From positions 1 through 38,725 of IMG/VR virus record IMGVR_UViG_3300025082_000023: a DNA stretch of 38,725 bases. One strand, written 5' to 3'. A program made the position numbers and the translations under genes. Positions 1 through 38,725 of this stretch are shown piece by piece (the stretch's first letter is position 1; the number at the start of each line of letters is the position of its first letter). The notes beneath the pieces were generated by a model. That model saw only the letters and a program-made list of their open reading frames with translations, ran no database searches and was not told the DNA's origin. Origin of the DNA: a virus.

Positions 1-413
1 GAGTAGCCCATGAAATATCAGTACCATCACTTGTTAGAACTTGCGCAGAACTCCCAACTGCAAGCGCAGCAGGATCACCACTTGAGTCTCCATAGATTAT
101 CCTGCCTCTTGCAAGTCCCGCCATCTTAGCTAGAGATACTGCATTATCAGCAATAGTGGCAGTGCCATTATTGGCAAGGCTTATATCGCCACTAACGGCT
201 ACGTTGTTATAATCCGTGCCATCAGCCACCATGATATGAGTGTCGGTGGCGGCAATGGAGTCATCTATAAAACTTATCTTGGCTCCGGTAACAGCATCAT
301 CAGCAATGGTGGCTGTTGCTACCTGTTTCCAATCCACACCGTTAGTCGCGCCGGAATCAGCAAGCAAAGCATAATCGTTCGTTCCAACAGCAAGTCTGGT
401 TTCAGAATCTACT
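1..413. repeat. Terminal direct repeat, copy 1
   Basis: This stretch repeats at 38313-38725 with 8 mismatches (positions 128, 169, 215, 251, 299, 308, 312 and 379). Both copies lie inside the tail-fibre reading frame. Five of the differences are silent and three change a residue (N/D, A/D, N/D). The simplest reading is that the contig is circular and its two ends come from slightly different members of one phage population. Confidence 0.9.
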
Positions 414-1531
414 GTGTTGTAGACGAGTAGATCGCCCTTGGTGGTGAGTTTGTCTGTACCCGTGATTGATACACATTGCCACTCAGTAGACGAGGCAGAA
501 TATTTGAGGTATTGATCGTCTGACGGAGCGGTTGAGGTTACAGAGGTTCCCTGTATGGAATCCACTGTTACTGCGCCAGCGTTTGTCATGGATACGTCAC
601 CAGACAACGAGGCCGCTGTAAAGCCAGTGCCATCACCAATTAGTATTTCTGTGGATGCCAGGGCTTTATCAGATGGCACACCGGACGAATTAGCATCTCT
701 GACCTTGATGGTATTCGCCGCCATGTTCGCTAGCTCTGCATTGGCTACGCCGCCATCCTTTATCGTGATGTCGCCGGAGGAATTGGCAAAGTTAGCGGTG
801 TTGAATGTCGCTATACCCTTGTTTGAATCGGAAGCGTCCTCACCTGATACGGTGATCGTGCCAGAGGATTCAGCAACGTCTATACCCTCACCCGCTGCGT
901 AAGTGATTGTGCCGCCGAGAGCGGTCGCAGTAGAATTTGACCCATCAGAAACTGTGATCGAGGAATTAACAAGTTCTGCGTTAGCCACGCCACCATCCTT
1001 GATCGTGATGTCACCAGATGAGTTGGCGAAATTGGCGGTGTTAAATGTCGCTATGCCCTTGTTTGAATCAGACGCATCCTCACCAGAGATGGTGTTGGTG
1101 GAGATGTCTATACCTTCACCAGCGGTCAGAACAGAACCAGGATTAACAAAGGTGAATGCCCCAGACCCATCGGTTTTCATCACCTGGCCGTCTGTGCCGT
1201 CTGCGGTAGGCATGGTCCACCCTGCGGTGAGTGATCCCATGAGCTTGTAAGAGGTAGCCGGGCTGACTGGTAGGACAACCCAGGAGCTTCCATCGTACAG
1301 CTTGAGGACATTGTTTGTGGTGTCTACCCACAACAGTCCTTGTGCAATGCTGGTGGACGGTGCGGAAGTTCCGGTGTGAATCGCGTTTACAGCCGCGTCC
1401 ACGGAGGGAAAGGAATTCTTTAAGACCCTTTTGATTAAACGGAGATGATCGTCACCCTGGCTTACGTTGTCACTCGCAGTCGGGTTTGTATTTACAAGAT
1501 CGTCTAAGTAAGTTCCAGATTCTAATGCCAT
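1..1531 (-). CDS. Tail fibre, N-terminal part (gene continues at 38312)
   Basis: This is the 5' part of a long tail-fibre gene cut by the window edge. The frame is open from the ATG at 1531 to base 1. Because bases 1-413 equal 38313-38725, it continues at 38312 and ends at 36967, giving 2877 nt or 958 residues. The N-terminal region (start MALESGTYLDDLV) would attach to the virion. A Ser/Thr/Asn/Gly-rich shaft follows, with two copies of a roughly 40-residue unit containing SNKGIATFN and SSGDITIKDGG. The start overlaps the stop of the adaptor gene (TAATG), showing coupling in the late operon. The C-terminal half carries an S74 chaperone domain, so the product is presumably a trimer that trims itself. 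Confidence 0.85.
   Translation of the reverse strand, partial: MALESGTYLDDLVNTNPTASDNVSQGDDHLRLIKRVLKNSFPSVDAAVNAIHTGTSAPSTSIAQGLLWVDTTNNVLKLYDGSSWVVLPVSPATSYKLMGSLTAGWTMPTADGTDGQVMKTDGSGAFTFVNPGSVLTAGEGIDISTNTISGEDASDSNKGIATFNTANFANSSGDITIKDGGVANAELVNSSITVSDGSNSTATALGGTITYAAGEGIDVAESSGTITVSGEDASDSNKGIATFNTANFANSSGDITIKDGGVANAELANMAANTIKVRDANSSGVPSDKALASTEILIGDGTGFTAASLSGDVSMTNAGAVTVDSIQGTSVTSTAPSDDQYLKYSASSTEWQCVSITGTDKLTTKGDLLVYNTVDSETRLAVGTNDYALLADSGATNGVDWKQVATATIADDAVTGAKISFIDDSIAATDTHIMVADGTDYNNVAVSGDISLANNGTATIADNAVSLAKMAGLARGRIIYGDSSGDPAALAVGSSAQVLTSDGTDISWAT
734..1094 (-). repeat. Two direct repeat units inside the fibre gene
   Basis: About 121 nt at 734-854 recur at 974-1094, exactly 240 nt apart (21 mismatches counted, about 83% identical). 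Each encodes the same shaft unit, with conserved SNKGIATFN and SSGDITIKDGG segments. The spacing is a multiple of three, so this is an in-frame modular duplication within the fibre shaft. Confidence 0.8.
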
Positions 1532-2157
1532 TATGGATTACCCGTAGTGGTGACTATTCGCAGCGCATTACCAGAGTGCCTGTCTCGGGAGTCTGCGTTT
1601 TGGATGTTGGTGATTGCCTCCTTATACGCCGCCAGCCATAACTGGACGCGAGCATCGTTGGCAAGGAAAGGTTCAGCCTCTAACAGCGAGGCGTAGAGAT
1701 ATACATCTGGATTATCGGAGAGCATATCGCTGGTCGTTGCTGAATCGGAAAGCGCGGTGAACTTTTTGTAATAGACAAGCTCGACGGTGTAAGCGGAATC
1801 CGGTGCTGGTCCTAAGAGATAGTTGTCACCGATAATCGTATAAGTCAACGGTTTACCTGTTGTCGATCCAGCCCACAGCCGGTCCATCATCTCTGGAGTG
1901 AGATACTCCAACGGAGTGATGGGGTCTGTGTTGAGCTGCATATTGCGACCCTGTAACCAGCCTGTCGGCAACGCATACGATCTTGTGCCGCCGACAGTGG
2001 TATCAGTGGCGGTTGTCTCCATCTTCCGAATACGCAGCTCGCGGTTATACCGGGCTTCAGCTAATGCGATGAATTCGGGTATCCGGGCTGAGAGGTCATC
2101 TCTATCCAGCCAGTTCGCTACCGCTGTTTGTAATTCCGCGTAAGTTGAAATCGCCAT
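1531..2157 (-). CDS. Head-tail adaptor protein (SU10 adaptor-like)
   Basis: The 208-residue product starts with TYAELQTAVANWLDRDDLSA followed by IPEFIALAEARYNRELRIR. This is the typical helical N-terminus of the phage adaptor family named after phage SU10, which sits under the portal ring and joins it to the tail. The rest is a beta-rich region, then a helical C-terminus with WLAAYKEAITNIQNAD. It lies between head and fibre genes, as expected for a neck protein. Its start adjoins the stop of the upstream gene and its stop overlaps the fibre start. Family membership is by recognition. Confidence 0.75.
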   Translation of the reverse strand: MAISTYAELQTAVANWLDRDDLSARIPEFIALAEARYNRELRIRKMETTATDTTVGGTRSYALPTGWLQGRNMQLNTDPITPLEYLTPEMMDRLWAGSTTGKPLTYTIIGDNYLLGPAPDSAYTVELVYYKKFTALSDSATTSDMLSDNPDVYLYASLLEAEPFLANDARVQLWLAAYKEAITNIQNADSRDRHSGNALRIVTTTGNP

Positions 2158-2750
2158 CAGTTCAAATATCCATATCTGGTCGGGTACGAGGGATACATCA
2201 CCCCTAGTGGGATACCCTCACCATGAAATTTCGTTAAAGGGGATTGGTCAGGGATGTCAACGTAAATCCCCCTGCCCCTGGCGAACCCAATCAAGTATTC
2301 AAGGTTGGGCCGCTGGTAAGAAAATTCAGAAATGTACGAGGGATCACCGGGAGTAGATTCTAGGTCTGCCATATCCACCCCCCAAATCCCAATCCTGTCT
2401 GCACCTTCGGTGATGGCGAGTGCCATCAGGTAAGCGATGGAGGAGTTGAAATAATCCTTCCCCAGCTCTGAAATAACACTCTCTACCGGATAAGGGATCG
2501 CGTTGGGGATTTCTGGATATTCAGATTGCATATACAGCGGTGCAGTGAGGCTCCGTAGCCTGTCCAGGTATCCGGGCCTGCGCCTTGCCTCTGGTTTTTT
2601 CAGCAATTCCAGTGGGTGAATCTCAAACAGCCGATCAAGATAAGGCCATCTGTCTTCATCCCAAGGTAATCCCCAGACTTCCCAATTCGGATCTTCAAAC
2701 GGAGCGTCATCGTGAGTGGACGGAGCCAACCCAACGATCGCCACATTCAC
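2157..2750 (-). CDS. Conserved phage protein, Rossmann-like, unknown function
   Basis: The 197-residue protein opens with a strand-loop motif MNVAIVGLAPSTHDDAPF, then WEVWGLPWD and FEIHPLELL, and later IGIWGVDM and YQRPNLEYLIGFARGRGI. This pattern recurs in head-gene clusters of short-tailed phages and looks like a nucleotide-binding-type fold, but I know of no proven function. It could be an enzyme carried as cargo or a structural accessory. It overlaps the upstream small virion gene by 4 nt, so it belongs to the late operon. Confidence 0.65.
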   Translation of the reverse strand: MNVAIVGLAPSTHDDAPFEDPNWEVWGLPWDEDRWPYLDRLFEIHPLELLKKPEARRRPGYLDRLRSLTAPLYMQSEYPEIPNAIPYPVESVISELGKDYFNSSIAYLMALAITEGADRIGIWGVDMADLESTPGDPSYISEFSYQRPNLEYLIGFARGRGIYVDIPDQSPLTKFHGEGIPLGVMYPSYPTRYGYLN

Positions 2751-3037
2751 CGGGAGAGCTCAGTCACATATACCGTGGATGTGCTGGCTGCGGTAATCGC
2801 CGCGCACTTGTTGGCTTCGCTCACCCGGAAGAAATACGGTGTGCCTGCCGCTACATAGACATGGGATGTCGTTGCAGTGGGGGCTGTGCCGAATGTGATG
2901 AAACAGGCTGCGGTAGCCGTCACCATCACCTCGTTCACCTGGGTTGCGAAAGCGTTGGAAGTCGCCGCGCTGGAGGTAGTCGCAGAGATGGTCTGCGTTA
3001 CACCCGGACGGAACACGTTGGAATTTACGTTTCTCAT
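2747..3037 (-). CDS. Small head decoration-like protein
   Basis: The 96-residue product is rich in Ala, Thr, Ser and Val, with alternating hydrophobic residues and the segment VYVAAGTPYFFRV near the C-terminus, ending STVYVTELSR. Such small beta-rich proteins commonly lie just after capsid genes in related podovirus-like genomes and may decorate the head or act in the neck. There is no catalytic motif. The role is inferred from composition and position only. Confidence 0.6.
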   Translation of the reverse strand: MRNVNSNVFRPGVTQTISATTSSAATSNAFATQVNEVMVTATAACFITFGTAPTATTSHVYVAAGTPYFFRVSEANKCAAITAASTSTVYVTELSR

Positions 3038-3044
3038 AATTGCC

Positions 3045-3368
3045 TCAAATGGTTGTCGGAGCCACTTTAAAATATTTGTAATCGGGATCGTTCAAGTACG
3101 CTGCGAGAATCCTTGGATCTTTCTGAATATCCCCGTCAGTTTCCTTTATCCACTTTTCCCAAGTCGTAGTCGGGATGGACGAGACATGATGCCACTCGCC
3201 CCTTTTACCCAGCGAGAGCTTGTCACCGTAATCGTTGAACTTACGTTTGTTGTGTTCAAGGATTGGAGTCGCGTTCTGGTGAGTGTTAAACCGGAAGGTA
3301 TTGGTGGTATCGTCAAAGTGCATATCGGTTTGGCGACCGAATTTGTTGTCCAAAACGAATTTAGACAT
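3045..3368 (-). CDS. Conserved hypothetical virion-region protein
   Basis: The 107-residue protein is mostly polar, with FDDTTNTFRFNTHQNATPILEHNK near the N-terminus, then RGEWHHVSSIPTTTWEKW. Similar small proteins sit next to capsid genes in comparable phages, but no function is known to me. Its ATG overlaps the end of the upstream 55-residue gene, so the two are probably translationally coupled. Confidence 0.6.
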   Translation of the reverse strand: MSKFVLDNKFGRQTDMHFDDTTNTFRFNTHQNATPILEHNKRKFNDYGDKLSLGKRGEWHHVSSIPTTTWEKWIKETDGDIQKDPRILAAYLNDPDYKYFKVAPTTI

Positions 3369-3528
3369 AACCGATTTTTCCTACCTTTGGCGCACCGTCA
3401 GCCGGATCATGGTCGATGTAGGCTTTTTTCAGCCAACCAATCGCGTCTTTTGGTTCTTCTGGTTTGGGTGGTGCTTTCGGGGCTTTGCCCTTGAGCATTT
3501 TCTTTGCTGCTTTTTCTAGTTCTTTCAT
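3361..3528 (-). CDS. Small Lys/Pro-rich protein (55 aa)
   Basis: The reading frame gives MKELEKAAKKMLKGKAPKAP, a PPKPEEPKD linker, then DAIGWLKKAYIDHDPADG and the end GKIGYV. It is basic and proline-rich. The start codon directly follows the U-tract of the terminator at 3529-3551 and has no Shine-Dalgarno sequence, so initiation may need coupling or an internal ATG (codon 11). Its stop overlaps the next start. Function unknown. Confidence 0.55.
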   Translation of the reverse strand: MKELEKAAKKMLKGKAPKAPPKPEEPKDAIGWLKKAYIDHDPADGAPKVGKIGYV

Positions 3529-3551
3529 AAAAAAAGGGGGCGAGTTGCCCC
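3529..3551 (-). terminator. Intrinsic terminator after the capsid gene
   Basis: On the - strand, a GGGGC/GCCCC stem with an AACTC loop is followed by seven T residues. It sits just after the capsid stop codon (3567-3569). The T-run ends directly at the next start codon. Partial termination here would raise capsid mRNA over the genes downstream. Confidence 0.75.
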
Positions 3552-3566
3552 ACCCCCTTCCGTTTT

Positions 3567-5044
3567 TTACGCCTTACAATCGCTCAGGATGCCGGACGCT
3601 TTTTCATTCTTAGAGCATAGACCTGCCTCGTAGAGCAGCATCTGTTTTGTCGCATCACCCGTTTTGGCGAGTTCAACAACGGACCAATCTCGCAGAACAT
3701 TCAGCGAGAAATAATCCATATCCAAGAAGAAAACGTGTTCCGTGGAATCCAGGTTACGATCTGGCACGATCTTGAATGAACCAAAGTCGCTGACATAGAT
3801 GTCGACCGCGTTTACTGCGGTGACACTACCGTTGCCTTTGATTTCATTCCGAATCGCGTACCCAGGGCCAGCGTTGGACGAAAGACCCGATATGGCCTGC
3901 TTGATAGTCGCAGGACAAAGGATCATGTCCGGGCTGCCGCCCGAGTTAAACGCATCCAAGATGACGTTTTTGATGCCAGCTTCCGTAATGGAAGCAGTGG
4001 CAGTCGCCTCTGTCATCGTGTTAGTACCAGTACCAGCCGAAGCTGCCGGGGAACCCGAGCCCGGGTTCATCGACACCCAGTTGGTTGCTAACCAGCTTGG
4101 GAGGCCAGCAGATACACGGGCGGTTGTAGAATCGCCCGCTGTTCGCGCTACGTTTTGAGAAAGCATATCTTCCCAATCGCGCTTCATCTGCTTACCGCGC
4201 TTTGCTAGTTGGTAAGCCTGGTGTTTGCCATGACCTGCGTAGTTGACCGAATCATCTGTACCGGACAATTTGTTACCGTAAAAGCTCTTTATCTTTTACT
4301 TCTACGTCTTTCGACGTAGTTCGGACTATCTCATCATCCCAGTGGGATGCCCTGCGCTCGTGTCGCTTCATAATCCCAAAGGGATCGTGTGCGTTAGTCT
4401 CTGAACCTTCGTCACATTGCTATGACGCTTGGCTGCGGATTCCCTTATCTTTAGATTTAGGGTTCCCGACAATTCACAGGGTTTTTCTTTTACGCATTAC
4501 TGCGTAACGGACCAAGGTACAATTTTAGTCTGAACCACATACCGTGAAATCTGGCAGTAATTCCCCAACCGGGTTGGTAACGCTCTTGCGGTCGCGGCCG
4601 GGCTGTCATCACCTTCTATTTGACGGTTGGCTGCACCAGAAGCAATGGTATCAGTCTGCCACTCAAAGTAAGTGTTGTCGGCCTTTTCGCGTGAACACGC
4701 ACTAAAAAAGGGCGTATCCAAAGGAGCGATATTATCTCTTGTTACCGTAAAAGTTCTTTATCTTTTACTTCTTACAGTTTTCCATCCTGCAAGGTCGGAC
4801 TATCTCATCATCCTTTCGGATGCTCCGCGCTCGTGGGCCTTTACTGTCCGTCCTGGACTCCCTGGCCTAGTCTCTGAACCTTTTTGTCATCCCTGACAAA
4901 CTTGGCTGCGGATTCCCCTTTCGGCGGGGTTCCCGACAATTCACGGAGTTTTATTGTCATCCATAATATTCAGATGACATCGGCTAACTGCTCGCGGATC
5001 GCTACTGACGAGTAAGTCAGTGAGGTATTGCTTGCAATTGCCAT
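3567..5044 (-). CDS. Major capsid protein, split by two group I introns
   Basis: Exons are 5044-4972 (73 nt), 4735-4527 (209 nt) and 4265-3567 (699 nt). Joined they give 981 nt in one frame, 326 residues plus stop, a normal length for SU10/DUF5309-type (HK97-fold) major capsid proteins. Exon 1 encodes MAIASNTSLTYSS through EQLADVI. The first junction makes the Tyr of DVIYNIAPLDTPFFSA. Exon 2 contains DNTYFEWQTDTIASGAANRQ. The second junction gives VVQT-SGTDDSVNYAG, and exon 3 continues with HQAYQLAKRGKQMKRDWED and VVELAKTGDATKQMLLYEAGL. Without splicing, translation stops at a TGA formed exactly at the first junction. The scaffold gene lies just upstream. Family assignment is by recognition; exon limits come from frame and intron pairing. 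Confidence 0.9.
4266..4526 (-). ncRNA. Group I intron 2 in the capsid gene (261 nt)
   Basis: The core contains AATTGTCGGGAACC (P-like), GGGAATCCGCAGCCAAG (Q-like), R element GGTTCAGAGACTA (4395-4407) and S element GATAGTCC (4323-4330); GACTA and TAGTC form P7. Hairpins fit P5, P6, P8 (CATCCC/GGGATG), P9 (CTACGTC/GACGTAG) and a 3' stem GTAAAAG/CTTTTAC. An extra hairpin TTACGCA/TGCGTAA fits P2. The 5' site follows CAGACT, whose end pairs with GGTCCG (one mismatch, U-G at the site), and the intron ends in G. There is no internal reading frame for an endonuclease. The P10 pairing is less clear than in intron 1. Confidence 0.88.
4736..4971 (-). ncRNA. Group I intron 1 in the capsid gene (236 nt)
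   Basis: The exon end GTCATCT pairs perfectly with internal guide GGATGAC, including the U-G pair at the splice site (P1). The preceding ATATTAT is the exact complement of the first seven bases of exon 2, ATAATAT (P10). The intron ends in G. The core has AATTGTCGGGAACC, GGGAATCCGCAGCCAAG, R element GGTTCAGAGACTA (4868-4880) and S element GATAGTCC (4797-4804). P5 (CCCC/GGGG), P6 (TTTGTCA/TGACAAA), P8 (CATCC/GGATG) and P9 (CTTGCAG/CTGTAAG) differ in sequence from intron 2 but keep pairing. It encodes no endonuclease. Confidence 0.93.
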
Positions 5045-5059
5045 TTGTTTGTCTCTTTG

Positions 5060-6079
5060 TTAAGTGATTAAATCCTCAAGAAGTGCTGCCGCGTCATTAA
5101 CGTGGCCGCTCTCCTTCAGTCGGTTTCGCATCGCAGTTCGCTTTGCCTTCGTTTCCGATTTCGCGCTGGTTCCCTTTCCGCTCCGAATGACTTTCGGTTT
5201 GTTTTTGAGCTTCTTGGCCTTTGGGTTGGACCTTTGAAGTTCATCGTACAGCCGAGCCTTGTTCAGAATGATGAAAGAGCGATGGTCAATAAGACTTTCG
5301 ATTTCAGCATCTTGGAAACCCGCAGAAGATGCGTATTGGCGCAATTCACCAGCAAGCTCTTTCTGTTTGACGGGATCACCCCACTCTGGTAATTTTTCTA
5401 CCAGCTTGCCGTGTTCCTGCCTTACAGACTGCTGCCACTGTTGTTTGGCTGCTACGTCATTTCTCGCCACTGCCTGCTGTTGTTCACGTTGGACGTGGGC
5501 GACTTTTTCCTGGGCTTCTCTTAACTCCTCTTTCTTTTCCAGGAATGAGATGGGGTCCTCGGCTTTGAGGCGTTCCCAATCAACATTTGCATACTGGTCG
5601 AAGTTGGAGTTTTCGATTATGGATTGAAGGTATTGCGAATATTGCTGACGCTCTGACTGAATCTGCTGCATCTCTTGGTTGTACTGCGATTGCAGTGCCT
5701 CGATCTGCTTGCGTTCTTCAGCCAGATCCTGCGTTTTTTTAGTGAACGCGGATTGACGGGAATAGCCCTTCAGAAGTTCGTCAAGGTTGACCTCCTGCTC
5801 TTCACCGTCCACACGGACGGCATACAGGGGTTCCTCTTCGTCTTCTTCTGGCTCTTCGTCTTCGGACTCCTCTTCAGAATCAACTTCTTCCGGTTCGTCC
5901 TCTGAAACCGCCTCTGGAGATTCATCTGGATTTTCAGAGTCATCTACTTCGGTCGGGGGTGCTTCCTCGGCTTTTGGTTGCTCTTCACTCGAGTCCAATA
6001 AACCAAGTATTGCGTTTTGGGCCTCTAAGATAGACCCTTCGTCTGTGTTAACTGCCGGTGCTGTGGGCGTGTCGGCCAT
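5060..6079 (-). CDS. Capsid scaffolding protein
   Basis: The 339-residue protein has a very acidic region (about residues 40-85, many Glu/Asp/Ser), then VNLDELLKGYSRQSAFTKKTQ and long Gln/Glu-rich coiled-coil helices, and a basic C-terminus with KAKKLKNKPKVIRSGKG and ETKAKRTAMRNRLK. A helical acidic protein with a basic tail directly upstream of the capsid gene is the classical scaffold arrangement; the tail would bind capsid subunits during head assembly. The start at MADTPTAP is chosen because GGAG lies 7 nt upstream and the earlier in-frame ATG lies within a terminator hairpin. Confidence 0.8.
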   Translation of the reverse strand: MADTPTAPAVNTDEGSILEAQNAILGLLDSSEEQPKAEEAPPTEVDDSENPDESPEAVSEDEPEEVDSEEESEDEEPEEDEEEPLYAVRVDGEEQEVNLDELLKGYSRQSAFTKKTQDLAEERKQIEALQSQYNQEMQQIQSERQQYSQYLQSIIENSNFDQYANVDWERLKAEDPISFLEKKEELREAQEKVAHVQREQQQAVARNDVAAKQQWQQSVRQEHGKLVEKLPEWGDPVKQKELAGELRQYASSAGFQDAEIESLIDHRSFIILNKARLYDELQRSNPKAKKLKNKPKVIRSGKGTSAKSETKAKRTAMRNRLKESGHVNDAAALLEDLIT

Positions 6080-6092
6080 GTGGTTCTCCATG

Positions 6093-6113
6093 AAAAAAGC
6101 CGCCCGCAGGCGG
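6093..6113 (-). terminator. Intrinsic terminator before the scaffold gene
   Basis: On the - strand, AGCCGCC and GGCGGCT form a 7-bp stem closed by a TGCG loop, followed by six T residues. The scaffold ribosome site starts a few bases later. Read-through, probably by antitermination, would be needed for capsid expression from upstream promoters. Confidence 0.8.
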
Positions 6114-6154
6114 CTCCCCAAATCCTTTTGGGCTTGTTTCGCGAAACGAGTTTC

Positions 6155-6370
6155 TTACCTCTTGTTGAATTCACCCGTCATCACTAATGACTCGAAGTGC
6201 TGTTTCAACTCGGTGAGGTTTTTCAAACTCTGCCAGGCGTTTTCCCTGGCGGTCATATCCTCGGGTTGGGAGTTCTCCCAGGTGTCGAGGAATCTTTGCC
6301 GGAGAGTGTCCCATGCTTCGTTGAAGATGGGGTCTCCGAGTAATGCTTTTGCGCGGTCTTCTCTAGCCAA
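6155..6370 (-). CDS. Small helical protein next to the portal gene
   Basis: The 71-residue product (MAREDRAKALLGDPIFNEAW, then NAWQSLKNLTELKQHFESL) is predicted to be all helix. Its start overlaps the end of the portal gene by 8 nt. Short helical proteins of this kind are common between portal and scaffold genes in podovirus-like genomes, but the role is unknown. Confidence 0.65.
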   Translation of the reverse strand: MAREDRAKALLGDPIFNEAWDTLRQRFLDTWENSQPEDMTARENAWQSLKNLTELKQHFESLVMTGEFNKR

Positions 6371-8285
6371 TGGCTACGGGCCTTTGCTGGACTGCCTCTA
6401 GCTGAAGTTCTTGCAGCTTTAAACTGGCATCCACTTTCGCCTCGGCTGCGTCCTGTTGGACCTTCTGCGCTTTGATCTGTACGTCGGCTGCTTTTATTTC
6501 AAGTTCTTTCTGTTTTATCTGCATTTCAGCCTGGGCCATCTGCTCCTGTGGCGATGGACCTTGTTTGGGTTGGGGTTTGGTGATGTAATTCTGAACGTCC
6601 TTGAAGCCCATATTCTCGACCATCTTCGCACCCAGGTTGTACAGGTTCTCCTCGGTAATTATTGAGAGTCCACCGGACATAGCCTGGCTGGCGAACTGTA
6701 GAATTGTGGAGAGGTGGAGGAGTTGCTGGTCACGGTTGCCATGTCCCAGGCCGACCTCCACGGTGCAGTCCAGGTAATCACGCCACATATCGGGACGCAC
6801 TTCGATAAAATCACCACGCAGTTTTATGTACTTCTCTTTTTCTTCGTTCTTCTGCGCTAATTCAAAGATGGCCTGTACCAAATCCTTCACCCCGGTTTCG
6901 GCAAATATCCGCGCAATCATCTCCACCCTTTGCTGCGCTGCCGTCATCACCTGGGCGACCTGAGTAGCGGTGGTGTGGCTGGTCAACGCATTCGCATCCA
7001 ACCCTTGCGACATCTTGGTCATCCCCGATCTTTCCTCGCGGATGGAATCCATGTACTTCATCACCTCGAAGGTGTAGGGCTGAAGTGCGGGGGTGGGTAA
7101 CGGAGTAATTGCCCCAGGGGCTTTTGTTCTGACAATGCCGCCAGGTCTTTGGGTCAGCAAGTCATCAAGCTGCACCATGCCCTCCTGCACAGCCAGACGG
7201 CCTGCGTTTTGCAGGTACATATTGTCAAGGAGGTTTCGCAGCAGTACGCTCTTAACCTCTTGAACCGGCATCACCTGATCAGCGACAGACTCACCGTAGA
7301 ATTTATGCGGGATGGGGATGGGGCAGAGAGTGCAGAAGGGTCTGCGGTCTACCGGCTCGTTTTCGAGGACGGTGTTGCCAACAGTAAGAATCCTTCGCAG
7401 CTCCGCGATGCCGTCACCGTCGTAGTCAGTTCGGAGATAACTCTCATATACCCAACCTTCTTTGAGTGCGTCTTCCGCATCCACATTTTCAGGTTGCCAT
7501 GATTGGTCAAAGGCATGGCGAGCGGATGTTTCAGCCGACCAGTATTCATCACCCTTGGTGATCTCCTGTGGGTCGATGTCGTATCCCATTTCACGTAATT
7601 CCGTTACCGTCTTTTTCACGCGGTGGCAGACAAAGCGGGCATCGTCTACCGCTTTCGCGTCTTTGCTGATGAGGAATTCTTCGGGGGGGATGTTTTCAAT
7701 ACGAACCCGGCCTTTCTGACTGTGCCGGGTGATGACTATATCGTGGGTGGTGATCGGTATATCACCGTCTTCAACTTCTTCGGTGTGTTCCAACACCTCC
7801 ACCGTGTCATCCATGAGGAGATTTTCAAGCTCGGTATCAGACAAACCAGAATAAGTCTCTCGGTCCCACTTGTCGGAATCGTCCCACCAGACTTTGACAA
7901 TACCCACCTTCGCCAGGAGTGCGTCTGTGAACCAGGTGTTAGCGACTTCAAAGAAATTGGTTTGTCGGGAGAGTACCCAGTTAATGTAGTCCTGCGCTTG
8001 CTCAGCGTAAGGCACGTCCTCTGGGCCTTGGGCGTGGACTTTGGCGATTTCATCACCGGAGGCAAACACACGCATCAGCGAGGGTTTGATCCATTCAATC
8101 GTATCCATCACAGTAGAATCTACAACCTGAGAGCGACCTTCCACCTCGTTGCCAAATGGTTGCCCGAGATAGTATTCGAGCGCCTTCCTGCGCTGGGCTG
8201 AGATTTCATCCCCGTAGCCGAGTGCGGATGTGACCTCAGTGTCGATTCTTGCTAGTAGTTCTTCGTCTGTTGGTTTTTTTGCCAT
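6363..8285 (-). CDS. Portal protein (P22-like)
   Basis: The 640-residue protein forms the dodecameric ring at the head vertex through which DNA enters and leaves. Recognised features are the N-terminal RRKALEYYLGQPFGNEVEGRS, DSTVMDTIEWIKPSLMRVFASG, NFFEVANTWFTDALLAKVGI, the PPEEFLISKDAK segment and RNLLDNMYLQNAGRLAV. These fit the large P22-type portal family of short-tailed phages. The C-terminus is a long Gln/Lys/Ala-rich coiled coil (from about residue 575) that may form the barrel inside the head. It lies between the polyvalent virion gene and the scaffold, the usual order. Confidence 0.88.
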   Translation of the reverse strand: MAKKPTDEELLARIDTEVTSALGYGDEISAQRRKALEYYLGQPFGNEVEGRSQVVDSTVMDTIEWIKPSLMRVFASGDEIAKVHAQGPEDVPYAEQAQDYINWVLSRQTNFFEVANTWFTDALLAKVGIVKVWWDDSDKWDRETYSGLSDTELENLLMDDTVEVLEHTEEVEDGDIPITTHDIVITRHSQKGRVRIENIPPEEFLISKDAKAVDDARFVCHRVKKTVTELREMGYDIDPQEITKGDEYWSAETSARHAFDQSWQPENVDAEDALKEGWVYESYLRTDYDGDGIAELRRILTVGNTVLENEPVDRRPFCTLCPIPIPHKFYGESVADQVMPVQEVKSVLLRNLLDNMYLQNAGRLAVQEGMVQLDDLLTQRPGGIVRTKAPGAITPLPTPALQPYTFEVMKYMDSIREERSGMTKMSQGLDANALTSHTTATQVAQVMTAAQQRVEMIARIFAETGVKDLVQAIFELAQKNEEKEKYIKLRGDFIEVRPDMWRDYLDCTVEVGLGHGNRDQQLLHLSTILQFASQAMSGGLSIITEENLYNLGAKMVENMGFKDVQNYITKPQPKQGPSPQEQMAQAEMQIKQKELEIKAADVQIKAQKVQQDAAEAKVDASLKLQELQLEAVQQRPVAIG

Positions 8286-8309
8286 AGTCCGTCCTTGGAC
8301 ATTTCGATG

Positions 8310-10580
8310 TTAGGCATAAGCCAGGAATGGTTTTTTGTTGTTCATCGCCAGCGGTACGCCCTTTTCCTGTAAGTCCTGGCGCATTTCGGGGGTGATGTCT
8401 ATGTACCAAACATCAGGGTTGAAATTGTGTTTTAACAACCATTCGTGCGCTTCCTCTCTCGATGGAAATGCTGTTTGTACTGCTTGACCCGATTCAGTAT
8501 GGATAACATCAAACCAAGGTTGCCCACGCGGTGTCGCTGGCGCTTTAGGGGTACTTTTATCAACTATTTCATATCCACTGAGAGGTAAATTTTCTCGCGC
8601 CTTCTTCGGCTCTACCCCGTACTTCTTCAGGAACTTCTGAGCGAACTTGGTGATCTTTCCGTCATAGAGTTGTTTGTGGTACTCGCCGCCGACTTCCAGG
8701 TCGAGGCCGGAGTATGTTGCTGGCTTTCCAACCACTGTTTCATACTGGGAAATAGCGTGTCCCCTGTTAGTCTTTACAACATCATAATCCGGCGCAACAA
8801 CATCGCTGACAATCTTCTCAGCCATTTCCTTGCCGACATAATCGGAAAGTTTGTCAGGAGTAACATTCTGTAAGTTCTGTGCATGACCGTCTTTGTGGAT
8901 CACTGCGAGGTTGAAGTTATCTCCAACAGCCTGTGCTTCAATCGAATTTATGTACTTCGCCAGATTGTACCTGTCAGCCTGTACGTCACCCGTTGTCCAG
9001 GTGAGGCGTTCTATAGAGGGGTCGTTTATCCCCTCCATCAGCGCACGTTTGAATGCGAGTTCGTGCCAGTCTTTTTTGAATGGTGCGTCTGGGACAGTAC
9101 CCGCACCAGGGGCCGCAGTTAGCGCTCCTTCACCGAATTGACGGGCGACATCTTCGGCGGCTTCTCTCGTATGCTCAACCTCCACCAATTCACCACCACT
9201 GTCATAAATCTCCCACAAACCGTCTTCAGTTTCTGAAACTGAATACTCTGATGATGGGCCTGTGTAGTAACCCTTCTTCTGCCCTTGCTGATGCCAATCC
9301 GATTGGATTTCTTCTATATGTAGTGCTTTCTTACCACCGACATCGCGCTCGTTTGTGCGGATGTGGGCGAGTACGTTGGGCTCTGACCAATGGCCTCCGG
9401 TGTAATTAGGCATCGGCTTGCTGGTGTCGATGACTTTTACTATTTGGCCGCCTATACGACTGGCTTCTTCTTGCGCTCCCTCTAATGTTTGAACGGCGGC
9501 TGCATAATTCGGGGAACCATCAGGCGGTTTAATCGCGTAGGTACGAACATTGGGCGGTTTTTCCGGCAACTGCACCAGAATCTCTTTCGGGTTACTGCCG
9601 CCTGGGAGGTTTAGGTTTTGTTCTTCTCCGTATTTAAGCGGTTGCCGAGAAGCCTCATCCATTTGGACTGAATAAAGGTGTGGAATTCTGTTTTGGATAT
9701 CTCGTAATTCTAGGATTTGTTCTCGCAACGCATCATCATCAGGATCATAGGGTATTAACCGCGAATCGTGCCCCATTCCGAGTTCGTCTTCCCAACTTGC
9801 GATTCTCTCACTTATCTTTTGCTGAACTGCATCAACTACCCCCTGCTCTCCGCGCTCCTCCCATCCCTCTTTAAGTTTCCACTCATCAATCAAAACATCT
9901 TCAATTAAGACTGCCCTAGCGTGTTCTGCGGATGTTGGTTTGTCGTTACCAGCACGTTTCGCTAAAACATGAGGAGAGTAATCGACTGGCGCACCATCCC
10001 GATAAAAATCAACACCACCGACCGATAAACCCTTAATATAATGATCACGATGACCAGCCCTGACTGTCTCATCCAGCTCTATCGGGTTCCACATGGAAAC
10101 CACTTCTTCCTTCGTAAGCGTACCTGGGGCTTGTTCTAACGCCTGTAACAGCCCTGTTTCCTTCGCCTCTTTCGTTGCACCGGGTTCCTTTTTAAGGTGT
10201 GCCAGGTATTGTCCAGATTGGCCTTTACCTGGGGCTGTGGTAAGGGCTTTACCAGAGGGGGAGTAAAAACCCATCTTGTTACGGCCACCCATACCCAACA
10301 TCAGAAACGGGGCTAACTGCTCGTCCGTCACTGCCGGTATGGACAGTGGGCCTAATCCCAGGTTTTCAGACCCTTGCGAGACTAATCGACTTAGCGCATT
10401 CACCTGTGGCGCTATAAGGCCACCAGCCTGTACTGCTGCGTCCTGGATAAAGGGGGATGTGGGGTTTAGAGAGCTGACAACACTTACCGGATTCCGGTGC
10501 TGGGCAAACCCCCCCATTCCCTGATAAAACTGGTTCTTGAGGCGGTCAGGATACGCCTGGATGTAATTCCAGAGATTCAC
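8310..10580 (-). CDS. Large polyvalent-type virion protein (756 aa)
   Basis: The protein has a membrane- or virion-like N-terminus (MNLWNYIQAYPDRLKNQFYQ, then GGLIAPQVNALSRLVSQ), then long mixed regions. Around residues 420-560 it carries ALHIEEIQSDWHQQGQKKGY and later KKDWHELAFKRALMEGI and LTWTTGDVQADRYNLAKY. These match a domain common in very large phage polyvalent proteins, thought to travel with the DNA into the host; its biochemical activity is not established to my knowledge. Its start overlaps the TerL stop (ATGA), placing it in the packaging operon between terminase and portal. Confidence 0.7.
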   Translation of the reverse strand: MNLWNYIQAYPDRLKNQFYQGMGGFAQHRNPVSVVSSLNPTSPFIQDAAVQAGGLIAPQVNALSRLVSQGSENLGLGPLSIPAVTDEQLAPFLMLGMGGRNKMGFYSPSGKALTTAPGKGQSGQYLAHLKKEPGATKEAKETGLLQALEQAPGTLTKEEVVSMWNPIELDETVRAGHRDHYIKGLSVGGVDFYRDGAPVDYSPHVLAKRAGNDKPTSAEHARAVLIEDVLIDEWKLKEGWEERGEQGVVDAVQQKISERIASWEDELGMGHDSRLIPYDPDDDALREQILELRDIQNRIPHLYSVQMDEASRQPLKYGEEQNLNLPGGSNPKEILVQLPEKPPNVRTYAIKPPDGSPNYAAAVQTLEGAQEEASRIGGQIVKVIDTSKPMPNYTGGHWSEPNVLAHIRTNERDVGGKKALHIEEIQSDWHQQGQKKGYYTGPSSEYSVSETEDGLWEIYDSGGELVEVEHTREAAEDVARQFGEGALTAAPGAGTVPDAPFKKDWHELAFKRALMEGINDPSIERLTWTTGDVQADRYNLAKYINSIEAQAVGDNFNLAVIHKDGHAQNLQNVTPDKLSDYVGKEMAEKIVSDVVAPDYDVVKTNRGHAISQYETVVGKPATYSGLDLEVGGEYHKQLYDGKITKFAQKFLKKYGVEPKKARENLPLSGYEIVDKSTPKAPATPRGQPWFDVIHTESGQAVQTAFPSREEAHEWLLKHNFNPDVWYIDITPEMRQDLQEKGVPLAMNNKKPFLAYA

Positions 10581-12025
10581 ACGATCCCCAGTTTCGGGTA
10601 CTTAATGTCCTGGTCCCACCTGTCATCCTTCCCGGATGCGGCGAAACGGAGTGACAGCGCACCGTAGCGGGTAGCTGCCATGATGTCATCATTCCGGTCT
10701 ACCACCCGGCCCTCCTTGCGGTGATAAATCCGAAACTCCTGCCACCACTCCCCCAATGTGGAGAAGACCTTGAACTTGTCGTTTTCCATCCGCTGCAGCA
10801 TCTCCATAATGCCCGTCTCGATGGAGTTCCCCCCTTTCTTTTCCCCTGGTGCGGGTGGATTTTCAAAATGAGAGAAGTGCATATTACATCCGAGGTTTCG
10901 GTATTGGTCTGCCAGGCCAGGGTTGCCCATCGCGTCCCTGCGGTGACCGTCATGCGGCCAGATGATAGGGATGAATGAAGGCCGCGTTTTTATTGCGGCA
11001 GCGTGGATGTGGGGTGCTGCTTTTGCGAGCGCGTAGACATCGTAAACATAGACCACATCCTCTTCCCGATCGTGAGCTAAATAGACTACAGCGGTTTTGT
11101 GGTCAAACCCGAAGTCTATCCCCGCTACCCTCGGCCACTCATCCGGGATGGTGAAGGGCTCGACCATCAGCTTGGACTCATCCACTGGGAAGACAAGACC
11201 GGAGCCGATCGCAGGTCGACCGTATCTCCGCATCTCCCTTTCATGTGGGGAGTAAGCGGAGAGGATCTGCTCCATTACCGACTGGGTGAGATGGCCTGGT
11301 TTCCTCGCCTTGCTGCGTATCTTCTCAGATGCGTCATCCCATGCAGCGGTGGTGAGGGACTGTCCTGGTTGGAGGTTGTTCAGAAACGCATGGACGGTTT
11401 CCGTCATTCCACTCTCAGGGGTGAAGGTAAGAAAGGTCATGCCCTTTGTCGAGAGAGTCCGGGTCACACACTGGCTGTAGAGATCCCTGCTGGGCTCCTC
11501 ATCCAACCAGATTGCCGACACTGCCCTGCCCATGAATTTCTCCACCCCCATCTCGTAACTTTTAAACTGGAGGGTGGAGTTACCCCCGGAGATGTGTTTT
11601 ACCAGCGCCAGGGATTTAGCGTTTGGCACACCGGGCTTGCGCTCGGTGGTGACGATGCAATCGTGGGGTATCCAGCCGGTCCCGAGAGCTGAAGGGTCCT
11701 CCGGGGCTCCCAGGAGTTCTGCCTGGACAATATCCCTGGTGGTTTCGTTAGACACACCACAGGCCCAGGCGACAATGGGGTTATTAAACCTCCTGCCCTG
11801 CCACCAGTCGGGGTATCTGCCGGTGACGTGCATAGCTAACTCGGCGGCTCCGCTCATGGATTTACCCACCCGGTTGCCCGCCATAAGGAGGCGCTGGTTG
11901 CACTCCCTTCCGGTAGAGTGAAATCGCTCCTGGAAGGGATAAGGGTCGTATGTGTCGAGCTTGTTCAGCCGCTCCCTTTTTTTCAGTTCTCTAGCAATCT
12001 CTACCTTACGGACGAGGTTGATCAC
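10577..12025 (-). CDS. terL: Terminase large subunit
   Basis: The 482-residue packaging motor has an ATPase Walker A motif AGNRVGKS (residues 49-56) and Walker B IWLDEE (172-177). The RNase H-like nuclease half begins at AGIDFGFDHKTAV (Asp304) and ends with a later acidic motif NDDIMAATRYG. It translocates DNA into the prohead and cuts concatemers, working with TerS and the portal. The start follows the TerS stop by 2 nt. Length and motif order are complete. Confidence 0.95.
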   Translation of the reverse strand: MINLVRKVEIARELKKRERLNKLDTYDPYPFQERFHSTGRECNQRLLMAGNRVGKSMSGAAELAMHVTGRYPDWWQGRRFNNPIVAWACGVSNETTRDIVQAELLGAPEDPSALGTGWIPHDCIVTTERKPGVPNAKSLALVKHISGGNSTLQFKSYEMGVEKFMGRAVSAIWLDEEPSRDLYSQCVTRTLSTKGMTFLTFTPESGMTETVHAFLNNLQPGQSLTTAAWDDASEKIRSKARKPGHLTQSVMEQILSAYSPHEREMRRYGRPAIGSGLVFPVDESKLMVEPFTIPDEWPRVAGIDFGFDHKTAVVYLAHDREEDVVYVYDVYALAKAAPHIHAAAIKTRPSFIPIIWPHDGHRRDAMGNPGLADQYRNLGCNMHFSHFENPPAPGEKKGGNSIETGIMEMLQRMENDKFKVFSTLGEWWQEFRIYHRKEGRVVDRNDDIMAATRYGALSLRFAASGKDDRWDQDIKYPKLGIV

Positions 12026-12027
12026 GT

Positions 12028-12432
12028 TTAATTTAAGATAGTGGGGGCTTCCGCTGGTGCCTCTTCTTCCCCCAAAAGAACCTTCAACTCCCTTTCCAGG
12101 TCGGCGGTGGAGGATTGCTCAATGTGGGTCTGCTCTACCCGCTGTACTGCCTGGTAGCCCGATCTGTCCAGAATGTCCTTGGCGGCGGCTAGTTTGACGG
12201 TGTCGGATGTGGACTGTTCTGCGAGCTTCAGCAGGGTATCCAGGGCCATCTGTGCGCCATCCATCATCTTCAGCTCTGTGCGTGACTTTATCTCAGCCTG
12301 GAACTGCTTTCGGAGTTGTGAGCCTTTGGATTTGGCTGATCTTTCCGGGTAGCCAGCAAGGATTGCAGCGCGATTAGCATCTCCGAACTTGATGTAGTTG
12401 GTGATGAAGGCGTTTTGTTTGGATGTGAGCAT
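12028..12432 (-). CDS. terS: Terminase small subunit
   Basis: The 134-residue protein opens with MLTSKQNAFITNYIKFGDAN and RAAILAGYPERSAKSKGSQL, the helix-turn-helix DNA-recognition region typical of TerS. A central helical oligomerisation region (MALDTLLKLAEQSTSDTVKL) and an acidic tail that would contact TerL follow. It selects the packaging start. The repeat-rich noncoding stretch directly upstream (12433-12731) is a natural candidate for its pac site. Confidence 0.88.
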   Translation of the reverse strand: MLTSKQNAFITNYIKFGDANRAAILAGYPERSAKSKGSQLRKQFQAEIKSRTELKMMDGAQMALDTLLKLAEQSTSDTVKLAAAKDILDRSGYQAVQRVEQTHIEQSSTADLERELKVLLGEEEAPAEAPTILN

Positions 12433-12731
12433 ATTAGATGTTGGTTATGGATGTGGATTTGACCCCCGGTGAGTGGGGAGGATATTCACGTTTTCATAAA
12501 AAAATAAAAAGGGGTCGGGGGGGGTCTCCACTTAGTCAAGGTGGTGATGCCCCAGTGAAATCAATGACTTACAGCCGGTGTGGTGCCTGGTGTGGTGCTG
12601 AAGCGGTGGATTTGGTGGGTTTTGGGGGCTAAATCAGCCGCCGGAGGCGTGTGAGTGTGCGTAATTCTTATACATCCACAATCTCACATCCACAACACAT
12701 CCACAACTCCACATCCACGGTCTTACATCCA
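12433..12731. other. Noncoding region with two repeat families
   Basis: No convincing gene is seen in this 299-base stretch. It holds a G-rich tract (about 12507-12532), a doublet of GTGTGGTGC at 12578-12598 that matches the integrase arm sites in inverted orientation, and five copies of ACATCCAC close to the nuclease gene. It lies upstream of TerS on the late transcript. Confidence 0.7.
12578..12598 (-). repeat. Distant copy of the integrase arm-type doublet
   Basis: GTGTGGTGC occurs at 12578-12586 and 12590-12598. Its complement GCACCACAC is the nonamer repeated around attP, where each pair also has a 12-nt period. The three-base spacer differs by one base from that of the left attP doublet. 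The function here is unknown. Confidence 0.7.
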
Positions 12732-12732
12732 C
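12672..12732. repeat. Five ACATCCAC iterons
   Basis: Copies start at 12672, 12686, 12697, 12711 and 12725, with spacings of 14, 11, 14 and 14. They abut the end of the endonuclease VII-like gene and precede TerS on the late strand. They could be a TerS binding (pac) site or a regulator or replication site; the sequence alone does not decide. Confidence 0.75.
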
Positions 12733-13217
12733 TAGCCTTTACTAGCTCTACTGTGTTCTTCTATTGGGTTGTTGAAGTAACCGCGACCTCGTAAAGCTCT
12801 CAGCTCCTCCAAGGTGTAACCGTCATTCGCTTTGTAATCCCGCAAGCGGTCCAGTGCTTGTGGCTTGTCCTTTATGAAACCTTCGAGCAGGTTGCAGAAG
12901 CGGCACAGTAACCCACGGACCTTACCTGTTTCATGGTTGTGATCCACATGGAGGACCGCAGTCAGGGTAGACTGGTGATCCCCACATATAACACAACATC
13001 CACACTGCGCCTCATACATCTCATTGTAGTCTTCTGGTGTGATTCCGTAGTCCCGCTGTAACTGGGTCCTTCGGACGCGCGGCGCATGGCATTCCCTACA
13101 CCATTTTTGCAACCCATCTCGTTGGGTTCGGTTGCGATTAAAATCCGAGAGCGGTTTTTCCTGCTTACATCTCCCACAGGTCTTTCCCTGTGAGACAAGC
13201 GCCAGGTTTACCGTCAC
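12732..13217 (-). CDS. Recombination endonuclease VII-like HNH nuclease
   Basis: The 161-residue protein has an N-terminal zinc-ribbon-like CGRCKQEKPLSDF (Cys14, Cys17) with KWCREC (Cys40, Cys43). The nuclease core has CCVICGD (residues 74-80), HVDHNHETGKVRGLLC (Asp92-His95) and CRFCN. This matches the His-Me finger family of T4 endonuclease VII. It probably resolves branched DNA before packaging, fitting its place just before the terminase genes; a free-standing homing nuclease is an alternative. Its start overlaps the end of the preceding gene. Confidence 0.85.
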   Translation of the reverse strand: MTVNLALVSQGKTCGRCKQEKPLSDFNRNRTQRDGLQKWCRECHAPRVRRTQLQRDYGITPEDYNEMYEAQCGCCVICGDHQSTLTAVLHVDHNHETGKVRGLLCRFCNLLEGFIKDKPQALDRLRDYKANDGYTLEELRALRGRGYFNNPIEEHSRASKG

Positions 13218-13468
13218 CTGTCGGGTTCTGACCCCTCTCTAGGCGTAACCGGGTGATTTTGTGAAGTGGTAAAGTTTACATACCAGTCGGCCCGGCCTTG
13301 TTTATCCAGCCGCTTACGTTCGCGCTCAACCGGGTCCTGCGCGCCGAACCATTCGGAGTCAGCCGTGTCCGATAGGCATCTACGATAACCGAGATAACCG
13401 GCTTCGGGAGCCTCGATGTCGAGGTCTGTTTCAGCGTCGGCCGCGAGGTCGTAGTACCGGCCGATCAT
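13214..13468 (-). CDS. Hypothetical acidic protein, first late gene
   Basis: The 84-residue product (MIGRYYDLAADAETDLDIEA, then EAGYLGYRRCLSDTADSEWF) has no motif I recognise. Its ATG directly follows the U-tract of a terminator with no visible Shine-Dalgarno site. It is the first reading frame after the putative late promoter and overlaps the nuclease gene by 4 nt. Confidence 0.5.
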   Translation of the reverse strand: MIGRYYDLAADAETDLDIEAPEAGYLGYRRCLSDTADSEWFGAQDPVERERKRLDKQGRADWYVNFTTSQNHPVTPREGSEPDR

Positions 13469-13493
13469 AAAAAAAGCCGCCCGAAGGCAGCTT
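13469..13493 (-). terminator. Intrinsic terminator just after the late promoter
   Basis: On the - strand AAGCTGCC and GGCGGCTT form an 8-bp stem (one U-G) capped by a UUCG tetraloop, followed by a run of seven T counted from the stem end. It lies about 10-35 nt after the predicted transcription start, like lambda tR'. Confidence 0.85.
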
Positions 13494-13509
13494 CCAGTAT
13501 TCTTTCATC

Positions 13510-13538
13510 TTAGTAATACTATACCACAGGTGTATCAA
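13510..13538 (-). promoter_or_regulatory. Candidate late promoter
   Basis: On the - strand TTGATA (13538-13533) and TACTAA (13515-13510) are separated by exactly 17 bases, fitting a sigma-70 promoter. Transcription would start near 13503 and meet the terminator at once, so late gene expression should depend on antitermination. Confidence 0.5.
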
Positions 13539-13552
13539 ATAAGGGTACACGC

Positions 13553-14032
13553 TTACATGATGAGAGGGTCCTGCAGCTTGGTGTTTAGCCCCCTCACCAC
13601 CTGCTGATCCATGTCAGCAAATATGGATTGGACGGTGAGGTAAATGTGAGCGTAAGTGCGATACCAACTGGCTCGGGACTTCAGGTTTAAGAGCCTGATC
13701 TTATCCACCGGCCAGGTCTTATCCGACACCGGGAACGACTGAGCGGTGGCTGCTTCGCAGATGGCCAGCCACACCAGCTTGCGAAACGCCCGGACCTCGA
13801 TGATTGATTTCTGCAGGTCAGGATGCTCGATCAGGATGTGTCGTAGCTGCTGTTCCAGTTTGCGGATCTCAGACCTGTCACCCGCGTAGCAGATCCTGGC
13901 GTACAACGAGTGGATGGGGTCATTCTTGGATAACGCCGAGGCTACATCCTCCCAGGTCAGTTCAGGTTTGCCTGATCCTCGCTCCAGGCGGTTTGGTTTG
14001 GGAGCCAGCAGCTTCAGCTTTTCAAGACTCAA
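13553..14032 (-). CDS. Unknown protein in the position of lambda Q
   Basis: The 159-residue protein is largely helical, with PELTWEDVASALSKNDPIHS, YAGDRSEIRKLEQQLRHILI and SRASWYRTYAHIYLTVQSIF. I do not recognise a family motif with certainty. It lies between the replication genes and a promoter followed at once by a terminator, the layout of Q, PR' and tR' in lambda-like phages. I therefore infer that it may be the late antiterminator or activator. It overlaps the next upstream gene by 11 nt, consistent with early leftward transcription. Confidence 0.6.
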   Translation of the reverse strand: MSLEKLKLLAPKPNRLERGSGKPELTWEDVASALSKNDPIHSLYARICYAGDRSEIRKLEQQLRHILIEHPDLQKSIIEVRAFRKLVWLAICEAATAQSFPVSDKTWPVDKIRLLNLKSRASWYRTYAHIYLTVQSIFADMDQQVVRGLNTKLQDPLIM

Positions 14033-14210
14033 ACATACGCTCCAGCAACCGCTCTGCCTCCATCTCCGAAATCTCGTAGCGCACTCCGTCGTGAGTCTTC
14101 ACCCAGGAGTCATCACCAGCACGGCAGATGTGGTGAACCATGCTGGTTGTGATGGGGAGAGAAGCCCCATCCTTGAGTTTTACGAGCAATCCACGATCCT
14201 TACTTTCCAT
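14022..14210 (-). CDS. Small hypothetical protein (62 aa)
   Basis: MESKDRGLLVKLKDGASLPI followed by TTSMVHHICRAGDDSWVKTH and a helical end (SEMEAERLLERMFES). The N-terminal part looks like a small beta domain. It overlaps the gene on each side, as is usual in compact phage operons. The start at 14210 is chosen because the longer frame upstream only shadows the neighbouring nuclease-like gene. Function unknown. Confidence 0.55.
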   Translation of the reverse strand: MESKDRGLLVKLKDGASLPITTSMVHHICRAGDDSWVKTHDGVRYEISEMEAERLLERMFES

Positions 14211-14497
14211 CTGGTCCACTTCCCTCTCGGTTGATGCCAGCCCCACACCTCGATCCGTATCCCGGCCTCGCGGACTGCATCCACATCCTCGGCCCAAGAT
14301 ATTTTCTTGACTCTTGATGAGATATTTGAGTAACTGGTAGCTTGCACTGCCAGGATGTCGTCCTTCCGAATTGCCAGGATGTCTGCGAAATTCCATAAGT
14401 CTCTCCGTTGCTTTGTAATGTGGTTGTAGGTCTCAACGACCCAGGCTATGTAACCCTCGTCGCGTAGTTTTTTCAGGCTGCGTTGGGTTGGTGACAA
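14180..14497 (-). CDS. PD-(D/E)XK nuclease-like small protein
   Basis: The 105-residue product has RSLKKLRDEGYIAWVVE, then RRDLWNFADILAIRKDDILA and VQATSYSNISSRVKKI, and ends with IEVWGWHQPRGKWTRWKVR. The order helix, Glu, Asp, strand and VQAT resembles the restriction-endonuclease-like fold of phage Holliday-junction or VRR-type nucleases, although the usual Lys after the E/Q-x position is replaced. The TTG start is supported by GAGGAG a few bases upstream. It probably acts in replication or recombination, given the helicase next to it. Confidence 0.6.
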   Translation of the reverse strand: MSPTQRSLKKLRDEGYIAWVVETYNHITKQRRDLWNFADILAIRKDDILAVQATSYSNISSRVKKISWAEDVDAVREAGIRIEVWGWHQPRGKWTRWKVRIVDCS

Positions 14498-14675
14498 ACT
14501 GACTCCTCAAATCCACCGCTCTCGCGTCGCGCACATATTCAAAAAGATCCGTCCCGAACTTCTGACGGAACCATTCCGGCCACGGTATGCCCCTTGGTGT
14601 GTGTTTCTTTCGATTCAGATGGGCGTGTTTCGCCGCACAGTAAGTGAGAAACTGGTAGCTGTTCTTCGGTATCAA
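14433..14675 (-). CDS. Possible overlapping small gene after the helicase
   Basis: This frame reads YCAAKHAHLNRKKHTPRGIP, WPEWFRQKFGTDLFEYVRDA and ends RGLHSLGR. It looks more protein-like than the helicase C-terminus read from the same DNA. A TTG at 14675 would give 80 residues, but no good ribosome site is visible. It may be a real overlapping gene, or the helicase frame may hold a frameshift near its end. Confidence 0.4.
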   Translation of the reverse strand: MIPKNSYQFLTYCAAKHAHLNRKKHTPRGIPWPEWFRQKFGTDLFEYVRDARAVDLRSQFVTNPTQPEKTTRRGLHSLGR

Positions 14676-15546
14676 GGAAGGTCTGGCTTGCTTGGTCGAA
14701 GAACAACCCGATGTTTCCTTCCCAGCCGCTGCCGTGTCGCTGTTTGGCAATACGGAGGAAGGCGTGGGGTTCGGTTGGCTTGTAGTCTTTTTCAAATGAA
14801 ACCTCTATCTTGCGTTCTTGTTCCCGGTTTCGATTCAAGATCCCAACAGCATCTGCTAGATCGGAAATCTCCCCTGCCCCACGGATATCCATACGGTCCT
14901 GAGAATCCGTGTCTCGTTGGGATTTACGGGTGTGGGCCACCAGGGCGATGTGGATGCCGGAGTCTCTGGACTCCATCGCCAAACGGTTGCAGAAGTTCTT
15001 TTGCCGGTTGTAATCGTCCGTGCCTGGGATTGCCTTCATCAATGAATCGACGACAAACAGGTAACAACTAAGTTCCTGGCGGCAGAACCGCATAACCCCG
15101 ATCAGCTCATCTTCTGGAGGTGCGTCCTGCCGGACATATAGGTAAACGCGACTCTCAAGCCACTCCAGTGCCTCCTGGTGCTGTTCTTTGGTGGGAGTCG
15201 CCTGACCAAGGGTTTGTCGGACTAAGCGCGCTACCTGGGCTTCTGCGGTCATCTCGGGTGAAAAAATGACAGTGGTACGGTTTTGAGATGTCAAATTGAC
15301 CGCGAACTGGGAAGTCAGGAGTGACTTGCCCGAACCGTTCTGACCGGCCCATACGGAAAATTCAGAGGGTCGGAGTTGGAAGTGGTCATTGAGTTTTGAC
15401 CACGGGGTTGCAGCACCCCGACCAGATGAGATGCCCTGCAGAACATCCCACGCCTCGTCGCTATATTCCGCAGGCGATCGGATGTTGCCTGCTTCCTCTG
15501 GGTCAAGGTATTTGTGCCAGTCAATTTCTTGCAGGGTCAGATCCAA
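14539..15546 (-). CDS. DnaB-like replicative helicase (RecA fold)
   Basis: The 335-residue protein has only the ATPase half of a DnaB-type helicase: Walker A AGQNGSGKS (residues 67-75), IFSPEMTAEAQVARLVRQ, Walker B LFVVDS (Asp167), then HIALVAHTRKS and IRGAGEISDLADAVGILNRN. It lacks the DnaB N-terminal domain, as is common in phage loaders and helicases. It would unwind the phage origin together with the initiator encoded just upstream, whose stop overlaps this start. Confidence 0.88.
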   Translation of the reverse strand: MDLTLQEIDWHKYLDPEEAGNIRSPAEYSDEAWDVLQGISSGRGAATPWSKLNDHFQLRPSEFSVWAGQNGSGKSLLTSQFAVNLTSQNRTTVIFSPEMTAEAQVARLVRQTLGQATPTKEQHQEALEWLESRVYLYVRQDAPPEDELIGVMRFCRQELSCYLFVVDSLMKAIPGTDDYNRQKNFCNRLAMESRDSGIHIALVAHTRKSQRDTDSQDRMDIRGAGEISDLADAVGILNRNREQERKIEVSFEKDYKPTEPHAFLRIAKQRHGSGWEGNIGLFFDQASQTFLDTEEQLPVSHLLCGETRPSESKETHTKGHTVAGMVPSEVRDGSF

Positions 15547-16199
15547 TCTTTCTTCCTCTCTGGTTGTTTTTGTAGGGCTGCCGGGTAAACAGTGCGCCAG
15601 CCACGTTCAATGGCAGTGTCAATCTCGGCCTCGAGTTCGGCGGGGGTGGCTCCGGCGGCGCGGGCGCTCTCCAGTTTCACAACCAACATACGAGTGGAAG
15701 TTTTAGTCATCGGCCAACCGCGTTCAGAGCGATAGTTCAGCCACCTCGTCCAAACAGTATTGGAAATAAAATCTGGCCTATCTATTTTGTTCTTCTTCTT
15801 CTTTTGTATTAGTTCTTCTTTTGTAGGGGGTGGTTTACCGGCCGACGGTTTTTCCGTACGACGGTTTTTCAGTAGTGTGGTGACCGGCCTACGGCTTTTC
15901 AGGGGGACGGGTTTGTAATGAATCGTTGCTATCCGCCCGATAATCTTCCCGCCCTCACCCTGCTCGACTTCCTCAGTCCACAGCCCTACATCTTTCAACG
16001 CCTTGACAGCGTTGCGGCACTTGTCCCTGCCGATATGGAAATGACTGCAAATCTGACCTTGCCGGACAATCCAATCTTCGGGTTGACTTTGGAGATAAGC
16101 CCACATCCCCAGGGCGACGACATCAGTGACCTCTTGCACAGTGTCCACTGGTAACATGGTGTACGGTGCATCAGCGTGGCGTAGTCGAGTGATCGGCAT
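15537..16199 (-). CDS. Replication initiator (lambda O / DnaD-like)
   Basis: The 220-residue protein has an N-terminal winged helix (VVALGMWAYLQSQPEDWIV, RQGQICSHFHIGRDKCRNAV, KALKDVGLW), a basic linker with NRRTEKPSAGKPPPTKEEL and KKKKNK, and a helical C-terminus (TWTRWLNYRSERGWP-like, then KLESARAAGATPAELEAE). This is the usual build of phage replication organisers that bind the origin and recruit the helicase. Iterons within its own gene support that role. The gene is followed directly by the helicase. Confidence 0.78.
   Translation of the reverse strand: MPITRLRHADAPYTMLPVDTVQEVTDVVALGMWAYLQSQPEDWIVRQGQICSHFHIGRDKCRNAVKALKDVGLWTEEVEQGEGGKIIGRIATIHYKPVPLKSRRPVTTLLKNRRTEKPSAGKPPPTKEELIQKKKKNKIDRPDFISNTVWTRWLNYRSERGWPMTKTSTRMLVVKLESARAAGATPAELEAEIDTAIERGWRTVYPAALQKQPERKKDWI
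15780..15900. repeat. Candidate replication origin: iterons plus AT/pyrimidine tract
   Basis: Three related 13-mers, CCGACGGTTTTTC (15842), ACGACGGTTTTTC (15858) and CCTACGGCTTTTC (15888), lie beside a TTCTTC-rich AT tract (about 15780-15826). All of it is inside the initiator gene, as in lambda, where O binds iterons within its own coding sequence. The site lies in the linker-coding part. Confidence 0.6.
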
Positions 16200-16537
16200 C
16201 AGCAGTACCGCGCCAGTGGCAGCCGCTCTTCATTCAGTTTGTCGTAGACGAGAATTCTGGTTGCGTAGTGGTCGGCTTCTTTCACAATGTCGCGGATCTT
16301 CCCTCTCGGCGTAAATCCACAAACCCATATCCACAGGTCATGCCCATCCAGAAAATCCCACTCGGTGTCTGACGGGTCATCCACAAACATAGCCCACTGG
16401 TCGGGCGGTGAATTCTCGAAATACTCCTCCCCTAAAATCCCGATGTAGATGCAGAAAGTCCGGGCATCGGGTGTTCCACCCCCCCAAAAAAGCCCCCCGG
16501 AGGGGGCAATATTTGGAGGAGGAGAAATGCCCGTCAC
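16199..16537 (-). CDS. Hypothetical first gene of the leftward early operon
   Basis: From a GTG at 16537 this gives 112 residues. The clear protein-like part is ILGEEYFENSPPDQWAMFVD, then TEWDFLDGHDLWIWVCGFT and HYATRILVYDKLNEERLPLA. The first 20 or so codons run through the terminator hairpin at 16486-16507, and the start lacks a strong ribosome site. The true start may be later (for example the Met at AMFVDD). It abuts the initiator gene. Function unknown. Confidence 0.5.
   Translation of the reverse strand: MTGISPPPNIAPSGGLFWGGGTPDARTFCIYIGILGEEYFENSPPDQWAMFVDDPSDTEWDFLDGHDLWIWVCGFTPRGKIRDIVKEADHYATRILVYDKLNEERLPLARYC
16486..16507 (-). terminator. Intrinsic terminator early in the leftward transcript
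   Basis: On the - strand GCCCCC and GGGGGC form a stem around TCCG, followed by six T residues. It lies about 70-90 nt after the predicted leftward promoter, so it may act as an attenuator needing early antitermination. Confidence 0.75.
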
Positions 16538-16572
16538 TTTAGGCCTGACGGGTGGCCGATTTGGTCATGGCT

Positions 16573-16610
16573 GGCATTATTACACCGAACTTGGAACAGG
16601 TCAAATCCCT
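16573..16610 (-). promoter_or_regulatory. Leftward early promoter with operator
   Basis: On the - strand TTGACC is followed after 16-17 bases by TAATAAT. The -10 region lies inside GGTGTAATAATGCC, an operator-like near-palindrome that recurs in the rightward promoter at 17064. The repressor gene product is the likely ligand. Confidence 0.6.
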
Positions 16611-16619
16611 GATCTGGCA

Positions 16620-16648
16620 TTGAATTACCGCGCTGACGGCATTATCAT
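16620..16648 (+). promoter_or_regulatory. Repressor promoter, predicted leaderless
   Basis: TTGAAT (16620-16625) and TATCAT (16643-16648) are 17 bases apart. The repressor ATG at 16655 lies only seven bases after the -10 box, so the mRNA would begin at or next to the start codon, as in lambda cI from PRM. GGCAT half-sites at 16616 and 16638 overlap it. Confidence 0.55.
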
Positions 16649-16654
16649 TATGTT

Positions 16655-16984
16655 ATGGAGATGCAGGAAGTTCTATCAGACAACCTACGAATGCTACTAC
16701 GCCAGGCTGGTTGGTCTGAGAGTGAGCTGGGGCGCAGATCAGGCGTATCCCCACGCACAATCAACACAATCACTAATATGAAGTCGAACGCATCGATTGG
16801 CGTACTGTCTAGACTTTCTGCGCCTTTTGGCCTTCAGCCTTGGCAGCTTTTACTGCCAGAACTCCCCGAAGACCAGAGTCTCCAGGTCCGTATTGAGGAC
16901 TTGATAAAGTACTACTGCGATTCTACGCCGGAGGTCCACGGGTTCGTGGATTACGTCCTTCGGCACGGCAAACTCACCCCCTGA
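16655..16984 (+). CDS. Small HTH (XRE-type) repressor
   Basis: The 109-residue protein has a helix-turn-helix of the XRE/Cro type: LSDNLRMLLRQAGWSESELG, RRSGVSPRTINTITNMKSNA, then LSRLSAPFGLQPWQLLLPEL, with a short helical C-terminus (residues 68-109). There is no LexA-like peptidase domain, so induction would not be by self-cleavage. It sits between two divergent early promoters with a shared operator-like sequence, so it is the likely lysogeny repressor. Confidence 0.78.
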   Translation: MEMQEVLSDNLRMLLRQAGWSESELGRRSGVSPRTINTITNMKSNASIGVLSRLSAPFGLQPWQLLLPELPEDQSLQVRIEDLIKYYCDSTPEVHGFVDYVLRHGKLTP

Positions 16985-17042
16985 GCCCCCTCCCCCACTA
17001 GAATTACGGGAATTAATTTTCTCGTAACTGGCGATATATTGT

Positions 17043-17079
17043 TTGACTTGCTTGCCCTAGTCTGGCATTATTACGCCGA
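17043..17079 (+). promoter_or_regulatory. Rightward early promoter with operator
   Basis: TTGACT (17043-17048) and CATTAT (17066-17071) are 17 bases apart. The -10 box lies in GGCATTATTACGCCGA (17064-17079), which differs at one base from the copy at 16573. It drives the early genes starting at 17094. AAAGGAGGT follows as a strong ribosome site. Confidence 0.7.
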
Positions 17080-17093
17080 CTAAAGGAGGTCGT

Positions 17094-17204
17094 ATGGCAC
17101 TCAAGCCGGATCCAAGGGTCCCCAAGCAGTTTCAAAAGGCGTATCAGCGAGGGTGGAATCTCGCTAAAAAGGCGGCCTCCCAACCAAAGGAGAAAACCAA
17201 ATGA
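17094..17204 (+). CDS. Small basic early protein (36 aa)
   Basis: The product starts MALKPDPRVPKQFQKAYQRG and ends AASQPKEKTK. It is basic and probably helical. It is the first gene after the rightward promoter and has a near-perfect ribosome site (AAAGGAGG, 6 nt before ATG). Its TGA overlaps the next ATG. The position recalls antitermination genes, but there is no motif to prove that. Confidence 0.7.
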   Translation: MALKPDPRVPKQFQKAYQRGWNLAKKAASQPKEKTK

Positions 17205-17287
17205 AACTCCTGTTAGACATCATCTCGATGTTCATCATCCTACCCGGTGCTTACATCTTGGTTGTTGTACTGCTCGGATGGCAATGA
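17201..17287 (+). CDS. Single-span membrane peptide (28 aa)
   Basis: MKLLLDIISMFIILPGAYIL followed by VVVLLGWQ is almost entirely hydrophobic and would span the inner membrane once. It is coupled by ATGA overlap to the previous small gene, which supplies an AAAGGAG ribosome site within its end. It overlaps the start of the DUF1364 gene. Function unknown. Confidence 0.6.
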   Translation: MKLLLDIISMFIILPGAYILVVVLLGWQ

Positions 17288-17640
17288 CCGTCATCGCCTG
17301 GGATGGCGAAACGCACAGGAGCTACTTCAAATCCGAGAAACCCTCACCGGGGATTCTGAAAAAGCTCCACGGGTCGGTAAAGGGTCAGCCCTGTTGGCTC
17401 AAGTTCGAGGGCATCTGCAAGGCCCCGGACACTGTTGTCTACGCTCACTTTCGCGATTTAGCCACCGGATTCGGGCTCGGGCTAAAGGGCTATTTTGGTT
17501 GCCCGGCCTGTCATTCTTGCCACGCAGAAGTCGACGGTCGCACTACGATCCTCGAGCGGGATTTTGCGAAGTCGCGACACGCTATGCAGTCGCTGCGCTA
17601 CTGGCACCACTTGAAGGATTTGATTTGGAAAATTCTATAA
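17278..17640 (+). CDS. DUF1364-like HNH-type protein
   Basis: The 120-residue protein carries GQPCWLKFEGICKAPDTVVY (Cys39, Cys47), AHFRD (His57) and the Cys/His cluster CPACHSCHAEVDGR (Cys75, Cys78, Cys81, His82). This spacing fits the DUF1364 family found in lambdoid nin regions, a presumed zinc-bound HNH nuclease. NinB follows directly, as in related phages. It probably acts in recombination or replication. Confidence 0.75.
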   Translation: MAMTVIAWDGETHRSYFKSEKPSPGILKKLHGSVKGQPCWLKFEGICKAPDTVVYAHFRDLATGFGLGLKGYFGCPACHSCHAEVDGRTTILERDFAKSRHAMQSLRYWHHLKDLIWKIL

Positions 17641-17990
17641 ACGTCCGCTTTCAGGTCGACCAAGGAAACTGGGAAGACATCAAGGCCAACCTGATAAAGG
17701 CTCGGGAATTCACCGAACAAGGAAAAGTGTACGAGGTGCATATCCACCGCAAGCGCCGCTCCAACCCACAGAACGATTACTTCCACACCATGCTGCATGG
17801 CATCGCCAACGCCACCGGACACTCCTTTGAAGAGGTCAAGGATTGGGTTAAGGCCGAGTGCCTTGGAACTCAGGCAGTGCAGATCCGTGAGCGCACAATC
17901 CTGCGCTCCCGAGCATCTTCCACCTTGACCGAAGATGAGATGTCCCTGCTCATCCAGCGCACGGAGGTGCTCCATGCCGAACTCGTCTGA
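17625..17990 (+). CDS. ninB: NinB recombination protein
   Basis: From the TTG at 17625, preceded by AAGGA, the product has 121 residues: NVRFQVDQGNWEDIKANLIK, KRRSNPQNDYFHTMLHGIAN, SFEEVKDWVKAECLG and LTEDEMSLLIQRTEVLHAEL. This matches lambda NinB (Orf family), which binds ssDNA-binding protein and helps RecA-type recombination in place of RecFOR. It overlaps the end of the DUF1364 gene, and an ssDNA-binding protein is encoded nearby. Confidence 0.85.
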   Translation: MENSINVRFQVDQGNWEDIKANLIKAREFTEQGKVYEVHIHRKRRSNPQNDYFHTMLHGIANATGHSFEEVKDWVKAECLGTQAVQIRERTILRSRASSTLTEDEMSLLIQRTEVLHAELV

Positions 17991-18219
17991 CCCTGTTGAC
18001 GCAGGCAAATTAGCGCACGAAGTTGATGAGGAGTGGGATTATGAATTTAAGCGCATCATGACCGAGGGTTTTGTGGAACTGATGGGCCAGGCTTACAAAG
18101 GAGCGATGCTGATGGCATCCAACACCGCTCTTAAAACAGTTTCAAAGCGACACGGATTAACACTCAGACAACTGCGAGGGCTTTATGCTGAAGACGATCA
18201 GTCTCCCAAACGGCATTGA
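17974..18219 (+). CDS. Hypothetical early protein (81 aa)
   Basis: The start MPNSSDPVDAGKLAHEVDEE is chosen because GGAGG lies 6 nt upstream; the longer frame only overlaps NinB. The product continues with FKRIMTEGFVELMGQAYKGA and ends in a basic helix-turn-helix-like LKTVSKRHGLTLRQLRGLY. It may bind DNA. Its end overlaps the exonuclease start by 35 nt. Confidence 0.6.
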   Translation: MPNSSDPVDAGKLAHEVDEEWDYEFKRIMTEGFVELMGQAYKGAMLMASNTALKTVSKRHGLTLRQLRGLYAEDDQSPKRH

Positions 18220-18970
18220 ACTGAAGTTCGATACCGACCGCCACAAATACTTCCGCAATGGTCGGGAGATTATGGGAGTTACCAAAATTTCCGAACTGAC
18301 AGGAGATAACGGCTGGCGTATCCCCTGGGTTTCCAAGATGTGCGGCCAAAAGGCAGAGGAGATTCTGTTAAACGTCGCCACATCAACGCTTTCGATTGAT
18401 GAAGTCAACTATATGGAATTCGTTGAGCAAATCAAATATGCACACCGATCCACATCCAGCCAGGCGATAGCGTTTGGTCATGCCGGTCATGGCATTCTGG
18501 AATCATACATTTTATGGAAGATGGGCCGAGGGCCAGAGCCTACCAAACCGAAGAATGCGGGATTGAAAGCGGCGATCAAGCCTTTCATCGAATGGTCCAA
18601 TGAAGTGAGCCCTGACTACATCTCATCCGAAGAAGTCGTTTATTACGAGTCAACCCTACACGGTCAATATTTTGACTACGCTGGGACGTTGGATGTGAGG
18701 TTTAGCCTGGAGGGTGAACATTGTATCGGCGACTTTAAAACAGCCAAGGCTAACAAACGGGACTTTGTCTGGCAGATGGCACTGTACGCGGCGGCTGTCG
18801 AGCAGTCCTTTGGTAAGCCGGTAGATAAGGTTTTCATTTTCAAACTCCCGAAAGAGGGGTACGAATACCAGTGTCGGGAAATCGTGTTGGATGATCGGTA
18901 TCGAAACTTTGCCCCTGCATTGGCGGCGATGAAATCCATGAACTACGAAATTGATAAGAAAATCAAATGA
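18185..18970 (+). CDS. PD-(D/E)XK exonuclease (RecB/Cas4-like)
   Basis: The 261-residue protein has the N-terminal FGHAGHGILESY (His99, Glu106) and the catalytic core GTLDVRF (Asp170), IGDFKTAK (Asp183-x-Lys185) and WQMALYAAA (Gln197), the full order of this exonuclease superfamily. It would resect DNA ends for recombination or concatemer formation, working with NinB and the ssDNA-binding protein encoded in the same operon. It overlaps the next gene by 4 nt. Confidence 0.85.
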   Translation: MLKTISLPNGIELKFDTDRHKYFRNGREIMGVTKISELTGDNGWRIPWVSKMCGQKAEEILLNVATSTLSIDEVNYMEFVEQIKYAHRSTSSQAIAFGHAGHGILESYILWKMGRGPEPTKPKNAGLKAAIKPFIEWSNEVSPDYISSEEVVYYESTLHGQYFDYAGTLDVRFSLEGEHCIGDFKTAKANKRDFVWQMALYAAAVEQSFGKPVDKVFIFKLPKEGYEYQCREIVLDDRYRNFAPALAAMKSMNYEIDKKIK

Positions 18971-19263
18971 GCGATCTACTGACAATGGCTAGGAACCTCG
19001 TCTACGACACAGCCAAACACGCTGACAAGACCCTGGCCGCTCGTGAGCTTCAAATGGGCAGGGTGCTGTCCGGATTGCGGGCTGCGACACACAACAGAAC
19101 CGTAGTCACCAGTGCCGAGCTGGCCGACATGATGGGCGTGGATCGATACGTTACCGCTCGGCGGTTGCCTGACCTAAAAAAACAGGGGCTGGCGGCTCAG
19201 TGCGGCAAGGCTGTCTGCCTTGTCAACCGAACTCAGGCAATCACTTGGAGGTCCCTATGTTGA
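18967..19263 (+). CDS. Winged-helix DNA-binding protein
   Basis: The 98-residue product ends in a clear winged helix: RTVVTSAELADMMGVDRYVT, ARRLPDLKKQGLAAQCGKAV. The N-terminal 40 residues are helical. Such small proteins in early phage operons are usually regulators or replication accessories. It is coupled to the exonuclease by ATGA overlap and overlaps the possible early start of the ssDNA-binding gene. Confidence 0.65.
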   Translation: MSDLLTMARNLVYDTAKHADKTLAARELQMGRVLSGLRAATHNRTVVTSAELADMMGVDRYVTARRLPDLKKQGLAAQCGKAVCLVNRTQAITWRSLC

Positions 19264-19346
19264 CCGTTTCACCCCATGAAAAGTTGCGCCGATCTGGAGC
19301 CAGATTCGGTGTGTTTCCCATACTCAATGAACTAAAGAGGCAAGAC

Positions 19347-19817
19347 ATGAAAGAAAATGAAATCATTTTAACCACAAAACCCTTTGAATGCGGTTGGGTA
19401 AATCTAGTCCAACCAGATAAATTATCAACCAAGTTCGAGGTTGAGATGATCTTTAGTGCTGACGACACCGCCCTGACTGAGATCACTGAGGCTGTTGCAA
19501 AGGCCGGGTCTGGTGTAGGACACAACCCGGTGAAGCCGCATGAAGTCCGTCAAGGGATGTACTCAATAAAGGCCAAGAGTAAATTTGAGGTCCGTATCGT
19601 TGGAGTTGACAATTCAAAGATTGATAAATCCAGTCTTCGCAAGGGCGACACTGCCCGAGCAAATATCAAGATCGCCCCGTACGATCATGGGGACAACAAG
19701 GGTGTGACCATTTATCTCCTGTCGGTCCAAAAGATTGCTGACGGGGATGGTCACGATGACTTCGGACCCCTCCCCGATCAACCACCGGCCCAGCAGGGAG
19801 AAGACCTGGCCTGGTAA
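19347..19817 (+). CDS. ssDNA-binding protein (Enc34-like)
   Basis: From the ATG at 19347 (AGAGG upstream) the product has 156 residues: LTTKPFECGWVNLVQPDKLS, FEVEMIFSADDTALTEITEA, MYSIKAKSKFEVRIVGVDNS, RKGDTARANIKIAPYD and GVTIYLLSVQKI, then an acidic tail DDFGPLPDQPP. This is the OB-fold pattern of Enc34/DUF2815 ssDNA-binding proteins. The frame is open to an ATG at 19257 that has an even stronger GGAGG site, so a longer 186-residue form is possible. Confidence 0.75.
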   Translation: MKENEIILTTKPFECGWVNLVQPDKLSTKFEVEMIFSADDTALTEITEAVAKAGSGVGHNPVKPHEVRQGMYSIKAKSKFEVRIVGVDNSKIDKSSLRKGDTARANIKIAPYDHGDNKGVTIYLLSVQKIADGDGHDDFGPLPDQPPAQQGEDLAW

Positions 19818-19867
19818 TTAAAAAGGAGACACGCCACTGTAGTTTTTATCATCCTAAATAGTTTTGG

Positions 19868-19892
19868 CCGCGTCCTCCGGGGCGCGGTTTTT
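19868..19892 (+). terminator. Intrinsic terminator after the ssDNA-binding gene
   Basis: CCGCGTCC and GGGCGCGG form an 8-bp stem (one U-G) around TCCG, followed by five T residues. The next gene starts at 19903, so distal early genes would be expressed by read-through. Confidence 0.8.
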
Positions 19893-19902
19893 GGAGAATC
19901 TA

Positions 19903-20088
19903 ATGACAGTCACCACGGAAGGATACACACCCCCGCTAGAGCACAAGGGGGTTTTTCTCCCTGTAAAGCTCGACATAACCGCCAAACACAACAAGGCCGG
20001 ACTGTACCCACCATTGCGGCGTGATGGGGATCTCATTTACATCCTTCCGGGTGGTGGTGAGGTGACAGAAAAGGATTTAGATGGGTGA
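19903..20088 (+). CDS. Hypothetical protein (61 aa)
   Basis: MTVTTEGYTPPLEHKGVFLP, KLDITAKHNKAGLYPPLRRD and DLIYILPGGGEVTEKDLDG. It is probably a small beta protein. The start is supported by TGGAG, 9 nt upstream. It overlaps the cytosine methyltransferase by 4 nt, so the two may be co-translated. Confidence 0.65.
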   Translation: MTVTTEGYTPPLEHKGVFLPVKLDITAKHNKAGLYPPLRRDGDLIYILPGGGEVTEKDLDG

Positions 20089-21521
20089 GATTCCTTTCCC
20101 TGTTTTCCGGCATCGAGGCAGCATCTACCGCATGGGAGCCGTTGGGGTGGGAGCCTGTAGCGTTCTCAGAAATCGAACCGTTCCCCTGTGCGGTGCTTGC
20201 TCACCACTGGCCTCACATTCCCAATCTGGGGGATGTGACCCAGATCGAGATGAAACACATCAAGAAACTAGGGGCAATCGACATCGTTATTTTCGGATCA
20301 CCCTGCCAGGACTTGTCTGTGGCGGGAAAACGCAAAGGACTGCAAGGTGAAAGATCAGGACTTTTCAGATCAGCAATCCGAATTATTCGGTGGGCAAGAA
20401 AGCACAACGGACTCAGGTTTGCCCTCTGGGAAAACGTGCCAGGGGCGTTCTCAACAAACTCCGGTAGAGATTTTGCTGCCGTGGTTAGAGAAATGTCTGG
20501 GGCAGACGTTGGCGTTCCGTCCGATGGATGGAAAAACACCGGCGTTGCTTTCGGAAGGGAAGGGTTCACGGAATGGAGCGTGTTGGACGCGCAATGGTTC
20601 GGAGTTCCGCAAAGGCGCAGACGTGTCTTCGCTCTCTCAGATTTTGGAAGCTGGCGAGATCGCCCCCCGATACTTTTTGAGCGCGAGAGCCTGTGCGGGA
20701 ATCCTGCGCCGAGCAGAGAAAAGGGGGAAGGAACTGCCGCCGATGTTGCGCCAAGCATTACATCAAGTGGTCCACCTTTCTCCCGCACCGGAAACTCAAG
20801 GGTAGAGACTGAAGCCTTGGTCACTACATTTTCAACTCCCGCGCTAGGTGATGTTCGAGAAGATGAGATTGCTTCGACCATGCAGGCAAAAACCGGCAGC
20901 GCAGGGGAAACCCAGAACCCAGCGTATGTAGCCACTTATCGTAAACCCAGAAGGGTGCAATCCACAACGGATCACGAAAGCTGGGTAGAGGATGACATAG
21001 CCAACACGATCAATACGTTTGATGTTGGGGATGTTAGGAGTACAACAGCGGTTGCCTTTAATTGGCAAGAAGACAGGACATTTAAGGTCGGTGAGCAAGC
21101 AAACCCGCTTCGAGCATCCCAAACAGAGGCAATAGCAGTTCGTACTGCCCAAACGTCAGTAAATGGTATTGGGGTTTCAGATGTTGCCCACACTCTTGAT
21201 GGAGTGCAGGGACAGGCAGTTGCCTTCACCGCTGATGTCAAACAAGTTCAGTGGGCAAGTGGTGGGGGTGAGATTGAGAACGATACCGCTCAAGCAATCC
21301 GCGCTAACCCAGAAACAAATTACCAGTTTCTTCGCCAACAAATGCAAGTCCGGCGATTAACTCCGGTTGAGTGCTGCCGACTGCAAGGGTTTTCAGACGA
21401 TCACCTGGACATTACCTACCGCAACAAACCCGCACCAGACGGAGCCAAATACAAGGCGTTGGGCAACTCTATGGCAGTTCCCGTGATCCGGTGGATAGGG
21501 AAACAGATTTCCTGTGTTTGA
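20085..21521 (+). CDS. C5 cytosine DNA methyltransferase
   Basis: The 478-residue enzyme transfers a methyl group from SAM to cytosine C5. Motif I is LFSGIEAAS (residues 6-14), motif IV GSPCQDLS with catalytic Cys74, motif VI ENV (116-118), motif VIII QRRRR (176-180), and motifs IX-X are RRLTPVECCRLQGF and YKALGNSMAVPVIRWI. The variable region (about 200-420) is long and low in motifs. No cognate restriction enzyme is seen, so it more likely protects phage DNA from the host. Part of the gene (20347-20805) also encodes a second conserved protein in another frame. Confidence 0.92.
   Translation: MRFLSLFSGIEAASTAWEPLGWEPVAFSEIEPFPCAVLAHHWPHIPNLGDVTQIEMKHIKKLGAIDIVIFGSPCQDLSVAGKRKGLQGERSGLFRSAIRIIRWARKHNGLRFALWENVPGAFSTNSGRDFAAVVREMSGADVGVPSDGWKNTGVAFGREGFTEWSVLDAQWFGVPQRRRRVFALSDFGSWRDRPPILFERESLCGNPAPSREKGEGTAADVAPSITSSGPPFSRTGNSRVETEALVTTFSTPALGDVREDEIASTMQAKTGSAGETQNPAYVATYRKPRRVQSTTDHESWVEDDIANTINTFDVGDVRSTTAVAFNWQEDRTFKVGEQANPLRASQTEAIAVRTAQTSVNGIGVSDVAHTLDGVQGQAVAFTADVKQVQWASGGGEIENDTAQAIRANPETNYQFLRQQMQVRRLTPVECCRLQGFSDDHLDITYRNKPAPDGAKYKALGNSMAVPVIRWIGKQISCV
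20347..20805 (+). CDS. Overprinted gene inside the methyltransferase
   Basis: In another frame of the methyltransferase gene an ATG opens 152 codons. The C-terminal part reads VSSLSQILEAGEIAPRYFLS, ARACAGILRRAEKRGKELPP and MLRQAL. I recognise this as a conserved ending of phage proteins usually found with C5 methyltransferases. The N-terminal half contains SGLPSGKTCQGRSQQTP and ACWTRNGSEF, also typical. Both frames therefore carry conserved sequence, which argues for true dual coding. Function unknown; a partner of the methyltransferase is plausible. Confidence 0.65.
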   Translation: MKDQDFSDQQSELFGGQESTTDSGLPSGKTCQGRSQQTPVEILLPWLEKCLGQTLAFRPMDGKTPALLSEGKGSRNGACWTRNGSEFRKGADVSSLSQILEAGEIAPRYFLSARACAGILRRAEKRGKELPPMLRQALHQVVHLSPAPETQG

Positions 21522-21568
21522 TCTCGCCAGCAAAGATTGGCTGACAGAAAAGGAAGCTGCCCACTGAA
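21514..21568 (+). pseudogene. Truncated copy of the downstream HTH gene start
   Basis: GTG opens VFDLASKDWLTEKEAAH and then stops (TGA). The first 52 bases match 22235-22286 at 45 positions, the start of the intact HTH gene. The fragment overlaps the methyltransferase stop and ends next to the ATG at 21569. It looks like the remnant left when the second methyltransferase gene entered this site. Confidence 0.75.
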
Positions 21569-22219
21569 ATGAACTATAAAGATTGGGTTGTTGAATCGCA
21601 TCCAAGTTTGGACGGTGGGGGAACTTTTCTAGCGCCTGTATTCGCCAAAGTTTTAGCGGGTAAGCATTTCGATACCGCGTTCGAGTGGTGCGCCGGTCCA
21701 GCTTGGATAGGGTTATGGTTGTTAGAGAATGGCGTGTGCAATGAACTGGTCACTGGGGATATAAATGAAAAATCAGTGGGTATGGTTAGAAGGACTGCCG
21801 ACAACCATAATTATCGCGTTCGGGCCTATGTTAGCGACAACCTTAACTCAATACCAGATGATGAGAAGTTTGATTTAGTGGTATCAAACCCACCAAACTA
21901 CAGCAACATTCAGAGATCGCACCCATTCGGATATATGCGTGATGATCTTAGGCCATCAGATATAGATTGGAAAATACATAGCAATTTTTACGACAACATT
22001 CGACCACACCTTAACAATGATTTTGCCATGTACATTTCCGAAGTTGAGCCCCACAAAACTGAGGTATACATCGACGGGTTTTTATACGACCTCAGAGATC
22101 AAATACCCATGCAAGATTTCATAAAGATGGTGGGTAGAAATGGTATGAAAATTAAAAGGGAGATCCCATATACCGTGGGGCCAGTGGAATGCTCAATACT
22201 AGAGATAGTAGACGATTAA
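21569..22219 (+). CDS. Class I SAM methyltransferase, inserted cargo gene
   Basis: The 216-residue protein has a SAM-binding motif I FEWCAGPAWIG (residues 39-49), an acidic VTGDINEKSV (61-70), and the NPPN catalytic motif in VVSNPPNYS (107-110), as in HemK/PrmC-like N-methyltransferases. The substrate (protein, nucleic acid or small molecule) cannot be read. It is more AT-rich than its neighbours and is flanked by a 52-bp direct repeat, so it was probably gained as a single-gene insertion. Confidence 0.75.
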   Translation: MNYKDWVVESHPSLDGGGTFLAPVFAKVLAGKHFDTAFEWCAGPAWIGLWLLENGVCNELVTGDINEKSVGMVRRTADNHNYRVRAYVSDNLNSIPDDEKFDLVVSNPPNYSNIQRSHPFGYMRDDLRPSDIDWKIHSNFYDNIRPHLNNDFAMYISEVEPHKTEVYIDGFLYDLRDQIPMQDFIKMVGRNGMKIKREIPYTVGPVECSILEIVDD

Positions 22220-22228
22220 GAAATAAGA

Positions 22229-22423
22229 GTGACCGTGTTTGATTTAGCTGGTAAAGATTGGATGACAGAAAAGGAGGCTGCCCACTATTGCGGGGTCTCG
22301 TTCGCTCAGTTCCGAAAAAAGAAACCAGACTACGACCTCCCCTTCGCTGTCTTCATGGGTAAAAAACAGTACCGGCGGCGGGACCTGGACTACGCTATCG
22401 AGCGGTGTGTGGTAAGTGGTTGA
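22229..22423 (+). CDS. Small HTH protein, excisionase-like
   Basis: From GTG the 64-residue product reads DWMTEKEAAHYCGVSFAQF and ends VFMGKKQYRRRDLDYAIERC. This is the MerR/excisionase-type helix-turn-helix in which a short wing follows the recognition helix. It may be the excision factor or a small regulator. Its first codons exist a second time at 21514. An alternative GTG lies at 22235. Confidence 0.65.
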   Translation: MTVFDLAGKDWMTEKEAAHYCGVSFAQFRKKKPDYDLPFAVFMGKKQYRRRDLDYAIERCVVSG

Positions 22424-22453
22424 TTTGGTTTGGGTATTTTTTTGTCTAATGTG

Positions 22454-22487
22454 TTGTACATTGTACCCATATATAGTACAATGTACA
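22454..22487 (+). promoter_or_regulatory. Promoter buried in a 12-bp inverted repeat
   Basis: TTGTAC (22454-22459) and TACAAT (22477-22482) are 17 bases apart. A perfect inverted repeat TGTACATTGTAC / GTACAATGTACA (22455-22466 and 22476-22487) covers both boxes, so a dimeric or tetrameric repressor could block it fully. It would drive the genes from 22529 on. A TCAGGG/CCCTGA hairpin (about 22493-22509) lies in the leader. Confidence 0.75.
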
Positions 22488-22528
22488 CATGGTCAGGGGA
22501 TGGCCCTGATCTAAGACAGGAGAGAGAA

Positions 22529-22723
22529 ATGAGTAAAGTGGCAAACAGAAAATCCCTCGCCCTTGTTGATGGGCTTCAGGAAATGGTAAACGAGTTGGTT
22601 GATCATCTTACGGATGTCTTGGACGATGATCCCAAGCCTTTTAACTTCGACAAATTGTCAGAAGCGATGGAAATCAGAAAACAGATCACAAAACTTTCTT
22701 TGACCATTGACAAAGAACAGTAA
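22529..22723 (+). CDS. Hypothetical helical protein (64 aa)
   Basis: MSKVANRKSLALVDGLQEMV, NELVDHLTDVLDDDPKPFNF and SEAMEIRKQITKLSLTIDKE. It is probably two helices. AGGAGAGAG gives a strong ribosome site, and the same site type precedes the next two genes. It is the first gene after the palindromic promoter. Function unknown. Confidence 0.7.
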   Translation: MSKVANRKSLALVDGLQEMVNELVDHLTDVLDDDPKPFNFDKLSEAMEIRKQITKLSLTIDKEQ

Positions 22724-22735
22724 GGAGAGAGAAAA

Positions 22736-23068
22736 ATGAGACCACGTTTTAACGGATGCACAATAAAAGATACGGGAACTGAATGTCCTCTTTGTACGCA
22801 TCGCACAACGCTCGGGGGCAATCCGATCTTACTTAAAGAGGTCATAGAACTTCCTAACCCTGATGAATGGTCTGATGCGGTCGAAAAGATAAAAGATGTG
22901 AACGTCGTGATTGGTGACATCATCTGCATTTCATGTGGCGATGACCATAACGGTGCATTTCATAATGCCCATGACTGTGTTGACCACGCAGTTCATCACT
23001 ACGGTGATGGTGTGTTGGGTGATTACTATGAGTGTGGCAAATGTGGCTCATTTGTTCAAGCCGGTTAA
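22736..23068 (+). CDS. Cys/His-rich hypothetical protein (110 aa)
   Basis: Three Cys pairs, TECPLCTH, ICISCGDDH and YYECGKCGSF, with nearby His residues (HNGAFHNAHDC, DHAVHHYG), suggest one or two zinc ribbons. There is no known family I can name. GGAGAGAG precedes the ATG. It belongs to the 22.5-23.6 kb operon. Confidence 0.65.
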   Translation: MRPRFNGCTIKDTGTECPLCTHRTTLGGNPILLKEVIELPNPDEWSDAVEKIKDVNVVIGDIICISCGDDHNGAFHNAHDCVDHAVHHYGDGVLGDYYECGKCGSFVQAG

Positions 23069-23082
23069 TTAAGGAGAGAGAA

Positions 23083-23625
23083 ATGAATTATTCAGTAAAA
23101 AACGTAAAGACCTTTAATTCCCCCGACGGTGGTGGATACAACGCTAGTTTCTACTGCGGGAAAACCAAAGTCGCCAACATCCATGATGGTGGTTACGGTG
23201 GATGCCCTGAGTACGATTGGCTAGACACTACCATAGGGCGCACGGGAAAGTTCAACCCTGACCAACATTTTGAAAAGGATTTCTACGCCTTCATTAAGAC
23301 CCACAAAATTCCCGATTTTGAGTGGGATGATGAGAAAGGTGGGTTTGTTGATATTCCAGATGAGTTCATCACTCCCACGGATGATTTGTTTGTCGGCAAT
23401 CTCGTCAATGATTTCCTTGATATGAAACACTTGAAACAAGCCTTAAAGAAAGATGTCCTTGTTGTCAAATACGACAAAGGCACGATTCATGCCACAGGAG
23501 ACAAACCTACCCCTGAACTTGTGAGTAGATATGTTGAATCACTTTCGGGCGAGGAGGATAAGAACATGGGTATCCTGAACAGTCTCTCATTTGAAGAAGC
23601 GTGGGAAATTTGGCGCAACCGTTAA
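23083..23625 (+). CDS. Hypothetical protein (180 aa)
   Basis: MNYSVKNVKTFNSPDGGGYN, SFYCGKTKVANIHDGGYGG, FEWDDEKGGFVDIPDEF and a helical C-terminus LVSRYVESLSGEEDK, SFEEAWEIW. The start is set by AAGGAGAGAG. Gly- and Asp-rich in the first half. I do not recognise a family. It is the last gene of the small operon and is followed by a terminator-like hairpin. Confidence 0.65.
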   Translation: MNYSVKNVKTFNSPDGGGYNASFYCGKTKVANIHDGGYGGCPEYDWLDTTIGRTGKFNPDQHFEKDFYAFIKTHKIPDFEWDDEKGGFVDIPDEFITPTDDLFVGNLVNDFLDMKHLKQALKKDVLVVKYDKGTIHATGDKPTPELVSRYVESLSGEEDKNMGILNSLSFEEAWEIWRNR

Positions 23626-23646
23626 TCACAACAGTAAGACGCAAGC

Positions 23647-23672
23647 ACTCAGCATCCTTCAGGGGTGCTGAG
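23647..23672 (+). terminator. Terminator-like hairpin
   Basis: CTCAGCATCC and GGGTGCTGAG form a 10-bp stem (one U-G) with a TTCAG loop, followed by only a weak T-rich tail (TTGTT). It separates the unknown operon from the HTH and integrase pair. Confidence 0.55.
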
Positions 23673-23695
23673 TTGTTATGTCTGGAGAATCCAAC

Positions 23696-23887
23696 ATGGC
23701 TAAAGAGAACAAGCGTCTACGGACGTTGATGACCAAGTATGGTTTAACAATCAAGGAAGTTGCTGAACTGCTCTATGTCTCACCTGTGACGGTTCAGCAT
23801 TGGAGAGCATCTGAGGGTGCGGTAGGTTATCGCAATATGCCCAGAGGGTACTTAGAACTGCTTAAAATAAAACTAGGAGAAAAGTGA
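23696..23887 (+). CDS. Small HTH regulator upstream of integrase
   Basis: The 63-residue protein has LMTKYGLTIKEVAELLYVSP and VTVQHWRASEGAVGYRNMPR, a helix-turn-helix. The start at 23696 is supported by GGAG 8 nt upstream; ATG at 23678 is an alternative. Its TGA overlaps the integrase ATG (TGATG), so the two are coupled. It could be a directionality factor or a controller of integrase. Confidence 0.7.
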   Translation: MAKENKRLRTLMTKYGLTIKEVAELLYVSPVTVQHWRASEGAVGYRNMPRGYLELLKIKLGEK

Positions 23888-24936
23888 TGGCATATTTACA
23901 AAAACATTCCAAAAACAAGCAAGCACTTGTGCTGGTTTACAAGGATGCGAACGACAAACGCCGGAAGAAGTATCTGGGCCAGATCCCAAAACGGCAGGCC
24001 AACCTTCTACTGGAGCAAGCCTGCAGCGAGGAACGATCCAGAAAGCTGGGACTCCGTGTGGAGTCGCCTTTGTTTCAGAGTGCAATTCGTGGGCCACTGT
24101 TTAAAGAATACGCCTCGGAATACCTTACCGAATACCGGCATGATTTCCCAAAAACCTACGGCAAGGTAAAGGCCAGTATGGTGCATCTGGTAGGTGGGTT
24201 TGGGGATTTAAGGTTGGATGCGGGAGAGCAGAAGTGGGCCGATGCCTGGAAGAAGTACAAAGTGCGGCGGCTTGCTGAGATCATGCCCTCTACCCTGCAG
24301 GGGGAGTGGATGACACTACGCAAGTCTTTGAAGTCGGCGGTTCCCTCGAAGATCCCCAATTCCCCTCTCGGGCATTTAGAGTTTGGGATGAGGGTGCAGC
24401 AGAACAAAATCCACTGCTTTCGTAAACCGGAACTGATCGCACTCTACGGTGCGTCCGATCCGCTCTTTGCCGCGACCTGGCAGTTTGTCGCCAATACCGG
24501 CCTCCGTCGGGGTGAGATTGTGATGCAGCGCAAGGTGTATGTGGGGCGGGAGGAAGTTCAGATTGTGAACGACCCGGAGGATAATCTTGAAACCAAGACA
24601 GGTAAGAGTCGGATCGTGCCGCTGTCGGATGCGGCGCAGGATGCCCGAGAGCGGGTTTTATTCTACAACCCGGATGGGGCTGACTTTTTCCCGCAGATGA
24701 GGGACAAGTCTGATTGGTCCAAAAAGTTTGCAGAAGTGCGGGGATTGGCAGGGGTTGATCGTGGGACCCTGCACGGGCTCAGGCACACCTTCATCTCGTA
24801 CCTGGTGAATGACTTGCGGGAGCCCCTGCCGGTGGTGCAGGAGCTGGCCGGTCATGCCAAGGTGGAAACCACCATGCGCTACATCCACGTTTTACCGGAC
24901 CACCACAAAAGGGCGGTCCAAAACCTAAACTTGTGA
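23887..24936 (+). CDS. int: Tyrosine recombinase integrase
   Basis: The 349-residue enzyme has all catalytic residues: Arg207 in NTGLRRGEI, Lys240 in KTGKSRIVPL, HGLRHTF (His296, Arg299), GHAK (His323) and Tyr332 in TTMRYIH. The N-terminus (about 1-60) is the arm-binding part, followed by the core-binding helices. It integrates the phage circle at the host tRNA-Gly gene; attP and arm-type repeats lie directly downstream. The ATG at 23887 overlaps the previous stop and has AGGAG upstream. Confidence 0.95.
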   Translation: MAYLQKHSKNKQALVLVYKDANDKRRKKYLGQIPKRQANLLLEQACSEERSRKLGLRVESPLFQSAIRGPLFKEYASEYLTEYRHDFPKTYGKVKASMVHLVGGFGDLRLDAGEQKWADAWKKYKVRRLAEIMPSTLQGEWMTLRKSLKSAVPSKIPNSPLGHLEFGMRVQQNKIHCFRKPELIALYGASDPLFAATWQFVANTGLRRGEIVMQRKVYVGREEVQIVNDPEDNLETKTGKSRIVPLSDAAQDARERVLFYNPDGADFFPQMRDKSDWSKKFAEVRGLAGVDRGTLHGLRHTFISYLVNDLREPLPVVQELAGHAKVETTMRYIHVLPDHHKRAVQNLNL

Positions 24937-24941
24937 ATCTC

Positions 24942-24962
24942 GCACCACACCTGGCACCACAC
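24942..24962 (+). repeat. Left integrase arm-type doublet
   Basis: GCACCACAC occurs at 24942-24950 and 24954-24962, a 12-nt period. The same pair occurs to the right of the attP core at 25135-25155. Such paired direct repeats on both sides of a core are typical arm sites of tyrosine integrases. Confidence 0.75.
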
Positions 24963-25015
24963 CATTCCCTGCTTGAAAGTGTGGTATTTGTAAGTGTCTG
25001 TTTTTTATAGTGTTT

Positions 25016-25060
<45 letters not shown>

Positions 25061-25134
25061 AAGCGTATATGGCTCGTAAGTTGTTGATTTTAGGTAGGTG
25101 GGGTGCTATATCGTGCTATAGAATGGTATGGTTT

Positions 25135-25155
25135 GCACCACACTTTGCACCACAC
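25135..25155 (+). repeat. Right integrase arm-type doublet
   Basis: GCACCACAC at 25135-25143 and 25147-25155, with the same 12-nt period and direct orientation as the left doublet. Together with the core they outline an attP of about 215 bases. Confidence 0.75.
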
Positions 25156-25156
25156 T

Positions 25157-25378
25157 TCAGAGAGTCTCAATTTCGCGAATGTCACGAATCATAGCACGAG
25201 GGATGTGCCAAAGATTTCCCCAATATTGAGCCTTGCCAGGAATGTGGGTCATCGCCAGGGTGATCCACATCCTTGTCTTTTGAACAAGCAGCCCGTAGGT
25301 GACGACTGGGGTTTCATCCGGGGTTAGATCATCCGTCCAGCTCCCATCCATGTATGCGTCAATCCAGGACACAGCCAC
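25157..25378 (-). CDS. Conserved small phage protein (73 aa)
   Basis: The GTG at 25378 overlaps the TAG of the upstream gene, giving VAVSWIDAYMDGSWTDDLTP, VVTYGLLVQKTRMWITLAMT, and YWGNLWHIPRAMIRDIREIE. The pattern of a strand-rich body with a V-x-L-A segment and ending HIPRAMI recurs in small phage proteins of unknown function. The long N-terminal frame extension up to 25576 overlaps the neighbour and is ignored. It ends two bases from the right arm site. Confidence 0.65.
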   Translation of the reverse strand: MAVSWIDAYMDGSWTDDLTPDETPVVTYGLLVQKTRMWITLAMTHIPGKAQYWGNLWHIPRAMIRDIREIETL

Positions 25379-25548
25379 TAAGCTGCCTCGCGCTGCTCCA
25401 TGTCCACGAAGTCCTGAAATATGTCTGGTGCGTCCCCGAGGAACCCCGTCACCTTCGCCCACTCCCGCAGCACCTTCACCCGCTCCTTCTTTGTTTTCGA
25501 ATCGCGCCACTGTTGCTGGAAGGTTGGGATGCGGAAGGTTGGGGGCAT
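25378..25548 (-). CDS. Hypothetical basic protein (56 aa)
   Basis: MPPTFRIPTFQQQWRDSKTK, KERVKVLREWAKVTGFLGDA and ending DFVDMEQREAA. The ATG at 25548 is preceded by AGGAG 7 nt away; an upstream Met at 25635 has no site. It is coupled to the following gene through overlapping TAG/GTG. Function unknown. Confidence 0.6.
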   Translation of the reverse strand: MPPTFRIPTFQQQWRDSKTKKERVKVLREWAKVTGFLGDAPDIFQDFVDMEQREAA

Positions 25549-25836
25549 TTGGGGGTCTCCTAATGAAATCGGGCAAAACGTTGTTCGCTCCTGGGGGTTA
25601 GATTCATACCGATCCGGTAAGAAAGTATTGAACATAGCTAAACGGGGTTAAATCCCCTGGGCCTATAAAACAAGGTGTTTTTGGATGTGAAAAAACAAAC
25701 CTTCACCTTCGCCATTTTACCGTTAAACACTGTAAAAGAGGGGGTTTTCATGTGTTTCGTAGACCTGTATGGAGCCCTGTCGCGCGTACTTTTGGGTTGG
25801 CAGGGTTATTCCCCTGCGTATGCACGACAGAGCGTC
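25549..25836. other. Noncoding stretch with a composite hairpin
   Basis: I see no convincing gene in this 288-base interval. Its notable feature is the two-tier hairpin at 25777-25830, next to the tRNA-like element. The remainder is mixed sequence with short A- and T-runs. Confidence 0.55.
25777..25830 (-). repeat. Two-tier hairpin directly 3' of the tRNA-like element
   Basis: On the - strand CTGTCGTGCATAC (25830-25818) pairs with GTACGCGCGACAG (25789-25777) at 12 of 13 positions, counting one U-G. Inside, GCAGGG and CCCTGC (25817-25812 and 25805-25800) pair around GAATAA. The two stems stack at 25817/25818, leaving a 10-nt 3' bulge. There is no U-tract, so it is not a classical terminator. 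Confidence 0.7.
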
Positions 25837-25916
25837 TGGTGGAGGTGGGGGGATTCAAACCCCCGTCCCGGCTACTCCGCTTCGGGCTTATCGCCGGTCG
25901 AATTCGTTTCACCCCC
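25837..25916 (-). ncRNA. tRNA/tmRNA-like element (80 nt)
   Basis: On the - strand GGGGGTG at the 5' end pairs with CACCTCC near the 3' end, 7 bp with a G3-U70 pair (the alanine identity mark), then A and an encoded CCA. A T-arm GGGGG-TTTGAAT-CCCCC follows GAC, as in tmRNA ends, but has T where C56 is usual. Near the 5' end AATTCGAC recalls the tmRNA D-loop region. CCGGC/GCCGG encloses a 20-nt loop in place of the anticodon arm or tmRNA body. The 5' half overlaps the end of the 89-residue gene. It may be a reduced tmRNA-like RNA, or a tRNA-derived relic of an old attachment site. Confidence 0.5.
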
Positions 25917-26141
25917 AATGACTTTATAGTGGACAGATCCATCTTCCTGGTGTTCTACCCGGTAGTGAACCGGCACCATTTTGTAGAGGGTGAATTCATC
26001 CCCGTGCGCCGGGGGGATCTCAGTCGTAATTGCGTCGAACACTTTGTCCATCGCGGCGAAGGGGCTGAAGCCTTTACCGAGCGAATTCTCAAAAAATTTA
26101 TCCATCGCCCGAACCTGGGTATTCCTCATAGCTAACACCAT
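25872..26141 (-). CDS. Hypothetical protein (89 aa)
   Basis: MVLAMRNTQVRAMDKFFENS, LGKGFSPFAAMDKVFDAITT, then EFTLYKMVPVHYRVEHQEDG and a polar tail ending GDKPEAE. A good ribosome site (AAGGAG, 7 nt) supports the start. The last 15 or so codons are also the 5' half of the tRNA-like element. Function unknown; it follows the lysis genes on the late transcript. Confidence 0.65.
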   Translation of the reverse strand: MVLAMRNTQVRAMDKFFENSLGKGFSPFAAMDKVFDAITTEIPPAHGDEFTLYKMVPVHYRVEHQEDGSVHYKVIGGETNSTGDKPEAE

Positions 26142-26170
26142 GTCGTACTCCTTTTTTAAAATGAAAATTG

Positions 26171-26219
26171 GTAATGAGCGATTACCGCGCTGTCACTACG
26201 GTAGGTTATCCCTACCGAA
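26171..26219 (-). terminator. Pair of hairpins before the 89-residue gene
   Basis: CGGTAGG/CCTACCG (about 26200-26219) and GGTAAT/ATTACC (about 26171-26187) form two successive hairpins. On the - strand the second is followed by AATTTTCATTTT, a weak T-rich tail. This may be a partial terminator or leader structure. Confidence 0.4.
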
Positions 26220-26225
26220 TGATTC

Positions 26226-26426
26226 CTAATATTCTTCCTCATCCCGATCTGGTACGAGTCCTCTGTCGCCTGCAGTTGCAGCGGGAGGTCGTACCTCGAC
26301 ACGGCGAAGAGGGTTGCCATTGCGACCCCAGCAACGGCGATCTTGCCGCTCTGACCGCGTGAATTTACGCTTCGATCTCTTCCGTAAAGCTACCGATTTA
26401 ATTTTGTCGGCCCTGGGATTAACCAC
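26226..26426 (-). CDS. Possible small Arg-rich protein (66 aa)
   Basis: From GTG at 26426 the frame gives MVNPRADKIKSVALRKRSKR, KFTRSERQDRRCWGRNGNPL, then VRPPAATAGDRGLVPDRDEE. It is strongly basic with an acidic end. It overlaps the lipoprotein gene by 37 nt. Without a recognised family or strong ribosome site it remains doubtful. Confidence 0.4.
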   Translation of the reverse strand: MVNPRADKIKSVALRKRSKRKFTRSERQDRRCWGRNGNPLRRVEVRPPAATAGDRGLVPDRDEEEY

Positions 26427-26764
26427 CCGGCGATTACTGGAACCACGACAAACGCGAGGATCAATCCGATCCCGCCAAGCTCTACTGCTTTTTCAGCAAC
26501 CGTCCAAATCGTATCTGGCGCACATTCCATGTCAATCCCCCGCATCCTCGTATCCATCATCGTTTCCGTCACCACATCGGTCACAAAAGCACTCGTCATG
26601 GCCCCCGCTATCGGTGCAAGTGCACCCCCCGATAAGACAGTACCCGCAGTCGCACCTATCGCCGCCCCTGTTGCTACTACCGTTGATTTTTTTAGTGTCG
26701 TGCATCCCGCTAACCCAAGTACAGTAATAAGAGTAAGATGTCTGCTATACCAAGGAGTACGCAT
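26390..26764 (-). CDS. Small lipoprotein with glycine-rich hydrophobic stretch
   Basis: The 124-residue product has a lipoprotein signal peptide ending LTLITVLGLAGC (lipobox LAGC, Cys at about 21). Next are an Ala/Gly-rich segment VVATGAAIGATAGTVLSGGA, and a second membrane span GGIGLILAFVVVPVIAGWLI. It could be an o-spanin-like or other envelope protein, given its place beside the holin candidate, but it is longer and more hydrophobic than typical o-spanins. No strong ribosome site is seen. Confidence 0.65.
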   Translation of the reverse strand: MRTPWYSRHLTLITVLGLAGCTTLKKSTVVATGAAIGATAGTVLSGGALAPIAGAMTSAFVTDVVTETMMDTRMRGIDMECAPDTIWTVAEKAVELGGIGLILAFVVVPVIAGWLIPGPTKLNR

Positions 26765-26801
26765 AATATCGTGTGGTAAGTAGTCCAGAGAACATCATGC
26801 T

Positions 26802-26900
26802 TCACATAATCTCCTGCATCACTCCGATCACCACAACAACTACCACAACCACAACCACAATCTTCCATTGGTTAGTTAAACCTTCCCATAAATTTTTCAT
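26802..26900 (-). CDS. Poly-valine single-span membrane peptide (32 aa)
   Basis: ATG at 26900 opens MKNLWEGLTNQWKI, ten consecutive Val codons, then IGVMQEIM and stop. AGGGA lies about 6 nt upstream. The polar N-terminus plus a pure Ile/Val segment predicts one membrane span. The run is encoded by mixed GTG/GTT/GTA codons in a GTGGTT repeat. It lies between the holin candidate and the lipoprotein, so a lysis-related role is an inference. Confidence 0.65.
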   Translation of the reverse strand: MKNLWEGLTNQWKIVVVVVVVVVVIGVMQEIM

Positions 26901-26923
26901 CTTTGTTCCCTATGTTGAGTTAA

Positions 26924-27187
26924 TTATTTTAGTCCGAATGCACTACCAGTTAGGATCGCACCAAAGGCTAGGTGGAATATGCCACCACCCATTAGAGTGA
27001 ATGGTGAATGTTGGGCTGTGAGTTTCTTCATCAGTTCCATTTGTACCATTGGTTCTGATGTTGCATTGATAATTGCCATAAACTCACTAATGTCTGGCCT
27101 GTTCAGTCCATACCAAATTGGAACAACCATAAAATCGTATAGGCAAATAACGAGGTAGACACCGAGCGCAGTCCATCTCCAGTACAT
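26924..27187 (-). CDS. Putative holin (87 aa)
   Basis: Two hydrophobic segments, RWTALGVYLVICLYDFMVVP (residues 4-23) and LMGGGIFHLAFGAILTGSAF (about 65-84), flank a polar helix SEFMAIINATSEPMVQMELM. This resembles small phage holins with two or three membrane segments. It is in a cluster of small membrane proteins after the virion genes. It would make pores in the inner membrane at the end of infection. Ribosome site weak. Confidence 0.65.
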   Translation of the reverse strand: MYWRWTALGVYLVICLYDFMVVPIWYGLNRPDISEFMAIINATSEPMVQMELMKKLTAQHSPFTLMGGGIFHLAFGAILTGSAFGLK

Positions 27188-27191
27188 TGAA

Positions 27192-27428
27192 CTACTTCGA
27201 CATCAGCCGTTCTTCCATCTTGTCAATTCGGGCCAGCACCCTGTCGATGGCTCCGTTTAATTCAGCCCGACTGACCGCATCGGTGGCAAGGTCTGTAATC
27301 CTAGAGTGGAGTTTAGAATCCTCGCGCCTTAGTTCATCGAGTAGAGCGAACACTCTCCGCAGCAACCAGCCCATCATCAACAGCATCGCCCCATAGACCA
27401 TCGAGAGGATTTGCTGGGTTTCCATCAT
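27192..27428 (-). CDS. Small membrane-anchored coiled-coil protein (78 aa)
   Basis: The N-terminus IQQ-like QQILSMVYGAMLLMMGWLLR is one membrane span. The rest, LLDELRREDSKLHSRITDLA through RIDKMEERLMSK, is a coiled coil. The topology is like i-spanins or other lysis helpers, but it is short. Its ATG overlaps the stop of the upstream gene (ATGA). Function inferred from shape and place. Confidence 0.65.
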   Translation of the reverse strand: MMETQQILSMVYGAMLLMMGWLLRRVFALLDELRREDSKLHSRITDLATDAVSRAELNGAIDRVLARIDKMEERLMSK

Positions 27429-27811
27429 GTTTCTGTGCCGTCTGGTTTTTTCTCAGGGAAAATCGGCTGAGGATTCACCACAAATCCGAACCCATCTGGA
27501 GATGTTCCTGACCACGCCAGGCAATGCTCTGTTTGATTTTTTTCTGTGCGCGAAACCACAACAGATGTCGAGGTGTGATCTTCGTTGGTGAAGATGGCGA
27601 TGGTAGTCCTTGCTGACATCTCCATCACCGCGACACCAGACTCACCCCAGGTGTCGCTGATAATCTCTGCCATTCGTGACATGGTTGGGACGCAGTAGAG
27701 TTTGATTTGCACCACCCGTGGCTGCACATCATCGGGTGGTTCTATAGCGTGAACAGATACAAAAAAACCGCCAAGGATGGCGGCTATAACGAAATTGAGA
27801 AATGGTTTCAT
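27425..27811 (-). CDS. Secreted or periplasmic hypothetical protein (128 aa)
   Basis: A clear signal peptide, MKPFLNFVIAAILGGFFVSV ending HA, precedes a soluble domain with two Cys (KLYCVPTMSRMAEIISDTW, EHCLAWSGTSPDGFGF) that could form a disulfide. It is coupled to the genes on both sides by 4-nt overlaps. Similar exported proteins occur near lysis genes of marine podovirus-like genomes. There is no peptidoglycan hydrolase motif. Confidence 0.6.
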   Translation of the reverse strand: MKPFLNFVIAAILGGFFVSVHAIEPPDDVQPRVVQIKLYCVPTMSRMAEIISDTWGESGVAVMEMSARTTIAIFTNEDHTSTSVVVSRTEKNQTEHCLAWSGTSPDGFGFVVNPQPIFPEKKPDGTET

Positions 27812-29793
27812 GGGGCCAAGAACGGTGAGAGGTTCGCGCCGGTACTGCCGCCTAAAGGCGATGACACACCGACTAATCCTTGCTGGATTGCTTTTATGAT
27901 CGCCCGATCAGCGCCTTGAAGATGGCGACCAGTGTTTAATAGAAGATCAAAGGCACGACTAGCCTCTTGGGGGGATTTTGTAAACAGAATCTTGGCAGCT
28001 TCTATAGCAATTTTTTCGTCATTCACGCTCCGAAGCCAATTTACAAACCTGCCAACACCTTTAGCCGCCGCCCACTCTGGGCCAACAGCTACGGCCTGGG
28101 TTCCAAGTTCGGCTGCTTCCTTACCAAAACCCCCACCGCGCCATGCGGCAACGTCCTCTCCGGTACGAACAGTCCGTGACCCACCCACTCCAGCCAGGTC
28201 TTCAATCTCCCGGTATCTCTTTTCTGTTTTTGCTTTTGCCAGGAAAGTGTTAAACGATTGTTCATCTGGAAAGACAGCCTTTAAAGCATTGCGAGTGCGT
28301 TCATTACCAGGCTTATTAATCCATCGACCGAGCGATCCACTTCCCACTCTGTTTTGGATTTCTTGTAGCATTCCTGATCTATACGCCTTCTTCGCGATAG
28401 CTCCCTTCAAACTGTTGTACTCAATCCGAACAGCAGTGTCTGAGGATTTACCCAACGCCTTTGCCCCTTTTATTACCGATTTCTCGGCAACCTTACCAAT
28501 CTCATGTATACGATTCGCAATTTTATAAGCTGGGTTTAACTTGCCAGCTTCTTCGTTGATTCGTCCCATAAGAGTTTCATAGACTTCTTCTTTGGGGTTC
28601 TTTTGAGTCTTAGCCCAATTCACCTTCTTCCCAAGTGCAATCTTGAGTTGCTGTAAAACGCCAGTTGGAATCTCTGCCACTTTAAGCGACTTTGATCCAT
28701 CAGCGGCTGTCTCAATTAAGTCATCCCATGCTGGCATCAGGTCTTCTTCAGTAAACCCAGAACGCTTATTACGCACGAAACTGGTTACGTTTGCGCGGCG
28801 GGCGTTGTAGATTCCCTTTGTAACCGGGTCGAGTAGAACTTCCTCAAATAACTCCGCTGGCAAAAGCACCCCTCTTGCTTTTTTGTAGTACGGGTTTTCA
28901 GCCTCCTTAACCATTTTTTGAATTTTAACCACCATATCATCAGCATTATCTGTAGCCCTGAGAATACGATGGAGGCCGCTCTCCATAAGTTCAGTCGCTT
29001 CTGTTATTGATCGGTTCTCAAGATTTTTTTCCGCTATGCGTCTAGCAGCAGATGAGCCTTGGGTAACCCCTGATACAGACCCTTCCATCCCAGGAATGTC
29101 TGCAATGGTTCCCCTTCCAGTAACCGCATCACGAAACCCCTCAGACGGGGGTATTTGAGCCTTATCTAATGCTCGCAATTTCTGTGGATCAGATAATTTC
29201 AATTCCTGTCTAAACCTACCTTGCATTCTTCCGACAGCCGCGGCCTGTTCTCGACTACCACGGTAATTAGCACCCGGCCATGATCCAAACCTTCGGCGAA
29301 GGTAAGAGGAGCCAGCGGAGCCGAGCTTTTGCGCGACTGGTCCCAATGTCCCTCCCGCAACTAAACCGATCCCCGCACCAATATCTCTTTGCGCCCACCC
29401 CCTGCGAGTTGTTAAGTCTCCCTCTGACGCTCCAGCACCATACACCGCGCCAGAAACCGCACCTATCTTCGCAGCCCTACCGAGTGTCATCGCTCCCCTT
29501 GCGTAACCCAGGCCGGGAATAAGAAGTCCAGCAACAAGTTCAGCGGTGAGAGCGGTTTTAGGGTTACGTTCCTTAAACTCAGTGAGTTTGTCCTGTTCCT
29601 CCTGGTGGAGTTCAGAAAATGTTTTATCACTGCCTAATGTCCGTAAAGCGGCAGTTGCCTCGTCAGCCCAACCAAAGGAAAGGCCCTGTGCGGCAAATCT
29701 AGCAACTCCTTTGACATCATCCCAAAATGTTGGATCTCGTGGGCCAAACTCCTCACGCAACCTTTCTAACCTTTGACGCGCTGATTCTGTCAT
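27808..29793 (-). CDS. Internal virion (ejection) protein, 661 aa
   Basis: It starts MTESARQRLERLREEFGPRD and has a Gly/Ala-rich hydrophobic region (about 85-155: LVAGLLIPGLGYARGAMTLG, AVYGAGASEG, GAGIGLVAGGTLGPVAQKL), typical of proteins ejected into the envelope to form a DNA channel. The C-terminal two thirds are helical with no catalytic motif seen. Large proteins of this composition sit between tail and lysis genes in podoviruses. Overlaps its neighbours by 4 nt on each side. Confidence 0.7.
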   Translation of the reverse strand: MTESARQRLERLREEFGPRDPTFWDDVKGVARFAAQGLSFGWADEATAALRTLGSDKTFSELHQEEQDKLTEFKERNPKTALTAELVAGLLIPGLGYARGAMTLGRAAKIGAVSGAVYGAGASEGDLTTRRGWAQRDIGAGIGLVAGGTLGPVAQKLGSAGSSYLRRRFGSWPGANYRGSREQAAAVGRMQGRFRQELKLSDPQKLRALDKAQIPPSEGFRDAVTGRGTIADIPGMEGSVSGVTQGSSAARRIAEKNLENRSITEATELMESGLHRILRATDNADDMVVKIQKMVKEAENPYYKKARGVLLPAELFEEVLLDPVTKGIYNARRANVTSFVRNKRSGFTEEDLMPAWDDLIETAADGSKSLKVAEIPTGVLQQLKIALGKKVNWAKTQKNPKEEVYETLMGRINEEAGKLNPAYKIANRIHEIGKVAEKSVIKGAKALGKSSDTAVRIEYNSLKGAIAKKAYRSGMLQEIQNRVGSGSLGRWINKPGNERTRNALKAVFPDEQSFNTFLAKAKTEKRYREIEDLAGVGGSRTVRTGEDVAAWRGGGFGKEAAELGTQAVAVGPEWAAAKGVGRFVNWLRSVNDEKIAIEAAKILFTKSPQEASRAFDLLLNTGRHLQGADRAIIKAIQQGLVGVSSPLGGSTGANLSPFLAP

Positions 29794-31571
29794 TGCTGTT
29801 GCCTCTTTAGTTCATCTAACTCCTTCAACTCCAAATACTCGATTAATGAAAGATTCTCGGCTTCGGCCTCCGCCTGTAGTTGGCGAAATTGGTCAGCAGT
29901 GAGTGTTAGGGTTGGCTCGGCAACAGAATCACCAGACAACATGGACTCAACGGATTCCAAATTGGTTTCGTAATTTTCCCCCCACTTCTCATAAAGCCTT
30001 TTACTGACAATCTGAGTAAAGTCTAATTCAGCAGCAGCTTTCGTTAGTTGGGGAACTCCTGATGTTTCATACTTACCAATTAAAAACTCCCTCGCGTCCA
30101 TAATTTCTGGGAAGTAGGAATTAATTTGGGCATTATAAAAATCACTCGCAATACTTTGCATCTCATTTCTTTGAGGCTGGGAAAGTAATTCACCCTCTTG
30201 GACTTGCTTGAAGAAAATACCGATCTTTTCTGAAAGACTAGCTGCTGATTGCTGTAGCCTGACATCACCCTCCCTCACGGTGGCATCGTCTATCATCCGC
30301 TGGTAAGAGTTAATTAAGGCAATATCCCTAATGCCCCTCCCCAACTGCTCTGCGGTTAACCCTGATCCTTTAAGTTGTTCCTTGGCATTATCTGCCTCAT
30401 CTTTTGTGATTCGCCCCCCCTTAGCGGTAACCTTGACCTTGTTGTAAGAGTCCTCAGTTTGGTGTATCGCAGCCAATGGAATATCTAAAGAACTTCTAAG
30501 GTCATCCCGTTCCTGGTTACTGATTTTGAGAGCTTCAATATTTCTTTTCATTAAGTCCGAATCAACGGTCTTTTTGGACTCACTCTTATGCCAATCACCA
30601 GTTTTTATCTTTTTAACAAACTCTGGTGAATCTATCCGACCCGTCCAGACATCATTCGTTTTGTGATTGTATAAGTCTACAAACCCCTTAACGTCAGGAA
30701 CCAATCCCATGTTAAACACTGTGGCAATGTCAGACACACTCATAAATGGGGAAAGTTTTTTTAATAAGGCGTTTTTACTTCGGAAGTCAGCATCATCGAG
30801 GTTAGATAGTGCGTACTGCCCAGCGTAAATACCGAGACTCGCCAGCGCCTTCGCCTCGTAGCGATCAGCGGCCCTGGGGTCACCACCTACGAGTGCAACG
30901 CTACCAGCAATGACCGCCTTCTTTTTGGCGATTGATTTGATTGAGTCAACCATACTGCCAGCCGCACTTTTGGCAAATCGAGGAGCAGTCGGATAGGTGG
31001 ATCTGGATGTCACCCAGGGTGATGTGCTATCCCCCCGGAACCTCTGTCCTTCCCCATGCGTCTGCTCATCCCTCGCCTGCTGGTTGAAATTCCTCTGCCG
31101 CCAGGAATCAGGGAGGTATTGGCCTAGCCAAGAGCGATTGCCGGGTACGCCCGCATTTTTCGCACCAGGGTAAACGGGTATCCCATCTACGATTGTGGGT
31201 GGTTGCTGCGGGGGTTCGTGAAGACTATCTAAAGCCCCCTGAGAGAACCCACGCTTGGGTAGTAGACGCGCATTTGCATCTGCTATTCTACCTGGCCGCA
31301 TGGTGTTGTTGTGAGCGGTTGTTGCAGCTATTCGCCTTGCATTCTCCGCATTGAGATTAATACCGGGAGTTCCTAGTATGTCGGCTTGATTTTGATGACT
31401 GCTCGCGTCAGCCGCAGCCCTACCCGGCAGATCGGCTGGTCTAGGCACAACTCCCGCTGACCGCGGGATTAAGTGCGGAACTACCGTCATCAGACTATTC
31501 CGTCTAGCTGCGATGTCGGCTTGCAGCCGCATCTTTCTCCGCTCTGCTTTTCTAAATTCTTCTGGTGTCAT
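29790..31571 (-). CDS. Internal virion protein, 593 aa
   Basis: A basic, disordered N-terminus (MTPEEFRKAERRKMRLQADI, many Arg, Pro and Asn to about residue 210) is followed by AVIAGSVALVGGDPRAADRY and a helical body rich in Lys, Gln and Glu, ending SLIEYLELKELDELKRQQQ. No enzyme motif is seen. By size and neighbours it is probably the second large ejection protein. Its frame overlaps the next gene by 4 nt. Confidence 0.65.
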   Translation of the reverse strand: MTPEEFRKAERRKMRLQADIAARRNSLMTVVPHLIPRSAGVVPRPADLPGRAAADASSHQNQADILGTPGINLNAENARRIAATTAHNNTMRPGRIADANARLLPKRGFSQGALDSLHEPPQQPPTIVDGIPVYPGAKNAGVPGNRSWLGQYLPDSWRQRNFNQQARDEQTHGEGQRFRGDSTSPWVTSRSTYPTAPRFAKSAAGSMVDSIKSIAKKKAVIAGSVALVGGDPRAADRYEAKALASLGIYAGQYALSNLDDADFRSKNALLKKLSPFMSVSDIATVFNMGLVPDVKGFVDLYNHKTNDVWTGRIDSPEFVKKIKTGDWHKSESKKTVDSDLMKRNIEALKISNQERDDLRSSLDIPLAAIHQTEDSYNKVKVTAKGGRITKDEADNAKEQLKGSGLTAEQLGRGIRDIALINSYQRMIDDATVREGDVRLQQSAASLSEKIGIFFKQVQEGELLSQPQRNEMQSIASDFYNAQINSYFPEIMDAREFLIGKYETSGVPQLTKAAAELDFTQIVSKRLYEKWGENYETNLESVESMLSGDSVAEPTLTLTADQFRQLQAEAEAENLSLIEYLELKELDELKRQQQ

Positions 31572-31927
31572 TAGAATAAGCTCCCTGGTCGTCTTCGGAA
31601 CCCCTCGATTGGGTGTCCCAACACATCCCCGTATCCCGAGGGTGCTGCCGGTTTAACCCAAGGGGATTGTGGGGTGCTTGGTGTTCCCTGGATTGTGCGA
31701 GAACCAAAGGACCGCGCCTGTGGCGCTTGTGGGTTCATCGCTGATTGATACCCGGCGGCGAGATCATTGTTTGCCCACGCCTCGCCCAGTGCGTCACGAA
31801 AATCCTCATCAAACCAAGCGAATGGGTCCCGGGCCGCAGCGAGACTAGCCCGCTGACTTGCGAAGGGGTTGATACTTATGGGTCGCTTGATAAACGAGGC
31901 TGCGGGGTAAAGAGATTGGCCGAACAT
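31571..31927 (-). CDS. Hypothetical virion-region protein (118 aa)
   Basis: MFGQSLYPAASFIKRPISIN, then ARDPFAWFDEDFRDALGEAW, and a Pro/Ser-rich low-complexity C-terminus (TPSTPQSPWVKPAAPSGYGD). It overlaps both neighbours by a single base at each end. Likely a minor internal or tail protein; no family recognised. Confidence 0.55.
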   Translation of the reverse strand: MFGQSLYPAASFIKRPISINPFASQRASLAAARDPFAWFDEDFRDALGEAWANNDLAAGYQSAMNPQAPQARSFGSRTIQGTPSTPQSPWVKPAAPSGYGDVLGHPIEGFRRRPGSLF

Positions 31928-32895
31928 TACAGCACTCCGTAATTAACGTGTTTAATACCTTCAATCTCCATCACGGCATCAGGTCTGGTGATCTCAATCT
32001 CTTGCGCCATCACGCCACGGCTTCGGTTAGTGCGGCCCTTGAAGTTGTAGGTGTAGACATTGTGACCATGCCAGGTTCCATCAAACTCGATATTTTCTTT
32101 GATGCGAATGTCAGACAACGCCATGATCGGGGCCGCAATGCTGGCGATCTGTCCAAGCGTCTGTAGACCAGATGGCCCTGGCGTTGTCTGGGTGGTCGTG
32201 CCACCGTAGGAGCCTTGGATCATTCGCATATAGTTCTCAAGCGCTTGCTGTGGAGCGGTACTCTGATACTGATGGCGAGCCATGTCACGGTTGATTGTCT
32301 CCTGTGTCATTGCCCTTCTTGCATCGCCAATTTCACCCATAGCAGCGTAATTCCCCAGTGGTGCTGACATGATGGATGGGTACAGTTGGGCGTAGTTCTG
32401 TGCGCGACCTTGAGCAGCCTGTTGTGCGCCGAACGTCATCTCCGCAGCCTTGTTCAACATCTGCTGGTTTGCGGATGCGATAGCGTTGGCTTGAACGATG
32501 TCGCCGCGTGAACCACCACCCGGTTGGTATTCCACCATTGATTGTCGAATTCCGGGAAGAACCTTGCCCTGCAACTGCGACGTCATCTGCCTGCCAAGTG
32601 CATCCATCATTGGATTGAATGAGGCTGTGTCGATCTGGCCTGATAACCCTTTTAACAGGCGATTCTCCGCGTGTGCCTGTTGTGCTGCCGCTCGCGGCCC
32701 CATCGTATACCGAAGTGCAGATGTGTGAGCCGCTGTTTGCGCTGGGTCGAACCCGGCAAGAGTTTCCTTGCCGTAATAGGCGGGAGCGCCTTTGTTATAC
32801 AGTCCTTTAGCCTGTTCAAACCCCGCTGTTAAATACGGGATTTGCTCTTCCCACGGCTCTTGTTTGGCTGTGCTTACTTGTGTTCCACCACCCAT
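31927..32895 (-). CDS. Virion protein with C-terminal S74-type chaperone domain
   Basis: The 322-residue protein is helical and Gln/Ala-rich (FEQAKGLYNKGAPAYYGKET, GPRAAAQQAHAENRLLKGL) up to about residue 255. It then ends in a short intramolecular chaperone domain: ALSDIRIKENIEFDGTWHGH, VYTYNFKGRTNRSRGVMAQE and KHVNYGVL. In fibres this domain cleaves itself at the SD pair. Here it is attached to an internal-type protein and is shorter than in the fibre. GAGAGGAG precedes the ATG. Confidence 0.7.
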   Translation of the reverse strand: MGGGTQVSTAKQEPWEEQIPYLTAGFEQAKGLYNKGAPAYYGKETLAGFDPAQTAAHTSALRYTMGPRAAAQQAHAENRLLKGLSGQIDTASFNPMMDALGRQMTSQLQGKVLPGIRQSMVEYQPGGGSRGDIVQANAIASANQQMLNKAAEMTFGAQQAAQGRAQNYAQLYPSIMSAPLGNYAAMGEIGDARRAMTQETINRDMARHQYQSTAPQQALENYMRMIQGSYGGTTTQTTPGPSGLQTLGQIASIAAPIMALSDIRIKENIEFDGTWHGHNVYTYNFKGRTNRSRGVMAQEIEITRPDAVMEIEGIKHVNYGVL

Positions 32896-32945
32896 ATTAT
32901 ATTTCTCCTCTCACTGTTGTCCTCATAGACCACCCCACGCTTCTA

Positions 32946-33983
32946 TTAGCCGCCGCTCCCTTCTTGTGACCCCGGACCCGACCAATAAGGCCCACTACCT
33001 TGGGGAGAATGGTCGAGAAACCCGGCCCCATCGTAGGCGACCCTTGCCGCTTGCTCATTAGCCGCCACTGCCGCCGCTACAGCGTTGTCTATGTTCCTTT
33101 GTGCGGCATCTCGTTCAGGTTCGCTTAGGGTAAATGGTGTGGCGTTCAATGTACTTAAAATGTCAAGGCTATTCTGAAGTGCGGGGGTTTCCTGTACCAG
33201 ATTTTGGATAAAATAATCTCGCACCAAACCTTGCGCCTTATCTTGAATATAATCCTGTGGAGTGAAAACAGATGCGCCAGTTGCTACATCGAGCAGACCT
33301 CCGAGTGTGCCAGCCTTGTCTGCCCCAACATTACCGAGATACGAATCCAAGTACGGATTCATAGTTGGTAGTGAAGTTGTTGGATCATACGGGTTAGTGT
33401 TAGCAGCAGTGTCAGTATTGATAGTGTTAGTGCCGTCATCGCCGCCAGTGTCGGGGGCGGTATATCCTCGCTCGTTGTTAGGCCCTCTTTGCCTATACCC
33501 GGAAATATTTGGCGGCTGGTAGTCGAAGATGTTAACCCAAGGTTGGTAGTCTGCATGAGAAAACATCCCCCCTGTAGGCATAATCCCTGACCAATTCAAA
33601 AGACCGGGGGCTGTGTAATTTTGCACCAGTTGGGGAAAGTATGGGTTGGAACCATCACCGTAGGAATTGTTCCCTTGGAGATCAACCCGAGGATCAACAA
33701 CCCGAGGATCAACAAATGGCTTGTTGGAGTAGATTGATTCGCCGGGGGCTGCTGCTGCTGGGTTTTCTTGCAGAGCAGCATTCTCGAACCCGGCCAGCCG
33801 CGCCCGTCTGTTTGCGTCAATCTCCTGATCCACGGCACTGGTAAATCCAGCGGCAATGGATCGCCTATTTGCATCCATCTCTTGTTCAGCAGCATTCGCA
33901 AATCCAGCCGCCATAGCGCGTTTATTCGCGTCAACCTCTCTGGCGACACCTATTGCTTCAATTTCAGCGGCAGTTAGTTGCAT
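32946..33983 (-). CDS. Virion-region protein with N-terminal repeats (345 aa)
   Basis: Residues about 13-75 contain three copies of a 20-residue unit, REVDANKRAMAAGFANAAEQ, QEMDANRRSIAAGFTSAVDQ and QEIDANRRARLAGFENAALQ, predicted helical and amphipathic. A Pro/Asn/Tyr-rich middle (NYTAPGLLNWSGIMPTGGM) and a disordered end follow. No family recognised. Position among ejection protein genes suggests an internal virion or scaffold-like role. Confidence 0.6.
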   Translation of the reverse strand: MQLTAAEIEAIGVAREVDANKRAMAAGFANAAEQEMDANRRSIAAGFTSAVDQEIDANRRARLAGFENAALQENPAAAAPGESIYSNKPFVDPRVVDPRVDLQGNNSYGDGSNPYFPQLVQNYTAPGLLNWSGIMPTGGMFSHADYQPWVNIFDYQPPNISGYRQRGPNNERGYTAPDTGGDDGTNTINTDTAANTNPYDPTTSLPTMNPYLDSYLGNVGADKAGTLGGLLDVATGASVFTPQDYIQDKAQGLVRDYFIQNLVQETPALQNSLDILSTLNATPFTLSEPERDAAQRNIDNAVAAAVAANEQAARVAYDGAGFLDHSPQGSGPYWSGPGSQEGSGG

Positions 33984-34423
33984 ATCCTATATTCCTGTTG
34001 TTGTGTCTTGTGTTTTAAGTCTTTCGTGAAGACTATGTAGTTGGACTTCCAATCGGTGAGTATCTTTTTCCATCCTTTCCTGCCCCAGGCCTCCAGAGAG
34101 TTACAACCAAGGTTAAGAGCGAACTCCTCAACTCTAGGGAGAAATGAAAACCATCTATCCATGCCGCTGCCGCCGATTGCGATAATGCGGAGAACCTTCT
34201 TTTGCGGGTACGGAATAACCTGCGTCACCATCGCGGCGATCACTTGTCTTTGCTCAACTGCTACCCAGAGCTGCATCTGGGCTGACTTCAAAAGAGGATA
34301 ATAATCCTCTGTCGCTAACTCGCCTTCAGAATGAGGCTGCGCTTTTTCCAGTAAGTCAGAAACGTGGGGCCAGAGTCCGGTAATTTCGTCCGGGGATATA
34401 AGGGAAACTAGAGTTGATTCCAA
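33974..34423 (-). CDS. GNAT-like acetyltransferase-fold protein
   Basis: The 149-residue product has LWVAVEQRQVIAAMVTQVIP, KKVLRIIAIGGSGMDRWFSF and EEFALNLGCNSLEAWGRKGW, the strand and helix order of the GNAT fold seen in T7-like internal virion proteins annotated as acetyltransferases. The acetyl-CoA loop (R/Q-x-x-G-x-G/A) is not clear, so it may be structural only. It overlaps the genes on both sides. Confidence 0.6.
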   Translation of the reverse strand: MESTLVSLISPDEITGLWPHVSDLLEKAQPHSEGELATEDYYPLLKSAQMQLWVAVEQRQVIAAMVTQVIPYPQKKVLRIIAIGGSGMDRWFSFLPRVEEFALNLGCNSLEAWGRKGWKKILTDWKSNYIVFTKDLKHKTQQQEYRICN

Positions 34424-34686
34424 CTCGACCCGTCAAAATAATAAATCCCCGCTCCGCTGCCTGGATCCCATGAGGTCCCATCTGCGTATTCGATCTGGCC
34501 TTTTCTTGGTTTGTCAGGAACCGCAAAGCTCTCCTCCAACCGGAGTTTGGAAAGGTTGAAAACAACCTCACCCAATCGGTTTAACTCGTTGGTGAGGTAA
34601 ACCGGAATGTCTTGCGGGTTTACAGGGGGTGGACCGGGTTGATACCGAGTCACTGATTTCCATTTTTTAGAATCAGCTATAGCCAC
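34408..34686 (-). CDS. Small conserved tail-region protein (92 aa)
   Basis: MAIADSKKWKSVTRYQPGPP, VYLTNELNRLGEVVFNLSKL, then YADGTSWDPGSGAGIYYFDG and SSWNQL. The closing pattern Y-x-D-G-x-x-W, repeated as YFDGSSW, is common in small phage tail or fibre attachment proteins. It overlaps both neighbours (14-16 nt). Function inferred from position. Confidence 0.6.
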   Translation of the reverse strand: MAIADSKKWKSVTRYQPGPPPVNPQDIPVYLTNELNRLGEVVFNLSKLRLEESFAVPDKPRKGQIEYADGTSWDPGSGAGIYYFDGSSWNQL

Positions 34687-36487
34687 GGCTACCCCTGCGA
34701 CCAGCGTTCTCTAATTCAAACGTCAGACCTGAAAGTTTCCAATGGGTGTCGGCAGTGCTTTCGATTTTCACACCGTACAATTTTCCCGTTGCACGACACG
34801 AAACTTTAGACATGGTATCGGGGTTAAAGGTAAATGGTCCTTTCCAGCTCACAGCCTCCTCTGTGGACATCTGAGTACCAACATACAGATCAACCGTGTC
34901 GGCATTCAGCACTTCTATCTTCGGCCAAATTGCCGTGATGCGTTTAACCGTGGATTGGTCGGGGTTTCCTTCTGCTGTCATTGACATACCTGTTCTTTCG
35001 ATGAAAGCGGTCATGTCTGTCGTGTCTTCCTTATTGCCGCTACCGTCACGGAATAGTTTTGTCGAAATCGGGGAAGCAAATACTAAAACGTCTTCGAACT
35101 TGTCAAATGACATCGCCCAGCGCCCAGCAGCAGAATCCCAGCCACCAGATGCCGCTGCCCATGTGCCAAAGGAAAGAGGATCATCCACAACGCCCGGTGT
35201 AATGTGCGCTAATTCTGGGAGGTCACGAATCGTAAATGCTTTGGTGATGTAGTTGAACACCACCGCCTTATCAATCTGGTTGTTTGCTGAATCCGCGCTG
35301 ACAAAACAGGCCAGAACTTCACTGCGACCGTAATCTGTCACAACGAACGAGCGGTCGGCATATTCCCCGTCAATGACGTTGTACATCCAATCCTTCAATT
35401 CAGATGGCAAGATCGGCGCGACAGTCTGACCGTTGTTGATATAAAGATCATCCACCCCGAGGATAAAATGCCCGCCAGGGAATTCCGAAACGCAATTCTT
35501 CGCCATTATCCCGATAGGTGCGACCCTGCGGAAAGAGAAGATAAAGGGCGTACCGACATACGCCATCTGGTGAACAGCACCGGAGGTGTATATCTGAAAG
35601 GTATCTCCGAGCTGTAATCCATCCCGTATGATCTCCGCGCCGGATTGCAAAGGGTACTCGCCTGAGTCGTTTGTACTGGAGGTTTCATCAAAGGATGAAG
35701 GAACTGTTTGTGTCGCCGCTTCTGTAGACCACTTCACCAGCGTGGGATAATTTACAGAAGACTTGGTGACATTCAACGCAACAAGGAATGATTTGAACGA
35801 CTTTATCACCGCGCATTCTGTAGAGGCAGGCCAATTTGTCAGGTCTGCCATGAGAGTGCCGGTGTTAGGCAAACCAGAAGTCAGCGCCCAAAATTGCGGG
35901 TCATCGTTCGGATTCGCCAGGATCAGAATCCCGCCAAGTACGGTGGAGGACCAACCCCCCGCTGCGGTAGTGGAGTAATCGCTACCTGACCGTGTGATGT
36001 CGTGCCATTTTTTTACCCTAGTTACAACAGCATCATCAGAATGTGCCGCTGCACTGGTGCTGTTTGCTCCGCGTGAACAGGTGGTAAATGTCGTGGCGGT
36101 TTTGCCGGTGTAAGTTATCTGTTCGGACCCGATTGTGATCGTGCCGTTAGATTCGAATCCAGTGGTTGAGTCCACCGTGATTGTGGTAGCTGCATCTGTC
36201 AGGGAGCCGTTGAGTTGGTCGGTTTTGGTGGTGGCATCGTAGACGTATATTTTTTCAAGACCGCCAACAATGAAATATTTGCTATTCCCAGCCTCCAGGT
36301 AAGTGATGTAGTACGGGGCAACCGGGCAGGTCGCCATGACTTCAGAATAACCGGGGATCTTCTCTATGGAGCCATGCCAAGCTCGCACATTATTTCCATC
36401 CGACCAGGCATTTTGCGGTAACAGTGCTGGGGGGATGTCTTTCCAAATGCCATGCTCCCCAACATTTTCCATTGCGACTAATGCCAT
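34673..36487 (-). CDS. Large tail tube/hub-type protein (604 aa)
   Basis: The beta-rich protein starts GEHGIWKDIPPALLPQNAWS with NVRAWHGSIEKIPGYSEV, found in tail proteins of P22/BcepC6B-like phages. Residues about 95-155 hold an inserted domain, SLTDAATTITVDSTTGFESN, TITIGSEQITYTGKTATTF, CSRGANSTSAAAHSDDAVV. Later GDTFQIYTSGAVHQMAYVG and GGHFILGVDDLYINNGQTV suggest a propeller-like body. It is probably the main tail tip or nozzle component. It precedes the small tail genes transcribed after the fibre. Confidence 0.7.
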   Translation of the reverse strand: MALVAMENVGEHGIWKDIPPALLPQNAWSDGNNVRAWHGSIEKIPGYSEVMATCPVAPYYITYLEAGNSKYFIVGGLEKIYVYDATTKTDQLNGSLTDAATTITVDSTTGFESNGTITIGSEQITYTGKTATTFTTCSRGANSTSAAAHSDDAVVTRVKKWHDITRSGSDYSTTAAGGWSSTVLGGILILANPNDDPQFWALTSGLPNTGTLMADLTNWPASTECAVIKSFKSFLVALNVTKSSVNYPTLVKWSTEAATQTVPSSFDETSSTNDSGEYPLQSGAEIIRDGLQLGDTFQIYTSGAVHQMAYVGTPFIFSFRRVAPIGIMAKNCVSEFPGGHFILGVDDLYINNGQTVAPILPSELKDWMYNVIDGEYADRSFVVTDYGRSEVLACFVSADSANNQIDKAVVFNYITKAFTIRDLPELAHITPGVVDDPLSFGTWAAASGGWDSAAGRWAMSFDKFEDVLVFASPISTKLFRDGSGNKEDTTDMTAFIERTGMSMTAEGNPDQSTVKRITAIWPKIEVLNADTVDLYVGTQMSTEEAVSWKGPFTFNPDTMSKVSCRATGKLYGVKIESTADTHWKLSGLTFELENAGRRGSRGYS

Positions 36488-36496
36488 TAAACGTAC

Positions 36497-36730
36497 CTAA
36501 AGAACAAGTGCCATTTCCTCTGGCAACGACTCTTTTAGTTGAGCCATGAATACTGATTTAGCTGCATTTAGCTGAACCAGCTTCATCTGCAAAGAATTCA
36601 TTTCACCCTCTAACTGGGCTATATGACTGATGGCCACTTTAGCCTCATCTACTAATGAATCAAACTCATACTCTGATCCATCAATACTTACTACATTTTT
36701 GGGTTCTTCCTGTTTCTTTGCTTTAGGCAT
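36497..36730 (-). CDS. Small coiled-coil protein (77 aa)
   Basis: MPKAKKQEEPKNVVSIDGSE, YEFDSLVDEAKVAISHIAQL, EGEMNSLQMKLVQLNAAKSV: a basic start, a short strand, then a coiled coil. The ATG at 36730 overlaps the upstream TAA; 36739 is an alternative start with GGGGA nearby. Located between fibre and tail genes, it may be a fibre or tail assembly chaperone. Confidence 0.6.
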   Translation of the reverse strand: MPKAKKQEEPKNVVSIDGSEYEFDSLVDEAKVAISHIAQLEGEMNSLQMKLVQLNAAKSVFMAQLKESLPEEMALVL

Positions 36731-36962
36731 TGTAGGCATTCCCCGCGACAATGGCTGAATCAACGTCAGTCATGTCTTCATCGGTCCAGTAGTCTCTCGT
36801 CAACATCAATTCAAGATGCTCTACGTTCCTACTTACACAAGCATTTTTCTCATCTGCGCTTTGATCAACGTATTCCGTTCCAGCGATAATTGCATCAATA
36901 AGGTCAACACTGTGACCCATAGCCATATAATGTTGCGCTATCTGCGCGGCTGTTTCCGTCAT
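36723..36962 (-). CDS. Small acidic protein after the fibre (79 aa)
   Basis: MTETAAQIAQHYMAMGHSVD, LIDAIIAGTEYVDQSADEKN and LMLTRDYWTDEDMTDVDSAI. It is acidic and helical. It begins 4 nt after the fibre stop. Similar small genes follow fibres in many environmental phages and may help fibre folding; unproven. Confidence 0.6.
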   Translation of the reverse strand: MTETAAQIAQHYMAMGHSVDLIDAIIAGTEYVDQSADEKNACVSRNVEHLELMLTRDYWTDEDMTDVDSAIVAGNAYNA

Positions 36963-36966
36963 TTTA

Positions 36967-38725
36967 CTACTCCTCTAGTTGCGCCTTCAGAGATTCAACC
37001 TCTTCAGACAGTTGTTGTATTGCTTTTACTAAGGAAGTAACCAGTTGCGCTGGAGCAAACTCTAGTTTTTCTTCCGTACCACCTACCATCTTGGAATCTT
37101 CCATATACTTCATTCCAGATAAAGACCCCTTTACCTCTTGGGCTATAAACCCCATACGCTGTCCTGTGTTTGCAACACCTTCTTCAACATCATGTTTGAT
37201 TTTAGAGCCATCTGGTTCTCCATCTTCATACCATTCACGACGGTCCCAATAATAGGTTATAGGACGTAAACTATTTATAAAATCTAGTCCAGCAACAGAT
37301 GGAAGATTAGATACTTCTGCCTTATCTCGTTCATCAGAAAGAGCAGAGATTGAGGTATCGTTACACCTTAAATTATCAACACTATCATTACCCAATGTAA
37401 ATTCATTACTCTGATAATCAGATGAATTATCCGCATCATATCCTAGACAAGTATTGTTACTTCCGGTTACTGAATTTCCAGCAAGAGAACCAAAAGCAGT
37501 ATTTTGATCCGTAGTTACACAGGACAGCAACGCTTGATAACCAACTGCTGCATTATTTTCACCAGTAGTAACATTAAGAGCAGCCTGATAACCAACTCCT
37601 GTATTATTTGCTCCAGTAGAATAATAAAGCGCTTTTGTACCTAACGCAGTTAAACCAACTCCTGTAAGATTGGTAAACCCGGCTTGGAATCCTATCGCAG
37701 TATTTTCACTGGCGGTTGTTTGAGAGCCAAGCGAACTATCCCCCAAGGCTGTATTATACGCTCCAGTTGTTATTGCATCTGACGAAGTATTACCTACAGC
37801 AGTATTACTAGAGCCAGTAGTATTAGCGGTTAACGCCAAATAACCAACCGCAGTGTTATTAGAGGCTGTAGTATTTGCGCCTAATGAACCCGATCCCAGT
37901 ACCGTATTAGACGCACCTGTTGTATTAGCGTCTAATGCAGCATAACCAACCGCAGTATTATTATTTGCGGTTGTATTAGCACCTAACGCATCCTTACCTA
38001 CAGAAGTATTACTAACTCCTGTTGTATTTCCCCATGAGGCTGATTTACCTATTGCTGTATTATCACTACCAGTAGTATTATCCCTTAACGAATTATAACC
38101 AACTGATGAATTATTTCCGCCAGTTGTATTTGCGGACAAAGAGTTATAACCAATAGCAGTATTGTTATCTCCAGTTGTTATAGCATCTAATGCTGTAGTT
38201 CCAAGAGCAACACTGTAACTCGCAGTATCAGTCGTTCCAGAAGGATCATTACCCAGCCAGATAGAATTGTTTTCTACTAAGGCATCTGTTAGATCATCTA
38301 TACCAGTAGATGGAGTAGCCCATGAAATATCAGTACCATCACTTGTTAGAACTTGCGCAGAACTCCCAACTGCAAGCGCAGCAGGATCACCACTTGAGTC
38401 TCCATAGATTATCCTGCCTCTTGCAAGTCCCGCCATCTTGGCTAGAGATACTGCATTATCAGCAATAGTGGCAGTGCCATCATTGGCAAGGCTTATATCG
38501 CCACTAACGGCTACGTTGTTATAATCTGTGCCATCAGCCACCATGATATGAGTGTCGGTGGCAGCAATGGAGTCATCTATAAAACTTATCTTGGCTCCGG
38601 TAACAGCATCGTCAGCAATAGTGTCTGTTGCTACCTGTTTCCAATCCACACCGTTAGTCGCGCCGGAATCAGCAAGCAAAGCATAATCGTCCGTTCCAAC
38701 AGCAAGTCTGGTTTCAGAATCTACT
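36967..38725 (-). CDS. Tail fibre, C-terminal part, with S74 chaperone
   Basis: This is the 3' part of the fibre gene that starts at 1531 (joined across the circle at 38312/1). About 15 units of 17 residues, such as NNTAVGYLALTANTTGS, form a YadA-head-like beta roll typical of trimeric fibres and adhesins. At about 37,340 the S74 domain begins with ALSDERDKAEVSNLP, followed by FINSLRPITYYWDRREWYED and GFIAQEVK, and ends in a coiled coil (AIQQLSEEVESLKAQLEE). The Ser-Asp pair is the expected self-cleavage site. The fibre should set host binding. Confidence 0.88.
   Translation of the reverse strand, partial: VDSETRLAVGTDDYALLADSGATNGVDWKQVATDTIADDAVTGAKISFIDDSIAATDTHIMVADGTDYNNVAVSGDISLANDGTATIADNAVSLAKMAGLARGRIIYGDSSGDPAALAVGSSAQVLTSDGTDISWATPSTGIDDLTDALVENNSIWLGNDPSGTTDTASYSVALGTTALDAITTGDNNTAIGYNSLSANTTGGNNSSVGYNSLRDNTTGSDNTAIGKSASWGNTTGVSNTSVGKDALGANTTANNNTAVGYAALDANTTGASNTVLGSGSLGANTTASNNTAVGYLALTANTTGSSNTAVGNTSSDAITTGAYNTALGDSSLGSQTTASENTAIGFQAGFTNLTGVGLTALGTKALYYSTGANNTGVGYQAALNVTTGENNAAVGYQALLSCVTTDQNTAFGSLAGNSVTGSNNTCLGYDADNSSDYQSNEFTLGNDSVDNLRCNDTSISALSDERDKAEVSNLPSVAGLDFINSLRPITYYWDRREWYEDGEPDGSKIKHDVEEGVANTGQRMGFIAQEVKGSLSGMKYMEDSKMVGGTEEKLEFAPAQLVTSLVKAIQQLSEEVESLKAQLEE
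37440..38217 (-). repeat. 51-bp tandem repeats in the fibre gene
   Basis: About 15 imperfect units of 51 bp (17 codons) occur in tandem, each with an NTAxGxxxLxANTTG-like core. Copies differ at many bases, so the array is old or diversified rather than freshly amplified. Changes in copy number would lengthen or shorten the fibre. Confidence 0.8.
38313..38725. repeat. Terminal direct repeat, copy 2
   Basis: This matches bases 1-413 with 8 mismatches and lies in the same fibre frame. Joining at this repeat closes the genome into a circle of about 38,312 bases. Confidence 0.9.

Follow-up and report, generated by a model that had tools for sequence, protein, structure and literature searches.

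At the downstream end of a minus-strand run of structural genes, the viral DNA analysed here (a stretch of 38,725 nucleotides, referred to throughout as the window) carries an 80-nt element that resembles the two ends of a transfer-messenger RNA (tmRNA) joined by a short hairpin. We asked what this element is, how widely it occurs and what it might do for its phage, which is marine and has a terminase resembling those of Vibrio and Pelagibacter phages. A sequence-only reading had described a 7-bp acceptor stem with a G3-U70 pair, a discriminator A and CCA, and had seen only a CCGGC/GCCGG stem in place of an anticodon arm or tag-coding body; both descriptions were borne out by the minus-strand sequence from 25916 to 25837 (GGGGGTGAAACGAATTCGACCGGCGATAAGCCCGAAGCGGAGTAGCCGGGACGGGGGTTTGAATCCCCCCACCTCCACCA). 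The parts of the RNA gene, which encodes the tRNA-like domain (TLD) of a tmRNA, and the protein genes that bear on its interpretation are as follows.

25837..25916, minus strand: TLD-only tmRNA-like RNA gene of 80 nt, running from its 5' end at 25916 to 25837, the last letter of the encoded CCA
25910..25916, minus strand: acceptor stem 5' strand GGGGGTG, holding G3 of G3-U70 (from the sequence; pairs in 88/88 distinct relatives listed)
25897..25909, minus strand: D-loop AAACGAATTCGAC, with G18-A19 and the conserved UUCGAC (from the sequence; A19 accompanies U56)
25868..25897, minus strand: short P2-like stem CCGGC/GCCGG with a 20-nt loop GATAAGCCCGAAGCGGAGTA, replacing the tag-coding body (from the sequence; helix 2 covaries)
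25848..25864, minus strand: T-arm GGGGG-TTTGAAT-CCCCC with U56 (from the sequence; helix 3 covaries)
25837..25847, minus strand: acceptor stem 3' strand CACCTCC (U70), discriminator A73 and CCA (from the sequence)
25872..26141, minus strand: gene for an 89-aa protein (Shine-Dalgarno AAGGAGT, ATG start; last 14 codons and stop inside the RNA gene)
26390..26764, minus strand: gene that marks the conserved locus from upstream (its homologues in related phages, 31-95% identical, lie a short way before the TLD gene)
23884..24936, plus strand: tyrosine integrase gene (PF00589, 7.8e-16, and PHROG integrase matches; 900 bp from the element)

All seven acceptor positions are paired (GGGGGUG/CACCUCC, G3-U70 included) and are followed by A73 and the encoded CCA. 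Between the acceptor strands lie a D-loop ending in UUCGAC, the CCGGC/GCCGG stem, a GGAC junction and a five-pair T-arm with the T-loop UUUGAAU, in that order; both halves of the tmRNA tRNA-like domain are therefore encoded, and in the normal order. The 20-nt loop stands where a tmRNA body of roughly 300 nt would be, and inspection of the element's sequence revealed no resume codon, tag reading frame, pseudoknot domain or anticodon arm. By a simple pattern, the inner loop of the short stem has the form UAA-nn-CC...GG in 33 of the 88 listed members of the class described below, the window's element included.

An Infernal run with Rfam model RF00023, proposed in the sequence-only reading, matched exactly 25837-25916 (60.5 bits, E 2.2e-21, gathering threshold 47) and extended from model position 1 to 374, so that both model ends were covered. 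The ARAGORN run proposed alongside it called no tRNA or tmRNA in the window, and hence nothing at the element. A covariance model (R2), trained on 12 TLD-only RNAs of other phages with the window and the phages sharing its locus left out, gave the element 74.7 bits (E 4.4e-16) as its sole match in the window; one of the twelve training sequences came from L204, a phage kin to the window's in its structural genes, with its RNA gene elsewhere. The folding energy of the element by itself was unremarkable (z -1.3). A chance origin was ruled out by homology and covariation, and the pattern with which we found relatives gave 0 matches in 22 Mb of shuffled sequence. As judged from its sequence, the element is a complete tmRNA tRNA-like domain, which confirms the first observation made at this locus.

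The locus itself has relatives. The earlier proposal that part of the element doubles as protein-coding sequence was upheld, as the 89-aa gene (26141-25872) ends inside it, contributing its last 14 residues. Two homologues of the 89-aa protein (L100, L101) occur without the RNA, and their similarity covers residues 3-75, stopping where the RNA begins. Many marine contigs (the L103 family, L129, L171 and others) have a homologue of the gene at 26764-26390 ahead of a TLD-only gene. In L129, which is 95% identical to the window at this gene, the TLD gene overlaps the end of the 89-aa gene homologue in the same frame as in the window, and the two RNAs show five base-pair differences, all compensated (an acceptor U-A to C-G, three in P2 and one in the T-stem). 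Across seventeen sequences of this lineage, 25 cells were doubly changed, versus 7.3 in shuffled and 1-7 in slid controls; the alignments were made to fit the model, and this biases them towards the structure, whereas neither the controls with slid partners nor the direct comparison with L129 carries that bias. A search near the element for a sigma-70-like promoter or intrinsic terminator found none.

Several structural genes of L204 are about 80% identical to those of the window, and its TLD-only gene (774-850, acceptor GGGCCUG/CAGGUCC) lies elsewhere, adjoining a homologue of the window's gene at 4268-3567. The position in L204 suggests that TLD-only RNA genes move. Beside gene 4268-3567 the window itself carries two minus-strand group I introns (4302-4536 and 4771-5023; Rfam 105 and 63.6 bits), which probably interrupt the capsid gene. 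Another minus-strand stretch, at 12732-13217, resembles an HNH-type homing endonuclease with zinc-binding CxxC motifs, as read from the sequence.

We scanned 2.9 million viral contigs with a degenerate pattern (UUCGAC, a short gap, GGAC plus T-arm, and ACCA). Its strict version matched 71 contigs, and a version with the acceptor 3' strand unconstrained matched at least 119 stretches. A perfect, correctly placed 7-bp acceptor was present in 119 of the 125 matches listed, including the window, and two of the six exceptions end at a contig edge. The TLD-only architecture was represented by at least 88 distinct sequences from at least 119 contigs, a count that misses forms such as the Streptomyces phage genes without a full encoded CCA; the first 76 distinct sequences fell into 47 clusters at 88% identity. 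Close copies of the window's element were absent from an exact-pattern search of viral contigs, and RF00023 gave no match over 50 records picked by terminase homology, mostly short fragments.

G1-C72, G2-C71 and G3-U70 were present in 88/88 distinct sequences listed, although the pattern did not demand G3-U70, and in the same set acceptor pairs 5 and 6 varied among GC, AU, CG and UA. Under the same model alignment, position 3 of tRNA-like false matches was occupied by GC, AU, CG and other pairs. Because the pattern demanded UUCGAC, GGAC, A73 and, mostly, CCA, their presence says nothing independent about conservation. In an alignment of 16 representatives, 96.7% of pair cells were paired and 81 were doubly changed, versus 23.5 when shuffled and 8-13 when the partner was slid. 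In the covariance search of related phages that had been proposed, the acceptor pairing proved to be conserved through compensatory changes, both in a syntenic orthologue and across 88 distinct sequences.

Uncultured contigs make up most of the relatives. Cultured carriers comprise the Streptomyces phages pSt2308, LuckySocke, GiJojo, BRock, Alone3 and Riptide and the Stenotrophomonas phage Jojan60, and GenBank has no RNA annotated at the TLD-only site in any of them. They scored 38-68 bits with the covariance model (GiJojo is known from a BLAST match only), and their acceptor pairs 4-6 are unlike the marine ones, with G3-U70 kept. L174 carries two different TLD-only genes (1562-1638 and 5108-5183), the second of which, as in L173, L175 and L176, has one A more on the 3' side of the T-stem. 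In L106, L107, L131, L144 and L172 a hairpin, CCCACCCUUCGGGGGUG, lies just upstream of the element and could pair with the acceptor 5' strand; it is perhaps a terminator or processing signal.

One feature of the element had been taken as a possible sign of decay, namely T instead of C at position 56 of the T-loop. In tRNA-like domains, position 56 pairs with D-loop position 19. The element lacks the G19-C56 elbow pair and has A19-U56 instead. A GA in place of the GG doublet was found in 11/11 distinct U56 sequences listed (ten from one phage cluster and the window's own, hence few independent events), whereas 74 of the 76 C56 sequences listed have GG. Searching 84,980 species with the U56 pattern recovered 15 Helicobacter(aceae) tmRNAs, all with GA, and one SAR324 fragment. 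The best interpretation of U56 is that it forms half of a compensated A19-U56 pair, as in Helicobacter tmRNAs, and the argument from T56 to decay does not hold, given that A19 accompanies U56 both in a related phage family and in those 15 tmRNAs. The SAR324 sequence (L095, 2147-2178) is an isolated tmRNA 3' fragment with U56, probably the remnant of an integrated element. It hinted at SAR324 as the host, a candidate that we rejected: that genome's own tmRNA is canonical, with C56, and 52 genomes of the phylum gave no TLD-only match in a scan run without a positive control.

Could the element nevertheless be a non-functional remnant, left by internal deletion from a full host ssrA that a phage had captured? 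A TLD must descend from tmRNA, U56 looks unusual and the 5' half of the element doubles as coding sequence, but we give this origin almost no credence: all helices are intact and covary within the lineage, U56 comes with A19, the locus is kept across phages in which the adjoining protein is merely 31-95% identical, and G3-U70 is unchanged throughout the sequences listed. The neighbouring integrase raises another reading, in which the element is an attP, a copy of the end of a host tmRNA gene used by that enzyme. The integrase gene ends 900 bp away, tmRNA 3' ends are common integration sites and no other tRNA- or tmRNA-like sequence was found in the window. We nonetheless regard this as very unlikely. 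In the mycobacteriophages Adephagia and LilSpotty, real tmRNA attP sites are limited to some 26-29 nt from the 3' end, beside the integrase, and score 15 bits or nothing, whereas the element retains its two ends, its D-loop and its closed stem with compensatory changes, and its 3' 32 nt occur in no genome of the 84,980-species collection. PF00589 was detected in only 3/50 carrier records, each time more than 10 kb from the element; with an integrase absent from the other 47 and distant in these three, the class is not an integration site. Integrase co-occurrence, the real tmRNA attP controls and the 3'-end search of genomes led us to reject attP for the class, and covariation, synteny, the integrase test and the attP controls mark the window's element as a phage-genome gene beyond a mere att copy. 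It may still have a second role as attP in the window phage alone. Between the integrase and TLD genes there are direct repeats like CGGGGTTAGATC in three copies (25319-25330, 25593-25604 and 25643-25654), which are possible integrase arm sites. Some carriers hold the gene among tRNA genes (within 1.5 kb at 23 of the 119 loci listed; Streptomyces phages), as might be expected of some other translation-related RNA, such as a titrator of alanyl-tRNA synthetase (AlaRS) or EF-Tu, or a structural or primer RNA unrelated to trans-translation. Such a use is highly improbable, as the tmRNA-specific UUCGAC D-loop, the GGAC junction and the GG/GA doublet are kept, pointing to SmpB and tmRNA and not to a generic tRNA function; for UUCGAC and GGAC this conservation is independent only in the BLAST-found isolates, because the pattern demanded both.

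The nearest published precedent is the TLD-only tmRNA of mycobacteriophage DS6A (PMC4131195 Table 2; PMC11915505). Going by its published description, the DS6A RNA is like the window's in being phage-encoded and in having little beyond the tmRNA tRNA-like domain and no tag. DS6A infects mycobacteria, whereas the window RNA belongs to a marine phage, ends a structural-gene run, overlaps a protein gene and has A19-U56. The integration site of DS6A is a tRNA-Lys gene (PMC10865867), and its TLD therefore does not serve as attP in that phage either. Bacterial tmRNA (SsrA; RF00023) shares with the element the acceptor with G3-U70, the D-loop, the base of a P2-like stem, the GGAC junction, the T-arm and CCA; the element differs in having no mRNA-like domain, resume codon, tag or pseudoknots, and in its length of 80 nt against a 374-position model. 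tmRNA acceptor ends are also found in the genomes of Synechococcus phage S-CAM1, Bordetella phage PHB04 and Brevundimonas phage Bajun. The annotated tmRNA gene of Bajun is 433 bp long, and the tmRNAs of S-CAM1 and PHB04 are permuted, with the 3' part before the 5' part, whereas TLD-only genes have the normal order and a closed short stem. We set S-CAM1 and PHB04 aside as permuted and rejected a permuted two-piece tmRNA for the window, where the order is normal. The CDS-less tmRNAs of Mallomonadaceae plastids, of ~65 bp (PMC11915505), likewise have no tag coding sequence but are organellar and not of phage origin.

What might a tRNA-like domain do by itself? In tmRNA, G3-U70 is a fully conserved pair and a strong identity signal for AlaRS, through which the enzyme charges the RNA; EF-Tu is the carrier of tmRNA, and its TLD and SmpB together imitate an entire tRNA (PMC3985003). 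PMC4131195 reports strong inhibition of tmRNA by an RNA of the DS6A type, possibly through titration of SmpB, and PMC11915505 repeats this. The sequence-only reading had offered a reduced tmRNA or an alanylated RNA mimic, and this is the best-supported interpretation from comparison of sequences, with the acceptor pairing kept in the 88 distinct sequences listed and in the syntenic orthologue. Its further suggestion that the RNA is made late in infection fits the element's place at the downstream end of the minus-strand structural genes. Our analysis favours the view that the element is an alanine-accepting decoy, which probably competes for SmpB and EF-Tu and so damps trans-translation. The element is probably part of the minus-strand structural-gene transcript; the host's RNase P and 3' processing would free from it an 80-nt RNA with CCA at its end. 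Host AlaRS would then charge this RNA via G3-U70, as the 88/88 conservation among listed sequences suggests, and the host's SmpB and EF-Tu would bind it in the same manner as tmRNA. A search for an SmpB gene in 50 other carrier records gave 0/50, so host SmpB would serve. Charged TLD-SmpB would compete for stalled ribosomes or deplete SmpB and, because the RNA has no tag template, could do so without a degradation tag being added. Competition with host tmRNA would likely leave trans-translation damped during infection.

Plain titration needs no G3-U70, yet G3-U70 is invariant, an invariance that suggests a natural role for the charged form and makes tag-less rescue a serious rival to the decoy. 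Here alanylated TLD with SmpB would enter a stalled ribosome and take the nascent chain, after which peptidyl-TLD would drop off and be hydrolysed; such rescue would be friendly to the phage, with ribosomes freed and phage proteins not tagged for destruction. Every ribosome-entry part of the TLD is kept and the tag template alone is missing, and strict G3-U70 (88/88 listed) with complete acceptor and T-arm geometry implies a role for the charged form beyond SmpB titration. It remains the unlikely option in our judgement, as we know of no release activity for a TLD alone. The effect that PMC4131195 reports for such a molecule is inhibition of tmRNA.

We tentatively extend the decoy interpretation to the whole class. 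TLD-only RNAs could well be a widespread, overlooked class of phage genes, missed by ARAGORN, that disarm or redirect host ribosome rescue by acting in alanine-charged form and not via passive SmpB titration, as a general anti-trans-translation strategy across many hosts. The invariant G3-U70 leads to a sharp prediction, that the charged form is the active form, and, with carriers already cultured in Streptomyces lividans and Stenotrophomonas, knock-out tests are within reach. One named phage example, DS6A, has become a class with over a hundred covarying members, and a class of this size suggests that phages commonly need to block or bend trans-translation.
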